From an uncultured Reyranella sp. (GTDB lineage: Bacteria > Pseudomonadota > Alphaproteobacteria > Reyranellales > Reyranellaceae): a stretch of DNA of 58,241 nt. The position numbers and the translations under genes are program-made. Shown here piece by piece: positions 1 to 58,241 of the stretch (position 1 is the stretch's first letter; every line of letters begins with the position of its first letter). The notes beneath the pieces were generated by a model. It made no database searches, was not told the DNA's origin, and saw nothing but the letters and a program-made list of their open reading frames with translations. Location: NCBI GenBank assembly GCA_937919085.1, contig CALFRN010000127.1, forward strand, positions 1 through 58,241, given 5' to 3'.

Positions 1-602
1 CCGATATGGGCAGTCCAGGCGACCGGATCGCCGCCGGCACCCGGTGTGCCGCCAAAGACGCCGAAGAAGACGTTGATGGCGATCCAGACAACGGCGACCG
101 GCAGCAGCGACGTCAGGCTGCCGACGTACCGCATCAGCATCAGGACGGCACCGAACACGCCACTGATGGAACCGGACGCACCGACCACCGGATCCATCGA
201 GTCGGGAAAGAAGAAGACGTGGACGAAGCCGGCAAACACCCCGGCAGAAAGGTAGAACAGGATGAAACGGCGAGTCCCCAGCATGCGCACCACCGGCACA
301 CCGAAGGCGGCCAGCATCACCATGTTGATGCCGAGATGCACCCAGCCGCCATGCAGGAACTGGTAGGTGATCGGCGCCATCAGCAGCGACAGCAGGTCGG
401 CACCGGCGCCCGACGTATAGGCGGCCGGCACAAGGCCGAATTGCTGGATGATGTCGAGATCGGCCGCATCGCCCAGGATTTCGCGGACGAGCTGGACCGC
501 CACGTTGATGCCGATCAGCCACACCAGCACGGGCGGCAGGTTGATCGCCCGTCCGCCGGCCCCGCGTTGCGGCCCGGGCTGGTGGCTCTCGTCGAAAGGC
601 AT
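1..602 (-). CDS. Rhomboid family intramembrane serine protease (partial)
   Basis: The frame starts with ATG at 602 and runs off the left edge, so the C-terminus is missing; about 200 residues are visible. The protein begins with a short Pro/Gly-rich cytoplasmic leader and then hydrophobic segments. The GASG motif (read as VVGASGSISG, near residue 127) is the rhomboid GxSG catalytic-serine signature, and the preceding HGGWVHLGINM stretch fits the conserved histidine-asparagine segment of the family. The second catalytic histidine would lie beyond the edge. Rhomboids cleave transmembrane substrates inside the inner membrane; the substrate here cannot be inferred. It reads away from argG, on the same strand, 63 bases downstream of the argG stop codon. 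Confidence 0.88.
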   Translation of the reverse strand, partial: MPFDESHQPGPQRGAGGRAINLPPVLVWLIGINVAVQLVREILGDAADLDIIQQFGLVPAAYTSGAGADLLSLLMAPITYQFLHGGWVHLGINMVMLAAFGVPVVRMLGTRRFILFYLSAGVFAGFVHVFFFPDSMDPVVGASGSISGVFGAVLMLMRYVGSLTSLLPVAVVWIAINVFFGVFGGTPGAGGDPVAWTAHI

Positions 603-665
603 CCAGAACTCCGTTATCGGGTGAGACTAGCCGTCGCAGCTTGCCCGCGCACCGTCCTTATCGGT

Positions 666-1922
<1,257 letters not shown>

Positions 1923-2037
1923 GGCTCGCCTCGTCGCCGTCGGTGTCTGTTCCGTGAAAGCGCGCGAATATAGCGACCGACCCCGTCCGGGCAAGCGGCC
2001 GTAAAGTTGCTATAGTGCGACCCTAGATTAACTCATC

Positions 2038-3069
2038 ATGCCAACCGCCATCGATCGCCTGACCTACGCCGCCCGCCAGACCGCGCGGGTCGCCTGGTAT
2101 GCCGGCCACTATGCAGCAGGCCGGCGCCTGCTGAAGCCGATGCCCAAGCCCGACTTTCCCATCGGGCCCACCCCCAGCCGCGCCGAGCTGACCGCCGACA
2201 TGCGCGCACTGTTCGAGCGCGAATGGCGCGACATCGCCGCCGGCCTGTTTCCGGCACCGCGGGCACTGGGGCCGGAGCCCGCCGAGTTCCTGCGCCGCAG
2301 CCTGCGCTATTTCCGCGACCTGCCGCAGGTCGACGCCCGGCGCCACGGCACGCTCGACGACGCGCTGCCACCGGGCAGCCAAGCCGACGGCCTGCCCGAC
2401 TACTACCGCCAGAACTTCCATTTCCAGAGCGACGGCTGGCTTTCGGAGCACTCGGCCGCACTCTACGACACGCAAGTCGAGGTTCTGTTCACCGGCGCCG
2501 CCGACGCCATGCGCCGGCGCGCGCTGGCACCGATCGCCACTTGGCTGCAGCAACGCAACCAGCGTGACGTCCGCGGCCTCGACGTCGGCTGCGGCACCGG
2601 GCGCCTGCTGGCATCCCTGCACGGCGCCTGGCCCGGCCTGAGGCTCACCGGCATCGACCTCAGCGCGCCCTATCTCGAGGAAGCGCGCCGCCTGATCGGC
2701 CGCACCGCGCGTGTGAAATTGAGCGAAGGCGCGGCGGAGAAACTACCGTTCCAAGATACGAGCCTCGACCTCGTCGTCTCCTCGTTCCTGCTACACGAGC
2801 TGCCGAACGAGATCCGCGCGCACGTTCTGGCCGAGATGGCGCGCGTGCTGAAGCCCGACGGCCTGGTCGTGATCGTGGATTCACTGCAGAAGGGCGACCG
2901 TCCCGAATGGGACGGCCTGCTTGATCTCTTCCCTCATTACTTCCACGAGCCGTACTACGCGAAATATGTCGAAGGCAGCACCGAGGATTGGTGTGCTGCG
3001 GCTGGACTGACCCTTGTGCAAAGCGAGCGTGCTTTCCTGTCGAAGGTCGTCGCGGCTAAGCGGGCGTAA
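2038..3069 (+). CDS. Class I SAM-dependent methyltransferase
   Basis: A 343-residue protein with an N-terminal region of about 170 residues and a C-terminal Rossmann methyltransferase domain. SAM motif I is [11 protein letters not shown] at residues 181-191, followed by an acidic motif II (TGIDLS) and a motif-IV-like [13 protein letters not shown]. This places it in the Methyltransf_11/25 group; the substrate cannot be read from sequence. Its 3' end overlaps the 3' end of the convergent rlmN gene by 14 bases (3056-3069), so the two transcripts must be antisense to each other at their ends. A TATAGT hexamer at 2011-2016 may be the -10 element, but I see no good -35. Confidence 0.85.
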
Positions 3070-4210
3070 CGACCTTTTCACGCCGGCCGCGGAGGCTGGC
3101 GCTCTTGAGCTGGCCGCAGGCGGCGAAAATGTCCCGGCCTCTTGGCGTGCGAACCGGGGCGCTGAGACCACCATCGTTCACGATCTCGGCGAAGCGGTGG
3201 ATGCGGTTGTTGGAGCTGCACTCGTAGGGCGCACCCGGCCAGGGATTGAATGGAATCAAATTCACCTTGGCGTGGATCGGCGTCAGGAGCCGCACCAGCT
3301 CGCGTGCGTCGGCATCGCTGTCGTTGATACCCTTCAGCATCGCATATTCGAAGGTAATGCGCCGACTGTTGCGGGCACCGGGATAGTCGGCGCAGGCTTT
3401 CAGCAGCTCGACGATCGGCCACTTCTTGTTGATCGGCACCAGCGTGTCGCGCACCTCGTCGCTCACGGCATGCAACGACACCGCCAGGTTCACATCGAGC
3501 GCCTCGCCAACTTTGGGGATCATCGGCACAACGCCGGAGGTCGACAGCGTGATGCGGCGGCGGCTGAGCGCAATGCCCTGATCGTCCATGGCGATCCTGA
3601 GCGCGGTAGCGACGTTGTCGAAATTGTAGAGCGGCTCGCCCATGCCCATCATGACGATGTTGGAGAGCATGCGCTGGGCGTCGGCGGTCGGCGTCGGCCA
3701 TTCGCCGTAGCTGTCGCGCGCCACCATGAACTGGCCGACGATTTCCGCGGCCGAAAGATTGCGCACCAGCGGCTGGGTGCCGGTGTGACAGAAACTGCAG
3801 GTGAGCGTGCAGCCGACCTGGCTCGACACGCACACCGAGCCACGGTCCTCTTCGGGAATGTTGACCGTCTCGGCCTCGTTGCCGTCGGCAAAGCGCAGCA
3901 GCCACTTTCGGGTGCCGTCGACCGAACGCTGTTCGGTGACGATCCCGGGCCGGTCGACGACAAAAAGCTCGGCCAGCCGCTCACGCGTCTTCTTGGCGAT
4001 GTTGGTCATCAGGCCGAAATCGGTGACGCCATGCCAATAGATCCACTGCCAGACCTGGCGGGCGCGGAACGGTTCGAGACCGGCCTCGACCAGGGCCTGC
4101 TTCATCTCCTCGCGCGACAGGCCGACCAGACTGCGGCGCAGGTCGTTGCGGCCGTGCGCGAGGGCGTTCGGCTCTACGATCTGAAGCGGTTCGGTGGGCA
4201 GGAGGGCCAT
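3056..4210 (-). CDS. rlmN: 23S rRNA (adenine2503-C2)-methyltransferase RlmN
   Basis: A 384-residue radical-SAM enzyme that methylates C2 of A2503 in 23S rRNA and A37 in some tRNAs. The radical-SAM cluster motif is CxxxCxxC at Cys134, Cys138 and Cys141 ([12 protein letters not shown]), and the C-terminal catalytic cysteine sits in [10 protein letters not shown] close to the end, so the two-cysteine mechanism is intact. The ATG at 4210 gives MALLPTEP and a normal family length; the open frame continues upstream into the neighbouring RNA methyltransferase gene, but there is no matching family sequence there. It follows that TrmH-type gene by 53 bases on the same strand, so the two may form an RNA-modification operon. 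Confidence 0.96.
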
Positions 4211-4263
4211 GTTGCGGCTGAGATAGGCGCCGCCGGTCCGCGGCGCAACCTGGGCAACCCAAC

Positions 4264-4824
4264 CTACTGTTTCAAAAGTGCTTTTTGCCGCATCCTTTGA
4301 CGGCGCTTGTACATCGGCTCGCCGAAACTCGGCACTTCGACCAGTTCGGTGGGGGCACCTTCGGCGACCGGCCGGGGCGCGTGCCGGCCGAGGCTCTGGA
4401 GCCGGTCGTACATGACCAACGCTCCGGCGACTCCAAGGTTGACCGAAAACCGGGTCGGAATGCGCACGACGTAGTCGCACAGCGACTGAACATCGGCAGA
4501 CAGGCCCTCGCGCTCGGCGCCCAGGATATACGCCGCCTGGCGGGGATGGCGGAAGCTCGGCAGCTCAATGGCGTCGTCGGTGATTTCGATGCCGACCAGC
4601 CGGCAACCAAGCGGCAGGCGAAACGTCGGGAGGTCGGCGAAATGGTAGGTCGGCACCGACCTCGGGGTGTCCGAAGTGTCGCTGGCGGCGCCCTCGCGGC
4701 GGTTGTAGTGCGTCCGCAAGGTAAAGACGAAGGCGGCACCGAAGGCATGGGCGGTGCGGAACAAGGTGCCGACATTCACGGCCTTGCTCGCCCCTTCGAT
4801 TCCGATGCCGAAATAGCCTTTCAT
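4264..4824 (-). CDS. TrmH/SpoU-family RNA 2'-O-methyltransferase
   Basis: A 186-residue SPOUT-class RNA methyltransferase. The SpoU motifs are visible: a motif-1-like [14 protein letters not shown] near residue 20, motif 2 as [10 protein letters not shown] near residue 105, and motif 3 as [20 protein letters not shown] near residue 125, which together build the trefoil-knot SAM pocket. There is no separate N-terminal RNA-binding domain, so it resembles a short TrmH/TrmL-like enzyme. The ATG at 4824 was chosen because the protein then begins [11 protein letters not shown], directly ahead of motif 1; the frame remains open upstream to 4944. It is divergent from the methyltransferase gene at 4908, with 83 bases between the start codons. 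Confidence 0.9.
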
Positions 4825-4907
4825 GACCGGGCGATTTGTTGCACTAATTAATTGCAGGCGTTGCTGTCCCCCGGGTAGCGGCCCGCTCGTCGTTAAACAA
4901 GGCCATA

Positions 4908-6158
4908 ATGACCGTTCCGTCGCCGCAGGAAGTCGTTCGCGCACAGTACGAGGCGTTGCCCTACCCGCCGCGGGACCCGCGCGACGAGGCGGTCCGGCTG
5001 ATCACCGGAACTCCAAGTCACGTCCTCGAGATCAATCACTATCTCTTTTCGGGCCGGCTCAACTTCACCCGGCCCTTTCGCGCCCTGGTGGCCGGCGGCG
5101 GCACGGGTGATGCCTGCATCATGCTTGCCCAGCAGCTCGCCGACCGGCGCTGCCCGGGCGAGGTTGTCTATCTCGATCTCTCGACCTCCTCGCGGCAACT
5201 CTGCGAAGCCCGCGCCAAGGTCCGCGACCTGCGCAACATCCAGTTCCTCACCGGGTCCCTGCTCGACCTGCCATCGATGAACATCGGCCAGTTCGAATAC
5301 ATCGACTGCACCGGGGTGCTGCACCATCTGACCGAGCCGGCCGCCGGAATGCGTGCCCTGACCAGCGTCCTCCAACCCGAGGGCGGAATTGGCGTGATGC
5401 TCTACGGCGAATACGGCCGCAGCGGCGTCTATCCCCTGCAGGAAATGCTGCGGACGCTGGCGCCGCCGTCTATGGCGCTGGAGGACCGGCTGGCGATGGC
5501 CAAGCGCCTGATCCGCTTCCTGCCCACCACGAACCTGTTTCGCCGCAACCCCTACATCAACGATCACGTCACCGGCGGCGATGCCGGCCTCTACGATCTC
5601 GTGCTCCACAGCTGCGACCGTGCCTTCACCGTCCCCGACATCGGGACCATGGCGGCCAGTGCCGGCCTGCGGGTCGTGGCCTTTCTCGAACCGGTGCGTT
5701 ACGAGCCCGCGACCTACATGAGCGACCCGGTGATTTCCCGGCAGATGAGTTCGCTGCCGCTGCTCGAACGCGCCGCCTTCGCCGAGCGGCTCTCGGGCAA
5801 CCTGCGCACCCATGTCTTCTATGCCACGCGGGCCGGCTTCGACACGGTGGCCCGGCCCGAGGACACGTCGGCCATTCCGGTGCTGCGCGACATGGATGCG
5901 CTGAAGCTGGCGGCCGGCCTTCAGCCCGGCGCACCCCTGGTCGCCAATCTCGACGGCTTCCCATGGCGCGCCCAGCTGCCGTCGCTGGCTCCCCGCATCA
6001 TCTCCCAGATCGACGGCCGCAAGTCGGTCGCGGAAATCTACACCGCACTGGGAGCCCAGGGCGGCCTGCCGCAGTGGGAGGATTTCTACGCCCAGTTCGA
6101 GGACCTCTACGTCAAGCTGAACGGCGTCAACCACCTGCTGCTGCGTTTTCGCACCTGA
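4908..6158 (+). CDS. Class I SAM-dependent methyltransferase
   Basis: A 416-residue protein. SAM-binding motif I is VAGGGTGDA at residues 61-69, with an acidic VYLDLS strand following and a motif-IV region FEYIDCTGVLHHL. The N-terminal YEALPYPPRDP leader is typical of a group of bacterial methyltransferases of unknown substrate. The final ~100 residues form a second region (LAPRIISQIDGRKSVAEIY) that resembles the small PqqD/HTH-like modules attached to some methyltransferases; this is an inference. The next gene, an EamA transporter, begins 7 bases after the stop, so the two are probably cotranscribed. Confidence 0.83.
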   Translation: MTVPSPQEVVRAQYEALPYPPRDPRDEAVRLITGTPSHVLEINHYLFSGRLNFTRPFRALVAGGGTGDACIMLAQQLADRRCPGEVVYLDLSTSSRQLCEARAKVRDLRNIQFLTGSLLDLPSMNIGQFEYIDCTGVLHHLTEPAAGMRALTSVLQPEGGIGVMLYGEYGRSGVYPLQEMLRTLAPPSMALEDRLAMAKRLIRFLPTTNLFRRNPYINDHVTGGDAGLYDLVLHSCDRAFTVPDIGTMAASAGLRVVAFLEPVRYEPATYMSDPVISRQMSSLPLLERAAFAERLSGNLRTHVFYATRAGFDTVARPEDTSAIPVLRDMDALKLAAGLQPGAPLVANLDGFPWRAQLPSLAPRIISQIDGRKSVAEIYTALGAQGGLPQWEDFYAQFEDLYVKLNGVNHLLLRFRT

Positions 6159-6165
6159 GCCGGCG

Positions 6166-7110
6166 ATGAACGGCCACCTCCTGGCCATCGCGCTCGGCAA
6201 CTCGCTGCTGTGGTCACTTTACCTGCTGCTGACCCGCCACGTCGTAAGCGGCGCCCAGCTCGACGCCTGGGCCTACACGCTGGTGCAGCTGCTGAGCGCC
6301 GGCCTCGTCATGCTGTGGCTCGGCCGGCGGACGGCCGGCAGCTGGTCCGGCCTGCTGGCACCCTGGACGGTCGCCTATGCCTTCATGCGCGTCATCATCA
6401 ACGGCGCAACGTCGGCCGCCATCGTCTGGCTCGCCGTGACGCAGAGCACGCTGCTCGCGACCATGAGCGTCCTAATCGGCGCTGCCGCCGGCTGGATGTT
6501 GACGCGGCGCGCGCCAGCGCGGGGCGACTGGCCGGGCCTCGCCCTTCTGGCCGTCGGCATCGCGGCGTTTGCGGCGGCGCTGGTGTCGGACACGGCGTGG
6601 CGCGGCATGCTCTGGCTGATCGTGTCGGAAACGACGGCGGTCGCGGCGTCGTGGATGATCGCCTATCACCCGCGCAACCGCCTGACCGATCTGGCGGCGC
6701 GCAGTCGCTTCACCGGCGAGATCCTGGTGGCGGCGTCGCTCGCCTTCATCCTCGTCTGGTCGCTGGCCGGACTGGCCGGATTGATGGCCTCGCCGTGGAC
6801 CGGTGCCGGCGACGCCTTCGGCCGGATCGAACTGTGGTTCTATGCCGTGCTGGCGGGCCTGCTGTTCCGCGCGCCCGGAACCTGGCTCGGCTTCTGGACC
6901 ATCAACACGACGGGCGTGCAGACATACCTGATCGCCCTTACCGCGATGCCGTTCTTCGTCATCGCGCTGGAGGCCGTCGCCGCGCACCTGGGCTGGCTCG
7001 CGCCGCCCGGCCTGTCGACGGCGGAGTGGCTGGCTGCCGCGATCATTCTGGCCGGCGCGGTCTGGCTCATCGCCGTCCGCCTGAAGGCGCTGCCCGACGC
7101 GGTTAGCTGA
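6166..7110 (+). CDS. EamA/DMT-superfamily membrane transporter
   Basis: A 314-residue polytopic membrane protein with about ten hydrophobic segments, the usual size for the drug/metabolite transporter superfamily. The two-fold repeat of five helices is suggested by matching hydrophobic blocks before and after about residue 155. Members export amino acids, metabolites or drugs; nothing here identifies the substrate. It starts 7 bases after the preceding methyltransferase gene and ends 27 bases before the convergent dehydrogenase gene. An ATG with GCCGGCG just upstream was taken as the start; the ribosome-binding site is weak and the gene may depend on translation of its neighbour. Confidence 0.8.
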   Translation: MNGHLLAIALGNSLLWSLYLLLTRHVVSGAQLDAWAYTLVQLLSAGLVMLWLGRRTAGSWSGLLAPWTVAYAFMRVIINGATSAAIVWLAVTQSTLLATMSVLIGAAAGWMLTRRAPARGDWPGLALLAVGIAAFAAALVSDTAWRGMLWLIVSETTAVAASWMIAYHPRNRLTDLAARSRFTGEILVAASLAFILVWSLAGLAGLMASPWTGAGDAFGRIELWFYAVLAGLLFRAPGTWLGFWTINTTGVQTYLIALTAMPFFVIALEAVAAHLGWLAPPGLSTAEWLAAAIILAGAVWLIAVRLKALPDAVS

Positions 7111-7137
7111 AGAACCCTTGGCGTCCCCCGTTCGGCG

Positions 7138-8139
7138 TCATGCCGGCTTATTGTTCAATACATCGGGATTCAGCAGGTTGATCGGCTTGCCGTCCAGCCA
7201 GGCCTCGATGTCCTCGATCGTACCGTCGTAGAAGTGGCGATAGCTGTCCTCGACGACATATCCCAGGTGCGGGATCAGCGTGATGTTGTCGAGCTTGGTG
7301 AAGGGATGATCGGCGGACATCGGCTCCTTGTCGTAGACGTCGAGGCCGGCATGCATGATGGTACGGTTCTTCAGGGCCGCGATCAGGGCCGCTTCGTCCA
7401 CGATCGGTCCGCGCGAGGTGTTCACCAGAATCGCGGTCTTCTTCATCCTGGCAAGGTCGGACGCACCGATCAGGCCGCGTGTGCGATCCGAAAGAGCGAG
7501 GTGGATCGACACGAAGTCCGATGTCGCCAGCAACTCGTCCTTGCTGACGTACTTGGCGCCGCCCGCTTCGGCCTTCTCGGGCGTGAGATTCTGGCTCCAG
7601 GCCACGACATCCATGCCAAAGGCCTTGCCATAGCGGGCCGCACGGCTGCCCAGCTTGCCGAGGCCGAGAACGCCCAGCCGCTTGCCCTCGAGCACGACCA
7701 TCTGTTCGATGCCGTCGTGCCACTTGCCCTGGCGCGCCAGCCGCTCGGCCTTGGCGAGATCGCGGGCGCACATCATCAGCAACGCCCAGCCGAGTTCCGC
7801 TGTCGGCGCGTTCGACCCGCCGCCCGGTGTCGTGGAGATGGGAATGCCGCGCTCGGTCGCCGCCTTGTCGTCGAGACTGGCCGCCCGCGCCCCAGTCAGG
7901 ACCATGAACTTGAGGTTGGGCAGCTTCTCGATCAGCGCCCGCGGAAAGGCGGTGCGCTCGCGCAGCAGCCCGAGGATCTGGAATGACGCCAGTTTTTGCG
8001 CTGCATCATCTGCCGAGGCAAACGGTTCGTGGAAGACCGTGATCTCGATGCCGCGCTTCTTCAGCCGGTCCCAGTCCGCCAGGCGCAGGGCGACCTTCTG
8101 GTAATCGTCGAGCAGGGCGAGCTTGATCGTTTGCGGCAT
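7138..8139 (-). CDS. D-2-hydroxyacid dehydrogenase family protein
   Basis: A 333-residue NAD-dependent dehydrogenase of the phosphoglycerate/2-hydroxyacid dehydrogenase family. The nucleotide-binding loop reads LGVLGLGKLGSRAA, the conserved substrate arginine sits in LVNTSRGPIVDE, the catalytic glutamate in DVYDKEP and the catalytic histidine in LIPHLGYV, so it should be active. It oxidises or reduces a 2-hydroxy/2-oxo acid not identifiable here. The ATG at 8139 has an AGGAAA ribosome-binding site; an in-frame GTG at 8154 lies on top of that site and is less likely. It is divergent from a TauD-type dioxygenase, with 54 bases between the two starts, and may share control with it. Confidence 0.9.
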   Translation of the reverse strand: MPQTIKLALLDDYQKVALRLADWDRLKKRGIEITVFHEPFASADDAAQKLASFQILGLLRERTAFPRALIEKLPNLKFMVLTGARAASLDDKAATERGIPISTTPGGGSNAPTAELGWALLMMCARDLAKAERLARQGKWHDGIEQMVVLEGKRLGVLGLGKLGSRAARYGKAFGMDVVAWSQNLTPEKAEAGGAKYVSKDELLATSDFVSIHLALSDRTRGLIGASDLARMKKTAILVNTSRGPIVDEAALIAALKNRTIMHAGLDVYDKEPMSADHPFTKLDNITLIPHLGYVVEDSYRHFYDGTIEDIEAWLDGKPINLLNPDVLNNKPA

Positions 8140-8147
8140 GGCGTTTC

Positions 8148-8188
8148 CTGACACATGATGAATTGGTGGCTACTATAGCCACGGGAGG
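8148..8188 (+). promoter_or_regulatory. Sigma70-type promoter with overlapping palindrome for the TauD-type gene
   Basis: A CTGACA -35 box (8148-8153) is followed by a 17-base spacer and a TACTAT -10 box (8171-8176), a near-consensus arrangement. A perfect interrupted palindrome, GTGGCTA-CTA-TAGCCAC (8166-8182), covers the -10 box, as a repressor operator would. A GGGAGG ribosome-binding site (8183-8188) precedes the ATG at 8194. The site sits in a 54-base gap between two divergent genes, so one regulator could control both. Confidence 0.6.
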
Positions 8189-8193
8189 CGGCC

Positions 8194-9078
8194 ATGAGCA
8201 TCACCATCGAGCCTTCCCATCCTGAATTCGTCACCGAGCTTTCCGGCATCGATCTCGCGCAACCGCTCGGCGCGGCCGACCGCGACGCCATCGAAGCCGC
8301 CATCAACCGATATGCCGTCGTCGTGTTCCGCGGCCAGGCCCTCGACGATCAGCAGCAGATCGCCTTCGCCGGTCATTTCGGGCCGATCCACGCCTCGGCG
8401 CAGAAGGCACGCCATCGCGGCATCAAGCACCGGCTGGAGTCCGACCAGATCGCCGACATTTCCAACCTCGATGGCGACGGCAAGGTTCTCGACCTCAACA
8501 ACCGGCGCCGCCTCGACTGGCTGGCCAATCGCCTGTGGCACACCGACGCCTCGTTCCGCGCCATTCCCGGTGCGCTCTCCATGCTCTACGCGCACATCGT
8601 GCCGGCCGAAGGCGGCGACACCGAATTCGCCGATATGCGCGCGGCCTACGATGCGCTGCCGGAGACGAAGAAGGCCGAGCTCGAGGGCCTGGTCGCCGAG
8701 CATTCGATCTGGCATTCGCGCGGCCAGCTCGGCGTCACCAAATACACGCCGGAGGAAATCGCCAGCCTGCCGCCGGTGCCGCAACGGGTCGTGCGCACCC
8801 ATCCCGGCTCCCGGCGCAAGACGCTCTACCTCGCCGCCCACGCCTCGCACATCCTCGGCATGCCGATCGCCGATGGGCGGCTGCTGCTGCTCGACCTGAT
8901 CGAGCATGCCACCCGGCCCAGGTTCGTGCATGCCCACACCTGGAAGCAGGGCGACCTGGTGATCTGGGACAATCGCTGCACCATGCACCGCGCCCGGCCG
9001 TTCGACACGACGCAGGTGCGCGACCTGCGCCGCGTCACCACCCGCGACGTCGCCTCGACGCTGGAACAGGCGGCCTGA
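8194..9078 (+). CDS. TauD/TfdA-family 2-oxoglutarate-dependent dioxygenase
   Basis: A 294-residue Fe(II)/2-oxoglutarate dioxygenase. The metal-binding HxD is His116/Asp118 (WHTDASF), the distal histidine is His265 in TMHRARPFD, and an arginine for 2-oxoglutarate lies near residues 275-280 (RDLRRVT). Overall pattern and length are closest to TfdA/TauD enzymes that hydroxylate sulfonates, aryloxyacetates or similar acids; the substrate is unknown. The ATG at 8194 follows a GGGAGG ribosome-binding site. It lies divergent to a 2-hydroxyacid dehydrogenase, which could process a product, but that is inference. A terminator follows at 9134-9151. Confidence 0.92.
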   Translation: MSITIEPSHPEFVTELSGIDLAQPLGAADRDAIEAAINRYAVVVFRGQALDDQQQIAFAGHFGPIHASAQKARHRGIKHRLESDQIADISNLDGDGKVLDLNNRRRLDWLANRLWHTDASFRAIPGALSMLYAHIVPAEGGDTEFADMRAAYDALPETKKAELEGLVAEHSIWHSRGQLGVTKYTPEEIASLPPVPQRVVRTHPGSRRKTLYLAAHASHILGMPIADGRLLLLDLIEHATRPRFVHAHTWKQGDLVIWDNRCTMHRARPFDTTQVRDLRRVTTRDVASTLEQAA

Positions 9079-9133
9079 CGAGCCACCGCCTGAGAGGGCC
9101 GTCTGAGGGGCCTCGGTGACTCCACCCAGGGCC

Positions 9134-9151
9134 GCCGGAAACCGGCTTTTT
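9134..9151 (+). terminator. Rho-independent terminator of the TauD-type gene
   Basis: GCCGG-AAA-CCGGC (9134-9146) forms a tight 5-bp hairpin directly followed by TTTTT, 55 bases after the dioxygenase stop codon and on its strand. The surrounding 384-base gap (9079-9462) contains no gene. It also holds a 9-bp inverted repeat, GGCACAGCT (9152-9160) with AGCTGTGCC (9185-9193), and, on the other strand, the candidate structured RNA listed at 9347-9446. Confidence 0.7.
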
Positions 9152-9346
9152 GGCACAGCTCCTTGTGCCACGATGTGTCGAAAAAGCTGTGCCAGAAACC
9201 GGCGCCAGGGCCTTGATCTAACTGGGCAATCGCCCCCCGACGAACTGTGCCGCCGGGCCTCGCCGCCAAGCCCGATGCGTGTCCGGAAAATGACTGCCGC
9301 ACCGGACCGCCGGCGGCCATTGGCAGGCCATGAAAAGGCCGGCCAC

Positions 9347-9446
9347 GAAAAACGCCCGAAACCGGAGGGCTTTCGGGCAGACCAGGTGGGGCGCCATAGT
9401 TTGTCCACCGTAGCGGAAAATCCAGCAAAACCTGCTGAAGTTGCAA
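9347..9446 (-). ncRNA. Candidate structured RNA / 3'-UTR element, copy 1
   Basis: Reading leftward, the element begins 16 bases after the panC stop codon with TTGCAACTTCAGCAGG (9446-9431). It then forms a CAGCA-GGTTT-TGCTG hairpin, a second stem using GGTGG and CCACC, and ends in a clear Rho-independent terminator: GCCCGAAA/TTTCGGGC (9378-9354) with the loop GCCCTCCGG, followed by GTTTTTC. The same 16-base start and the same order of hairpins occur at 34122-34035 after another minus-strand gene. It could be a 3'-UTR-derived small RNA or a shared terminator cassette. No separate promoter is obvious. Confidence 0.45.
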
Positions 9447-9462
9447 GTTTCGATTGTCGGTT

Positions 9463-10386
9463 TCAGCCGACGGCAATGTTGTCGATCAAGCGGGTGCGCC
9501 CCAGCCGCGCCGCGACGATCACGCGGGCCGGGCTGGCGACCCGCTCGAGCGGACGCAGGCTTTCGGCATCGACCACGGTGAGATACTCGACCTTGTCGAA
9601 GCCCGCTTCGAGCAGCGCCCTGGCCGCCGCCGCGGTCGCAGCGCTGCACGAGTCGCGGCCATCGCGAACCGCACCGGCGACCGCCGTCATCTGGCGATGA
9701 AGATGCAGCGCCGCCGTGCGCTCGGCGGTGCTGAGGTAACGGTTGCGCGACGACAGGGCGAGACCGTCGGGCTCGCGCACCGTCGGCATGCCGACGATCT
9801 CGACCGGCATGGCGAGATCGCGCACCATGGTCTTTATGACCTGGAGCTGCTGGAAATCCTTTTCGCCGAAATAGGCGCGATCGGGGCCCGCCATCATCAG
9901 GAGCTTCGTGACCACCGTCGCCACGCCATCGAAATGGCCGGGCCGGAACGGACCGCAGAGACCCTCGGTCACGCCCGTCACCTTGACCGTGGTCAGCATC
10001 GGCACGGGATACATCTCGTCCTTGTCCGGCGCGAAGACGATGCGGCAGCCCGCTGCCTCCAGCTTGGCGAAATCGCCGGCCTCGTCGCGCGGATAGGCGG
10101 CGAAGTCCTCGTTCGGCCCGAACTGGGTCGGGTTGACGAAGATCGAGGTCGCCGGCACGTCGCCGCGAGCCAGCGCACCCTTCACCAGGCTGACATGGCC
10201 CTCGTGCAATGCGCCCATGGTGGGCACCAGGCCGATGGTGCGGCCCACCGCCCGGAACGAAGCGACCGCCTTTCGCAATCCGGCAACGGTGCGCACCACC
10301 GCGAGGCGGTCCTGAGGTTGGCTGTCTCCGATTGTCACGCGATACGCTCCGCATCTGAAGGTTCCGAGGCGGACCTTGGCAATCAT
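9463..10386 (-). CDS. panC: Pantothenate synthetase
   Basis: Condenses pantoate and beta-alanine with ATP to make pantothenate, the coenzyme A precursor. The HIGH-class nucleotidyl-transferase motif is PTMGALHEGHVSLV, and downstream signatures (TSIFVNPTQFGPNEDF, the pantoate site GEKDFQQ, and LALSSRNRYLS) are all intact. The ATG at 10386 has a strong GGAGG ribosome-binding site six bases upstream and gives 307 residues. Family homology only begins around residue 33, so the GTG at 10338 (291 residues, with a weaker GGAG site) is a real alternative. No panB or panD is in the window. The gene is followed by the structured RNA/terminator element at 9347-9446. Confidence 0.95.
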   Translation of the reverse strand: MIAKVRLGTFRCGAYRVTIGDSQPQDRLAVVRTVAGLRKAVASFRAVGRTIGLVPTMGALHEGHVSLVKGALARGDVPATSIFVNPTQFGPNEDFAAYPRDEAGDFAKLEAAGCRIVFAPDKDEMYPVPMLTTVKVTGVTEGLCGPFRPGHFDGVATVVTKLLMMAGPDRAYFGEKDFQQLQVIKTMVRDLAMPVEIVGMPTVREPDGLALSSRNRYLSTAERTAALHLHRQMTAVAGAVRDGRDSCSAATAAAARALLEAGFDKVEYLTVVDAESLRPLERVASPARVIVAARLGRTRLIDNIAVG

Positions 10387-10492
10387 CGATGCCCTCCGCA
10401 AATGGCGTCAGGGAGAAGCCGCGGGGCCCAGACCGGCACCGGCAGGAGCGCCAGCCGACAATGCAAACCGGAGGCGTTTGGCGCGGCGGCCG

Positions 10493-11413
10493 CTAGCAGC
10501 GCAGGGTAATGAAGGCGACCTCGCCCTGGCAGTTGAAGCGCACGGGCGGATGGGAGACACCGACGCCGGCGCTGGTGTAGCCGATCATGGCGCCCTCGTG
10601 CCAAAGCCCGACGGCGCCGTGACGGCACCGGCGCAGCGTCGTGACCAGGGGGCGTCCGCCCGGCAGGCAGATCTGGCCGCCATGGGTGTGTCCGGCGAGA
10701 TAAAGCGCATAGCCGGCGCGTGCGGCGTGATCCGCCATCTCGGCCGAATGGACCAGGGCAACGCGGCAGTCATCACTGCCGGCCGGCTGGACTTCGGCGT
10801 CGAGCGCAATCCGTGCCGCCTCGGTATAGAAGCTGTTCACGTCGTCCAGGCCGGTGAACACCAGCCGGCCATCGCCCCGGCGTATCACCACCGATCGATT
10901 GACGAGCACCTCGAAGCCCATGCCCATGAGCTGGTCCGCCATGGCCTGCGAATCGTGATTGCCGAGGATGGCGAGTTGGGCTCCCGTAACCTTGATGCCG
11001 CGCAAGGCCTCACCGAGAAGACCGGCGGAGCGTGCCACGGGCGTCGCATGATCGCCGTGCACATCGCCCGTCACCGCCAGCAGATCGACCTCGGCGCCCT
11101 CAAGCAGGCCACGCACTACTGCAGCCAGTTCGGGCAGGACGTCCAGATGCGTGTCGCTCAGGTGCAGGATGCGATAGCCATCGAAGGATGGTGGCAGGCC
11201 AGGGAGACGCAACGCCAACTCCACGCGTCGCAGGTTCAGGGCATTGGCCTGCCCACGCGCGTAGAAGGGCGTGACGCGGAGGCCGGCCCCAAGGACATCG
11301 AGCAGGCGCGTAAAGACGGCCTTGCGCCAGCGCGGCCGCAGCCCGTCCGGGCCACTGATATGGCGACCCTTCTCCAAACGCCGCCGTTCGGTCGCCCACT
11401 GGTCTTCGTACAT
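10493..11413 (-). CDS. Calcineurin-like metallophosphoesterase
   Basis: A 306-residue binuclear metallophosphoesterase. The metal-ligand motifs appear in order: LSDTHLD (DxH), VTGDVHGD (GD), LGNHD (GNHD), a histidine in LVHSAEM, and AGHTHGGQICLP (GHTH). This is the YkuE/YaeI-like subgroup, often acting on lipid-linked or nucleotide substrates at the membrane. There is no obvious signal peptide, although residues near 40 are mildly hydrophobic. It begins just downstream, on the same strand, of the decayed tRNA fragment at 11566-11608. The short open stretch between the two (11423-11560) shows no recognisable protein family. Confidence 0.88.
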   Translation of the reverse strand: MYEDQWATERRRLEKGRHISGPDGLRPRWRKAVFTRLLDVLGAGLRVTPFYARGQANALNLRRVELALRLPGLPPSFDGYRILHLSDTHLDVLPELAAVVRGLLEGAEVDLLAVTGDVHGDHATPVARSAGLLGEALRGIKVTGAQLAILGNHDSQAMADQLMGMGFEVLVNRSVVIRRGDGRLVFTGLDDVNSFYTEAARIALDAEVQPAGSDDCRVALVHSAEMADHAARAGYALYLAGHTHGGQICLPGGRPLVTTLRRCRHGAVGLWHEGAMIGYTSAGVGVSHPPVRFNCQGEVAFITLRC

Positions 11414-11565
11414 CGGGGAAAACTACAGCAAAGGGGGCGTACAGGGCACCACGACGACCGGCTTGCCACGCGCAGCCGCGGCGGAGCGCGCAACCAGGCC
11501 CGTGTCCGCCCCACTTGCGGGAACTGCAACGCGACCAAAATCGCTGTAAGGACTGGAAGAAGAAC

Positions 11566-11608
11566 TGGAGCAGGCGACGGGATTCGAATCCTCGACCCCG
11601 ATCCTGGC
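11566..11608 (-). repeat. Decayed 3' half of tRNA-Gly (direct repeat, possible attachment-site remnant)
   Basis: These 43 bases match the 3' half of the tRNA-Gly gene (13812-13854), from the anticodon to the encoded CCA, at 38 of 43 positions in the same orientation. There is no matching 5' half, and two of the substitutions break T-stem pairs, so it is not a functional tRNA. An intact tRNA at one end and a 3'-half copy at the other is the footprint left when an element integrates at a tRNA 3' end; here the spacing is 2.2 kb. The rest of the 235-base gap 11414-11648 shows no clear gene. Confidence 0.75.
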
Positions 11609-11648
11609 CGCGGCCATGGACTGCCCAAGGGTGTGAGGAGACGACCTG

Positions 11649-12950
11649 ATGCGCACCAGGTACCGGTGGTTCATCATCTTTCTTTTATTCGCGATCACCG
11701 CGGTCAACTATGTCGATCGCTCGGCCATCTCCTACGCCATTCCCGGCATTCAGCGCGACCTCGGCCTCTCGGCCGCCGATACCGGCATCATTCTCGGGGC
11801 ATTCGGCCTCGGCTATGCCGTCACCACCCTGTTCGGCGGCTTCACCGTGGACCGCTATGGCGCGCGCGCCGTGCTTACGGTCGCGGCGATCCTGTGGAGC
11901 CTGTCGATCGGCGCCACGGGACTGGCCGGCAGTTTCGCCATGCTCTATGCCGCGCGCGTGCTGCTGGGCGTCTCGGAAGGCCCCAACTTCCCCGCCCTTA
12001 CCGGCGCCGTCAGCCACTGGCTGTCGCCGAACGAGCGGGCAACGGCGCTGGCCAACGCCCTGCTGGCGGTGCCGCTGGCGCTCGCCATCGGCGGCCCCGT
12101 GGTCACGCAACTGATCGGCTGGTTCGACTGGCGCATGACTTTCGCGATCCTGTTCGTGCTCTCCGTGCTCTGGGTACCGTTCTGGTATTTCCTGTTTCGC
12201 GACAGTCCGGCGGACTCGCGCTTCGTCAGTGCCGCCGAACTGGCGCACATCCGGACCACGGATGACTCCGTCTCCGCCGCGCCGCATGCCGTCCTGAAAT
12301 CCTGGCCGGAGCCGGGCGTGCTCAAGATGCTGCTGAGCAACAGGACGCTGGTGGCGAACTACTGGGCCTTCTTCGTCTTCGGCTACTTCCTGTTCTTCTT
12401 CATGGCGTGGCTGCCGAGCTATCTGGAGCGGAAGTACGGGCTCAACCTTCAGGCGATCGGACTGTTCAGCGTGCTGCCGTGGCTGGCCGCGGCGGTCACG
12501 CTGTGGGCCTTCGGACGCTGGTCGGATCATCTGCTGAAGACCACAGGCCGCCTGCGAGTGGCACGCTCCTATCTCATCGCCGGGAGCCAGTTCGTGGCAG
12601 CCCTTGCGGTCATTCCCGTGGCGCTGACCGACAACCTCACGGTGGCGATCACCGGGATCACGGTGGCGGTCGCGGCCTCGATGGGCGCCAACGCGGCCTA
12701 TTATGCGGTGAATGTCGACATCGTGCCGCAGCGCGCGGCGACCGCGCTCGGCATCATGGATTTCGCCTTCGCGGTCGCCGGCTTCCTCGCGCCTGCCATC
12801 ACCGGCTGGGTGCTGGGCCTGCGCGGCTCGTTCGCCGACGGCTTCCTGCTGATGACGGTGCTCGCTCTGTCGTCGGTGCTGGTCGTGGTCATGTTTCACC
12901 ATCCCGATCGGGATCGCGAAGATGCAGCCGCGCGGCCGGGCACGTCATAG
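11649..12950 (+). CDS. MFS transporter (anion:cation symporter-like)
   Basis: A 433-residue protein with twelve hydrophobic segments. The N-terminal NYVDRSAISYAIP helix and the loop DRYGARAV between helices 2 and 3 are characteristic of the ACS family (hexuronate, galactonate, phthalate and related organic-anion symporters). A central hydrophilic loop of about 40 residues near position 190-225 separates the two six-helix halves. The ATG at 11649 is preceded by GAGGAG, a good ribosome-binding site. It lies within the tRNA-Gly-bounded segment and has no metabolic partner beside it, so the substrate is open. Confidence 0.9.
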   Translation: MRTRYRWFIIFLLFAITAVNYVDRSAISYAIPGIQRDLGLSAADTGIILGAFGLGYAVTTLFGGFTVDRYGARAVLTVAAILWSLSIGATGLAGSFAMLYAARVLLGVSEGPNFPALTGAVSHWLSPNERATALANALLAVPLALAIGGPVVTQLIGWFDWRMTFAILFVLSVLWVPFWYFLFRDSPADSRFVSAAELAHIRTTDDSVSAAPHAVLKSWPEPGVLKMLLSNRTLVANYWAFFVFGYFLFFFMAWLPSYLERKYGLNLQAIGLFSVLPWLAAAVTLWAFGRWSDHLLKTTGRLRVARSYLIAGSQFVAALAVIPVALTDNLTVAITGITVAVAASMGANAAYYAVNVDIVPQRAATALGIMDFAFAVAGFLAPAITGWVLGLRGSFADGFLLMTVLALSSVLVVVMFHHPDRDREDAAARPGTS

Positions 12951-12978
12951 TGGCGCGCGCCTGGTCGCAGCTTCGAAT

Positions 12979-13422
12979 TCAGTCCAGCCAGCGATTTCGT
13001 TCCAAATCCAAGCGGTTGCTGTCGTCAAATTTGATGCCTTCCTTTTCCAGCAAGCGTCGCTGGAGGATGTCCCCGCCATTGCGAGAGAGGCTGAACGACA
13101 CTTCGCCCTTGGCGTTGACGACGCGGTGCCACGGGACGTTCGTTTGCGGATCGAGGCGCTGAAGGACCCGGCCGACAAGGCGGGCACGTCTCGGCATGCC
13201 GGCCATCGTGGCGACCTGGCCATAGGTTGCCACCCAACCGCGAGGAATGCGGCGAACCACGGCGCAAATCGCCTCGGCGGCCGCATCGCCTCGCAGCGTG
13301 ACGGCCGGGAGCGGCTTTCGTATCGGAAACTCCGGTGGCTTGCGACGTGCCGTTGCGGAGCCTTCGACGAATCTCGAGGCAGGACCGAAGCTGGCTCGAG
13401 GCCATTTGGGAGAACGTTTCAC
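12979..13422 (-). CDS. Alkyltransferase-like protein (ATL, MGMT family without the catalytic Cys)
   Basis: A 147-residue protein with the DNA-binding part of O6-alkylguanine-DNA alkyltransferases: RRIPRGWVATYGQVA and the recognition helix region ARLVGRVLQRL. The active-site PCHRV motif reads PWHRVV, with Trp98 in place of the acceptor cysteine. That substitution defines ATL proteins, which bind O6-alkylguanine lesions and hand them to nucleotide excision repair rather than repairing them directly. The GTG at 13422 has an AAGGAG ribosome-binding site eight bases away; I see no better ATG. About 35 N-terminal residues have no clear counterpart in the family. It is convergent with the MFS gene. 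Confidence 0.85.
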   Translation of the reverse strand: MKRSPKWPRASFGPASRFVEGSATARRKPPEFPIRKPLPAVTLRGDAAAEAICAVVRRIPRGWVATYGQVATMAGMPRRARLVGRVLQRLDPQTNVPWHRVVNAKGEVSFSLSRNGGDILQRRLLEKEGIKFDDSNRLDLERNRWLD

Positions 13423-13439
13423 GCATGCTTCTCCTTGGC

Positions 13440-13698
13440 GAGAGCGCTGCGCGGGACGTCACGCAACGCTTAGTCTGGGCCACCCGCGATCTTGGAAGAC
13501 CGAGAAGCTTTTCCCGCTCGAAGACTTCAGCAACACGCCGCAAGTTGAAATCAACGTAACAAAACAGGACCACTAGCCTACCTACCAGCTCGTAGCCTTC
13601 AGGACGTGGAGTTGGCCACTCAGTCCAATTACTTCCAAAGGACCAACTATCGCCTGAAGCTCCTTCGCACGCGGACTGTCGTGGTTTCTCGGAAACAT
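13440..13698 (-). pseudogene. Frameshifted gene remnant
   Basis: An ATG at 13698 with an AAAGGGG ribosome-binding site opens a short frame (MFPRNHDSPRAKELQ...). The more protein-like sequence then continues in another frame, with SNWTEWPTPRPEGYELVGR and then VVLFCYVDFNLRRVAEVF downstream. Together they look like one gene broken by a frameshift near 13630-13650. I do not recognise the family. The whole gap 13423-13811 is AT-richer than its neighbours and holds no intact gene. It lies inside the tRNA-Gly-bounded segment. Confidence 0.3.
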
Positions 13699-13811
13699 CT
13701 CGCCCCTTTCGCGTAGTTCCGGACGCTGACGAGCGCGCAACTCCGCCAAATCCCGGACAAGCGGCCAGGGCCGCGAAAGCGCGTCAAACCGATATAACGA
13801 CAGGTAGAAAT

Positions 13812-13886
<75 letters not shown>

Positions 13887-13963
13887 GCTCCGATCCGGCG
13901 GGTAGGTGCCGGAAGGCGGTGGTGATAGGGGTTTTTCCGGGCCTTGGCAAGCCCGCCCGGCAT

Positions 13964-14830
13964 TCAGCCGCGGGCCAGGAGACGCTGCAGGTATTTGCCG
14001 TATTCGCTGCCCTTGATGGGCTCGATCAGGCGGGCGAAGGCGGCATCGTCGACGTAGCCCTTGCGCCATGCGACCTCCTCGGGGCTGCCGATCTGCAGGC
14101 CCTGGCGATCCTCGACCGTCTCGACGAACTGCGCCGCCTTCAAGAGGCTGGACGGCGTGCCGGTGTCGAGCCAGGCATAACCGCGGCCGAGCTTCTCGAC
14201 CGTGAGCCGTCCCGCCTTGAGATAGTGGGCGTTGATGTCGCTGATCTCGAGTTCGCCCCGCGCCGAGCGCGGTATCTGCGTGGCGACGTCGCAGACGTCG
14301 GAGTCGTAGAAATAAAGACCGGTGACCGCCCAGTTCGAGCGCGGATTGGCAGGCTTCTCGACGATGCTGGCCGGGCGGTCGCCGGCATCGAACTCGACCA
14401 CGCCATAGGCCTGCGGATCGGACACCCAATAGGCATAGATCACCGCGCCGCTGGCGGCGGCGCCGCGCTCGGCGACGGCGGGCAGCGAATCGCCGTAGAA
14501 GAGATTGTCGCCCAGGATCAGCCCGACGCGGCTGTTGCCGATGAAGTCGCGGCCGATCAGGAAGACCTCGGCGATGCCGCCGGGACGGGGCTGGGTGGCG
14601 TAGCTGATCTCGAGCCCCCACTGGCGGCCGTCGCCGAACAGGCCGCGGTAGGCCTCGACATCGTGCGGATTGACCACCAGCAGGATCTCGCGACATCCCG
14701 CCAGCATCAGGGTGGTCAGCGGGTAATAGACCATCGGCTTGTTGTAGACGGGCAGCAGCTGCTTGTTGATGGCACGGGTCATGGGGTAGAGCCGCGTGCC
14801 GCTGCCGCCTGCGAGAACGATACCTTTCAT
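13964..14830 (-). CDS. rmlA: Glucose-1-phosphate thymidylyltransferase
   Basis: A 288-residue enzyme that makes dTDP-glucose from dTTP and glucose 1-phosphate, the first step towards dTDP-rhamnose and other surface sugars. It has the nucleotidyltransferase signature GGSGTRLYPMT at residues 8-18, then NKQLLPVYNKPM, YYPLTTLMLAG and LGDNLFYGD, all in family positions. The ATG at 14830 gives the standard N-terminus MKGIVLAGG; an in-frame ATG at 14854 would add eight residues. The start lies only 22 bases from the start of the divergent deacylase gene. No rmlBCD genes are present, so the rest of the pathway must be elsewhere. Confidence 0.95.
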   Translation of the reverse strand: MKGIVLAGGSGTRLYPMTRAINKQLLPVYNKPMVYYPLTTLMLAGCREILLVVNPHDVEAYRGLFGDGRQWGLEISYATQPRPGGIAEVFLIGRDFIGNSRVGLILGDNLFYGDSLPAVAERGAAASGAVIYAYWVSDPQAYGVVEFDAGDRPASIVEKPANPRSNWAVTGLYFYDSDVCDVATQIPRSARGELEISDINAHYLKAGRLTVEKLGRGYAWLDTGTPSSLLKAAQFVETVEDRQGLQIGSPEEVAWRKGYVDDAAFARLIEPIKGSEYGKYLQRLLARG

Positions 14831-14852
14831 CCCTCCACTGTAGACAGGCCCC

Positions 14853-15344
14853 ATGTACGACCCGCAACAACTATTCGCGAAGCTGGAAGCGCTGGGCATC
14901 GCCCAGCATACGGTCGAGCATCCGCCGGTCTTCACCGTCGAGCAGGCCAAGGCGCTGCGCGGCGATCTGGCCGGCCATCACATCAAGAACCTCTTTTTGC
15001 GCAACAAGAAGGAGGAGATGTGGCTGGTGGTGGCGCTGGAGGATCGCGCCATCGACCTCAGGCGGCTGGGCGAGGCGCTGGGCGCCGGCCGGCTGTCGTT
15101 CGGCAGTCCTGAGCGGCTGCGGCGCCATCTAGGGGTCGAGCCGGGTTCGGTGACGCCGTTCGCGCTGGTCAATGACGAGACCCACAGCGTCCGGCTGGCG
15201 CTCGACCGCGGCCTGGCCGGCGATCGGCCGATCCATGCCCATCCGCTGGTCAACACCATGACGACGGCGATCCAGCCCGCCGATCTGCTGCGGCTGTTCG
15301 AGGCCACCGGCCATTCGCCGCTTTGGCTCGACTTTCCGATTTGA
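14853..15344 (+). CDS. YbaK/ProX-type prolyl-tRNA editing deacylase
   Basis: A 163-residue free-standing editing protein of the YbaK/PrdX group, which hydrolyses mischarged tRNA (usually alanyl- or cysteinyl-tRNA-Pro). Family landmarks are the KALRGDLAGHHIKNLFLRNK segment with the conserved lysine, the DLRRL helix and GVEPGSVTPFAL near residue 98. Its stop codon (15342-15344) runs directly into the Zur-like palindrome of the next gene. It is divergent from rmlA with just 22 bases between starts, so at least one of the two promoters must lie inside coding sequence. Confidence 0.9.
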   Translation: MYDPQQLFAKLEALGIAQHTVEHPPVFTVEQAKALRGDLAGHHIKNLFLRNKKEEMWLVVALEDRAIDLRRLGEALGAGRLSFGSPERLRRHLGVEPGSVTPFALVNDETHSVRLALDRGLAGDRPIHAHPLVNTMTTAIQPADLLRLFEATGHSPLWLDFPI

Positions 15345-15345
15345 T

Positions 15346-15358
15346 GTTATAATATAAC
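15346..15358 (+). promoter_or_regulatory. Putative Zur operator overlapping the znuA-type promoter
   Basis: The sequence GTTATAATATAAC is a palindrome with 6-base arms around one central base, and matches the core I know for alphaproteobacterial Zur sites (GTTATA-n-TATAAC). It contains a TATAAT -10 box (15348-15353). Transcription would then begin around 15360 with the ATG at 15362, so the mRNA is probably leaderless. A TTGGCT -35-like hexamer (15323-15328) is 19 bases away and weak. Zinc-bound Zur would block RNA polymerase here. Confidence 0.7.
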
Positions 15359-15361
15359 TAT

Positions 15362-16270
15362 ATGCCCATCCGCTTCCTGCTCGCGGCCCTGTTGTTGCTG
15401 GCCGTCCTTCCCGCCTCGGCCCAACCCCGGATCAAGGCGGTGGCGACCTTTTCGATCCTGGGCGATTTCGTGGGCGAAGTCGGCGGCGAGCGCGTCGAAC
15501 TGGCGACCCTGGTCGGCCCTGACACCGACGCCCACAGCTACCAGCCGAGGCCGACCGACGCACGCACGCTGGCTGCGGCCCAGGCGCTGGTGAGCAACGG
15601 GCTGGGCTTCGAAGGCTGGATCGATCGCCTGGCCAAGGCGGCGCCCTTCAAGGGCCGGCCGATCGTGGCGTCGAAGGGCGTGCCGACGCTGGCGGCCGGG
15701 CCGGCGCACGGTACATCCCAAGAGCACAGCCATGCCCACGGTCCCGACCCGCATTGCTGGCAGGACGTCGCCTGCGCCCGCCGCTATGTCGCGAACATTG
15801 CCGGAGGCCTGGCTGAAGCCGATCCGGCCAACGCCGCGCAGTATCGCGAGCGGGCGGCGCGCTACGACCGGCGGCTGGCGGCGCTCGACCAGTGGATCCG
15901 GGCGGAGATCGCCAGGGTGCCGGCCGGCCAGCGCAAGGCGATCACCGGCCACGACTCGTTCCGCTATTTCACCAAGGCCTATGGTGTGCAGTTCCTGGCG
16001 CCGCGGCGCTACAATACCGAAAGCGAGCCATCGGCCAGGGATGTGGCGGCGCTGATCCGCCAGGTCCGCGAGCAGAAGATCAAGGCGCTGTTCGTCGAGA
16101 ACATGACCAATCCCGGCATGGTCGAGCAAATCGCCCGTGAGTCGGGCGCCGTGGTCGGCCCGCGCCTCTACAGCGACGCGCTGTCGAAGCCGGACGGCCC
16201 GGCGCCGACCTATGAAGCGATGATGCGCCACAACGTGACGGCGCTGGTCGCCGGCATGCTGAAGAACTGA
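15362..16270 (+). CDS. Zinc/metal ABC transporter substrate-binding protein (ZnuA type)
   Basis: A 302-residue periplasmic protein. A signal peptide (MPIR, a hydrophobic run, then PASAQ cleavage) covers residues 1-20. Metal ligands expected for the ZnuA/TroA fold are present: His58 (DAHSY), His131 after a His-rich loop (His116, 122, 124, 126), His197 (TGHDSF) and a C-terminal aspartate in the YSDALS region. It delivers Zn(II), or possibly Mn(II), to an ABC permease. No znuB or znuC is adjacent; the next gene is convergent folD. The ATG at 15362 has no ribosome-binding site, but the signal peptide demands it, consistent with a leaderless message from the Zur-like promoter. Confidence 0.92.
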   Translation: MPIRFLLAALLLLAVLPASAQPRIKAVATFSILGDFVGEVGGERVELATLVGPDTDAHSYQPRPTDARTLAAAQALVSNGLGFEGWIDRLAKAAPFKGRPIVASKGVPTLAAGPAHGTSQEHSHAHGPDPHCWQDVACARRYVANIAGGLAEADPANAAQYRERAARYDRRLAALDQWIRAEIARVPAGQRKAITGHDSFRYFTKAYGVQFLAPRRYNTESEPSARDVAALIRQVREQKIKALFVENMTNPGMVEQIARESGAVVGPRLYSDALSKPDGPAPTYEAMMRHNVTALVAGMLKN

Positions 16271-16287
16271 CAGACTCATTCTCAGGT

Positions 16288-16303
16288 GGACCGCGCGCGG
16301 TCC
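16288..16303. terminator. Hairpin between convergent genes
   Basis: GGACCGCGCGCGGTCC is a perfect 16-base palindrome midway between the convergent znuA-type gene and folD. It has no T-tract on either side, so it may act as a weak bidirectional or Rho-assisted stop. Confidence 0.4.
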
Positions 16304-16321
16304 GCAAGGATTTGAACGCCG

Positions 16322-17239
16322 CTACGCCGCCGAGACGGCCAGCCCCGCGGCGCGGCGCGCGGCCTGCAGCGTGTTGAACATCAGGCAGGCCACCGTCATC
16401 GGGCCGACGCCGCCCGGCACCGGCGTCAGGTGGCCTGCCACCGGCAGGATCTCGGCAAAGGCCGCATCGCCCACCAGCCTGGTCTTGCCGTCCGCCGCCG
16501 GAATCCGGTTGATGCCGACATCGATCACCGCCGCCCCGGGCTTGATCCAGTCGCCGCGCACGAATTCCCGCTTGCCGATCGCGACCACGACGATGTCGGC
16601 CTGGCGGCAGAGGCCCGGCAGATCGCGCGTGCGCGAATGGCTGATGGTGACGGTGCAATCGGCGCGCAGCAGGAGCTGCGCCACCGGCCGGCCAACCAGG
16701 TTCGAGCGGCCGATCACGACGGCATGCAGGCCGGCCAGCGAACCCAGGGCATCGCGCAGCAGCATCGAAATGCCGAGCGGCGTGCACGGCACGGGAAAAT
16801 CGAGCGGCGCGCCGGATGCGATCGACCCCAGGCGCCCGACGTTGATGGGATGGAAGCCGTCGACATCCTTGGCCGGGTCGATCGCCAGCAGCACATGCGA
16901 GGTGTCGATGTGCCCGGGCAGCGGCAGCTGCACCAGGATGCCGTTGACCGCCGGATCGGCATTCAGTCGCGCGACCAGTTCCAGCAGCTCGGCTTCGGTG
17001 GTCTCGGCCGGCAAACGATGGTCGAAGCTCGCCATACCAAGTGCGGCGGCCAGCTTGCCCTTGCTGCGGACGTAGACCTGGCTGGCCGCATCGGCGCCCA
17101 CCAGCACCGTAGCCAGGCCGGGCTTCGGCACGCCCGCAACCACCAGTTCGGCCACGCCCGCGGCCACGCGTTCGCGCAGGCCGGCAGCGAAGGCTTTTCC
17201 ATCTATCAGTTTCGCATTAGACAGCTTGGCATCAGTCAT
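16322..17239 (-). CDS. folD: Bifunctional methylene-THF dehydrogenase / methenyl-THF cyclohydrolase
   Basis: A 305-residue enzyme that interconverts 5,10-methylene-, 5,10-methenyl- and 10-formyl-tetrahydrofolate in the cytosol. The catalytic tyrosine-lysine pair is in YVRSKGK near residue 55, the NADP loop reads [14 protein letters not shown] near residue 170, and the C-terminal signature is [13 protein letters not shown]. It is the last gene of a leftward string. Its ATG at 17239 overlaps the end of the DUF167 gene by eight bases, so the two are translationally coupled. Confidence 0.97.
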
Positions 17240-17600
17240 GTGCGCGTACCCATTCGACGATCCGGTCGGCGAGCACCGCTGGCTCGCCGGAAATGCTCAA
17301 CACCTTGTCACGCGCGGCGACGCCTCTCATGACGTCGAAGGCCGATTTGGGCAGATGCCACTCGATCGCGAGCAGTGCCACCACGGCGGCGTTGGCCTTA
17401 CCGTCCTCCGCCGGCGCCGTCACCGCGGCTTTCAGTCCTCCATCGGGGGAACATTCGAGAGCCGTGCGGCGGGCACGCGGCTGAACGCGCACTTCGATCG
17501 TCACGCCGGCTGCCGTGCGGCGCAGGAACGCCGGATCGGTCAAATCGGCTGGGCCAGGTCGGGTGGCGATCAGATGAACGACGGCCAGACGTACTCCCAT
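17232..17600 (-). CDS. DUF167 (YggU-like) protein
   Basis: A 122-residue protein with the compact DUF167 fold: [16 protein letters not shown], then [19 protein letters not shown] and a short C-terminal helix. The function is not established; it is commonly found beside yggT, as here. The ATG at 17600 overlaps the 3' end of yggT by 31 bases; an in-frame GTG further in, at VTIEVRV, would remove about 30 non-conserved residues and the overlap. It overlaps folD by eight bases. Confidence 0.87.
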
Positions 17601-17860
17601 AGCAGGCTGCGGATGAAGAACAGGCCGAGCAACAGGATGACGGGAGAAATATCGACGCCGCCGAGATTGGGCAGAATCTGGCGAATCGGGCGCAGCACCG
17701 GCTCGGTCAGCCGATAGAGCACATCGACCACCATCCGGATGAACTTGTTGCTGACATTGACCACGCCAAACGCCACCAACCAGCTCATGATCGCGCCCGC
17801 GATCACGATCCAGGTATAGATGTCGATTACCTTGTCGATCAGCACCGCAAGCGACAGCAT
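17570..17860 (-). CDS. YggT-family membrane protein
   Basis: A 96-residue inner-membrane protein consisting of one YGGT domain: two hydrophobic helices separated by the conserved cytoplasmic stretch VDVLYRLTEPVLRPIRQILP. The glycine- and proline-rich piece LGGVDISPVILLL follows. Homologues have been linked to cell shape, osmotic shock tolerance and septum placement, without an agreed biochemical role. The ATG at 17860 gives the normal single-domain length. It lies 104 bases after the FHA gene and overlaps the DUF167 gene. Confidence 0.92.
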   Translation of the reverse strand: MLSLAVLIDKVIDIYTWIVIAGAIMSWLVAFGVVNVSNKFIRMVVDVLYRLTEPVLRPIRQILPNLGGVDISPVILLLGLFFIRSLLWEYVWPSFI

Positions 17861-17964
17861 CGCGTCCCCGTCTCCAGATGTCGGCAAAATGCCGGCCGCG
17901 GGCACCCTACTCGGCAGGGATTGCCGATCACAACCCCCTTTCTCGTCCCCCTTCAGGCCCCGTT

Positions 17965-18618
17965 TCAGGTCCGCGACAGGACAAGTTCGACGCCACCGAT
18001 ACGAATGGCACGCGCCGCACTGATGTCGCGCGGGCCGTGCGACGGCAGGAGGCGGGCACCGTCGATGAAAGTTCCTCCGGGGCTGCCGAGATCCTCGAGC
18101 CCGAGCCGGCTGCCGGACGTCATCAGGCGCGCATGCGGCGTAGCGACCGAGGGATCCGGCACCGAGAGGTCCGACACGTGGGCCGCAGGTGCCCCCGTGA
18201 ACAGATAGGTGGCAGGCGCGCCGCCGACAGCCAGCGCCACGATGCCTCCGCCAGGGAGTGTTCCGTCGAGCCGCCAGCCGCGCAGGTCGGCCAGCGGCAG
18301 GGAAGGTGCGCCGAGCGCGCGGGGCGATGGTGATGGCCCCGTCCCGCCCGTCTGCGCATTGGCAAAGCCGGATGTTATGCCGCCTGCCGGTTGGTCGCGC
18401 GGCCATCGCATGAAGGCAAAGACCCACAGCAGGATCACCGGCACGATCGAGCCAATGCCGGTGAGCGTCAGCAGGATCGAGCCCAGGCCCAGCCAGCCCG
18501 GCAGGCCCGCCTTTTCGACAATGCGCCAGGCCATCCAGGCCGCCAGCACCGCGCCGATGACGGCAAAGGCGCCGGTAAGGCCGAAGAATCCCATCAGGGC
18601 CGCGATCTCCACACCCAT
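17965..18618 (-). CDS. Membrane-anchored FHA-domain protein
   Basis: A 217-residue protein with two hydrophobic helices in the first 75 residues, a Pro/Ser/Gly-rich linker near 85-105 and a C-terminal forkhead-associated domain from about 120. FHA landmarks are the VPDPSVATPHARL strand-loop and LEDLGSPGGTFIDG, which normally bind a phosphothreonine peptide. No Ser/Thr kinase is present in the window. The N-terminal two-helix block resembles the whole of the next gene upstream (18622-18864), pointing to duplication. Only three bases separate the two genes. Confidence 0.82.
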   Translation of the reverse strand: MGVEIAALMGFFGLTGAFAVIGAVLAAWMAWRIVEKAGLPGWLGLGSILLTLTGIGSIVPVILLWVFAFMRWPRDQPAGGITSGFANAQTGGTGPSPSPRALGAPSLPLADLRGWRLDGTLPGGGIVALAVGGAPATYLFTGAPAAHVSDLSVPDPSVATPHARLMTSGSRLGLEDLGSPGGTFIDGARLLPSHGPRDISAARAIRIGGVELVLSRT

Positions 18619-18621
18619 GAC

Positions 18622-18864
18622 CTAGCGCCGCCCCGGCGAGGCTTCACCGCTGGGCCAGGTGCCGAACGCCAGCACACCCATGACGATAAACGAACCGATC
18701 ACCGGCACGAGATGGAACAGCGACAACGTCCCGGAAAAACCGGCCCGCGTAAGGATCCGCCATGTCGGCACGATAAGCACCAGCGCCAACAGCAGGTACG
18801 AGATCAGAAACACCGACAGGACGAGCGAGCCGAGCCCAAGAATCCAGGTCACCGGGTCCCCCAT
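18622..18864 (-). CDS. Small two-helix membrane protein
   Basis: An 80-residue protein with two hydrophobic segments (about residues 8-33 and 50-68) joined by a short basic linker (RILTRAGFSGTLSL), ending in a hydrophilic tail. It looks like the N-terminal membrane block of the adjacent FHA protein: both carry an aromatic/basic segment, AG(F/L), a helix and a terminal F-x-x-WP. It starts at ATG 18864, three bases after the end of ridA, and ends three bases before the FHA gene, so it is clearly part of the same operon. I do not recognise a named family. Confidence 0.75.
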   Translation of the reverse strand: MGDPVTWILGLGSLVLSVFLISYLLLALVLIVPTWRILTRAGFSGTLSLFHLVPVIGSFIVMGVLAFGTWPSGEASPGRR

Positions 18865-18867
18865 CGG

Positions 18868-19260
18868 CTAGACGAGCGCCACGACTTCAATCTCGACCAG
18901 GACATCGCGCGGCAGGCGCGCCACCTCCACCGTCGAGCGCGCGGGTGGGTTGGCGCCGAAATATTCCGGCCGGCCGTAGACGTCGTTCATGGCCACGAAA
19001 CTGTCCATGCTCTTCAGGAACACCGTCGTCTTGACCGAGCGGTCGAGATCGCTGCCCGCCGCCTTCAGCACGGCGCGCAAATTCTTCAGCACCTGGTGGG
19101 TCTGTTCGGCAATGCCGCCGGAGACGAGGTCGCCGGTGGCCGGATCGAGCGGGATCTGGCCGGCACAGAAGACCATCCCGTTGGCGACGATGGCTTGGGA
19201 ATAGGGGCCCAGCGCCTTGGGTGCTGCGTCCGTCTGGATCACGTTCTTGCTGCCTGCCAC
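18868..19260 (-). CDS. RidA/YjgF-family reactive enamine/imine deaminase
   Basis: A 130-residue protein. RidA proteins hydrolyse reactive 2-aminoacrylate-type intermediates released by PLP enzymes and so protect them. The conserved arginine lies in PPARSTVEVARLP near residue 107, and GPYSQAI near residue 18 and CAGQIPLDP near residue 32 are typical. It heads a leftward operon ending in folD. A threonine/serine dehydratase-like gene, the usual source of such intermediates, lies elsewhere in the window at 34147-35070. Confidence 0.93.
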   Translation of the reverse strand: MAGSKNVIQTDAAPKALGPYSQAIVANGMVFCAGQIPLDPATGDLVSGGIAEQTHQVLKNLRAVLKAAGSDLDRSVKTTVFLKSMDSFVAMNDVYGRPEYFGANPPARSTVEVARLPRDVLVEIEVVALV

Positions 19261-19369
19261 TGCCTGCTCCCGTTCAATTGAAGGGTCACGCTAGCACAAG
19301 CTCGTTTGCTTGACAGGTGGCCCGGCAACCAGTATCCGCGCCTTCTTCGGGCCCTAAGGCGGTTGAGTG

Positions 19370-19445
19370 GGGGCTGTAGCTCAGCTGGGAGAGCGCCTCG
19401 TTCGCAATGAGGAGGTCAGGGGTTCGATCCCCCTCAGCTCCACCA
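19370..19445 (+). tRNA. tRNA-Ala (anticodon CGC)
   Basis: The 76-base gene folds as a full cloverleaf: acceptor GGGGCTG/CAGCTCC, D-stem GCTC/GAGC, anticodon stem CCTCG/TGAGG around the loop TTCGCAA (anticodon CGC), T-loop TTCGATC and an encoded CCA. It decodes GCG, a frequent alanine codon in this GC-rich genome. Confidence 0.96.
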
Positions 19446-19483
19446 ACCGCCCCGAACCTTTCGTGCCCGCCGCATTTGCTGGC

Positions 19484-20179
19484 ATGTCACGCGCCATCAC
19501 GGCACAATTGCAGTCGATGCGCAGACGCGAACAGCCCACGCCATCCGAACTCGGCCTCTCGGTCGAGGAGGGCCGCGTTCTCGCCGGCTTGCGCACGCCG
19601 CAGCGCGTGCAGGAGTTCGTCGCCGGGTTGAGTGCCAATTTCGAACACGACGGCGATACGCTGCGCTCCGTTCGCGGCGTGTTGCGCCACCGCCAGGCGC
19701 ATTGCATCGAAGCCGCCTTCGTCGCCGCCTGCGCACTGTGGCTGCGTGGCGATCCGCCGCTGCTCATGGACCTGACCGCGAAGGGCGATTCCGACCATGT
19801 CGTCGCCCTGTTCCGCCGCAACGGCTGCTGGGGAGCGATCTCCAAGAGCAACCATGCCTGGCTGCGCTGGCGCGATCCCGTCTATCGCACGCTGCGCGAA
19901 CTCGCGATGTCGTACTTCCACGAATATTTCAACAACGGCCGCAAGACGCTGCGGACCTATTCGGCATCGGTCGATCTGCGCCGCTTCGCCCCCGGTGCAT
20001 GGATCACCAATGAAGAGAACTGCTGGGATGTCGGCGCGGCCGTCGACGATGCACGTCACTACCGGCTGATCTCGCCAGCCCAGATGCGATGGCTGATGCC
20101 GCCTGACGCCACCGTGTTGCGCGCCGACAACCTGGTGCAATATGAGAGCCGCGATCGCAGGACGGCCCGCAAATACTGA
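19484..20179 (+). CDS. Uncharacterised protein, possibly transglutaminase/NlpC-like
   Basis: A 231-residue protein with no signal peptide or membrane segment. A cysteine in [16 protein letters not shown] heads a helix, a [17 protein letters not shown] strand block follows about 40 residues later, and [11 protein letters not shown] comes next. A Cys on a helix followed by His/Asp on strands recalls a transglutaminase-like fold, but I cannot confirm it. The ATG at 19484 was chosen because the frame upstream runs through tRNA-Ala. The next gene starts 11 bases downstream. Confidence 0.65.
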
Positions 20180-20190
20180 GGAGCGCCGCA

Positions 20191-20844
20191 ATGAAACGAG
20201 CCCTCGCGGCCCTGCTGTCTATCCTGCTCGGTGGATTCCCGGCAGCTGCACAAATTCCCGCCGAGTGGCAGGCCGCCGCCCAGGCGGTGATCGGTGATCT
20301 GGAACGCGATACGCCGCAAGCCGCCAAACCGTGGGGGCCGGAGCTGACCCAAGGCTGGGCCCTGGCGCGCGCCTGGCGCAAGCACAACAACGGCAACATC
20401 GAGATCATCCTCGCCGAGTATCTCACCTTCGTCGCATTGTGCCGCCGTGGTTGTGGCGGCAGCACGATCGAGGGTCAGGGCTATGTCGCCGTCGCCGGCC
20501 AGGTGAAGGCATTGCGCTCCCAGAACGGCGGGCCCTATGGGTTGGCATCGAATGCCCACGCCTGGCTGTCCGGCCTTCCAGATCCCAGTGGCGCCGCCCA
20601 GAAGAACGCCGCGCTGTGGGCCAAGGACCTCGACGTGCCGGCCGCCGACTTCGCCACCGGCAACATCTATGCGCTGGCCTGGCTGCTGGCGCGGAACCGG
20701 CCGACGACTGCCGAGCAAGCCGAGACCTTCGCCCGGTTCGCAATCCTGGTGCAGGGCAAGGCCTGGATCGGCAGCCGTTGCATCGACATCACGAAAGTGG
20801 CGACGGTGCTCGACGCACCGCCGCGGATCGACGTCTGCACGTAA
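20191..20844 (+). CDS. Exported protein of unknown function
   Basis: A 217-residue protein with a clear Sec signal peptide (MKRALAALLSILLGGFPAAAQ). The mature part contains a paired-cysteine stretch, LCRRGCGGS, and two late cysteines (GSRCID and a C-terminal VCT), suggesting disulfides in the periplasm. I do not recognise the family. It is 11 bases after the preceding gene and has a GAGG ribosome-binding site, so the two are probably cotranscribed. A strong hairpin follows its stop codon. Confidence 0.65.
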   Translation: MKRALAALLSILLGGFPAAAQIPAEWQAAAQAVIGDLERDTPQAAKPWGPELTQGWALARAWRKHNNGNIEIILAEYLTFVALCRRGCGGSTIEGQGYVAVAGQVKALRSQNGGPYGLASNAHAWLSGLPDPSGAAQKNAALWAKDLDVPAADFATGNIYALAWLLARNRPTTAEQAETFARFAILVQGKAWIGSRCIDITKVATVLDAPPRIDVCT

Positions 20845-20856
20845 GTGGGGCAATTA

Positions 20857-20881
20857 AAAGGGGGCGCCCGGCGCCCCCTTT
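20857..20881. terminator. Bidirectional terminator between convergent genes
   Basis: AAAGGGGGCGC (20857-20867), a CCG loop, then GCGCCCCCTTT (20871-20881) form an 11-bp stem with A/T-rich ends that supply a short U-run in both directions. It sits between the exported-protein gene and the convergent diiron gene. Confidence 0.8.
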
Positions 20882-20903
20882 CCGATCTCCGGGAAGGTAG
20901 CGG

Positions 20904-21971
20904 CTACTCCGCCGCGATCGCGTCCTGAACGAACTTCTTCTTGTCGAAGTCGTCGGCGACCTTGAGGTCGTTGCCGATGAGTTCGTTGACGTCGATCTTG
21001 GCGTATTCCATCACGCCCATATCACCCAGCGCCTTCTGCACCTTGGGTCCGAACAGGCCGATCTCCTTGAGGATCGGCACGATGCGGGTGAACAGCCGCG
21101 ACCGGAACGACTGCATGGCGCCGGAGTTGTAGGCGTACTCCATCAGCTTATCGACCGGCAGGCCCGAGCGCATCCAGACCTCGGCCTGGTTGAAACGATC
21201 ACGCATGAAATAGAGTGCCTCGACCACGAATTCCTCGCGCTCGGCACGTTCGGCATCGGAGAGGTGCGGATAGTATTCGCGCAATGCCATGCGGCCGAAC
21301 GTGACGTGACGCGCCTCGTCCTGCATCACGTAGGCGTTGACCGCGCCGGCGAGATTGTTCTTGGCCGTGTCGCGGATGCGCTGGAAGGCGGCGAGAGCCA
21401 GTCCTTCGATCAGGACCTGCATGCCGAGGTAGGTCATGTCCCAGCGGCGGTCGGTCAGCGTCTGCTCGAGCAGCTGCTGGAGCGACGGCGTGATCGGGTA
21501 GGCGCACTTGAACTTCTCATGGATCAGCCGCTTGTAGCTCTCGACGTGGCGGGCCTCGTCCATCACCTGCGTGGCGGCATAGAACTTGGCGTTCATGTCG
21601 GGCACGGTATTGACGATCTTGGCGGTGGCGATCAGCGCGCCCTGCTCGCCGTGCATGAACTGGCAGATCGAATGACACTGCAGATTGAAGCGCAGCCAGT
21701 CCTTCTCCTTGTCGGTCATCTTTTCCCAGAAGGGCGAGCCGTAGATCGGGATGCTTTCGTCGGCCATGCCCATCGGGTTGCCTTCGAACAGCTCCTGGCT
21801 CCAGTCGATGCGGGTGGAGGTGTCCCACTGCTGCTGCTTGCCCTTCTCGTAGAGGTTCAGCAGGTCGGACGAGCCCTCATCGTATTCCCAGTTGAAGGAA
21901 ATCTCGGTGGCGCCGTCGAATTTCCAGCCTGTCGTTTCGACCGGCAATGCATAAATCTTTTGTGTGCTCAT
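20904..21971 (-). CDS. Ferritin-like diiron protein A (R2/oxygenase-like)
   Basis: A 355-residue soluble protein with two E...ExxH diiron half-sites: Glu109 (HGEQGAL), Glu139 and His142 (MDEARHVESY), Glu189 (VLIEGLALAAF), Glu219 and His222 (QDEARHVTFG). All six ligands needed for a dinuclear iron site are present. Databases would probably label it ribonucleotide reductase beta, yet no alpha subunit is nearby and the next gene is a flavin/[2Fe-2S] reductase, which favours an oxygenase. Tyr146 is four residues after His142, where class I R2 proteins keep their radical tyrosine. Start: ATG 21971 with an AAGGGA site. A colinear paralogue lies at 23152-24219. Confidence 0.8.
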   Translation of the reverse strand: MSTQKIYALPVETTGWKFDGATEISFNWEYDEGSSDLLNLYEKGKQQQWDTSTRIDWSQELFEGNPMGMADESIPIYGSPFWEKMTDKEKDWLRFNLQCHSICQFMHGEQGALIATAKIVNTVPDMNAKFYAATQVMDEARHVESYKRLIHEKFKCAYPITPSLQQLLEQTLTDRRWDMTYLGMQVLIEGLALAAFQRIRDTAKNNLAGAVNAYVMQDEARHVTFGRMALREYYPHLSDAERAEREEFVVEALYFMRDRFNQAEVWMRSGLPVDKLMEYAYNSGAMQSFRSRLFTRIVPILKEIGLFGPKVQKALGDMGVMEYAKIDVNELIGNDLKVADDFDKKKFVQDAIAAE

Positions 21972-22016
21972 GTGTCCCTTGCCTCCTGACGCTGAAAGCG
22001 GTCCCATCCCGGGGGC

Positions 22017-22040
22017 CGGAGCGGTAAACATGACGCTCCG
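22017..22040. promoter_or_regulatory. Inverted repeat in the diiron A / reductase divergent region
   Basis: CGGAGCG and CGCTCCG arms (22017-22023 and 22034-22040) flank ten bases in the 149-base gap between the divergent diiron A and reductase genes. It is a possible operator or leader hairpin. I could not recognise convincing promoter boxes for either gene. Confidence 0.3.
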
Positions 22041-22120
22041 TTCATTTTTCTAGCCGGAAGCTATCACAAGCTGTTAGACGAGTCCCGCAGAGTTTTCAGG
22101 GTACGTGAGCACGGATTTCC

Positions 22121-23143
22121 ATGGCCTATCATCAGCTACGCATCGCCAAGATCGTTCAGGAGACGGCCGACGCGCGCTCCTACGTTTTCGAGGTTCCGGC
22201 CGATCTGGCCGAGAAATTTCGCTACCGGGCGGGCCAGTTTCTGACCTTCCTCGTGCCCCATTCGGCCGGGGCCTTCAACCGCTGCTACTCGCTGTCCAGC
22301 GCCCCGGAGTCCGACGGCCTTCCCAAGGTTACGGTCAAACGGGTCACCGGCGGCAAGGGCTCGAACTGGTTCCATGATACCCTCAAGGAGGGCGTCTCGC
22401 TGGAGGTGCTGCCGCCGGCCGGCCGCTTCGTGCTCAGCGAGGGCACCGCACCTCTGCTCCTGTTCGGCGGCGGCAGCGGCATTACGCCGATGATGTCGCT
22501 GATCAAGAGCGCGCTCAAAGGCGGAACACGGCGCGTGCGCCTGTTCTACGCCAACCGTGACAAGGCCTCGATCATCTTCGACGCCGAGTTCGAGGCACTG
22601 ATGAAGGCCAACCCCGGCCGCCTCGAAGTGGTCCACCATCTCGATGCGGTCCAGGGCCTGACCAGACCGGAGGAAATCGTCGCGGCATTGAAAGGCTTCG
22701 AAGAAGCCGAGGCCTATCTCTGTGGCCCCGGCGCCTTCATGACTCTGGTCGAGACCACGCTGCTGGCCGCCGGCATGCTGCGCGAGCGCGTGCGCATCGA
22801 GCGCTTCGAGGCCTCGGGCAACGATGCCGTCCCGATGGAACCCGCCGCCGAAGGCGACGTCGTTCCCGCCGAGATCACGATCCATATCGAGGGCAAGTCC
22901 CACAAGGTGCCCTACCAGAAGGGCCAGACCATCCTTGTGGCGGCGCGCGCCGCCGGCCTCAATCCGCTCTCGTCGTGCGAGGAGGGCTTTTGCGCCTCAT
23001 GCGCTGCCAAGTGCATCAAAGGCAAGGTCGTTCTGGCAAAGAACGACATCTATACGGCCGACGATCTCGCCAACAACTGGATCCTCACCTGCCAGGGCCA
23101 CTGCTTCGGCCCCGAGGTCGAGATCACCTACGACGTGGTCTGA
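22121..23143 (+). CDS. PaaE-type ferredoxin-NADP reductase (FAD, NAD(P) and [2Fe-2S] domains)
   Basis: A 340-residue electron-transfer protein. The FAD domain carries RCYSLSS (residues 54-60, the RxYS flavin motif), the NAD(P) domain has GGGSGITPMMS (116-126) and YLCGPGAFM (199-207), and a plant-type [2Fe-2S] domain ends the protein with Cys286, Cys291, Cys294 and Cys324. The order FAD-NAD-ferredoxin is that of PaaE, the reductase of phenylacetyl-CoA epoxidase, and of similar reductases that feed diiron oxygenases. It lies between two diiron genes, divergent from the first and ending eight bases short of the second, and is their obvious electron donor. Confidence 0.9.
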   Translation: MAYHQLRIAKIVQETADARSYVFEVPADLAEKFRYRAGQFLTFLVPHSAGAFNRCYSLSSAPESDGLPKVTVKRVTGGKGSNWFHDTLKEGVSLEVLPPAGRFVLSEGTAPLLLFGGGSGITPMMSLIKSALKGGTRRVRLFYANRDKASIIFDAEFEALMKANPGRLEVVHHLDAVQGLTRPEEIVAALKGFEEAEAYLCGPGAFMTLVETTLLAAGMLRERVRIERFEASGNDAVPMEPAAEGDVVPAEITIHIEGKSHKVPYQKGQTILVAARAAGLNPLSSCEEGFCASCAAKCIKGKVVLAKNDIYTADDLANNWILTCQGHCFGPEVEITYDVV

Positions 23144-23151
23144 CCACCCGC

Positions 23152-24219
23152 TCACTCCGCCGCGATCGCCTTTTCGACGAACATCTTCTTGTCGAACTCC
23201 TCGGCCACCTTGCCGTCGTTGGCGAGCTGTTCGGTGACGTTGATGTCGGCATATTCCATCACGCCCATCTCGCCGAAGGCCTTGCGCACGCGCGGTCCCC
23301 ACAGGCCGATGTCCTTCACGGTCGGCACGACCCGGCTGAACAGCCGGCCGCGGAAGGAGTTCATCTGCTTGGAATTGTAGTGGATGTCGTCGAGCGTCTT
23401 GGCCGGCAGTCCGAGCCGCTCCCACACTTCCGACTGGTTGAAGCGGTCGCGCATGAAGTAGAGCGCTTCAACTACGAACTCCTCGCGCTCGTCGCGCTCG
23501 GCGTCGGAGAGCTGCGGGTAGTATTCGCGCAACGCCAGCCGGCCAAAGGACACATGGCGCGCCTCGTCCTGCATGACATAGGCATTGACGGCGCCGGCCA
23601 GCGTATTGCCCGCCTTGTCGCGGATCGACTGGAAGGCGGCGAGCGCCAGCCCCTCGATCAGCACCTGCATGCCGAGATAAGTCATGTCCCAGCGCCGGTC
23701 GGTCAGGGTCTGTTCGAGCAGGGTCTTCAGCGCCGGGTTGATCGGATAGGCGACCTCGAACTTCTCGTGCAGCAGGCGCTTGTAGGCCTCGACATGGCGC
23801 GCCTCGTCCATCACCTGGGTGGCGGCATAGAACTTGGCGTTCATGTCGGGAACCGTGCCCACGATCTTGGCCGTCGCGATCAGCGCGCCCTGCTCGCCAT
23901 GCATGAACTGGGAGATCGAGTTGGCCTGAAGATGAAGACGCAGCCACGCCTTCTCCTTGTCGGTCATCTTGTTCCAGTAGTCTGTGCCGTAGATCGAGAT
24001 CGCCTCGTCCTTGAGCTCCATCGGATTGTCAGGATTGAGTTCGAGCGACCAGTCGAGCCGCGTGGAGGCGTCCCACTGCTGCTGCTTGCCCTTCTCGTAG
24101 AGCTCGAGCAGCGGCGCCGAACCGTCGTCGTATTCCCAATTGAACTGGAGTTCGGTCGCACCATCGAACTTCCACTGGGTCAGTTCGACGGGCAGAGCGT
24201 AGATGCGCTGCGTGCTCAT
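23152..24219 (-). CDS. Ferritin-like diiron protein B (paralogue of A)
   Basis: A 355-residue protein colinear with diiron protein A without visible gaps; by eye roughly seven residues in ten match. The diiron ligands fall at identical positions (Glu109, Glu139, His142, Glu189, Glu219, His222), as does Tyr146. Differences cluster in residues 33-103 and near the C-terminus, while both end in AIAAE. Conservation of every ligand in both copies argues that each binds iron. It lies convergent to the reductase gene and 76 bases downstream of a response-regulator gene on the same strand, with a terminator-like hairpin between. Confidence 0.8.
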   Translation of the reverse strand: MSTQRIYALPVELTQWKFDGATELQFNWEYDDGSAPLLELYEKGKQQQWDASTRLDWSLELNPDNPMELKDEAISIYGTDYWNKMTDKEKAWLRLHLQANSISQFMHGEQGALIATAKIVGTVPDMNAKFYAATQVMDEARHVEAYKRLLHEKFEVAYPINPALKTLLEQTLTDRRWDMTYLGMQVLIEGLALAAFQSIRDKAGNTLAGAVNAYVMQDEARHVSFGRLALREYYPQLSDAERDEREEFVVEALYFMRDRFNQSEVWERLGLPAKTLDDIHYNSKQMNSFRGRLFSRVVPTVKDIGLWGPRVRKAFGEMGVMEYADINVTEQLANDGKVAEEFDKKMFVEKAIAAE

Positions 24220-24260
24220 GGCGGAGCCCTCCCGAGCCGTTGCTCTAGTTTGAATGATTG

Positions 24261-24285
24261 AAAAATGACGGATAAGTCATCTTTT
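24261..24285. terminator. Terminator-like hairpin after the response-regulator gene
   Basis: AAAAATGAC and GTCATCTTTT pair around GATAA; read on the minus strand the stem ends in a run of T residues, directly after the response-regulator stop codon. It probably separates that gene from diiron gene B. Confidence 0.45.
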
Positions 24286-24295
24286 GGCAAGTCGT

Positions 24296-24994
24296 TTACG
24301 GCTGCAGGCGGTAGCCGCCCCGGTCGGTGATCAGGATGGCGGCATTCGCCGGGTCCTTCTCGATCTTCTGACGCAGGCGGTAGATGTGGGTTTCCAGCGT
24401 GTGGGTGGTGACGCCGGCGTTGTAGCCCCAGACCTCGTTAAGCAGGATATCGCGCGCCACCGGCCGGTCGCCGGCCCTGAACAGGTACTTCAGGATCGAG
24501 GCTTCCTTGTCAGTGAGCCGGACCTTCTTCTTGCCGCCCTTCTCCATCAGCATCTTGGCCGCCGGATGGAATTCATAGGGTCCGATGGTCATGACCGCGT
24601 CCTCGCTGCGTTCGTGCTGGCGCAGGTGGGCGCGCAGCCGGGCCAGCAGGACATTGATGCGGAACGGCTTGGTGACGTAGTCGTTGGCCCCCGATTCGAG
24701 ACCCAGAATTGTGTCGGCATCGCTGTCGGCCGCGGTGAGCATGATCACCGGCGACCGCACGCCCTGGCGGCGCATCAGCTTGCACAGTTCGCGACCGTCC
24801 ATGTCGGGCAGGCCGATATCGAGCAGGATGGCGTCATAGTGGGCGAGCTTGGCCTTTTCGAGCCCCTCGGCAGCGGTCCCGACCTGGATGGTGGTGAAGC
24901 CGTCATAGAGATCGAGTTGCTCGGCCAAGACGGTGCGTAAGGCCTGATCGTCATCGACCAGGAGAATTTTCTTGCCACGATTGTTTACTGACAT
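24296..24994 (-). CDS. OmpR-family response regulator
   Basis: A 232-residue two-component regulator. The receiver domain has the acidic triad Asp14-Asp16, the phosphorylated Asp59 (LLDIGLPD), Thr87 (MLTA) and Lys109 (VTKPF). The C-terminal winged-helix DNA-binding domain shows the recognition region TTHTLETHIYRLRQKIE and the wing ITDRGGYRL. No histidine kinase is present in the window, so it is an orphan here. It is upstream of diiron gene B on the same strand and divergent from ribA. Whether it controls either is unknown. Confidence 0.93.
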   Translation of the reverse strand: MSVNNRGKKILLVDDDQALRTVLAEQLDLYDGFTTIQVGTAAEGLEKAKLAHYDAILLDIGLPDMDGRELCKLMRRQGVRSPVIMLTAADSDADTILGLESGANDYVTKPFRINVLLARLRAHLRQHERSEDAVMTIGPYEFHPAAKMLMEKGGKKKVRLTDKEASILKYLFRAGDRPVARDILLNEVWGYNAGVTTHTLETHIYRLRQKIEKDPANAAILITDRGGYRLQP

Positions 24995-25097
24995 ATCGAT
25001 GCTACCTGTGCGTGGCCCCCAGCTACTCTATCCGGTACGCACCAAGGGCAAAAGCGGTTCACATCGGCAAAATATGCGCGCCGTGGTAAAGGAAAGC

Positions 25098-26279
25098 ATG
25101 GTTCCAGGTCAGGTTCATTCCCGTACAGCATCGGCGCTCGCCGCCGTCGAGCGCGCCATGGCCGAACTGCGCCGGGGCGGCATCGTCCTGATAAGGGACG
25201 ACGACGGCAGCGGTGGACTGGCGGTCACCGCCGAATCCTGCGGTCCACGGGCGCTGCAGCGCCTGCAAGGCCTCGCCCAGAATGCGCCCGTGCTGGTCAC
25301 CACCCGCCGCCGCGCCGAGGCGATCGGCATGGAAATCCCTCCCCACATCGCCGGCGGCATGGGCGAGATCAACAAACCGATCACGCTCGACCTGCCCGAG
25401 GGTGTTCCGGTCGACATCATTCTGCGACCGCACGAAAGCGTGCCGCCCGATCTCAAGGGCGGCGTAAACCGCCATATCGCGCTCCGCCATTTGTCGCGGC
25501 CGGTCGCAAGTCATGCGCCGAGGATCGCCCAGACCGCGATTGAACTTGCCAAGCTCGCACGGCTGCTGCCCGCCGTGGTGCTGGGGCCGCTCAGCCGCGA
25601 CCCCAACAACAAGCGACGCGACTGGGCGCGCGAGCAGGACCTGATCTACGTCGATGCCGCCGACATCCTGGCCTACGAGGACAACGCCTCGCGCAACCTC
25701 CATCAGGTTGCCCAGGCGCACGTGCCGCTCGAAGGCGCGGAGAACGCCCGCATTCTCGCATGGCGGCCGAGCGACGGCGGCAAGGAACATCTCGCCATCG
25801 TGGTCGGCGAGGTCGACCCGACCGAGCCCGTGCTGATCCGCCTGCATTCCGAGTGCTTCACCGGCGACCTGTTGGGCTCGCTGCGCTGCGACTGCGGCGT
25901 ACAACTGCGCGGCGCCATCGCCGAACTCGCCAAGCATGGCTCAGGCGTTCTGCTCTATCTTGCGCAGGAAGGCCGCGGCATCGGCCTGGTCAACAAGCTG
26001 CGCGCCTATGAGCTTCAGGACGTCGGTTTCGATACCATCGATGCCAACGAGCAGCTCGGCTTCGATGCCGACGAACGAATCTATGCGCCGGCCGCCACGA
26101 TGCTGGCCCGCATGGGAATCCAGCGGGTCCGGCTGATGACCAACAACCCGGAAAAGATCCGGGGGCTGGAGCGCTACGGCATCGAGATCGCCGAGCGCGT
26201 GGCGCATGCCTTTCCGGCCAACGGCCACAACGAGAACTACCTGCGCACCAAGGCCGAACGCTCGGGACATCTGTTGTAG
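25098..26279 (+). CDS. ribA: GTP cyclohydrolase II with a degenerate RibB-like N-terminal domain
   Basis: A 393-residue protein. The C-terminal half is a complete GTP cyclohydrolase II, first enzyme of riboflavin synthesis: zinc ligands in HSECFTGDLLGSLRCDCG, YLAQEGRGIGL and the NPEKIRGLERYGIEI tail. The N-terminal ~190 residues resemble dihydroxybutanone-phosphate synthase, but the acidic EDREN-type metal site is replaced by IRDDDGSGGLAV, so this half is probably inactive. Such decayed RibB domains on RibA occur in several alphaproteobacteria. Start: ATG 25098 with an AAAGGA ribosome-binding site; ATG 25074 is possible. It is divergent from the response regulator. Confidence 0.92.
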   Translation: MVPGQVHSRTASALAAVERAMAELRRGGIVLIRDDDGSGGLAVTAESCGPRALQRLQGLAQNAPVLVTTRRRAEAIGMEIPPHIAGGMGEINKPITLDLPEGVPVDIILRPHESVPPDLKGGVNRHIALRHLSRPVASHAPRIAQTAIELAKLARLLPAVVLGPLSRDPNNKRRDWAREQDLIYVDAADILAYEDNASRNLHQVAQAHVPLEGAENARILAWRPSDGGKEHLAIVVGEVDPTEPVLIRLHSECFTGDLLGSLRCDCGVQLRGAIAELAKHGSGVLLYLAQEGRGIGLVNKLRAYELQDVGFDTIDANEQLGFDADERIYAPAATMLARMGIQRVRLMTNNPEKIRGLERYGIEIAERVAHAFPANGHNENYLRTKAERSGHLL

Positions 26280-26358
26280 GCGCCGCCCTGCCCGCTTGAT
26301 CCGGATCACTCGGGCCCGACAGAGTTTGCTCTAGCCTGCATCTTTGGAGTGTCGCGCA

Positions 26359-27468
26359 ATGCGAATTGGTGTCCCGAAGGAAATCAAGGATCATGAATAC
26401 CGCGTCGGCCTCGTGCCATCGTCGGTGGCCGAACTGGTGCGCCATGGCCATGACGTTCTGGTCGAACGCGCCGCCGGCCTCGGCGCAGGCCTCGGCGACG
26501 ATCTCTATGTAGCCGCCGGCGCCAGGATTGCGGCGGACGCGACGACGGTGTTCGCTGAGGCCGAGCTGATCGTTAAGGTCAAGGAGCCGCTGCCGGCGGA
26601 GCGTCCGCGGCTGAGACGCGGACAGATGCTCTTCACTTATCTCCATCTCGCGCCCGACCCGGAACAGACCCGCGCTCTTCTCGCCAGCGGCGTGACGGCG
26701 ATCGCTTACGAGACTGTCACGTCGCCGTCCGGCAGCTTGCCGTTGCTGACGCCAATGTCGGAGATCGCCGGCCGGCTCGCCCCCCAAGTTGGCGCCCGCT
26801 ACCTCGAGCGCATGGAAGGCGGCCGCGGCGTGCTGCTGGGCGGCGTGCCCGGCGTGCCGCCGGCCGAAGTGGTCGTACTGGGCGGCGGCGTGTCGGGCAC
26901 CCATGCGGCAACCATTGCACTCGGCATGGGCGCCACCGTGTTCGTGGTCGATCGCTCAGGCGAGGCGCTGCGCCGCATCGCGGCGCAGTTTCCGGGGGTG
27001 CGGACGATCTTCTCGACCCACGATGCGCTGGCCCACATCCTGCGGCGCGCCGACCTGCTGGTCGGTGCCGTGCTGGTGCCGGGAGCTGCCGCCCCCAAGC
27101 TCGTCACGCGCGAGATGGTGACGTCGATGAAACCCGGCAGCGTGATCGTCGACATCGCCATCGACCAGGGCGGGTGCTGCGAGACCTCGCGCCCGACCAC
27201 GCATTCCCATCCGACCTATGTCGACGAAGGCGTGATCCATTACTGCGTCACCAACATGCCCGGGGCAGTGGCCCGTACCTCGACGTTCGCGCTCAACAAC
27301 GCGACCCTGCCGTTCGTGCTTGCGCTTGCCGACAAGGGCTGGCGGCAAGCCATGGAAGACGATGCCTATCTGCGCAATGGACTGAACGTGCATGCGGGCC
27401 AGCTCACCTGCCGGCCGGTCGCCGATGCCCAAGGCCTGGCCTTCACCCCACCCGACAAGGCGATCTGA
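26359..27468 (+). CDS. ald: Alanine dehydrogenase
   Basis: A 369-residue NAD-dependent enzyme that interconverts alanine and pyruvate plus ammonia. Landmarks in order: MRIGVPKEIKDHEYRVGLVP at the N-terminus, the lysine in VKVKEPLP, the catalytic histidine in FTYLHLAPD, the nucleotide-binding VVLGGGVSGTHAA and VDIAIDQGGCCETSRPTTH. The ATG at 26359 matches the family start; the frame is open five codons upstream. It is followed after 11 bases by an exonuclease gene, so the two are likely one transcript. Confidence 0.95.
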   Translation: MRIGVPKEIKDHEYRVGLVPSSVAELVRHGHDVLVERAAGLGAGLGDDLYVAAGARIAADATTVFAEAELIVKVKEPLPAERPRLRRGQMLFTYLHLAPDPEQTRALLASGVTAIAYETVTSPSGSLPLLTPMSEIAGRLAPQVGARYLERMEGGRGVLLGGVPGVPPAEVVVLGGGVSGTHAATIALGMGATVFVVDRSGEALRRIAAQFPGVRTIFSTHDALAHILRRADLLVGAVLVPGAAAPKLVTREMVTSMKPGSVIVDIAIDQGGCCETSRPTTHSHPTYVDEGVIHYCVTNMPGAVARTSTFALNNATLPFVLALADKGWRQAMEDDAYLRNGLNVHAGQLTCRPVADAQGLAFTPPDKAI

Positions 27469-27479
27469 GGGGAGCGGCG

Positions 27480-28196
27480 ATGCCCGATCGTCCGATCTTG
27501 GTGTTCGACCTCGAGACCGTTCCCGATGTCCAGTCTTACGCCGCAACCGCCGGAGTCGAAGGCCAACCCGAGCGGACGGTGCGCGAGCAGATGGGTGACA
27601 GGTTTCCCCGCCATATCTTCCATCGTATCGTCTGCATCGGCGCCCTCGAGACCCACCGAGCAGCCGATGGTGCCTGGCACGTCCGGAGGCTCACCGCGCC
27701 GCATCTCGGAGAACGGCCGGAGCGCGAACTGATCCAGGACCTCGCCAATCGGGTCGCCAACCTGCAGCCGCGCCTCGTCACCTTCAACGGCACCTCCTTC
27801 GACCTGCCTGTCCTGCGCTACCGGGCAATGATCCACGCGGTGAGCGCGCCGGGGTTCACAGGCGGGCGCTACTTCGAGCGCTTCGGCGGCGACACGGTCG
27901 ACCTCTGCGACATGCTTTCGGGGTTCGAGCGCCACGCCCGGGTGAGCTTGCATCAGCTCAGCCGTGTGCTCGGCCTGCCCGGCAAACCCGAGGGCGTCGA
28001 CGGCGGCCACGTCGAGACGATGGTGCGGGCCGGCCAACTCGACGAGATCGCCCGCTACTGCACCACGGACGTGGTGAATACCTACCGCATCTGGCTTCGC
28101 TACGAGCTGTTTCGCGGCCGGCTCGGCGAGATCGAGTTTGCCGCCAGCGAGCGGTCTCTGGCAACCTTCCTCGCGACATCGACCAAAGAGCAATAG
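27480..28196 (+). CDS. PolB-like 3'-5' exonuclease
   Basis: A 238-residue DEDD-superfamily nuclease of the predicted 3'-5' exonuclease group related to the proofreading domain of family B polymerases. ExoI is FDLETVPD (Asp10 and Glu12), ExoII is FNGTSFDLPVLRYRA with its Asp, and ExoIII is the YCTTDVVNTYRIWLRYE segment, so the metal-binding acids are in place. No polymerase domain is attached. It lies 11 bases after ald with a GGGGAG ribosome-binding site. Its role in replication or repair is inferred from family only. Confidence 0.9.
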   Translation: MPDRPILVFDLETVPDVQSYAATAGVEGQPERTVREQMGDRFPRHIFHRIVCIGALETHRAADGAWHVRRLTAPHLGERPERELIQDLANRVANLQPRLVTFNGTSFDLPVLRYRAMIHAVSAPGFTGGRYFERFGGDTVDLCDMLSGFERHARVSLHQLSRVLGLPGKPEGVDGGHVETMVRAGQLDEIARYCTTDVVNTYRIWLRYELFRGRLGEIEFAASERSLATFLATSTKEQ

Positions 28197-28340
28197 CCAC
28201 CCTCTTGGATGCTCGTTCCGCAAATGCGGGAAATTCCGGAAATTGTTTTCGCCAGCGAGCCGATCGTCCCCCAATATGAAAAAACCTGGCGGACTCGGCA
28301 TGCCATGCTGCGGAACGTCGGAATGCGATAGGAGCTCTTC

Positions 28341-29183
28341 ATGACTTTGCCTGTGGCAACACTCGACCATGTGGTCATCAATGCGCGCGACGACATGGAT
28401 CATGCCGCTGACGTCTATCGCCGGCTGGGCTTCACCCTCACCGAGCGCGGCTATCACTCGCTGGGCTCGATGAACCATCTCGCCATGTTCGGCACCGACT
28501 ACCTCGAGCTGATCGCAATCCCGAAGGGCGCCACGAGCGGCCGTCTGGATCTGCTGGAGTTTCCACTCGGCCTCAACGGACTGGTGTTCGGCTCCGAGGA
28601 TTCGGCCATTACCTACGGCGAGCTCTCCAAGGCAGGCGTGCCCATTGAGGCGCCGGTTGAATTCACGCGACCGGTCAAGGTGGACGGCAAGGACCGCGAC
28701 GCGCGCTTCCGCACTGTGCGCATGAAGGCCGGCGTGGTTCCGTACGGTCGAGTCTATTACTGCCATCATTTCACCCGCGACCTGGTATGGCGCGACGAGT
28801 GGCGCCATCACGCCAACGGCGTCGTGGCGGTGGCCCGCGCCCTGATCGTCGAACCGGATCCCGCCAAGGGTGCCAAGCTTTATGCCGATATGTTCGGCCC
28901 CGAATCGGTGCGCGATATCAAGGGCGGAAAGAGCGTGGTTGTTGGCAATTCGCGTTTCGATATCGTGACCGAAGCTGCACTTCGCGCCGAGTTCGGTGAT
29001 TCGGTGCCTGCCGCCGAGGGGCGTCCTGCATACATGGCCGGCCTCACTTTCCGCACGGTGTCTGTCGCGAAGGTGGCGCGCACTTTGCAGGACGGGAAGA
29101 TCGGGGACGTGGTTGAAAGTCCGGGGCGGCTGGTCGTGCCAGCCAAGCGGGCGTTGAACGCGATCCTCGAGTTCATCGAATAG
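28341..29183 (+). CDS. VOC-superfamily (glyoxalase-like) protein
   Basis: A 280-residue protein with an N-terminal vicinal-oxygen-chelate module (LDHVVINARDDMDHAADVYRRL, then LGSMNHLAMFGTDYLELIAI) and a second, more divergent half, as in the Glyoxalase_3 group. His, Glu and Tyr positions that could bind a metal are present, but the reaction cannot be predicted. It begins after an AGGAGC ribosome-binding site and is the first gene of a run of six plus-strand genes. The 144-base gap ahead of it probably holds their promoter. Confidence 0.83.
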   Translation: MTLPVATLDHVVINARDDMDHAADVYRRLGFTLTERGYHSLGSMNHLAMFGTDYLELIAIPKGATSGRLDLLEFPLGLNGLVFGSEDSAITYGELSKAGVPIEAPVEFTRPVKVDGKDRDARFRTVRMKAGVVPYGRVYYCHHFTRDLVWRDEWRHHANGVVAVARALIVEPDPAKGAKLYADMFGPESVRDIKGGKSVVVGNSRFDIVTEAALRAEFGDSVPAAEGRPAYMAGLTFRTVSVAKVARTLQDGKIGDVVESPGRLVVPAKRALNAILEFIE

Positions 29184-29234
29184 GCTCCCGGGCGATTGTC
29201 TGGGAGGCCGCTGGGGAGCGGCTGAGAAGGGACC

Positions 29235-30323
29235 ATGGAATATTACGATTGCTTCTCGTCGAGCTACGCAAACGCGCGCGCGAAATTCCTCAAAGCCGCC
29301 GCCGTGGCCCGAGGTGAAGTGCGCTCGTTCCTGCATACGGAGAAGAAGGCGCCGGACGGTGGTCCGCTCGCGGTCGACGTCGCCTGCTTCGGCAACCGCA
29401 AAGCCGCGCGCCAGGCGCTGTTCATCAGCGGCACGCATGGCCAGGAAGGCTTCTCTGGTTCAGCGGTACAGATCGGCTGGATGAACCACGGGGGCCCTTC
29501 GAAACTGCCAAGCGATCTTGGCGTCGTGCTGGTGCACGGACTCAACCCCTACGGCTTCGCGCACTTCACGCGCACCACCGAGAACAACGTCGACCTCAAC
29601 CGCAACTTCATAGACCGTTCCGGCGTCGTGCCGGCCAATGCACACTATGAGACGTTGCACGGCGACCTCATGATCCGGCAGTGGACCGATGCCGAGAACG
29701 CCCGCGTCGATGCAGCAATGGCGCGCTTCACCGAATCGCACGGTCGGGACGCCCTGTTCAATGCGCTGGCAAGCGGCCAGTACATTCACCCGGATGGCCT
29801 GATGTTCGGTGGCAAGGATCGCGAATGGTCCAATCGCACGCTCGAAGCCGTCATCAAGGAAACACTCGGCAGCGCCGAGAAGGTTGCCTTCATCGACTGG
29901 CACACCGGCATCGGCGACTACGGCAAGCCGTTCTTCCTCTGCTTCAACGACTCCGGCGGTCCCCTGTTTACACGTGCCTGCGATTGGTGGGGCAAGGAGA
30001 ATGTCGACGGTGTGCGGCCGCACGGCATGGAGCGGCCGAGCTACACCGGCCTGGTATTCCATGGCGTGCAACGCTTCCTCGGCAATCGCGAGATGTGCGG
30101 CGCGGTGATCGAGTTTGGCACTCGAGGCGTGAACATGCGCCGCGTGCTGCGTCTCGACCAGTGGCTGAGACGCCAAACGAATCTCGATTCCGATGTGCGC
30201 GAAACCCTGCAGGCCGACATGATGGACGCTTTCTGCCCGTTCGATGGGCAGTGGCGCAAGGACACGCTCGAATCGGGCCTCAAGCTCACCGACCAAGCAC
30301 TCTCGGGACTTTCCGCATGGTGA
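29235..30323 (+). CDS. DUF2817 / M14-like metallopeptidase-fold protein
   Basis: A 362-residue protein of the DUF2817 family, distantly related to zinc carboxypeptidases and succinylglutamate desuccinylases. The zinc motif HxxE is His68/Glu71 in SGTHGQEGF, followed by HGLNPYGFAH, NVDLNRNF and IDWHTGIGDYG, all family landmarks. It probably hydrolyses an amide of a small acid; the substrate is unknown. No signal peptide. It overlaps the next gene (an AMP-dependent ligase) by seven bases, indicating translational coupling. Confidence 0.88.
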   Translation: MEYYDCFSSSYANARAKFLKAAAVARGEVRSFLHTEKKAPDGGPLAVDVACFGNRKAARQALFISGTHGQEGFSGSAVQIGWMNHGGPSKLPSDLGVVLVHGLNPYGFAHFTRTTENNVDLNRNFIDRSGVVPANAHYETLHGDLMIRQWTDAENARVDAAMARFTESHGRDALFNALASGQYIHPDGLMFGGKDREWSNRTLEAVIKETLGSAEKVAFIDWHTGIGDYGKPFFLCFNDSGGPLFTRACDWWGKENVDGVRPHGMERPSYTGLVFHGVQRFLGNREMCGAVIEFGTRGVNMRRVLRLDQWLRRQTNLDSDVRETLQADMMDAFCPFDGQWRKDTLESGLKLTDQALSGLSAW

Positions 30324-31819
30324 CCATCAAGTATGACAATCAGGGCGACGCCATCTCGCGCGACGTGCCGCATGAAGCACTGGCCCTGATCGACGCCGGC
30401 GGCAATGGCGGCGAACGCACCTACAGCTATGGCGACATCATGCGTCTGAGCGGCGCCGTGGCGCGCGGCCTGCAGAAGCGCGGGCTGAAGCGTGGCGAGC
30501 GCGTTGCCATCCTTTCGGCAAATCGTGCTGAATTCCTCATCACCTTCCTCGGCACCATGCAGGCGGGCCTGGTCTCGGTGCCGGTGAACTACAAGCTGCC
30601 GGCCGAGACCGTTGCCTATGTCGTGGGCGATTGCGACGCCAGACTGGTAATCGGTGACGACGCGCGGCTGGGACTCGCGCCGGACTATGTGCCCAAGATC
30701 TCGTTCGACTCGACTTTCACGTCGATGCTCGACGAGGGGCCGTTCACGCCGCTTTCGATGCAGGCCGAGGAACCTGCGATGTTCCTTTACACCTCGGGCT
30801 CCACCGGCAAGCCCAAGGGCGTGGTCTTGTCGCACTATTCCCACCTCTGGGCGATCAGCAGAAGGGTGCGGCGGCCGGTGCCGATCGGCCAGCGCTCGCT
30901 GGTGGCCGCCCCGCTCTATCACATGAACGGTCTGGCGATGTGCCAGACGACGCTGTCGCAGGGCGACACCATCGTACTGTTGCCGCAGTTCACGACCCGG
31001 GGCTACATCGAGGCCGCCGCGAGGCATCGCGTAGCCTTCCTCACTTCGGTGCCGACGATGATCGCCATGATGTTGCGCGAACGCGAATTGCTGGCGACAG
31101 CCGATCTGTCGGCGGTAGAGGCGGTGCGCATGGGCTCGGCGCCCATTACCCAGGCGCTGATCGATCAGGTGCGCGCGGTTTTCCCGCAGGCCGCCATCGG
31201 CAACGGCTACGGCACTACGGAAGCCGGCCCCGTCGTCTTCGGCCCCCATCCCGACGGCATTCCGCAACCCGAACTCTCGACCGGCTATCCGCATCCCGAC
31301 GTGCAGCTTCGCCTGGTGCGCGACGGCCGCGAGGTCGAGGACGAAGGCGAACTCCATATGAAGTGCGGCGCGCTGATGACGCACTATCACAAGCTGCCCG
31401 AGGTCACGGCCAAGGCGATGACGGCGGATGGCTACTACCGAACCAGCGACGTGTTCCGCCGGGACGAAAGCGGATTCTTCTACTTCGTCGGCCGCGTCGA
31501 CGACATGTTCGTCTGCGGCGGCGAGAACATCTATCCCGGCGAGGTCGAGAAGATGCTGGAGCGCCATCCCGGCGTTCACCAGGCCGCCGTTATCGCCATT
31601 CCCGACGAGCTGAAGGGCCACAAGCCGATCGCCTTCGTGGTCAAGGCGCCCGGCGTCGCGATCGACGAGCAGACGATCAAGACCTATGCGCTGGCCAACG
31701 CGCCCCCCTACCAACATCCGCGCCGCGTCTTCTTCGTCGACGAGATGCCGCTGGCCGGCACCAACAAGATCGACAAGCGCGTGCTCGCCAAACAGATCCC
31801 AGTGGGAGGAGAGACCTAA
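30317..31819 (+). CDS. AMP-dependent acyl-CoA synthetase/ligase
   Basis: A 500-residue ANL-superfamily enzyme that activates a carboxylic acid as acyl-AMP and then acyl-CoA. The P-loop is YTSGSTGKPKGVV near residue 160, the adenine motif GYGTTEAG near 297, the ATP-binding aspartate in YYRTSDVF near 375, and the C-terminal lysine in GTNKIDKRVL near 488. It is shorter than FadD enzymes and closer to medium-chain or aromatic-acid ligases. It overlaps the DUF2817 gene at its start and precedes a dehydrogenase gene by two bases, so an operon is certain. Confidence 0.93.
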   Translation: MVTIKYDNQGDAISRDVPHEALALIDAGGNGGERTYSYGDIMRLSGAVARGLQKRGLKRGERVAILSANRAEFLITFLGTMQAGLVSVPVNYKLPAETVAYVVGDCDARLVIGDDARLGLAPDYVPKISFDSTFTSMLDEGPFTPLSMQAEEPAMFLYTSGSTGKPKGVVLSHYSHLWAISRRVRRPVPIGQRSLVAAPLYHMNGLAMCQTTLSQGDTIVLLPQFTTRGYIEAAARHRVAFLTSVPTMIAMMLRERELLATADLSAVEAVRMGSAPITQALIDQVRAVFPQAAIGNGYGTTEAGPVVFGPHPDGIPQPELSTGYPHPDVQLRLVRDGREVEDEGELHMKCGALMTHYHKLPEVTAKAMTADGYYRTSDVFRRDESGFFYFVGRVDDMFVCGGENIYPGEVEKMLERHPGVHQAAVIAIPDELKGHKPIAFVVKAPGVAIDEQTIKTYALANAPPYQHPRRVFFVDEMPLAGTNKIDKRVLAKQIPVGGET

Positions 31820-31821
31820 AG

Positions 31822-32835
31822 ATGAAAGCAGCAGTCATTCGCGAGCATGGCGGTCCCGCCGTGCTGAATTTCGAGACCGGCTTCCCCGATCCCACGCCCG
31901 GCGAAGGCGACGTGATCGTGGCGGTGAAGGCCTCGTCGCTGAATTACCACGACGTGTTCACTCGCCGCGGCATGCCCGGCATCAAGGTGCCGATGCCGGC
32001 GATCATGGGCCTCGACGTGGCCGGCGAAATCGCCGAAGTCGGCGCCGGCGTCACCGGTTGGAAGAAGGGCGACCGCGTCCTGGTCGATCCGATCAACCGG
32101 GTCGAAGGCGGGCTGATGGGTGAAACCGTCCATGGCGGCCTGGCCGAACTGTGCAAGGCGCGCGCACACCAGCTCATCAGGGTTCCCGACGGCGTCAGCT
32201 TCGCCGATGCGGCGGCCCTGCCGGTCGCCTACGGCACCGCCTTACGCATGATGGTGACCAACGGCAATGTCGCCAAGGGCGAGAAGGTCCTGATTCTGGG
32301 CGCGTCGGGTGGCGTCGGCGTCTGCTGCCTGCAACTCGCCAAGCTCGCCGGCGCCGAAGTCATCGCCTGCGCCGGCACCGACGCCAAGGCCAAGCGCCTG
32401 GCCGAACTCGGCGCCGACAAGACCATCAACTACATCGAGAAGGATTTCATGAAGGAAGTCTTCGCGATGTACGGCAAGCCGACCCGTCGCGGTTCGGGCA
32501 CCGACCAGGGCGTCGACGTGGTGGTGAACTACACCGGCGGCGACACCTGGGTGAACTCCCTGAAGTGCCTGAAGGTCGGCGGCCGGCTGCTGACCTGCGG
32601 CGCCACCGCGGGCTACGACCCTAAGGAGGACATCCGCTTCATCTGGACCTTCGAACTCAAGGTCCTGGGTTCCAACGGCTGGATGCGCACCGACATCGAG
32701 AAGCTCCTCGACCTGGTGCAGAGCGGCAAGCTCAAGGTGCTGGTCGACAAGGTCTATCCGCTGGCCGAGGCCCGCGAGGCGCTGCGCGTGATCGAAGATC
32801 GCGAAGTGTTCGGCAAGATCGTGGTGGCACCATGA
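31822..32835 (+). CDS. Zinc-binding/quinone-type alcohol dehydrogenase family protein (MDR)
   Basis: A 337-residue medium-chain dehydrogenase/reductase. The GroES-like N-terminal domain has LNYHDVFTRRGMPG and the GLDVAGEIAEVGAGV loop; the Rossmann domain has ILGASGGVGVCCLQLAK near residue 160. The catalytic-zinc cysteine expected after SSLNYHD is absent, so this is closer to zinc-free quinone oxidoreductase/enoyl reductases. It follows the ligase by two bases and overlaps the thioesterase gene by four (ATGA). Confidence 0.9.
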   Translation: MKAAVIREHGGPAVLNFETGFPDPTPGEGDVIVAVKASSLNYHDVFTRRGMPGIKVPMPAIMGLDVAGEIAEVGAGVTGWKKGDRVLVDPINRVEGGLMGETVHGGLAELCKARAHQLIRVPDGVSFADAAALPVAYGTALRMMVTNGNVAKGEKVLILGASGGVGVCCLQLAKLAGAEVIACAGTDAKAKRLAELGADKTINYIEKDFMKEVFAMYGKPTRRGSGTDQGVDVVVNYTGGDTWVNSLKCLKVGGRLLTCGATAGYDPKEDIRFIWTFELKVLGSNGWMRTDIEKLLDLVQSGKLKVLVDKVYPLAEAREALRVIEDREVFGKIVVAP

Positions 32836-33260
32836 CCGACAGGCTGGCGCCTCTCACCGGGGCTGAGCTGCAGGCGATGCTCGACAACTCGCCCTTCATC
32901 GCTTTTCTCGGGCTCAAGGTGACCGAAGCAGATCCCGTGCGCGAGACGGTAACCATGACCTGCGCCATGCGGCCGGAGTTTGAACGCGGTGCCGGATCCG
33001 GCCAGTGGCATGGCGGCCCGATCGCGGCGATCATCGATACCGTCGGCGACTATGCGTTGATCATGGCTCTGCGTCGCGGATTGCCGACCATCAATTTCCG
33101 CGTCGATTATCTGCGGCCTTCGATCAAGACGAGTCTCACGACCACGGCGCGTGTGCGCCGGGCGGGCAAGAGCGTCGGCCTGGTCGACGTCGACGTGTTC
33201 AACGACCAGAAGGCGCTGGTCGCCGTCGGACGCGCCACCTACTCGACGCTCGCGAGTTGA
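32832..33260 (+). CDS. PaaI-family hotdog thioesterase
   Basis: A 142-residue hotdog-fold protein. GQWHGGPIAAIIDTVGDYAL is the central helix with its conserved HGG, and LPTINFRVDYLRPS is the following strand, both typical of PaaI-like acyl-CoA thioesterases. It probably releases CoA from an aryl- or short acyl-CoA. The four-base ATGA overlap with the dehydrogenase gene ties it to the ligase/dehydrogenase operon, where it could act as a CoA-salvage or last step. Confidence 0.9.
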   Translation: MTDRLAPLTGAELQAMLDNSPFIAFLGLKVTEADPVRETVTMTCAMRPEFERGAGSGQWHGGPIAAIIDTVGDYALIMALRRGLPTINFRVDYLRPSIKTSLTTTARVRRAGKSVGLVDVDVFNDQKALVAVGRATYSTLAS

Positions 33261-33286
33261 GCCCGGCTTCGGCTATGATCGCGGCC

Positions 33287-33844
33287 ATGCCGATGCGCCT
33301 GGTTTCGATCATCCTCGCCGCCCTGCTTCTGCCGGGCGGTACCGCCGCCGCCCAGACCATGGCGTTCGCCTGCCCCGAGCCCGGCACCATCTTCACCTAC
33401 GACAGCGGCACCAGGGTCGTCTCGCGCGGCCAGGACGGGCTCGACTGCAACATGGATCGCGTGGACGGCGCGCCGTTCAAGCTGCGCGCCCTGCTGTTCG
33501 ACAATCCCTCGCCGGAAGGCAACGACACCTCGGCCTTCATCGCCGCCCTTCGGCCCGAGCGGCTGTGGCCGCTGGAAGTCGGCAAGAAGATCGAGGCGCG
33601 CTACAGCGTCGGTGGCCACATCTGGACCTATACCCTCGCGGTCGTGCGCGCCGAGAAGCGCCCCGGCCCCGGCCGGGCGATGATCGACACTTTCCTGGTC
33701 GAAATGAACGAGGCCGGCGACAAGGGCCAGCGCTCGATCTCGCGCTGGTGGATCTCGCCCGCCGACCGGTTCGCCATCCGCTACGACTTCAGCGACGGCG
33801 CCGGCAAGGCCAACCGCGCCGTCGTAACCGAGGTCACGCCCTAG
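33287..33844 (+). CDS. Exported protein of unknown function
   Basis: A 185-residue protein with a Sec signal peptide (MPMRLVSIILAALLLPGG, cleavage after TAAAQ). The mature part has two cysteines (AFACPEP and LDCNMD) and a beta-rich look (HIWTYTLAVVRAEKR). I do not recognise the family. An in-frame ATG at 33275 would add four residues; neither start has a good ribosome-binding site. It follows the thioesterase gene by 26 bases and may be the last gene of that operon. The 302-base gap after it contains only the structured RNA copy 2. Confidence 0.65.
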   Translation: MPMRLVSIILAALLLPGGTAAAQTMAFACPEPGTIFTYDSGTRVVSRGQDGLDCNMDRVDGAPFKLRALLFDNPSPEGNDTSAFIAALRPERLWPLEVGKKIEARYSVGGHIWTYTLAVVRAEKRPGPGRAMIDTFLVEMNEAGDKGQRSISRWWISPADRFAIRYDFSDGAGKANRAVVTEVTP

Positions 33845-34034
33845 GTTCGTGGACCATTTCCGGTGGCTTTTCCGGACACGAGTTGTCCGAGATGTGTCTG
33901 TCTGAAAATTCACAAATCGTCGACCGGCCTCAACCGGACGATTCTTTTCAACGCGGGTCCAAATGCTGGGCCTGTCTGAAAAATCGACCGCCGGAATGCG
34001 CCCGACGCGGCGCCCGAAGTTCCTCACCGGACAT

Positions 34035-34122
34035 GAAAATGCCCGGCGGATTTCCCTGCCGGGCGTCGAGCTGTGGTTTCCCACTACAGCAAAAAACTAG
34101 CAAAATCCTGCTGAAGTTGCAA
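34035..34122 (-). ncRNA. Candidate structured RNA / 3'-UTR element, copy 2
   Basis: Reading leftward from 24 bases past the stop of the dehydratase gene: TTGCAACTTCAGCAGG (34122-34107, identical to copy 1), an AGCA...TGCT hairpin, a GTGG-GAAA-CCAC tetraloop hairpin, and a Rho-independent terminator, GCCCGGC/GCCGGGC (34064-34041), followed by ATTTTC. The rest of the 33845-34146 gap holds no gene, only two similar CTGTCTGAAAA stretches. It may be a small RNA processed from the 3' end of the dehydratase message. Confidence 0.45.
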
Positions 34123-34146
34123 ATCGAAGAGCTGCCTGCAGTGCCG

Positions 34147-35070
34147 TCAGGCCACCGATCCCGGATCGGTATTGGCGCCGCAGACCAGGGTGGCGACCCG
34201 CTCGCCCGCCGCTGGCCTGTAGGCGCCGGCCATCAGTGCGGCGACGCCGGTGGCGCCGGCCGGCTCGGCCACGACGCGCAGCTCCTCCCACAGCGCCCGT
34301 TGCGCCGCGCGCACGGCGTCGTCGCCGACGAGCACGGACTGGCGCACCAGCTTCTGCGCCACTTCGAAGTTGGGCACCCCGATCTGGCTGGCGCCCAGCG
34401 CGTCGGCGGCGATGCCGGAAATCCTCACCTCGACCGGACGGCCGGCCTTCAGCGCCTCGTGCAGAGTCGGCGTGCCCTCGGTCTCGACAGCGACGATCTT
34501 CGTGCCCCCGCCAATGGCCGCCGCACAGCCGGCGATCAGGCCGCCGCCACCCACCGCCACCAGCAGGGTGTCGAACCTCGCCTGGTCGGCGAATTCCAGC
34601 GCCACGCTGCCGGCGCCGGCGAACACCACCTCGTCTTCATAGGCCGGCACAACCAGCGCGCCGGTCTCGGCCGCACGCTTCTCCGATGCCGCCCGCGCCT
34701 CGGCATAGACGGCGCCGATCTGGTGCACGACGGCGCCGTAGCTTTTCAGCCGTGCGACCTTGGTGGGCGCGGCGATGGTGGGCACGAAGATCTCGGCCTT
34801 GTGGCCCAGCGCCCGGGCGGCATAGGCGGCCGCCGCGCCATGGTTGCCGCCCGAGGCCGCGACGATGCCGGCAGCCGGGACCTTCGAGGCCAGCAATTTG
34901 TGGAAGGCGCCGCGGCCCTTGAACGAGCCGCTCACCTGCAGCGACTCGAGCTTCAACGCCAGCGGCGCGCCTCCGCCCAGCGACCCGGCGCCGAGTTCGA
35001 TCACCGGCGTACGGCGCACATGCGGGCGGATCAGGCCCCAGGCGGCCTCGACTTCTTTTCGGGAGATCAT
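34147..35070 (-). CDS. Threonine/serine dehydratase-like PLP enzyme
   Basis: A 307-residue fold-type II PLP enzyme. The Schiff-base lysine is Lys51 in SGSFKGRGAF, the phosphate-binding region is ASGGNHGAAAAYAA near residue 72, and the glycine-rich VAVGGGGLIAG near residue 170 holds the cofactor phosphate. It lacks the C-terminal ACT domain of biosynthetic IlvA, as in catabolic or serine racemase-like enzymes. It would convert threonine, serine or 3-hydroxyaspartate to a 2-oxo acid. It is downstream of a palindromic repeat and followed by structured RNA copy 2. Confidence 0.92.
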   Translation of the reverse strand: MISRKEVEAAWGLIRPHVRRTPVIELGAGSLGGGAPLALKLESLQVSGSFKGRGAFHKLLASKVPAAGIVAASGGNHGAAAAYAARALGHKAEIFVPTIAAPTKVARLKSYGAVVHQIGAVYAEARAASEKRAAETGALVVPAYEDEVVFAGAGSVALEFADQARFDTLLVAVGGGGLIAGCAAAIGGGTKIVAVETEGTPTLHEALKAGRPVEVRISGIAADALGASQIGVPNFEVAQKLVRQSVLVGDDAVRAAQRALWEELRVVAEPAGATGVAALMAGAYRPAAGERVATLVCGANTDPGSVA

Positions 35071-35080
35071 CTGGCTGTCT

Positions 35081-35209
35081 TTCTACTCCTCCCCCGTCCT
35101 GCGGGGGAGGTGGCCGAAGGCCGGAGGGGGTCGGAGGCAAAGGCGCTAGGGGCTCATGATCCCCTCCGCCCTACGGGCACCTCCCCCGCAGGACGGGGGA
35201 GGAGTAGAA
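35081..35209. repeat. 129-bp palindromic intergenic repeat
   Basis: A perfect 31-base inverted repeat (35081-35111 with 35179-35209) has arms rich in TCCTCCCCCGT and ACGGGGGAGGA. An inner pair CGGAGGGG/CCCCTCCG extends the stem. It fills the gap between two minus-strand genes, ending one to two bases from the HD gene. The sequence resembles the CTCCCCCG-type short palindromes scattered through some alphaproteobacterial genomes. It could attenuate transcription between the two genes. Confidence 0.85.
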
Positions 35210-35211
35210 GG

Positions 35212-35790
35212 TCACTTCCGGCAGGCCGGAACGTGGCGCAGATAGTGGTCGAAATCCGGCGTCTGCGCCTGCGGGTCCTTGGCCTCCTCGTCGTAACGCC
35301 GCAGACGCACGGCCTCGGCGTGGAACGGGTTGGCGCGGAAGGCTTCGAGTTCGTCGGCCGACATCAGCCCACCCTGCAGCGCGAGGCTGCGCACCGAGTC
35401 GGGCGCCAGCTTGCCGAAATAGTCCGGCTCGACGGTGCAGAGGTAGCGCTTGGCCGCGACATGCAGGCGGACCGGTTCGCTGACCTCCGGGCCGAAGCGT
35501 TCGCCGAGCCACCTGGCGCCCAGTTCCTCGTGCACGTCATCGAGGCCGCGCGCGGCCGGGTCCTCGCCGAGCTGATGGATCATGTGGCCGACGTCATGCA
35601 GCAGCGAGGCCAGCACGGTGGCCGGCGCGGCGCCGTCGGCCTCGGCCAGCGCCGCCGACTGCAGCGCGTGCTGGAGCTGGTTGATATCGCTGAGGCCATA
35701 GCGGCGCGTGGCGCGGCCGACGAAGATGCCGAGGAGTTCCTGACGGAGGGGGTCGCTGACGGGAGGATCGTTGACGGGGGAATCGTTCAT
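35212..35790 (-). CDS. HD-domain protein of the PhnZ/MIOX-like (phosphonate HDIG) group
   Basis: A 192-residue protein. The HD motif is Tyr31...His41 (NQLQHALQ) with His65-Asp66 (LLHDVGH) and a later histidine, enough for a dinuclear metal site. The pattern matches the HDIG proteins associated with phosphonate operons, including the diiron oxygenase PhnZ. At the position three residues after Tyr31, where PhnZ has a substrate-gating glutamate, I read serine, so activity may differ. No phosphonate genes are nearby. Its ATG overlaps the stop of the preceding hydrolase-like gene by four bases. Confidence 0.82.
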   Translation of the reverse strand: MNDSPVNDPPVSDPLRQELLGIFVGRATRRYGLSDINQLQHALQSAALAEADGAAPATVLASLLHDVGHMIHQLGEDPAARGLDDVHEELGARWLGERFGPEVSEPVRLHVAAKRYLCTVEPDYFGKLAPDSVRSLALQGGLMSADELEAFRANPFHAEAVRLRRYDEEAKDPQAQTPDFDHYLRHVPACRK

Positions 35791-36812
35791 GCGCGCTTTT
35801 TATCATGAACCGGCGCGTAACCGGGAATCCTCGACAGCGCATCCTCCAGGGGATCCGCCTTCCACGCGTGTGTCATGAAACCGACATGGCGGTCGAGGCC
35901 GCCACAGGCCACGAAGGCGGCGGTGCCCGGCGACAGCGTCCGGGGCAGGCTGCGGCTGTAGGGGATGCGGCGCTTGGCCAGCAGGGCCTGAAGGAGGGCG
36001 TTCTCCGCCCTGGTCGAATCGGTGTAGGCGCTCAGCAAAAACGCCTGCCGCCGCCTAGCCGCGAACCAGGCGGCGAACTTCGCCTCCTCGCCATAGAGCG
36101 CGTCCATCAGGATGACGCCGTTGATGCGATGATTGGCGCCGCCGCGCTCGAGCGCATAGGCGGCGGAAACATAGCCGCCGCTGTAGGCCACGATCACGAC
36201 CGGCGCCAGGTTGAACGCCCGTCCGGCACTGCGGGCGCCATAGAGCCGCATCAAGCGTTCGGAGGACTCGTCGATGAACTTGGCGAAGTGCCCGCCGCGC
36301 CAGAAATTGCCGGCGCTGGAATCGATGGCATCGACCGCAAGCTGAGGCGCCACCAGGGCGATATTCAGGCCCGATTCGGCGACCTGGCGCGGCACGGCCT
36401 GGCGGGCTGCCACATCGCGCTCGAGCGTGGCGCCCTGCCCGTGCAGGTAGATCACCATCAGGACCGGCTGCGCCGGATTGAATCCGGGGGGCAGGTAGAG
36501 CAGCGACCGGCGGTCGCTGTATGTCGTGTCCTCCCAGTAGACCTCGCCACGGCCGTTGGTATGGCCGCGGCGCTTGTCGTCGCGGGCATCGAGGAAGGGT
36601 TTGGTCGTGCCGGGAAGGACGCCGCGATAGGGAAACGCCGAGCTATTGAAAGCCACGAGCTGCGTCCTGGCCTCAGCCGGCGGTGGCGGCGCCGGCGCCT
36701 TTGTCGGCGGCTTTGCCGGCGCCTTCAACGGCCTCTTGGATTGGTGTCCGGTTTGGGCGCGCGCGGTCGTCGGCATCAGGATCGCTCCGACGAGCAGCGC
36801 GCGGCGCTTCAC
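35787..36812 (-). CDS. Exported alpha/beta-hydrolase-like protein
   Basis: A 341-residue protein with a signal peptide (VKRRALLVGAIL... ARAQ), a proline/alanine/lysine-rich linker at about residues 22-45, then a hydrolase-like domain: LVMVIYLHGQGA (oxyanion region) and VIVAYSGGYVSAAYAL, where the serine in AYSGG fits a nucleophile elbow; the late histidine near DRHVGFMTH would complete the triad. The GTG start at 36812 overlaps the preceding stop (GTGA), as expected for translational coupling to the 884-residue membrane protein gene. The substrate is unknown. Confidence 0.75.
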   Translation of the reverse strand: MKRRALLVGAILMPTTARAQTGHQSKRPLKAPAKPPTKAPAPPPPAEARTQLVAFNSSAFPYRGVLPGTTKPFLDARDDKRRGHTNGRGEVYWEDTTYSDRRSLLYLPPGFNPAQPVLMVIYLHGQGATLERDVAARQAVPRQVAESGLNIALVAPQLAVDAIDSSAGNFWRGGHFAKFIDESSERLMRLYGARSAGRAFNLAPVVIVAYSGGYVSAAYALERGGANHRINGVILMDALYGEEAKFAAWFAARRRQAFLLSAYTDSTRAENALLQALLAKRRIPYSRSLPRTLSPGTAAFVACGGLDRHVGFMTHAWKADPLEDALSRIPGYAPVHDKKRA

Positions 36813-39463
36813 GCCGCCGCTGGCCGCCCTCTTTCGAGCGGCATCAGGACGGAAAAGAAGGCGGGCAGTGCCACGAGATAGGCGATGGCACCGACCAGCA
36901 CGACCGCCGGCAGGCCAAAGCTTGTCGCCACGATCGGCACCAGCGCGGCACCGATCACCGAGAAGCAGCCGTTGATGCCCCAGGCCCACAGGAACATGTG
37001 GTCCTTGCCCAGGCGCCCCAGCGTGGTCATGGCGGTCGGCATCGGGAAGCCCATCAGGAAGGCCGGCGGAAACAGCAGCGCCAGGCAGAGCACGATGCGC
37101 AGTGCATAGGGCAGCGTGCCGATCCAGTCGAGCGCGTAGTCGATGGTGAAGGCATAGAGCGTCAGGATCAGGAAGATGGCCAGGAACACCTTCGGCATGA
37201 AGCTGCGGGAGCGGTCGAGGAAGCGCTCGGAATAGAAGCTGCCGATGCCGGAGAACACCAGCATGCCGGTGATCAGCACCGAGGCCGACACCGTGGCGTT
37301 GGAAAGCGCCAGGATGAAGTGCGAGATCATGCCAACCTCGACGATGATGTAGCCGAGGCCGAGGCAGAGGAAATAGATCATGGTGCCGAACTTGCCGGGA
37401 TAGCGGCTGAAGATGGTCCGCCAGCCGAACACCACCGGGAACAGCACCAGCGTCAGGGCAAAGACCGTGGCGATGCCCAGCGTCGCCCACAGAAGGAGAT
37501 AGCCCCACTCGTCCTGCACGGTTTCGAGCCGGTCGGTGAACTTCAGCAGGTCCTTCACCTTGATGTAGGCGGCGAAGTACGGCTGGTGGTTGGTCAGGAT
37601 ACGGGTGTCGAAAACGTAGTCGTCGGCGATCTTCTCCTGCCAGCCGCCGTCGATGAGGTAGTGCCAGGCCAGCCGTCCGAGCACCGTCGCCGGTACACGC
37701 GCCACGGGCGGCGCGCCGTCCTTAACCTCGGTGGCACCGGGCGCGCCCGGCGGCGGCTTGTCGTTGGGTTCCGTCGCGGAGGGCGCCGTCGGGTCGGGCG
37801 GCGTGCCGGCAAAGAAGAACTGGTCGCGGTAATCCTGGAGGATCTGCGCCCGCTCCGAATCGTCGATCTTGATGCCGGGGTAGTAGATCGCGTCGAACGA
37901 CATCGCCTTGGTGTGGGCGTTGAGAAGCTCGATCTCCTCGGGCGTGAAACCGTCGCGCTTGTAGAGCACCGTCGCGGTCGAGAGATAGGACGAGACGACG
38001 TAGAAATTGCCGGCGATGCCGCCGGCGCCCTTGTCCTTCGCCACGTCGCGCGCCGCGGTCGCCATCGTGGCGTAGAGCTTCAGCACCGACTTGGGCGGCT
38101 CTTCCTTGTTCCACAGAGTGACCGAGAGAATGCCGCCGGGCGTCAGCGCGCGCATGTAGGCGCTCATGGCCTCGCGCGTGTAGGAATATTTCTCGACGAT
38201 CGAGAAGCCGCCGGGGCTCGACAGGCCGGCGGAATCGGCCAGCGACAGGTCGATGACGTCGTAGCGGTTCTTGGTACCGGCGACATAGAGCCGGCCGTCG
38301 TAGTCGATGACCGTGACCTTGGGATTGTTCAGCACGTCGCCGGTGAAGTCGCGCAGGCCCTTGTCCTCGCGGAACGCCGTCAGCAGCGCCGGATTGCCCT
38401 CGGCCACCGTCACGTGCCTGGAACCGGACTTCAGCGCCACTGCGGTCGAGATGCCACCGCCGAACTGCACGACGAAGGTATTGGGGTCCTTCTCGAGCAG
38501 GTACGGGTAGTACATCGGCAGATACTTGAAGTAGGCGGTCTCGTCGTCCGGCAGGTTCTTGATGATGCCCGACGGCCCTTCCGAATCGATATAGAGGCCG
38601 AGGTAGGCGTTGGCCGGCATCTTCGGGAGATTGAAGGCGGCGTTGTCGGACTGGCCGGGCGCGAAATGGAGATAGGAGCTGGAGTAGACCTCCAGGTATC
38701 CGAACGGCGACGCGCGCTCGTAGGTGCGCACGGCGTCAGGGAACTTGCGGGCATAGGACACGCCCTTGTAGTCGGAGACCGCGAGCTTGGGGATGCCGAG
38801 CAGCGGCGGGGCAGCGTAGTGCACGACCGCCGACAGGACGGCCACACCGACGATGGCCGCGATGCCGCGGCGGTCGCCGGTCGACACGAACCACAGCACG
38901 CCGCCGGCCAGCCACAGCAGCAGCGGCGCCATGATGAGATCGTCGGGCCGGAAGAAGTACATGGCGAGCAGGACGGAGAGCCCGCACAAGCCCGAGCCCA
39001 CGAGATCGGCGAAGTAGACGCGGTTGAAGGTCTTCTGCGCCTTCAGGAACACCACGCCGAGATAGAGCGCGCCGGCCAGGAACGGCAGGAAATAGAGCAC
39101 GAAGTTGGCGAGCAGCCGCCACTTCTGCATCGGGTCGGAGATCAGGAAGATGGCGTTGAACGGCACCTGCTGAGCGGCGAGGTTGCACACCACCATCAGC
39201 GGACCGAAGGCCAGCAGCGCGCCCTTGATCGAGCCTTCCCAGTGGCGTTCGAACCAGCCCTTGCCGACGCACATGACCGCGCTGGTGAGGCCGAAGCCGA
39301 ACATGGCGAGGCTGACGACCAGAGAGCCGAAATGCGCCCAGCTGCCGACCGAGAACACGCGCATGATGCCGATCTGCAGCGCGATGATGCTGCCGGCGAC
39401 CAGGCCCACGGAAAGGTAGAACGAAAGCGACGGACGATTGTCGAGATCGACGGAGACGGTCAA
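36809..39463 (-). CDS. Membrane protein with spermidine-synthase-like domain
   Basis: An 884-residue three-part protein. Residues 1-215 contain about seven hydrophobic helices; residues 225-640 are soluble and include a class I methyltransferase/aminopropyltransferase-like fold with VVQFGGGISTAVAL (332-344), HVTVAEGNPALL and VIDYDGRLYV; the rest again has about seven helices. A Pro/Ala/Thr-rich insertion sits near 580-620. Such fused MFS/spermidine-synthase proteins are known, but their reaction is not settled. It overlaps the next gene by four bases and follows a PCMT-like gene by 91 bases. Confidence 0.8.
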   Translation of the reverse strand: MTVSVDLDNRPSLSFYLSVGLVAGSIIALQIGIMRVFSVGSWAHFGSLVVSLAMFGFGLTSAVMCVGKGWFERHWEGSIKGALLAFGPLMVVCNLAAQQVPFNAIFLISDPMQKWRLLANFVLYFLPFLAGALYLGVVFLKAQKTFNRVYFADLVGSGLCGLSVLLAMYFFRPDDLIMAPLLLWLAGGVLWFVSTGDRRGIAAIVGVAVLSAVVHYAAPPLLGIPKLAVSDYKGVSYARKFPDAVRTYERASPFGYLEVYSSSYLHFAPGQSDNAAFNLPKMPANAYLGLYIDSEGPSGIIKNLPDDETAYFKYLPMYYPYLLEKDPNTFVVQFGGGISTAVALKSGSRHVTVAEGNPALLTAFREDKGLRDFTGDVLNNPKVTVIDYDGRLYVAGTKNRYDVIDLSLADSAGLSSPGGFSIVEKYSYTREAMSAYMRALTPGGILSVTLWNKEEPPKSVLKLYATMATAARDVAKDKGAGGIAGNFYVVSSYLSTATVLYKRDGFTPEEIELLNAHTKAMSFDAIYYPGIKIDDSERAQILQDYRDQFFFAGTPPDPTAPSATEPNDKPPPGAPGATEVKDGAPPVARVPATVLGRLAWHYLIDGGWQEKIADDYVFDTRILTNHQPYFAAYIKVKDLLKFTDRLETVQDEWGYLLLWATLGIATVFALTLVLFPVVFGWRTIFSRYPGKFGTMIYFLCLGLGYIIVEVGMISHFILALSNATVSASVLITGMLVFSGIGSFYSERFLDRSRSFMPKVFLAIFLILTLYAFTIDYALDWIGTLPYALRIVLCLALLFPPAFLMGFPMPTAMTTLGRLGKDHMFLWAWGINGCFSVIGAALVPIVATSFGLPAVVLVGAIAYLVALPAFFSVLMPLERGRPAAA

Positions 39464-39520
39464 AGGGGGAGGCTCCGTTGCTTCTTGTTGGACCGTCGTT
39501 GCAGACGGTCATGTTCTTGC

Positions 39521-39547
39521 GGACCGCGAGCGTCCCGCTCGCGGTCC
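39521..39547. terminator. Strong hairpin between the PCMT-like and membrane-protein genes
   Basis: GGACCGCGAGCG and CGCTCGCGGTCC form a 12-bp stem with a TCC loop. A second, smaller hairpin (GACCGTC/GACGGTC, 39491-39510) lies beside it. With no T-tract either way it is more likely an mRNA-stability or attenuation element than a full terminator. Confidence 0.4.
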
Positions 39548-39554
39548 AGAAGGG

Positions 39555-40424
39555 TCAGCGGTTGTGCGTGCCGGCGATCTTGTCGCCATCGAGCTTGGTG
39601 AACGGAACGAACGGCACGATCTTGCCGCCGTAGATGTCCTCGCGGCTGGTGGTGATCGATCCGTCGGCCCCTTGCGTCTTGGAGACCTTGAGCACGCGCT
39701 GCGCGCCGGGCGGGCCGACCGGGATCACCATCAGGCCGCCGGTCTTGAGCTGCTGCAGCAGCGGCGGCGGCACGTGGTCGATACCGCAGGTAACGATGAT
39801 CTTGTCGAACGGACCCGCCTCTTCCCAGCCGTAGTAGCCGTCGGCGTTCTTGGTCTTGATGTGCTTGTATTCGGTGTAGCCCTTGTCGATCAGCTTGTCG
39901 TAGAGCGCACGGGTACGCTGGGCGAGCGGGGCGATGATCTCGATCGTGTAGGCGTTCTCGGTCAGGTTGGCGATATAGGCCGACTGCACGCCCGAGCCGG
40001 TGCCGATCTCGAGCACCTTCTCGCCGCGCTTGACGTCGATGACGTTGGTCATGCGGCCCTGCAGATGCGGGCCTGACATGGTGACGCCATAGCCTATGTC
40101 GAGGAAGTTGTGCTCGTAGGCGCGCTTGTGGATCGCCGGATTGACCGAGGCGAATTCCTCGCGCGGCGTCAGCAGGAACGCCCGGATGGTGGCGGGACCC
40201 CAGATGTCCTTGTTGCGCACAAGCGCCTGGAAGCGGTCCCAGCGCTGGCCGAGGAACACGGGGTCCTCGCCGCGGGCCTTGCCCCAGGCGATGAAATTGT
40301 CGCGCGTGTCGGTCGGTGGGTTGAGATCCCAGCTATAGGGTTTGATGCTCGCGGCCGAGGCCGGCAAGGCAAAGCCTGCGGCGGCCAATGCCGCCGAGCT
40401 GGAGACGAATGTGCGTCTCTTCAA
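39555..40424 (-). CDS. PCMT-like methyltransferase with a Tat-type signal
   Basis: A 289-residue protein. Residues 1-24 form a twin-arginine type signal (MKRRTFVSSSAALAAAGF, then LPASA). The rest matches the protein-L-isoaspartate O-methyltransferase family: REEFASVNP, a GYGVTMSGPHLQGRM segment and the SAM motif VLEIGTGSGVQSAY at 137-150. PCMT normally repairs isoaspartate in the cytosol using SAM, so an exported form is odd. It may be a diverged enzyme with another role. It begins the operon that continues with the 884-residue membrane protein. Confidence 0.83.
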   Translation of the reverse strand: MKRRTFVSSSAALAAAGFALPASAASIKPYSWDLNPPTDTRDNFIAWGKARGEDPVFLGQRWDRFQALVRNKDIWGPATIRAFLLTPREEFASVNPAIHKRAYEHNFLDIGYGVTMSGPHLQGRMTNVIDVKRGEKVLEIGTGSGVQSAYIANLTENAYTIEIIAPLAQRTRALYDKLIDKGYTEYKHIKTKNADGYYGWEEAGPFDKIIVTCGIDHVPPPLLQQLKTGGLMVIPVGPPGAQRVLKVSKTQGADGSITTSREDIYGGKIVPFVPFTKLDGDKIAGTHNR

Positions 40425-40597
40425 GATATCCTCCTTGGCACGGGCCCCGGAGAGAGGGGGGAGGCAAACCCACCGGAAGAGCCCGGCGATTCGGGGGCGA
40501 CCGCACAGCCAGTAGATAATTGAAATGTGGCGAATTTGCCAGTGCGGCCCGCCCCCCCGCCGGGCCGGGCGGTATCACGACCCGGGAAGACCGGCTT

Positions 40598-41392
40598 TCA
40601 CATGATCTGGTTGACCACGCCGCCGTCGACCCGCATCGCCGCACCCGAGGTTCCCGACGCCACCTCGCTGCAGAGGTAGACCCCCAGGGCGGCGACCTCG
40701 TCGGCCGTGGTGAAACGCCGGATCAGCGAGGTCGGGCGGAAATTGGCGATGAAGTCGGCCTCGATCTCGGCGACGGTCTTGCCCGCCGCCTTCGCCCGTT
40801 CGGCCCGCATCCGGTCGGTGTTCTCGGTATGGGTGGGGCCTGGCAGCAGGGCGTTTACCGTCACGCCCGTACCCGCCAGTTCCATGGCAAAGCCGTGGCT
40901 AACCGCGAGCTGGGCGGTCTTGGTCATGCCGTAGTGGATCATCTCCGGCGGGATATTGAGCGCCGATTCGCTCGACACGAAGAGCACGCGGCCCCAGCCG
41001 CGCCTGGCCATGCCCTGCGCATAGTGGCGGGTGAAGCGCACGCCGCCCATGACATTGGTCTCGAAGAACCGCCGCCATTCGGCATCGTCGATCTCGAAGG
41101 CGGGCTTGCGTCCATAGATGCCGAGATTGTTCACCAGCACGTCGAGTTCGGGCGCGCGCTCGAACACCGTGGCGGCCCCTTCGGCCGTGGCACAATCCGC
41201 CGCGACGCCGCTCGCCCTTGCCTCGGGCACGGCCTGGCGCAGGCGCGCGAGCGCTACATCGACGCTGGCCTCGGTCCGCCCCGTCAGGACCACGTGCGCG
41301 CCCTCGGCCGCCAGGCCCTTGGCGATGGCGTAGCCGATGCCGGCGGTCGAGCCGGTCACCAGCGCGCGCTTGCCGTTCAATCCAAGTTCCAT
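40598..41392 (-). CDS. SDR-family oxidoreductase
   Basis: A 264-residue classical short-chain dehydrogenase. The NAD(P)-binding motif is TGSTAGIG (13-20), NNLGIYG marks the core, and the active site is Ser140/Ser141, Tyr154 and Lys158 (HYGMTK). The arginine at the end of beta-2 (TGRT) suggests NADP preference. It lies seven bases downstream of a PaaK-like ligase gene and may act on the same hydroxy or oxo substrate. The substrate is not identifiable. Confidence 0.92.
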   Translation of the reverse strand: MELGLNGKRALVTGSTAGIGYAIAKGLAAEGAHVVLTGRTEASVDVALARLRQAVPEARASGVAADCATAEGAATVFERAPELDVLVNNLGIYGRKPAFEIDDAEWRRFFETNVMGGVRFTRHYAQGMARRGWGRVLFVSSESALNIPPEMIHYGMTKTAQLAVSHGFAMELAGTGVTVNALLPGPTHTENTDRMRAERAKAAGKTVAEIEADFIANFRPTSLIRRFTTADEVAALGVYLCSEVASGTSGAAMRVDGGVVNQIM

Positions 41393-41399
41393 CCCACCC

Positions 41400-42635
41400 T
41401 CACGTGTACTTTCTGACGTCGTCGATCACCTTGCCGTCGTTGGCCAGAGTGCCGGACTTGGCGAATTCGACCTTTCCGCCGACCTTGCAGACCGTGCGGA
41501 CCGTGGCTTCGAGCGCCTCGGCGAGCGCAGGCGTCCCCTCGGCGCTCTCGACCTTGAGCGTCATGACGTCGGCCTGGTTCACCCAGTCGATCACCAGGCG
41601 CAACCGGCCGAGGCCGGGATGCTTCTTGGCGATTTCGGCGATTTGCTCCGGATCGACGAACATGCCGCGTACCTTGGTGCGCTGGTCGGCGCGGCCCATC
41701 CAGCCCTTTATGCGCATGTTGGTGCGACCGCACGGGCTGGGACCGGCAAGCACCGCCGACATGTCGCCGGTGCCGAAACGGATCAGGGGATAGGCGCGGT
41801 TGAAGCTGGTGACCACCACCTCGCCGACGTCGCCCTCGGGCACCGGATCGCCGGTGCCGGGCCGCACGATCTCGACGATCACGCCCTCGTCGACGGTCAT
41901 GCCCTGGAGGGATTCCGATTCATAGGCGATGGTCCCGAGATCGGCGGTGCCGTAGCTCTGCAGGCAGGTCATGCCCTTGTCGATGAACATCTGGCGCAAC
42001 GACGGCGGCAGCGCCTCGCCGCCGACGAAGGCATGCTTGATCGAGGAGATGTCCTTGGCCGTCTCGGCCGCCTTTTCGATCAGGATCTTCAGGAACGACG
42101 GCGTTCCGACATAGCCCGTGGGCCTGATGGCGGCGATGGCGTCGAGCTGCAACTCGGTGTTGCCGATGCCGCCCGGCACCACGGCGCAACCCAGCGCGCG
42201 GAGCGCCGACTCCATCATGATGCCGGCGGGCGTGAGGTGATAGGAGAAGGTGTTGTAGACGATATCGCCCGGCCGGAAGCCCGCGGCATGCATGGCGCGG
42301 GCGCCGCGGAAATAGTCGGGCTCGTCGGTGTCGATTTCGAAGATCGGGCCGGGCGACATGAAGACGTGGCGCACCTTGGTCATCGGCACGGCGATCAGGC
42401 CGCCCATCGGCGGATTCTTCTTCTGGACCTCGCCCAGCATGGACTTGCGCAGCACCGGCAACCGGGCAAGCGCCGCCCGCGAGGTGACGGATGCCGGATC
42501 GACGTCCTTCAGCCACGCGGCAAAGAACGGTGCATTGGCCCTGGCGTGGGCGATCTGCTGCGGCAGCGCCTGCATCAGCGCCTTCTCCCGTTCCCCGGGC
42601 GAGCGGGTTTCCAGCGTGTCGTAGTGTTTGGACAT
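41400..42635 (-). CDS. Phenylacetate-CoA ligase (PaaK)-like enzyme
   Basis: A 411-residue AMP-dependent CoA ligase of the PaaK group. Distinguishing sequences are PVLRKSMLGEVQ at the N-terminus, GYVGTPSFLKIL near residue 175, LQSYGTADLGTIAYE (adenine motif) near 240, and the FGTGDMSAV and KVRGMFVDPEQI C-terminal landmarks. It lacks the usual P-loop serine/threonine run in favour of the PaaK-type version. It likely activates an aromatic or aryl-aliphatic acid. It is cotranscribed with an SDR gene and divergent from an AhpD-like gene. Confidence 0.9.
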   Translation of the reverse strand: MSKHYDTLETRSPGEREKALMQALPQQIAHARANAPFFAAWLKDVDPASVTSRAALARLPVLRKSMLGEVQKKNPPMGGLIAVPMTKVRHVFMSPGPIFEIDTDEPDYFRGARAMHAAGFRPGDIVYNTFSYHLTPAGIMMESALRALGCAVVPGGIGNTELQLDAIAAIRPTGYVGTPSFLKILIEKAAETAKDISSIKHAFVGGEALPPSLRQMFIDKGMTCLQSYGTADLGTIAYESESLQGMTVDEGVIVEIVRPGTGDPVPEGDVGEVVVTSFNRAYPLIRFGTGDMSAVLAGPSPCGRTNMRIKGWMGRADQRTKVRGMFVDPEQIAEIAKKHPGLGRLRLVIDWVNQADVMTLKVESAEGTPALAEALEATVRTVCKVGGKVEFAKSGTLANDGKVIDDVRKYT

Positions 42636-42683
42636 GGCGCGCTTCCCTCGATTTGCCCGGGACCGTAGACCGGACCGCCGGTC

Positions 42684-42710
42684 TTGAAAACAATATCAGA
42701 GTTCTAATAT
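42684..42710 (+). promoter_or_regulatory. Possible promoter of the AhpD-like gene
   Basis: TTGAAA (42684-42689) and TAATAT (42705-42710) are separated by 15 bases in an AT-rich patch between divergent genes. A GACCGG/CCGGTC inverted repeat (42668-42683) lies immediately upstream. The spacer is shorter than ideal. Confidence 0.4.
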
Positions 42711-42747
42711 CCTGCGGCGAACGCCCAGAGACCCCGGAGATCGCCCG

Positions 42748-43233
42748 ATGTCCAACGTCCGCATCGCCTACGACAGTTTCGCCAAGACCGCTCCCGCCGC
42801 CCAGGCCGCCCTGCTCGCCATGGGCAAGACGGCCGACGAGTCTGGCCTCGACAAGGAAATCGTCGAACTCGCCAAGCTGCGGGTCTCGCAGATCAACAAC
42901 TGCGCCTTCTGCCTGCAGATCCATCTCAACGTCTCGCGCAGGCTCGGCGTCGCCCAGGAGAAGCTCGACCTGGTGGCGACCTGGCCCGAGGCCGGCATCT
43001 TTTCCGAACGCGAGTGCGCGGCGCTGGCCTGGGCCGAGACGCTGACGCATCTGGCCGGCCAAAGTGTCCCGGACGCGGCCTATGACGCCGTCCGCCGGCA
43101 CTTCAGTGAAGGCGAACTGGTGTTCCTGAGCACCGCCATCGCCACCATCAACGCCTGGAACCGGCTGGGCGCTGCCTTCCGCTTCGCGCCGCCGATCCCG
43201 AAGAAGGTGGCTGCCGAAGGCAAGGCGGCATAG
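42748..43233 (+). CDS. AhpD-like / carboxymuconolactone decarboxylase family protein
   Basis: A 161-residue protein with the AhpD redox motif Cys52-x-x-Cys55 and His59 (NCAFCLQIH) inside the all-helical CMD fold. Members with CxxC are typically alkylhydroperoxidase-type thiol reductants rather than decarboxylases. It is divergent from the PaaK-like gene and followed by a small membrane protein gene. Confidence 0.9.
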   Translation: MSNVRIAYDSFAKTAPAAQAALLAMGKTADESGLDKEIVELAKLRVSQINNCAFCLQIHLNVSRRLGVAQEKLDLVATWPEAGIFSERECAALAWAETLTHLAGQSVPDAAYDAVRRHFSEGELVFLSTAIATINAWNRLGAAFRFAPPIPKKVAAEGKAA

Positions 43234-43286
43234 GCATTACCTCACCGGTAATTGCCGCGGCAGTGGCGCGCCCGCACGGTGCCGGC

Positions 43287-43652
43287 ATGTGGACCGCCCT
43301 CGCCTTCGGCCTCGTGGCCGTCATCCATTTCCTGCCGATCGCGCCCGCCTTCGCTCCGGGAACACTGACACGGCTCTACGGCATAGCGCCCGGCGACGAC
43401 GTGCTGCTGGTGCTGCTGCGTCACCGTGCGGTGCTGCTGGCATTGGCCGGTGCGTTGTGCCTGTGGGCCACCTGGTCGATACCGGTGCGACCGGCGGCGC
43501 TTGTGGCCGCCGCGGTCAACGTCGTGGCGTTCCTCGGCTATTACGCGCTCTACGGCACCCCGTCCGGCGCGTTGCGCACCATCGCGATCTTCGATCTCAT
43601 CGCGCTGCCACCGCTCGCCTTCGCGGTGTGGGGCACGCTCGCCCGCGCTTAG
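43287..43652 (+). CDS. Small four-helix membrane protein
   Basis: A 121-residue protein with four hydrophobic segments spread over its length and a short RLYGIAPGDD loop after the first. No named family is recognised. An in-frame GTG at 43263 would add eight residues, but the ATG at 43287 is the better start. It ends nine bases before the convergent LivF gene and follows the AhpD-like gene by 53 bases. Confidence 0.65.
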   Translation: MWTALAFGLVAVIHFLPIAPAFAPGTLTRLYGIAPGDDVLLVLLRHRAVLLALAGALCLWATWSIPVRPAALVAAAVNVVAFLGYYALYGTPSGALRTIAIFDLIALPPLAFAVWGTLARA

Positions 43653-43661
43653 GGCGCGGTC

Positions 43662-44492
43662 CTAGAGCCAGCGCTTGCGCCGGCGGTAGTGCTTGACGTC
43701 GCGGAACGAGCGGCGGCCCTCGCCGCCGACCCCGAGGTAGAATTCCTTCACGTCCTCGTTCTCGCGCAAGGCGGCGGCGTCGCCGTCGAGCACGACCCGG
43801 CCGTTCTCGAGGATGTAGCCGTAGTGGGCGTAGCGCAGTGCCACGCTGGTGTTCTGCTCGGCCAGCAGGATCGAGACCTTTTCCTTCTCGTTGAGGCTCT
43901 TCACGATCTCGAAGATCTCCTCGACGAGCTGCGGCGCGAGACCCATCGACGGTTCGTCGAGCAGGATCGTGGTCGGCCGGCTCATCAGCGCCCGGCCGAT
44001 CGCCGTCATCTGCTGCTCGCCGCCCGAGGTGTACCCCGCCTGGCTCGAGCGCCTCTCCTTGAGGCGCGGGAAATAGTGATAGACCTTCTCGAGATCGTCG
44101 GCGATCTGGCGGCGCTTGTTGCCGTGGATGAAGGCCCCGGTCAGCAGGTTCTCCTCGACCGTGAGGTGGCCGAAGCAGTGCCGGCCTTCCATGACCTGGA
44201 TAACGCCGCGCTGCACCAGGTCGTTGGGCGTCAGCCCGTCGACGCGCTCGCCGCGGCAGTGGATGTGGCCCTTGGTGACTTCGCCGCGCTCGGTGCGCAG
44301 CAGGTTGGAGATCGCCTTCAGCGTGGTCGACTTGCCGGCGCCGTTGCCGCCGAGCAACGCCACGATGCTGCCGGCCGGCACCGACAGCGACACGCCCCTC
44401 AGCACGAGGATGACGTGGTTGTAGATCACCTCGATGTTGACGACGTCGATGACGTGGGCTGCGGCTGTTGCCGCGGCGGCCGGGACGCTCAT
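43662..44492 (-). CDS. LivF-type ABC transporter ATP-binding protein
   Basis: A 276-residue ATPase of a branched-chain amino acid or organic-acid uptake system. Walker A is GGNGAGKST near residue 46, Walker B ILLDEPSMGLA near 176, and the signature motif reads YTSGGEQQM rather than LSGGQ. The basic tail ending KHYRRRKRWL is typical of LivF proteins from operons that also carry an acyl-CoA ligase, as here. It is the last gene of the minus-strand transport operon, separated from the binding-protein gene by a hairpin at 44518-44547. Confidence 0.92.
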   Translation of the reverse strand: MSVPAAAATAAAHVIDVVNIEVIYNHVILVLRGVSLSVPAGSIVALLGGNGAGKSTTLKAISNLLRTERGEVTKGHIHCRGERVDGLTPNDLVQRGVIQVMEGRHCFGHLTVEENLLTGAFIHGNKRRQIADDLEKVYHYFPRLKERRSSQAGYTSGGEQQMTAIGRALMSRPTTILLDEPSMGLAPQLVEEIFEIVKSLNEKEKVSILLAEQNTSVALRYAHYGYILENGRVVLDGDAAALRENEDVKEFYLGVGGEGRRSFRDVKHYRRRKRWL

Positions 44493-44517
44493 GTACAATG
44501 CCTGTCTGGATGAGGGT

Positions 44518-44547
44518 GACCCCCTCGCCCGCGAGGGCAAGGGGGTC
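44518..44547. terminator. Hairpin between the binding-protein gene and livF
   Basis: GACCCCCT...AGGGGGTC, extended by GCCC/GGGC after one mismatch, makes a stable stem in the 70-base gap. Without a T-tract it probably stabilises the upstream mRNA and lowers expression of livF relative to the binding protein. Confidence 0.5.
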
Positions 44548-44562
44548 GACTCCTGCTGGACG

Positions 44563-45888
44563 TCAGCTCTCCTTGGAGCAGTCGCGGACGGGAAGCTTCT
44601 TCTCCGCCGCATACTTCTTGGCCGCAGCATCGACCATCGGCTTGATGACCTTGTCATCCGACTGGTACCAGTCGGACACCACGACCCACTTCTTGCCGTC
44701 CCATTGCTGGATGCGGCCGGCTCGCGTGCCTTCGTGATCGGAGCAGGTGACCTTGAGCGGCTGCAGCATGCCGTCGAAGCCAAGCTCCTTCAGCCGCGCC
44801 GCGCTGAGATCGAGATGCTCGATTCCCCAACGGACCTGCTCGCCGGTCATCGGCTTGTTGCCGTACTTCTTCATCGCGGTGCGGATCGACTCGACGCCCA
44901 GCATGGCGTTGACGAGGCCGCGATTGTAGAGGACCTCGTCGGTCTCTTCCCATTTCGCGACGCCCTTGCCCTTGTCGTAGAGGTACTTCTTGAGTTCGGC
45001 ATGAACGCCGAACTGGCCTGAGCCATGCTGCAGCATGGCGGCCTGATAGCCCTTGGCGCCGCCCTCGGCCGGACGCACGTCGGGCTCGGCACCCGACCAC
45101 CAGACGCCGAAGATCTTCTCGCGCGGGAAACCCACGGCCACCGCCTCCTTGATGGCAGTCGAGTTCATGATGCCCCAACCCCACAGCAGGACGTAGTCTG
45201 GGCGCTTCTGGCGGATCTGCAGCCATGTCGCCTTCTGCTCGACACCCGGATGGGTGACGGGCAGAGGCATGAATTCGAAGCCGTGCATCTTCGCCCGCTC
45301 CTCGAGGAGCGCGATCGGCTCCTTGCCGTAGGGCGAGTCGTGATAGACCAGCGCGATCTTCTTGCCCTTGAGCTTGTCGAAGCCGCCTTCCTTCAGACCG
45401 ATGTGCTGCATGATGATATCGGCGGCGGACCAGTAGGTGCCGAGCAGCGGGAAGTTCCACTGGAACACGCTGCCATCGCGGGATTCCGAGCGGCCGTAGC
45501 CCATCGAGATGATCGGGATCTTGTCGACCGGCGCCTTCTCGGTGAGCGCGAAGGTGATGCCGGTGCTGAGCGGATTGAAATAGGCGGCGCCGGTCGGTCC
45601 CTTGTTCTTGAGGCGCTCGTAGCATTCCACGCCACGGTCGGTGGCGTAGCCGGTATCGCATTCCTCGTAGAGAATTTTTACGCCGTTGATGCCACCGTCA
45701 CGCTCGTTGACCAGGGCATAATAGTCGGCCACGCCGTTGGCGAACGGGATGCCGTTCGGGGCGTAGGCACCGGTACGGTAGACCAGCCCGGGAATGAACT
45801 GCTCATTCTGGGCCTGCGCGCTCGCCGCAACCGTCAATCCGGCTGCCGCGATCGCCGCGCCAAGTAGCGCTGCTTTTCCGAGTCTCAT
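44563..45888 (-). CDS. LivK-type ABC transporter substrate-binding protein
   Basis: A 441-residue periplasmic binding protein with a signal peptide (MRLGKAALLGAAIAAAG ... AQA). The two-lobe type I fold is suggested by PGLVYRTGAYAPNG and NGVKILYEECDT, then KIALVYHDSPYGKEP. Four cysteines are spread over the mature part, two of them in a close pair. It is larger than LivK for leucine, as are binding proteins of ligase-linked operons thought to carry aromatic or other carboxylates. It is encoded between livM and livF. Confidence 0.92.
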   Translation of the reverse strand: MRLGKAALLGAAIAAAGLTVAASAQAQNEQFIPGLVYRTGAYAPNGIPFANGVADYYALVNERDGGINGVKILYEECDTGYATDRGVECYERLKNKGPTGAAYFNPLSTGITFALTEKAPVDKIPIISMGYGRSESRDGSVFQWNFPLLGTYWSAADIIMQHIGLKEGGFDKLKGKKIALVYHDSPYGKEPIALLEERAKMHGFEFMPLPVTHPGVEQKATWLQIRQKRPDYVLLWGWGIMNSTAIKEAVAVGFPREKIFGVWWSGAEPDVRPAEGGAKGYQAAMLQHGSGQFGVHAELKKYLYDKGKGVAKWEETDEVLYNRGLVNAMLGVESIRTAMKKYGNKPMTGEQVRWGIEHLDLSAARLKELGFDGMLQPLKVTCSDHEGTRAGRIQQWDGKKWVVVSDWYQSDDKVIKPMVDAAAKKYAAEKKLPVRDCSKES

Positions 45889-45951
45889 CGTGTTCCTCCT
45901 TGAAGTTGTGGACGGTCCTTGCCGGCCATCCTTGCCAATGAGCCTAGTGGA

Positions 45952-47019
45952 TCAATGCGGGAACGGCCAGAGCCGCAGTTTCTCCTTCGCAACCGCCCAG
46001 AGCCGCGCCAGGCCATGCGGCTCGACGATCAGAAAGAAGACGATCATCGCGCCGAACACCATGAATTCGAGATGGCTGATCATGGCGGTCGACATGTTGA
46101 CCCCGAGCCAGCCCGGCAGCTGGTTGAGCAGGACCGGCGTCAAGACGATGAAGGCCGCCCCCATGAAGCTGCCGACCAGGGAGCCCAGCCCGCCGATGAT
46201 GACCATGAACAGGATCTGAAACGACCGGTTGATGTCGAACGCCAGCGGCTCCCACGAACCGAGCCGCAGGAAGCCCCACATCGCACCGGCCACGCCGATG
46301 AAGAACGAGCTCACCGCGAAGGCCAGCAACTTGGTGCGCAGCGGCCGGAAACCGATGATCTCGGCGGCGATGTCCATATCGCGGATCGCCATCCAGGAAC
46401 GTCCGATATGGCCGCGCACCAGGTTCTTGGCGACAATCGTGGCGACCACCACCATGCCGAGGATCAGGAGGTAGCGATCGGCGGGCCCGTCGATGCGCCA
46501 GCCGAAGACGTGAAGGTCGCCCACCGCCACCGACCCGGATGGCGTGTAGTTGGTCAGCCACTTCACGCGGGCGAACAGCCAGTCGAGGAAGAACTGCGAG
46601 GCCAGGGTGGCCACGGCGAGATAGAAGCCCTTGATCCTGAGCGACGGCAGACCGAACAGGATGCCGACGGCGGCAGCCATCAGGCCGCCGAACAGGAAGA
46701 CCACGACCAGGTTGTTGGCCTCCGGCACGCGGAGCCAGAGGTTGTAGGCGGCGTAGGCGCCGACGGCCATGAAGCCGCCGGTGCCGAGCGAAACCTGGCC
46801 GCAGTAGCCAACCAGGATGTTCAGCCCGATCGCGGCCAGCGACAGGATCAGGAATGGAATGAGGATTTCGGTGTAGAGATATTCGCTGGCGATCGCCGGC
46901 ACGATCGCGAACGCCGCGGCGATGACACCGAACACGAAGATGCGGTCCTGCAGGATCGGGAAGATCTGCTGGTCGGCGGCATAGTCGGTCTTGAACTGGC
47001 CGGCCTCGCGGTAAAGCAT
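45952..47019 (-). CDS. LivM-type ABC transporter permease
   Basis: A 355-residue inner-membrane permease with about nine or ten hydrophobic segments. The sequence GYCGQVSLGTGGFMAVGAYAAY is the conserved LivM helix, and RDMDIAAEIIGFRPLRTKLLAF is the cytoplasmic coupling region that contacts the ATPases. It lies 17 bases downstream of livH and forms the membrane channel with it. Confidence 0.93.
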   Translation of the reverse strand: MLYREAGQFKTDYAADQQIFPILQDRIFVFGVIAAAFAIVPAIASEYLYTEILIPFLILSLAAIGLNILVGYCGQVSLGTGGFMAVGAYAAYNLWLRVPEANNLVVVFLFGGLMAAAVGILFGLPSLRIKGFYLAVATLASQFFLDWLFARVKWLTNYTPSGSVAVGDLHVFGWRIDGPADRYLLILGMVVVATIVAKNLVRGHIGRSWMAIRDMDIAAEIIGFRPLRTKLLAFAVSSFFIGVAGAMWGFLRLGSWEPLAFDINRSFQILFMVIIGGLGSLVGSFMGAAFIVLTPVLLNQLPGWLGVNMSTAMISHLEFMVFGAMIVFFLIVEPHGLARLWAVAKEKLRLWPFPH

Positions 47020-47036
47020 CGCCTACACTCGCCTTC

Positions 47037-48161
47037 TCATACCCGTTCGATGATGCGTTCGCCGAACAGACCCTGCGGCCTGAACAGCAGGAAAATCAGG
47101 GCCAGCATGTAGGCGAACCAGTTCTCGATGCCGCCGCCGGCAAGATCGAACGCCTGCACCAGGATCGGCGCCAGGAAGATCTCGGACAGCTTCTCGCCGG
47201 CGCCGATGATCAGGCCGCCGATGATGGCGCCAGGCACCGACGTGAAGCCGCCAAGGATCAGGACCGGCAACGCCTTGAGGGCGATCAGCGAGATGGAGAA
47301 CTGCACGCCGAGCTTGGCCCCCCAGATGACGCCGGCGGCGAGCGCCACCAGTCCCGCCACCGTCCACACGATCAGCCAGATGGTGTTGAGCGGGATACCG
47401 ACCGACTGGGCGGCGGCATGATCGTCGGCCACGGCCCGCAGCGCCCGGCCGACGCGGGTCTTCTGGAAGAAGACCGCGAGCACCACGACGAGCACCGCGG
47501 CGATGCCGGCGGCGAAGAGCTCGGCCGGATCGATCAGCAGGCCTCCCGGGAAGACCCCTTCGAAGAGAAAGATCGGGTCCTTCGGCAGGCCGAGATTGAT
47601 CGTGTAGATGTCGCTGCCCCAGAGAGTTTGGCCGAAGCCATCGAGGAAATTGGCGATACCGAGCGTCGCCATAAACAGGATGATGCCTTCCTGGTTCACC
47701 AGATGACGCAGCACGAGACGCTCGATGGCGTAGGCGAGCAGTCCCATGATCGACGCCGTGGCAGCCAGCGCCACCCACAGCGGCCATGCGCCCTTGCCGT
47801 AGGCGAAGGCGATGACGCCGCCGATCAGAGCCCCGCCCGCGGCGAGCAGTGCCAGTCTGCGGCGTTCGCCCGGCCCCGAGCCGCGGGCGACGTATTCGCG
47901 CCATGCGTACCAGCCGACCAGCGCCAGCGCGGCACCTAGGACCGCCGCTGCGATGACGAAGTGCTCCAGTCCGAGGGCCTTGCCGTCGATCTCGTCGGTC
48001 AGCCTGGCGACCGTCAGCGCCGCGAACAGCACCATGGCGCCCTGAGCGAAGTTGAAGACGCCGGACGCCTTGAAGATCAGTACGAAACCCAGCGCCACCA
48101 GCGAATAGAGGACGCCAGTCAGAAGTCCGCCGATCAGGGTCTCGAGGAACGGGCCAAGCAT
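47037..48161 (-). CDS. LivH-type ABC transporter permease
   Basis: A 374-residue inner-membrane permease. GLLTGVLYSLVALGFVLIFK and GVFNFAQGAMV near the N-terminus are LivH signatures. Residues 100-140 form a longer hydrophobic insertion than in the amino-acid systems, and ALRAVADDHAAAQSVGI is the coupling segment. It follows livG by 11 bases. Confidence 0.93.
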   Translation of the reverse strand: MLGPFLETLIGGLLTGVLYSLVALGFVLIFKASGVFNFAQGAMVLFAALTVARLTDEIDGKALGLEHFVIAAAVLGAALALVGWYAWREYVARGSGPGERRRLALLAAGGALIGGVIAFAYGKGAWPLWVALAATASIMGLLAYAIERLVLRHLVNQEGIILFMATLGIANFLDGFGQTLWGSDIYTINLGLPKDPIFLFEGVFPGGLLIDPAELFAAGIAAVLVVVLAVFFQKTRVGRALRAVADDHAAAQSVGIPLNTIWLIVWTVAGLVALAAGVIWGAKLGVQFSISLIALKALPVLILGGFTSVPGAIIGGLIIGAGEKLSEIFLAPILVQAFDLAGGGIENWFAYMLALIFLLFRPQGLFGERIIERV

Positions 48162-48172
48162 GTAATCTCCGC

Positions 48173-48964
48173 TCAGTGGCCAACGCCGAGATAGGCCGTG
48201 ATGACCGCCTCGTTCTTCTTGATCTCGTCGGGCGTGCCGTCGCCGATCTTGCGGCCGTAGTCGAGGACGACGACACGGTCGGAGATGTCCATCACCACGC
48301 TCATGTCATGCTCGATCAGGCAGATCGTGGTGCCGAATTCGTCGTTCACGTCGAGGATGAAGCGGCACATATCCTGCTTTTCCTCGATGTTCATGCCGGC
48401 CATCGGCTCGTCGAGAAGCAACAACTCGGGCTCGGCGGCGAGCGCCCGGCCGAGCTCGACGCGCTTTTGCAGGCCGTAGGGAAGGGTCCCGACCGGCGCC
48501 TTGCGGATGTGCTGGATTTCGAGAAACTCGATGATCCGCTCGACCGCCTTGCGGTGCTCGATCTCTTCGCGGCGGGCTGGACCGATATGCAGTGCCTGCC
48601 ACAACAGGCCGGTCTTCATGCGCAGGTTGCGGCCGGTCATGATGTTGTCGAGCGTCGACATGCCCCTGAACAGGGCGATGTTCTGGAAGGTCCGCGCGAT
48701 GCCCTGCTCGGCTGCCTCGTGCGGCTTCATCTGGTTGCGCCGTACGCCCTTGTAGGTGATGGCGCCGTGCTGCGGATGATAGAAGCCGTTGATGCAATTC
48801 AGCATCGAGGACTTGCCGGCGCCATTGGGGCCGATGATGGCGCGGACCTCGCCCTTGGCGATGTCGAAGCTGATGTCGGTGAGCGCGTTCACGCCGCCGA
48901 ATGACAGGCTGATGTTCTCGACCGAAAGCAGCACATCCGGAAAGGAGCGCAGGCGACTGTCCAT
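48173..48964 (-). CDS. LivG-type ABC transporter ATP-binding protein
   Basis: A 263-residue ATPase. Walker A is GPNGAGKSS near residue 46; Walker B is LLLLDEPMAGMN near 182. The signature segment reads LPYGLQKRVEL instead of LSGGQ, a common change in LivG. QGIARTFQNI is the Q-loop area. It starts five bases after the end of the acyl-CoA ligase gene. Confidence 0.94.
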   Translation of the reverse strand: MDSRLRSFPDVLLSVENISLSFGGVNALTDISFDIAKGEVRAIIGPNGAGKSSMLNCINGFYHPQHGAITYKGVRRNQMKPHEAAEQGIARTFQNIALFRGMSTLDNIMTGRNLRMKTGLLWQALHIGPARREEIEHRKAVERIIEFLEIQHIRKAPVGTLPYGLQKRVELGRALAAEPELLLLDEPMAGMNIEEKQDMCRFILDVNDEFGTTICLIEHDMSVVMDISDRVVVLDYGRKIGDGTPDEIKKNEAVITAYLGVGH

Positions 48965-48969
48965 CGGGC

Positions 48970-50943
48970 TCAGCTCGCCTTCCTGAGTGCCGGCCGCGCC
49001 GCCGGCTGGGGCGCCAGATCGCGAATCTGGACGTCGCCCTCGATGGTGCCCTTGCGACCATCCTCGAATGTGACGTCGACCTTGATGTGCGCATTCTTCG
49101 CGCCGCCGTAAAGCGCATCGACCAGGGGCTTGTAGCGCTCATGGATGAAACCGCGCCGGACCTTGTTGGTTCGCGTGAGTTCCCCGTCGTCCGCCTCGAG
49201 CGCCTTGTGCAGGACGAGGAAGCGGCGGATCTGGGCGCCCGCCATGCGCGGATCGGAGGCAAGATCGCGATTGACCTGCTCGATCTCGCCCTGGATCAGA
49301 TCGTAGACCTCGGATCGCCCGGCCAGTTCCTGATAGCTGGCGTAGGAGAGGTTTCGCCGCTCGGCCCAATCGCCGACGGCGACCATGTCGATGTTGACGA
49401 AGAGGGTGACAAAGTCGCAGCCGTCGCCGAACGCGACCGCCTCGTTGACGTGCGGATAGAACTTCAGCTTGTTCTCGATGAACTTCGGCGCGAACAGCGT
49501 ACCGTCCTTCAGTTTTCCGACGTCCTTGGCGCGATCGATGATACGCAGGTGGCCGCGATCGTCGAGATAGCCGGCGTCGCCGGTGTGCACCCAGCCGTCG
49601 GCCGTCTTGGTGTCGTTGGTCGCCTCGGGGTTCTTGTAATACTCCCTGAACACGCCGGGGCTGCGATAGAGCACCTCGCCCGAGTCGGCGATCCGCAATT
49701 CGACCTTGGACACCGGCTTGCCGACCGTCTCGGGGTAGACCTCGCCGTTGGGATGGATGGTGAGAAACACCGAAGCCTCGGTCTGCCCGTAGAGCTGCTT
49801 CATGTTGACGCCGAGCGCGCGGAAGAAGTTGAAGATCTCCGGGCCCACCGCCTCTCCCGCGGTGTAGGCAACGCGCACGCGGCTCATGCCCAGCGTGTTC
49901 TTGAGTGGCCCGTAGATCAGCGCGTTGCCGACCGCATAGAGCATCCGATCGACGAGCGGCACCGGCCGGCCGTCGAGCAGCAGCGGCCCGACACGACGTG
50001 CCAGGGTCATGAAGTACTGGAACATCCGGCGCTTGAGGAACCCGGCATCCTCCATGCGGATGGCGACCTGGGTGATCAGGTTTTCGAGCACACGCGGCGG
50101 CGCAAAATAATAGGTCGGGCCGATCTCGCGCAGATCGATCATCACGGTGGCGGCCGATTCCGGGCAATTGACGACCAGGCCGACGACATAGCACTGGGCG
50201 TAGGAAAAGATGTGGTCGCCCACCCAGGCCATCGGCAGGTAGGACAGCAGTTCATCGCCGGCTCTGAGTCCGTCGAACTCGGCACCGGCGCGGGCCGCCC
50301 AGATGAGATTGTCGTAGCTCAGCAACGCGCCCTTGGGCCGACCGGTCGTGCCCGAGGTATAAAGCATGATGGCGTCGTCCGAGCCATGCCCCTTCGCGAC
50401 CTCGGCCGCGACCATATCGGGCGCCGCCGCCAGCAGCCGGGCGCCGCGCTCCTGTACCTCGGCATAGGACTGAAGCTGGCTATAGTGCCGCATGCCGCGC
50501 GGATCGTCGTAGAAGATCACGCTGAGCGACGGAACCTTCTTCTGGATCGCCAGGAGCTTGTCGACCTGCTCCTGATTCTCGGCGAGGGCGAAACGGGCGC
50601 CGGCGTGCTCCACCACGTAGGCAAGTTCCTCGGTCACCGAGTCCTGATAGACCGGCACCGGCACACCACCGAGCGACTGTGCGGCGCACATCGACCAGTA
50701 CAGCCGGGGCCGATTGTCGCCGACGACGATCAGCCGGTCGCCACGGCGAAATCCAAGGTCGGCGAGGCCGGCCGCAAGAAGGCCGACCTGGTGCGCGACA
50801 TGGCCCCAAGCATAAGTCTGCCAGATGCCATGCTCTTTTTCCCGGTAGGCGGGCCGAGCGGCATCCGCGCGGGCATGCGCAGCCAACAGCTTCGGAAACG
50901 TGTCTCCAGCATCGGTTGCGGTGTCAGCCGTACCCGTCGTCAT
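48970..50943 (-). CDS. Long-chain-type acyl-CoA synthetase linked to the Liv operon
   Basis: A 657-residue AMP-dependent CoA ligase. Motifs: IMLYTSGTTGRPKGALLSYD (P-loop) near residue 195, LYGQTEASVF near 375, GWVHTGDAGYLDDRGHLRI near 460 and a FAPKFIENKLKF C-terminal segment. The extended C-terminus with DGELTRTNKVRR is typical of ligases at the head of Liv-type operons. It could trap imported acids as CoA esters. ATG 50943 has a GAGG site; ATG 50976 is an alternative. The gene heads the minus-strand operon, divergent from a hydrolase gene. Confidence 0.93.
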   Translation of the reverse strand: MTTGTADTATDAGDTFPKLLAAHARADAARPAYREKEHGIWQTYAWGHVAHQVGLLAAGLADLGFRRGDRLIVVGDNRPRLYWSMCAAQSLGGVPVPVYQDSVTEELAYVVEHAGARFALAENQEQVDKLLAIQKKVPSLSVIFYDDPRGMRHYSQLQSYAEVQERGARLLAAAPDMVAAEVAKGHGSDDAIMLYTSGTTGRPKGALLSYDNLIWAARAGAEFDGLRAGDELLSYLPMAWVGDHIFSYAQCYVVGLVVNCPESAATVMIDLREIGPTYYFAPPRVLENLITQVAIRMEDAGFLKRRMFQYFMTLARRVGPLLLDGRPVPLVDRMLYAVGNALIYGPLKNTLGMSRVRVAYTAGEAVGPEIFNFFRALGVNMKQLYGQTEASVFLTIHPNGEVYPETVGKPVSKVELRIADSGEVLYRSPGVFREYYKNPEATNDTKTADGWVHTGDAGYLDDRGHLRIIDRAKDVGKLKDGTLFAPKFIENKLKFYPHVNEAVAFGDGCDFVTLFVNIDMVAVGDWAERRNLSYASYQELAGRSEVYDLIQGEIEQVNRDLASDPRMAGAQIRRFLVLHKALEADDGELTRTNKVRRGFIHERYKPLVDALYGGAKNAHIKVDVTFEDGRKGTIEGDVQIRDLAPQPAARPALRKAS

Positions 50944-51107
50944 CCCTGCCTCGCGCTCCCTGCGCTCGCCGTTCATTTTCCATCGCGGCGATTTCGTCAG
51001 GCAGATAGCCATAACTGTCTCGGGCCGGTCAAGCCAGCCACCGAATCCGGGCGGTCGAGACGCGGAGCTACCTTGACCGCAGCCCGCAGCGCCCCGAAAA
51101 ATGACCG

Positions 51108-51905
51108 ATGCCCCTTCACGACGAATTCATCGACCTCGACGACCGCCGCCTGCGCATCCGCCGGCTGATACCGGCCAAGGGCGACGGGTTCGAGCGCACG
51201 ACTCTGATTTTTCTGCACGAAGGGCTGGGCTGCATCGAGATGTGGCGGGACTTTCCGCAGAAGCTGTGCGACGCGACGCGCTGCACCGGCATCGTCTATG
51301 ACCGCACCGGCTACGGCCGCTCCAGCCCGTGGCCGTCCGATCCTGGCGTCCGCTATATGGAGATCGAGGCCGACGCGGTGTTGCCGCGCCTGCTCGCCCG
51401 GCTGGGCGTCGAGGATTGCGTACTGATCGGCCACAGCGACGGCGGCACGATCGCGCTCAACTACGCCGCGAAAGATCCCGCGCCCCTGCGTGCGGTCGTG
51501 GCCCTGGCGGCGCACGCCATCAACGAACCGGTCTGCATAGACACCATCCGGCGCGCCCGCGAGACCTTTGCCACACTTGGCCTGCGCGAGCGGCTCACCC
51601 GGTACCACGGCGACAATGTCGACGGCTGTTTCCGTCTATGGTCGGACGCCTGGCTGGCGCCGGGCTTCGAGCCAATGGACGCCAACGGGCGGCTGCCGGG
51701 TGTCCTGGTGCCGGTGCAGGCGATCCAGGGCGAGGACGACGACTATGGCAGCGAGCTGCAACTCGGCATCATTGCCGGAAAGGTCGGCGGCTATTGCGAG
51801 ACCCGCCTGGTGCCCGATTGCGGCCATGCCCCCCATCTGCAGCAGTCAGCCTACGTTCTGTCGGAGATCACCCGCTTCGTGGCACCGCTGGCGCTCGTGG
51901 ATTAA
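51108..51905 (+). CDS. Alpha/beta hydrolase
   Basis: A 265-residue cytosolic hydrolase. HEGLGCIEMWRDFP holds the oxyanion region, LIGHSDGGTIAL near residue 110 the nucleophile serine in GHSDGG, an acidic residue follows in QGEDDDYG, and the late histidine is in PDCGHAPHLQ. The GHSDGG elbow is common in esterase-like members. It is divergent from the acyl-CoA ligase operon and overlaps the convergent TPR gene by four bases at the stop codons. Confidence 0.87.
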   Translation: MPLHDEFIDLDDRRLRIRRLIPAKGDGFERTTLIFLHEGLGCIEMWRDFPQKLCDATRCTGIVYDRTGYGRSSPWPSDPGVRYMEIEADAVLPRLLARLGVEDCVLIGHSDGGTIALNYAAKDPAPLRAVVALAAHAINEPVCIDTIRRARETFATLGLRERLTRYHGDNVDGCFRLWSDAWLAPGFEPMDANGRLPGVLVPVQAIQGEDDDYGSELQLGIIAGKVGGYCETRLVPDCGHAPHLQQSAYVLSEITRFVAPLALVD

Positions 51906-52918
51906 AGCCGCTTCAGTTCGCTCGATGCCGCCCAGTTGAACTCGGAAACCGTCGGACAGCGCGCCTGGGCGAGCTGAAGCTGTTCGCGCGCCCGTTGTCT
52001 GGCGCCACGGCGGACAGCGTCGATGGCGATGAAGAACGCCGCCGGGCACTTGCCGTTGGCGCGCTTGGCGGCCTCGCCGGTTTCGGCGGCGACCTCGAGT
52101 TCGCCAGCGGGAATCCTGCCCAACAGAAACTTGGCGATCGGCCCCGGCCATTCGTCGAGGTTCTCGTTGTCGAGATCCCTGGCGAGCGCCGAACGCGCCT
52201 CGCGTTTGGCGCGGACCTGGGCGGCATACCGCCAAAGCAGTGACGGCATGCGCGACTTCAGCGTCGGGTTCCCCACCAGGGAGGCGTCGAAGTCGGCGGC
52301 AGCCTCGCCGTAGCGGCCGAGGTCGAAATCGGCATGGCCGCGGACAAACAGCGCCGCACGTCGGTCGGGGCTCGTCGTGGCGCCGGCCAGTGCGAGATCG
52401 AGCAGATCGAGCGCGCGGTCGAATTCGGCGAGCTGCAGGTAGACCTGCGCCTGGCCGATCGCCAGCCGCGGATCGCCAGGCCTGCGCTGCAGCCCGTAAT
52501 CCAGGGTCCGCAATGCCGCCGCCCGGTCGCCGCCGCCCGCCAGCTCCGGCACGATGCCGGCAAGCACGGCCGGCCAGCCTTCGGGCAGCGCCTTTGCCAT
52601 TTCGGTGACGTCCCTCAGGCTGTCGGCCTCGCGCCCGAGCCGACTCAACTGGTAGGCGCGGATGCCGAGATAGAGCGAGCGATCGAAGGCAGAAAGCCGG
52701 GAACTCGACAGAATCTTGTCGAGTGCATCCAAGGTGGCCTTGTGCGTCGTGGCGGCACCGTCCGGACGGCCGAACAGATCCGAGTTGCCCCCGGACCGTT
52801 GCTCGAACTGCCGCGCCGAGAGGCCCCAATCGATGGAATTTGGCTGGGCCAGCGCCTCGGCGGCAGGCGCCACGAGCACCGCAAAAGCCACAACTGCCTT
52901 CACCAGAGCCCAGTGCAT
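51902..52918 (-). CDS. Exported TPR-repeat protein
   Basis: A 338-residue protein with a signal peptide (MHWALVKAVVAFAVLVAP ... LAQ). The mature part is helical with TPR-like repeats, for example ARLAIGQAQVYLQLAEFDRALDLL-type helices at about residues 150-180 and DLGRYGEAAADFDASL near 215. Such proteins are periplasmic scaffolds. The ATG at 52918 was taken because it begins the signal peptide; the frame upstream is open by chance. It is divergent from acnA. Confidence 0.72.
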   Translation of the reverse strand: MHWALVKAVVAFAVLVAPAAEALAQPNSIDWGLSARQFEQRSGGNSDLFGRPDGAATTHKATLDALDKILSSSRLSAFDRSLYLGIRAYQLSRLGREADSLRDVTEMAKALPEGWPAVLAGIVPELAGGGDRAAALRTLDYGLQRRPGDPRLAIGQAQVYLQLAEFDRALDLLDLALAGATTSPDRRAALFVRGHADFDLGRYGEAAADFDASLVGNPTLKSRMPSLLWRYAAQVRAKREARSALARDLDNENLDEWPGPIAKFLLGRIPAGELEVAAETGEAAKRANGKCPAAFFIAIDAVRRGARQRAREQLQLAQARCPTVSEFNWAASSELKRL

Positions 52919-53032
52919 CGACGCAATCTGGCACAACGACCGGGTGTCTGCATCCGCCGATTGCCTGCGCCGGTCCGTACCCCTATTTTGCCACCCGTCC
53001 GCATGAATTCGCCCCCTTAGGAGTACCCGACG

Positions 53033-55720
<2,688 letters not shown>

Positions 55721-55737
55721 GTGACGGGAGAGCAACC

Positions 55738-56307
55738 GTGGCGACGCCTTCTCGAGGAGGGGGGCTTGCCGGCCACTTCGTCGCCATGGCCCGCAACAAC
55801 ATCTGGGCGAACCACCGGCTGCTCTCCGCCTGCACGGCACTCTCGCCGGCGGAGTTCGCCGCAGCCCGCACCAGCTTCTTCCCCTCGCTTCGCGCCACGC
55901 TGAACCACAACCTCTGGGTTGACACCTATTACATCGACGCGCTTGAGCGCGATCCGACGGTGCTCGACCGCTATGACGACCTGCCGCCGGACTTCGCCGA
56001 CGCCGCCGCGCTCCACGAGGCCCAGGTCGCCAGCGACCGGCGCCTGCTCACCTTCTGCGAGCGCCAGACCGAAGTTACGCTGGTCGACGGTCTTGTCCTG
56101 CCGCGGCCCAATCGCACGCCGCCCTCCACGTCCGTGGCGTCGATCCTGGAACATCTCTTCCAGCATCAGATCCACCATCGCGGCCAGGCGCATGCGATGC
56201 TGGCCGGCACTCAGGTGAAGCCGCCGCAACTCGACGAATTCTTCCTCGCCGGCGAGGAACATCTGCGGCGCGACGAGTTGCGCGCGCTCGGCCTGCCTGT
56301 GACCTGA
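55738..56307 (+). CDS. DinB-family protein
   Basis: A 189-residue four-helix-bundle protein. The putative metal triad is the histidine in TLNHNLWVD plus the two in HQIHHRGQAHAML, the DinB/YfiT pattern for a nickel- or zinc-dependent thiol transferase-like fold. The GTG at 55738 has a GGGAG ribosome-binding site; ATG 55786 is the alternative. It overlaps the next gene by one base. Confidence 0.85.
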   Translation: MATPSRGGGLAGHFVAMARNNIWANHRLLSACTALSPAEFAAARTSFFPSLRATLNHNLWVDTYYIDALERDPTVLDRYDDLPPDFADAAALHEAQVASDRRLLTFCERQTEVTLVDGLVLPRPNRTPPSTSVASILEHLFQHQIHHRGQAHAMLAGTQVKPPQLDEFFLAGEEHLRRDELRALGLPVT

Positions 56308-57428
56308 TGCGACCACGCTCGTCGTTCGCCGGTGCCGCGATCGAGGTGAGCGATCTTGCCCGTTCCGTGGCGTTCCATCGCCTGTGGCTGCCGATGCTGG
56401 GGTTCCAACGCGTCTGGGCAAGCCCCGACCGGGTGATGTGGTCGCGCGGCTACGATCATTTCGTCATGCGCCAGGCCAAGGATGGCGTCTCCTACGGGCC
56501 CGGCGCGCTGTGGCTTGCCGTATCGGCCGAGAGTCGCGCCCAGGTCGATCAGGTCCATGCCGAGCTGCGCGACGCCGGAGCACAGATCCTGCAGCCGCCC
56601 AAGGAACTCGACTATTTTGCGCCTGGCTACTACTCGGTCGGCTTCCGCGACCCCGACGGCGTGCCGATCGAGGTTGCACACCGCTGGGACGATTTGCCCG
56701 ATCTCCCGGACGCCGAGCTGGTGCGGGTGCCGGGCCATGGCGTCAGCCTCGGTGGCTACTTCTTCAAGCCGCAGGCCGGCACGCCGCCCTATCCCGCGCT
56801 GGTGCTGCTGCACGGCTTCGCCGGCCACGCCCACAACATGGCGGGACTGGCGCGTGCCGCCGCGGCCAACGGCTACGCCGCCCTGGCGCTGTCGCTGCGC
56901 GGCTGGCTTGGCTCCGAAGGTGAGAACGACCAGGGCCTCCGCCAGCCGCTCGACGTGCTGGCAGCCGTCGACTGGTTCGCCAAGCGGCCGCTGGTCGACC
57001 GCGATCGCATCGGCCTGGTCGGTGCCTCGATGGGCGGCCAGGTGGCGCTGCTGGCTGCGGCCCACAAGCCGCCCGTGAAGACCGTGGCATCGTTCTTCGC
57101 GCCGACCGACCTGGCGCGCTGGCGCGAGGCCAATCCTTTCATACGCGACTATCTCGACGATCTTTGCGGACCCGAAGGGCTGCCGGTGCGGTCGCCGATC
57201 CTGCGTGTCGCGCAGATCGACGTGCCTGTGCTGCTGATCCACGGCGATCGCGACGAGAATGTGCCGGTCGCACAAACGCTTGCCATGGCCGACGCGTTGC
57301 GCGACCACGGAAAGGACGCCGAAGCCTTCGTCGTCGCGGGCGCGACCCATTATTTCACCGAGCAGCAGAATGCCATCGCGCGGCGGAAACTGTTCGACTT
57401 CCTGCGCCGTCATCTCAACCGGAGCTAA
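56307..57428 (+). CDS. VOC domain fused to dienelactone-hydrolase-like domain
   Basis: A 373-residue two-domain protein. Residues 1-128 are a vicinal-oxygen-chelate module (AAIEVSDLARSVAFHRLWLP ... GFRDPDGVPIEV). Residues 145-373 are an alpha/beta hydrolase with VLLHGFAGHAHN, the nucleophile Ser241 (GASMGGQ), Asp in HGDRDENVP and His in GATHYF. I do not know a named family with this order. The two activities could act on the same metabolite. It overlaps the DinB gene by one base and precedes a nitroreductase by six. Confidence 0.85.
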   Translation: MRPRSSFAGAAIEVSDLARSVAFHRLWLPMLGFQRVWASPDRVMWSRGYDHFVMRQAKDGVSYGPGALWLAVSAESRAQVDQVHAELRDAGAQILQPPKELDYFAPGYYSVGFRDPDGVPIEVAHRWDDLPDLPDAELVRVPGHGVSLGGYFFKPQAGTPPYPALVLLHGFAGHAHNMAGLARAAAANGYAALALSLRGWLGSEGENDQGLRQPLDVLAAVDWFAKRPLVDRDRIGLVGASMGGQVALLAAAHKPPVKTVASFFAPTDLARWREANPFIRDYLDDLCGPEGLPVRSPILRVAQIDVPVLLIHGDRDENVPVAQTLAMADALRDHGKDAEAFVVAGATHYFTEQQNAIARRKLFDFLRRHLNRS

Positions 57429-57434
57429 CCGTTC

Positions 57435-58106
57435 ATGCGTGTATCCGAAGCCATCAATTCGCGCCGCTCGATGCGGGTCTTCAAGCCGGACCCGGTATCG
57501 AAGGCCGACATCGAATGGATCGTCACCAACGCCAACCGCGCGGCCTCCAACGGCAATCTGCAGCCGTGGAAACTTCAGATCACCATGGGCACGGCCCGCT
57601 CGCGTCTGTCTGCGGCGATCCTGAAAGCGATGGACGACGGCGACAATGGACCGGGTGCCGAGTACGACGTCTACCCCAAGGAATTCACGCCGGTCTACGA
57701 TGCCCGCCGCAAGCTGGTCGGCAAGCAACTCTATACGCTGCTCGACGTGCCGCGCGGCGATGCCGCCGGCATGTTGAAGCAGTTCCGCAAGAACTATGAT
57801 TTCTTCGATGCGCCGGTCGGCATGATCCTGAGCGTCGAGCGCCGCATGGGCAACGGCCAGTGGATCGACTGCGGCATTTTCCTCGACCAGCTCATGCTTC
57901 TGGCGCGCGAAAAGGGCCTGCATACCTGCCCGCAGGCGGCCTTCAGCCGTTACCAGCACGTCGTGCGTCGCGAACTCAGGATGCCGGACGACCAGATCGT
58001 GATCTGCGGCCTGGCGCTGGGCCACGCCGATCCCGACGCGGTACCCAACTGCCTGATCACCGAACGTGCGCCGATCCAGGATTTCACGGCCTGGCACAAC
58101 GAATAA
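57435..58106 (+). CDS. Nitroreductase-family flavoprotein
   Basis: A 223-residue FMN oxidoreductase. The N-terminal SRRSMRVFKPDPV with its flavin-binding arginines, SNGNLQPWKLQI near residue 40 and CGLALGHADPD near 190 are the family landmarks. The insertion with EFTPVYDARRKLVGKQLY near residue 80 is typical of a subgroup acting on quinones or nitroaromatics. It lies six bases after the VOC-hydrolase fusion gene. Confidence 0.92.
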   Translation: MRVSEAINSRRSMRVFKPDPVSKADIEWIVTNANRAASNGNLQPWKLQITMGTARSRLSAAILKAMDDGDNGPGAEYDVYPKEFTPVYDARRKLVGKQLYTLLDVPRGDAAGMLKQFRKNYDFFDAPVGMILSVERRMGNGQWIDCGIFLDQLMLLAREKGLHTCPQAAFSRYQHVVRRELRMPDDQIVICGLALGHADPDAVPNCLITERAPIQDFTAWHNE

Positions 58107-58116
58107 TTCCACGGCC

Positions 58117-58241
58117 ATGAATTCTTTGTCGCGGATCGATCTTCGGGTTGCCGCGGCCTTCTGTGGCGTCGTCGGCCTCAACGATGCGCTCTACGTCTCG
58201 TTTCTGCTGTCGCGCGGGCCGCTTATCGGCCCGACCATGGA
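58117..58241 (+). CDS. Start of an unidentified, probably membrane, protein (partial)
   Basis: An ATG at 58117 opens a frame that runs off the right edge after about 41 residues (MNSLSRIDLRVAAAFCGVVG...). The visible part contains a hydrophobic segment followed by LLSRGPLIG, as at the N-terminus of a transporter. No ribosome-binding site is obvious, so the start is provisional. Confidence 0.4.
   Translation, partial: MNSLSRIDLRVAAAFCGVVGLNDALYVSFLLSRGPLIGPTM

Follow-up and report, generated by a model that had tools for sequence, protein, structure and literature searches.

A diiron protein (A) and a flavin-iron-sulfur reductase (R), encoded divergently in an uncultured Reyranella sp., probably form a two-component diiron oxygenase, with a second diiron protein (B) as a co-regulated paralogue; we hold this reading with somewhat better than even confidence. 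The analysis establishes the fold family of the diiron proteins, their set of ligands, the order of the genes, their conservation, and, in relatives, a DNA element shared by the promoter regions. Electron transfer, O2 chemistry, a repressor at that element, and the substrate are what we infer. The window analyzed is the whole 58,241-nucleotide stretch, contig CALFRN010000127.1.

Organization of the Locus

Diiron protein A (355 residues) is encoded at 20904-21971 on the minus strand, R (340 residues) at 22121-23143 on the plus strand, and diiron protein B (355 residues) at 23152-24219 on the minus strand. A and R are divergent with 149 bp between them, and R and B are convergent with 8 bp between them. 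Because A and B lie on the minus strand and R on the plus strand, divergent from A and convergent with B, the three genes do not form one operon; the original description of the diiron proteins as "colinear" is loose. Its central description, two 355-residue diiron proteins flanking a reductase, is borne out by open reading frames, ligands, and Pfam domains. An alternative 375-residue reading frame for A begins at 22031. The 355-residue start is preferred because it has a GGAGG site and because the upstream ATG overlaps a conserved palindrome. Near neighbors scanned in the window encode two proteins without a Pfam match, a response regulator, GTP cyclohydrolase II, and a RidA-like protein.

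Diiron Proteins A and B

A and B align without gaps and are 77% identical as proteins, so that "near-identical" was too strong a description; their genes are 77% identical overall and 60% identical at third positions. Each carries the ligand set E109, E139, H142, E189, E219, and H222, exactly as first described. All six positions are invariant in 63/63 aligned close homologues (A and B of the window plus 61 proteins chosen from 105 distinct full-length ones among the matches listed) and in 33/33 rows of a wider set. An Asp (D138 and D218) precedes the second and fourth Glu, giving the motifs DEARH and VMQDEARH. A seventh ligand, a His that precedes the fourth Glu by four residues, is reported to be characteristic of N-oxygenases among the ferritin-like diiron oxygenases (FDOs) (PMC9478400, PMC12101540). 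This His is absent from A, B, and every aligned homologue: the position is V215 in the window, Val in 63/63 close homologues, and Val, Ile, or Ala in 33/33 wider ones.

The structure model (pLDDT 77.7) places E109 in helix 87-122, E139 and H142 in 126-153, E189 in 182-202, and E219 and H222 in 207-231. As modeled, A and B conform to the FDO superfamily definition, a four-helix bundle that carries six predicted ligands in the order E, ExxH, E, ExxH. Among the best 1000 chains from Foldseek, AurF gave the top structural alignment (Z 19.8, 285 aligned residues, 15% identity), about 1 Z unit ahead of R2 and R2lox (Z ~18) and thus close to a tie. Foldseek TM-scores were modest (0.37-0.57 by query length). 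The structural matches include R2lox and ADO, with AurF and CmlI among the best, and Foldseek also matched chains of the PaaAC subcomplex. When the PDB was searched with a profile, R2lox homologue II came first (1.3e-8), and both R2lox and the aldehyde deformylating oxygenases ranked ahead of AurF.

A and B score 64.4 and 67.4 bits with AurF (PF11583), above the Pfam gathering cut-off of 29.6, and 28.1 and 24.5 bits with Ribonuc_red_sm (PF00268), under the cut-off of 33.6. The latter result and a separate true R2 elsewhere in the genome (C272, 260.9 bits) exclude a ribonucleotide reductase beta identity, in agreement with the original prediction. Its expectation that automatic annotation would nevertheless choose that name was mistaken: AurF is the model over its cut-off, and annotated plasmid homologues are named "ferritin-like domain-containing protein" or "diiron oxygenase." R2lox membership was rejected (NF006200 of NCBIfam, 19.0 and 24.0 bits versus a curated 194), as was bacterial multicomponent monooxygenase (PF02332, 13.8 and 17.2 bits versus a gathering cut-off of 24.4). 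No Pfam desaturase match to A or B appeared at E <= 1, a range in which HMMER filters drop many matches above 0.1, and an acyl-ACP desaturase identity was set aside. The proposed nearness to AurF or acyl-ACP desaturase stands for AurF at the level of Pfam and fold, with the seventh His missing, and does not stand for the desaturase. The AurF label could lead to annotation as p-aminobenzoate N-oxygenase, against which the missing seventh ligand speaks.

A tree of A/B-type proteins separates an A clade, which includes A of the window, from a B clade, which includes B. It has 66 rows from a chosen subset of loci and several long outgroup branches; L098 (internal stop, G067), the partial A of L090, and proteins under 290 residues were left out. 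The call of A is further supported by its start and SD site.

Reductase R

R has FAD_binding_6, NAD_binding_1, and Fer2 domains, each over its Pfam cut-off, and the motifs RCYS, GGGSGITP, and CEEGFCASC. With the FAD domain first, the NAD domain second, and a plant-type [2Fe-2S] domain at the C terminus, R belongs to the PaaE/FNR-[2Fe-2S] class of NAD(P)H reductases, as had been proposed for the gene between A and B. R scores 214.4 bits against the PaaE model TIGR02160, under its cut-off of 420.8, and a bona fide paaA was not found in the genome (best match 83.2 bits versus a 280-bit cut-off); phenylacetyl-CoA epoxidase membership was rejected on these scores. A single-sequence AF2 model of R (pLDDT 44.4) was not usable. 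R is the sole match of its kind in its own genome at E <= 1e-25, and the genome has 12 Rieske matches, one or more of them possibly respiratory. A Delftia plasmid carries homologues of R at ~40% identity next to genes for a ring-hydroxylating dioxygenase, and other relatives at ~40% lie in steroid-like clusters. No diiron gene was found near R homologues of 41-48% identity in four other genomes.

Conservation Within and Outside the Order

Fifty-six genomes of the order, at least 90% complete, were surveyed. They are not independent, because all belong to one family and 48 to one genus. A/B-type genes occur in 56/56, which places this FDO branch in every order genome searched, and R occurs in 55/56. 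In 52/56 the A and R genes point away from each other across a gap of 119-248 bp. The association of diiron proteins and reductase is thus conserved in the relatives searched. Both A and B are present in 47/56 genomes, and 7/56 have an A-type gene without B, all seven with R; the two types were assigned in this survey by identity to B only, below or above 81%. In a one-contig genome (G066), the A and B genes occupy different loci.

Outside the order, one genome (G044) has the same divergent A-R arrangement with a 60-bp gap, a hint that the two genes came together on more than one occasion. The original prediction had named diiron genes without the reductase as evidence against it, and such genomes exist outside the order: an R orthologue is missing from five of the six class-sample genomes with A/B homologues of at least 56% identity. 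In three of these five, the sole match is a true PaaE encoded next to paaA; the other two gave none at E <= 1e-25. In a genome with a 56% homologue (G587), R was absent from the 13 kb examined. A Rhodococcus A/B homologue adjoins the ferredoxin gene fdxA. Some homologues neighbor genes for enoyl-CoA hydratase, acyl-CoA dehydrogenase, and SDR, and also thiolase-like and AMP-binding proteins. These acyl-thioester genes lie beside some homologues only; others neighbor genes for a TRAP transporter protein, a hydantoinase, or an ABC transporter.

A Palindromic Element Between A and R and, in Most Relatives, Upstream of B

The A-R intergenic region contains a palindromic, operator-like element, TGACGCTCCGTTCA (22031-22044, no strand), whose exact sequence is unique within the window. 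In 64 A-R intergenic regions, 62 of them distinct, the pattern TGAACGNNGCGTCA is matched at 11-12 of 12 defined bases in 61/62; the remaining site (7/12) is unconvincing and was kept in the position weight matrix (PWM) of 62. A second inverted repeat, GCTATCACAAGCTGTTAG (22060-22077, no strand), was seen by eye in the intergenic alignment, without statistics, and takes the form CTAGCA-N5-TGCTAG in relatives.

With the PWM built from A-R sites and a threshold at the 99th percentile of scores for 683 upstream regions used as controls, the palindrome is found upstream of B in 37/53 relatives, incomplete or duplicate regions having been left out. In 36 of these 37 it ends 42-49 nt ahead of the start. 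The copy in the window, TGACTTATCCGTCA (24266-24279, minus strand, 46 nt before the B start), is degenerate and under the threshold, whereas many relatives have clear copies there. A first regular expression scan, cruder than the PWM that replaced it, matched 31/55 A and 13/55 B upstream regions. A strict search of seven genomes gave 26 sites, versus 11 for a reversed control pattern, and six of the 26 lie at A-R (four genomes) or B (two genomes). The other 20 lie elsewhere, several of them inside genes, with no recurring gene seen by eye at open reading frame starts in the seven genomes; a wide regulon was rejected. The palindrome may be bound by a repressor, and the best reading of its presence before B in most relatives is that B is a co-regulated paralogue.

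Proposed Mechanism and Alternatives

A and B would be catalytic subunits of soluble six-ligand FDOs, and R their NAD(P)H-dependent reductase. Hydride would pass to FAD, and single electrons from FAD would then pass through the [2Fe-2S] cluster of R to reduce the A/B site from diiron(III) to diiron(II). The diiron(II) site would react with O2 to give a peroxo intermediate that oxidizes a small organic substrate at a C-H or C=C bond. The neighbors of some homologues hint, as a weak guess, at an acyl-CoA or other acyl thioester. A and R would be the core pair, transcribed from one divergent promoter region. B appears to be an old paralogue that is retained in most genomes searched and that may share the palindromic control of A-R in most relatives; it probably acts on a related substrate or under a different condition. 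The conserved pair supplies the catalytic protein along with the probable source of its electrons, and the reaction of an uncharacterized FDO branch could therefore be tested with two purified proteins.

R could instead be a general Rieske oxygenase reductase (KshB- or DcaB-like) that neighbors the diiron genes by chance, with A and B using another donor. The Rieske matches in the genome, the dioxygenase and steroid-like settings of R relatives, the absence of R near or from genomes with close A/B homologues elsewhere, and fdxA beside the Rhodococcus homologue are consistent with this proposal. The recurrent divergent pairing of A and R, seen again in G044, and the A-R palindrome before B in most relatives argue against it, and we consider it unlikely. 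A and B acting as R2lox- or R2-like oxidases, with no dedicated reductase needed in turnover, would explain the PDB profile ranking and the Z scores to both groups, but the scores under the Pfam and NCBIfam cut-offs, the separate true R2, and the conserved pairing with R make this very improbable.

An obligate A/B heterodimer, a heterodimer being one of the original suggestions, would fit the presence of both genes in most genomes and their common upstream element in relatives. It is unlikely because of the seven genomes with an A-type gene alone, and the complete ligand set in each protein and the separation of A and B in G066 leave it little room. Similarly slight is the chance that A and B work as N-oxygenases of the AurF, CmlI, or DnfA kind, with amines or hydroxylamine as substrates. 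The AurF Pfam score, the AurF and CmlI structural matches, and an FNR/[2Fe-2S] gene adjoining that of DnfA are in favor, whereas replacement of the seventh-ligand His throughout both alignments opposes it. A two-component oxygenase of A and R, with B as paralogue, remains the preferred reading. A more specific version is tentative and somewhat doubtful: A and B may be a distinct FDO subfamily with six ligands, neither the N-oxygenase His nor the halogenase Gln/His, and its own reductase and operator, kept in all sampled Reyranella-family genomes for an undescribed oxidation, perhaps on an acyl thioester, with B co-regulated and of altered specificity. Among the publications listed by searches of open-licence PMC literature, none dealt with the A, B, or R proteins, and there was none for Reyranella with diiron.

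Comparison with Known Systems

The phenylacetyl-CoA epoxidase PaaABCDE is a diiron oxygenase served by a PaaE-class reductase. The A-R system resembles it in this combination, but differs in the low PaaE score of R and in the lack of a genomic PaaA over its cut-off. Rieske oxygenase reductases are ~40% identical to R, but in the stretches examined their genes adjoin Rieske or ring-cleavage genes rather than diiron genes. R2lox and class I R2 share the ferritin-like fold with A and B, which fall below the curated cut-offs of both. A and B are like AurF and CmlI in the PF11583 match, in the best fold match (AurF), and in keeping the two Asp residues D138 and D218, and unlike them in the seventh His and in the low identity to AurF. 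Ligand spacing is 109-139-142-189-219-222 in A and B, and 101-137-140-198-229-232 in Dob3.

The CylC/NocO dimetal halogenases, as described in PMC12101540, have QExxH and HxxDExxH motifs, and the NocO substrate is an ACP-bound acyl chain. The ferritin-like diiron fold is common to these enzymes and A/B, but both motifs are absent from A and B, replaced by DEARH and VMQDEARH, and a CylC-type identity was rejected. PMC8406957 (CylC distribution) and PMC13304129 (a membrane desaturase) gave no help with A and B.

The closest published layout is that of Alcaligenes DnfA/DnfB (Dirammox), in which the gene of an AurF-like diiron oxygenase lies beside an FNR/[2Fe-2S] reductase gene, with electron shuttling by DnfB suggested by its authors and DnfA assayed with NADH and free FAD (PMC9478400, PMC9136411). 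The ligands of DnfA are three His and four carboxylates, whereas A and B lack the extra His; the spacing that corresponds to the six positions of A and B is 88-123-126-182-213-216 in DnfA (PMC9478400), and a glutamine amidotransferase is next in the dnf cluster, unlike the scanned neighbors in the window. The same pairing of an FDO gene with an FNR/[2Fe-2S] reductase gene is found within 1 kb in 52/56 order genomes. Because DnfA-DnfB was already published (PMC9478400), the suggestion of an "undescribed oxygenase system" overstates the case for the architecture, which A-R and DnfA/DnfB have in common.

Organization of the locus

Two genes for 355-residue diiron proteins, A (20904-21971, minus strand) and B (23152-24219, minus strand), enclose a gene for a 340-residue PaaE-class reductase, R (22121-23143, plus strand), with FAD, NAD and [2Fe-2S] domains. 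R is divergent to A and convergent to B, from which it is separated by 8 bp in the window, so the trio (20904-24219) is not an operon. Among named relatives, those closest to the diiron protein come from Reyranella MAGs (98%). Response regulator and GTP cyclohydrolase II genes lie beyond B. Two adjacent plus-strand genes beyond A encode proteins of 270 (19367-20179) and 217 residues (20191-20844), neither with a match in a Pfam search; of 86 gene sets, 47 contain the cluster of the larger protein and 30 that of the smaller, and the larger has a Cys...His pattern that we take to be reminiscent of transglutaminase or papain-like folds.

The 4.9-Mb genome encodes a third AurF-family protein on contig C248 (L102:584-1558; 40.5 bits, over the cut-off), adjoining a gene judged by eye to be a putative RND efflux gene. 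Contig C250 of this genome (L103:5408-6328) and loci L117-L123 carry a more distant diiron family (~30% identity), often multicopy within one alphaproteobacterial genome, with a DEAFHHKFG-type motif in four aligned members.

Conservation of the trio

The order survey covers 56 Reyranellales genomes of at least 90% completeness, all from one family and 48 from the genus of the window. A/B-type genes occur in all 56 and R in 55. Forty-seven genomes carry the two paralogues together, seven A only and two B only. The original prediction tied the diiron genes to the reductase, and within the family this tie is kept: A lies <1 kb from R in 52 of 56 genomes, divergent every time, across a gap of 119-248 bp (median 157). 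B is convergent with R on the same contig within 6 kb in 41 genomes (gap 13-3772 bp), with intervening genes in some loci, such as those for DUF1275 and an adenosine-deaminase-like protein. At L068, R, A and a second diiron copy are adjacent to one another. Among the four A-R exceptions, the R match of G310 starts at the very start of a contig; G317 has coordinates identical to L035, hence is judged the same locus, where A starts 150 bp from R and is truncated by the contig end; the G312 contig stops ~0.8 kb past B and R is not found; and G289 has A and R on separate contigs. Contig ends thus account for both genomes with B only.

Outside the order the tie mostly fails. Homologues of at least 56% occur in 10 of 289 class genomes. 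Four of these belong to the order; of the remaining six, only G044 has an R orthologue (57%), divergent from one diiron gene across 60 bp; the second diiron gene of this genome has no R nearby. For three genomes (G197, G082 and G093) the sole R match, at 33-38%, adjoins a true paaA, and G067 and G187 have no R match at E≤1e-25. The G067 homologue (L098) carries an in-frame stop near its N-terminus, reflecting a pseudogene or an assembly error. Among 397 phylum genomes, matches better than 1e-120 are limited to three (G000, G066 and G587), and a further seven have 36-40% matches at E≤1e-60; no R lies in the 13 kb covered at G587. Conversely, five class-sample genomes lacking a close diiron homologue have R homologues of 41-48%, and four such neighborhoods examined contain no diiron gene. 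One R homologue (G071, L141:2594-3604; 47-48%) has genes for a BetI-type TetR regulator and a nitronate monooxygenase-like protein in its vicinity, and no diiron gene nearby. Taken together, these counts indicate a pairing that is fixed in one family and found once elsewhere, and is no rule for either gene.

Family and fold of the diiron proteins

A and B are 77% identical over their full length and, as originally predicted, share six ligands at identical positions (E109, E139, H142, E189, E219 and H222). These are invariant in 63 aligned close homologues (A, B and 61 of 105 distinct full-length proteins collected) and kept in 33 of 33 wider homologues. The view that neither protein is a ribonucleotide reductase (RNR) is borne out by Pfam scores above the AurF cut-off and below that for RNR. 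An NCBIfam search with A and B places no model near its cut-off, and a single-sequence search of solved structures finds no close relative (best E 0.021). A profile of the 33 relatives places R2lox on top (1.3e-8), with aldehyde deformylating oxygenases (ADO) at ~1e-7 and AurF only at 0.049. When modeled with AF2 on 63 sequences (pLDDT 77.7, pTM 0.79), the protein is predicted to carry its ligands on four long helices. Foldseek matches to this model (CmlI, AurF, PaaAC, R2lox and ADO chains) have low but significant scores, six chains reaching E≤0.001. VIA-align ranks AurF first (Z 19.8 over 285 residues), with R2, R2lox and CmlI only ~1-2 units behind, so this ranking is not decisive.

The Pfam name hints at N-oxygenation and is misleading. 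Ferritin-like diiron oxygenase (FDO) N-oxygenases are reported to be marked by an additional, seventh ligand, a His that precedes the fourth Glu by four residues (PMC13061610; PMC12101540), likewise reported for DnfA (PMC9478400), and diiron halogenases by QExxH and HxxDExxH motifs (PMC12101540). A and B have Val at the seventh-ligand position; their DExxH motif occurs twice, without the halogenase-type His. Neither N-oxygenase nor halogenase activity is therefore expected.

Two paralogues

Phylogenetic support is 99/95 for the B clade and 92/98 for the A clade, rising to 100/100 when the second L068 copy, which groups with A, is included. Comparison of 33 B-type and 30 A-type rows, grouped by identity, reveals 28 positions fixed differently at ≥85%, including A99C, N100H and S103C on the first-ligand helix and S224T near the last ligand. 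The intact ligands of both paralogues speak for divided roles, as judged from sequence. The suggested heterodimer is unlikely to be obligate because seven of 56 genomes have A only; all seven have R, so A plus R looks like the minimal unit.

Candidate regulatory sites

A palindrome, TGAACGGAGCGTCA in the sense of A, lies between A and R (22031-22044). A position weight matrix (PWM) was built from 62 distinct A-R intergenic regions and applied to the sequence ahead of B in relatives (53 distinct regions). It scores 37 of these above 7.8 and 16 not above it; this threshold is the 99th percentile for a control set of 683 regions upstream of different genes at these loci. The 53 regions are related by descent and hence not independent, and the controls share ancestry too. 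All but one of the 37 sites (36) end 42-49 nt ahead of the B start codon. The palindrome before B may have been copied along with the gene duplication; the B copy in the window, TGACTTATCCGTCA, fails the threshold. A strict search of seven genomes finds 26 sites versus 11 with a reversed control: four at A-R (G000, G299, G331 and G338), two at B (G280 and G331) and the remainder scattered. From the shape of the palindrome, and because the Nonomuraea diiron homologue has a divergent TetR gene, our guess is a putative TetR-type repressor site. Another inverted repeat is conserved between the palindrome and R (22060-22077; CTAGCA-N5-TGCTAG in relatives) and may be a further site, for a regulator of R.

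Probable electron supply and possible substrate

FDOs and PaaE-class reductases pass electrons from NAD(P)H through FAD and [2Fe-2S] to diiron(III), and the resulting diiron(II) activates O2. We infer that R feeds A and B in this way: NAD(P)H would reduce the FAD of R, the [2Fe-2S] cluster of R would in turn reduce diiron(III), and A and B would activate O2 in the diiron(II) state. It is possible that R is a general reductase instead, since relatives at ~40% are found on a Delftia plasmid, adjoining genes for ring-hydroxylating dioxygenase, and in clusters that combine BphC-like, flavin-reductase and hydrolase genes, read as steroid-ring degradation, and the genome itself has 12 Rieske matches.

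Acyl thioesters are a tentative, rather doubtful substrate. Homologues adjoin enoyl-CoA hydratase (G197 and G082), acyl-CoA dehydrogenase (G187) or SDR (G093) genes; the Burkholderia homologue has an AMP-binding gene and a KAS III-like gene (23.2, just under the cut-off of 24), and the Streptomyces homologue lies in a cluster with AMP-binding/carrier-protein genes. Further homologues have hydantoinase, ABC transporter or TRAP solute-binding protein genes as neighbors. Amidohydrolase and thiolase-like genes adjoin A at L069 in the order, and amidohydrolase and acyl-CoA dehydrogenase genes adjoin a 39% homologue at L146. Amidohydro_2 genes next to diiron genes in these two lineages (L069:7935-11721 and L146:5924-9802) are a possible lead to the pathway.

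The association of the diiron genes with R is real and conserved in the family, and they probably form a two-component diiron oxygenase. This architecture has precedent in Alcaligenes DnfA/DnfB, likewise an AurF-like diiron oxygenase gene paired with a neighboring FNR/[2Fe-2S] reductase gene.
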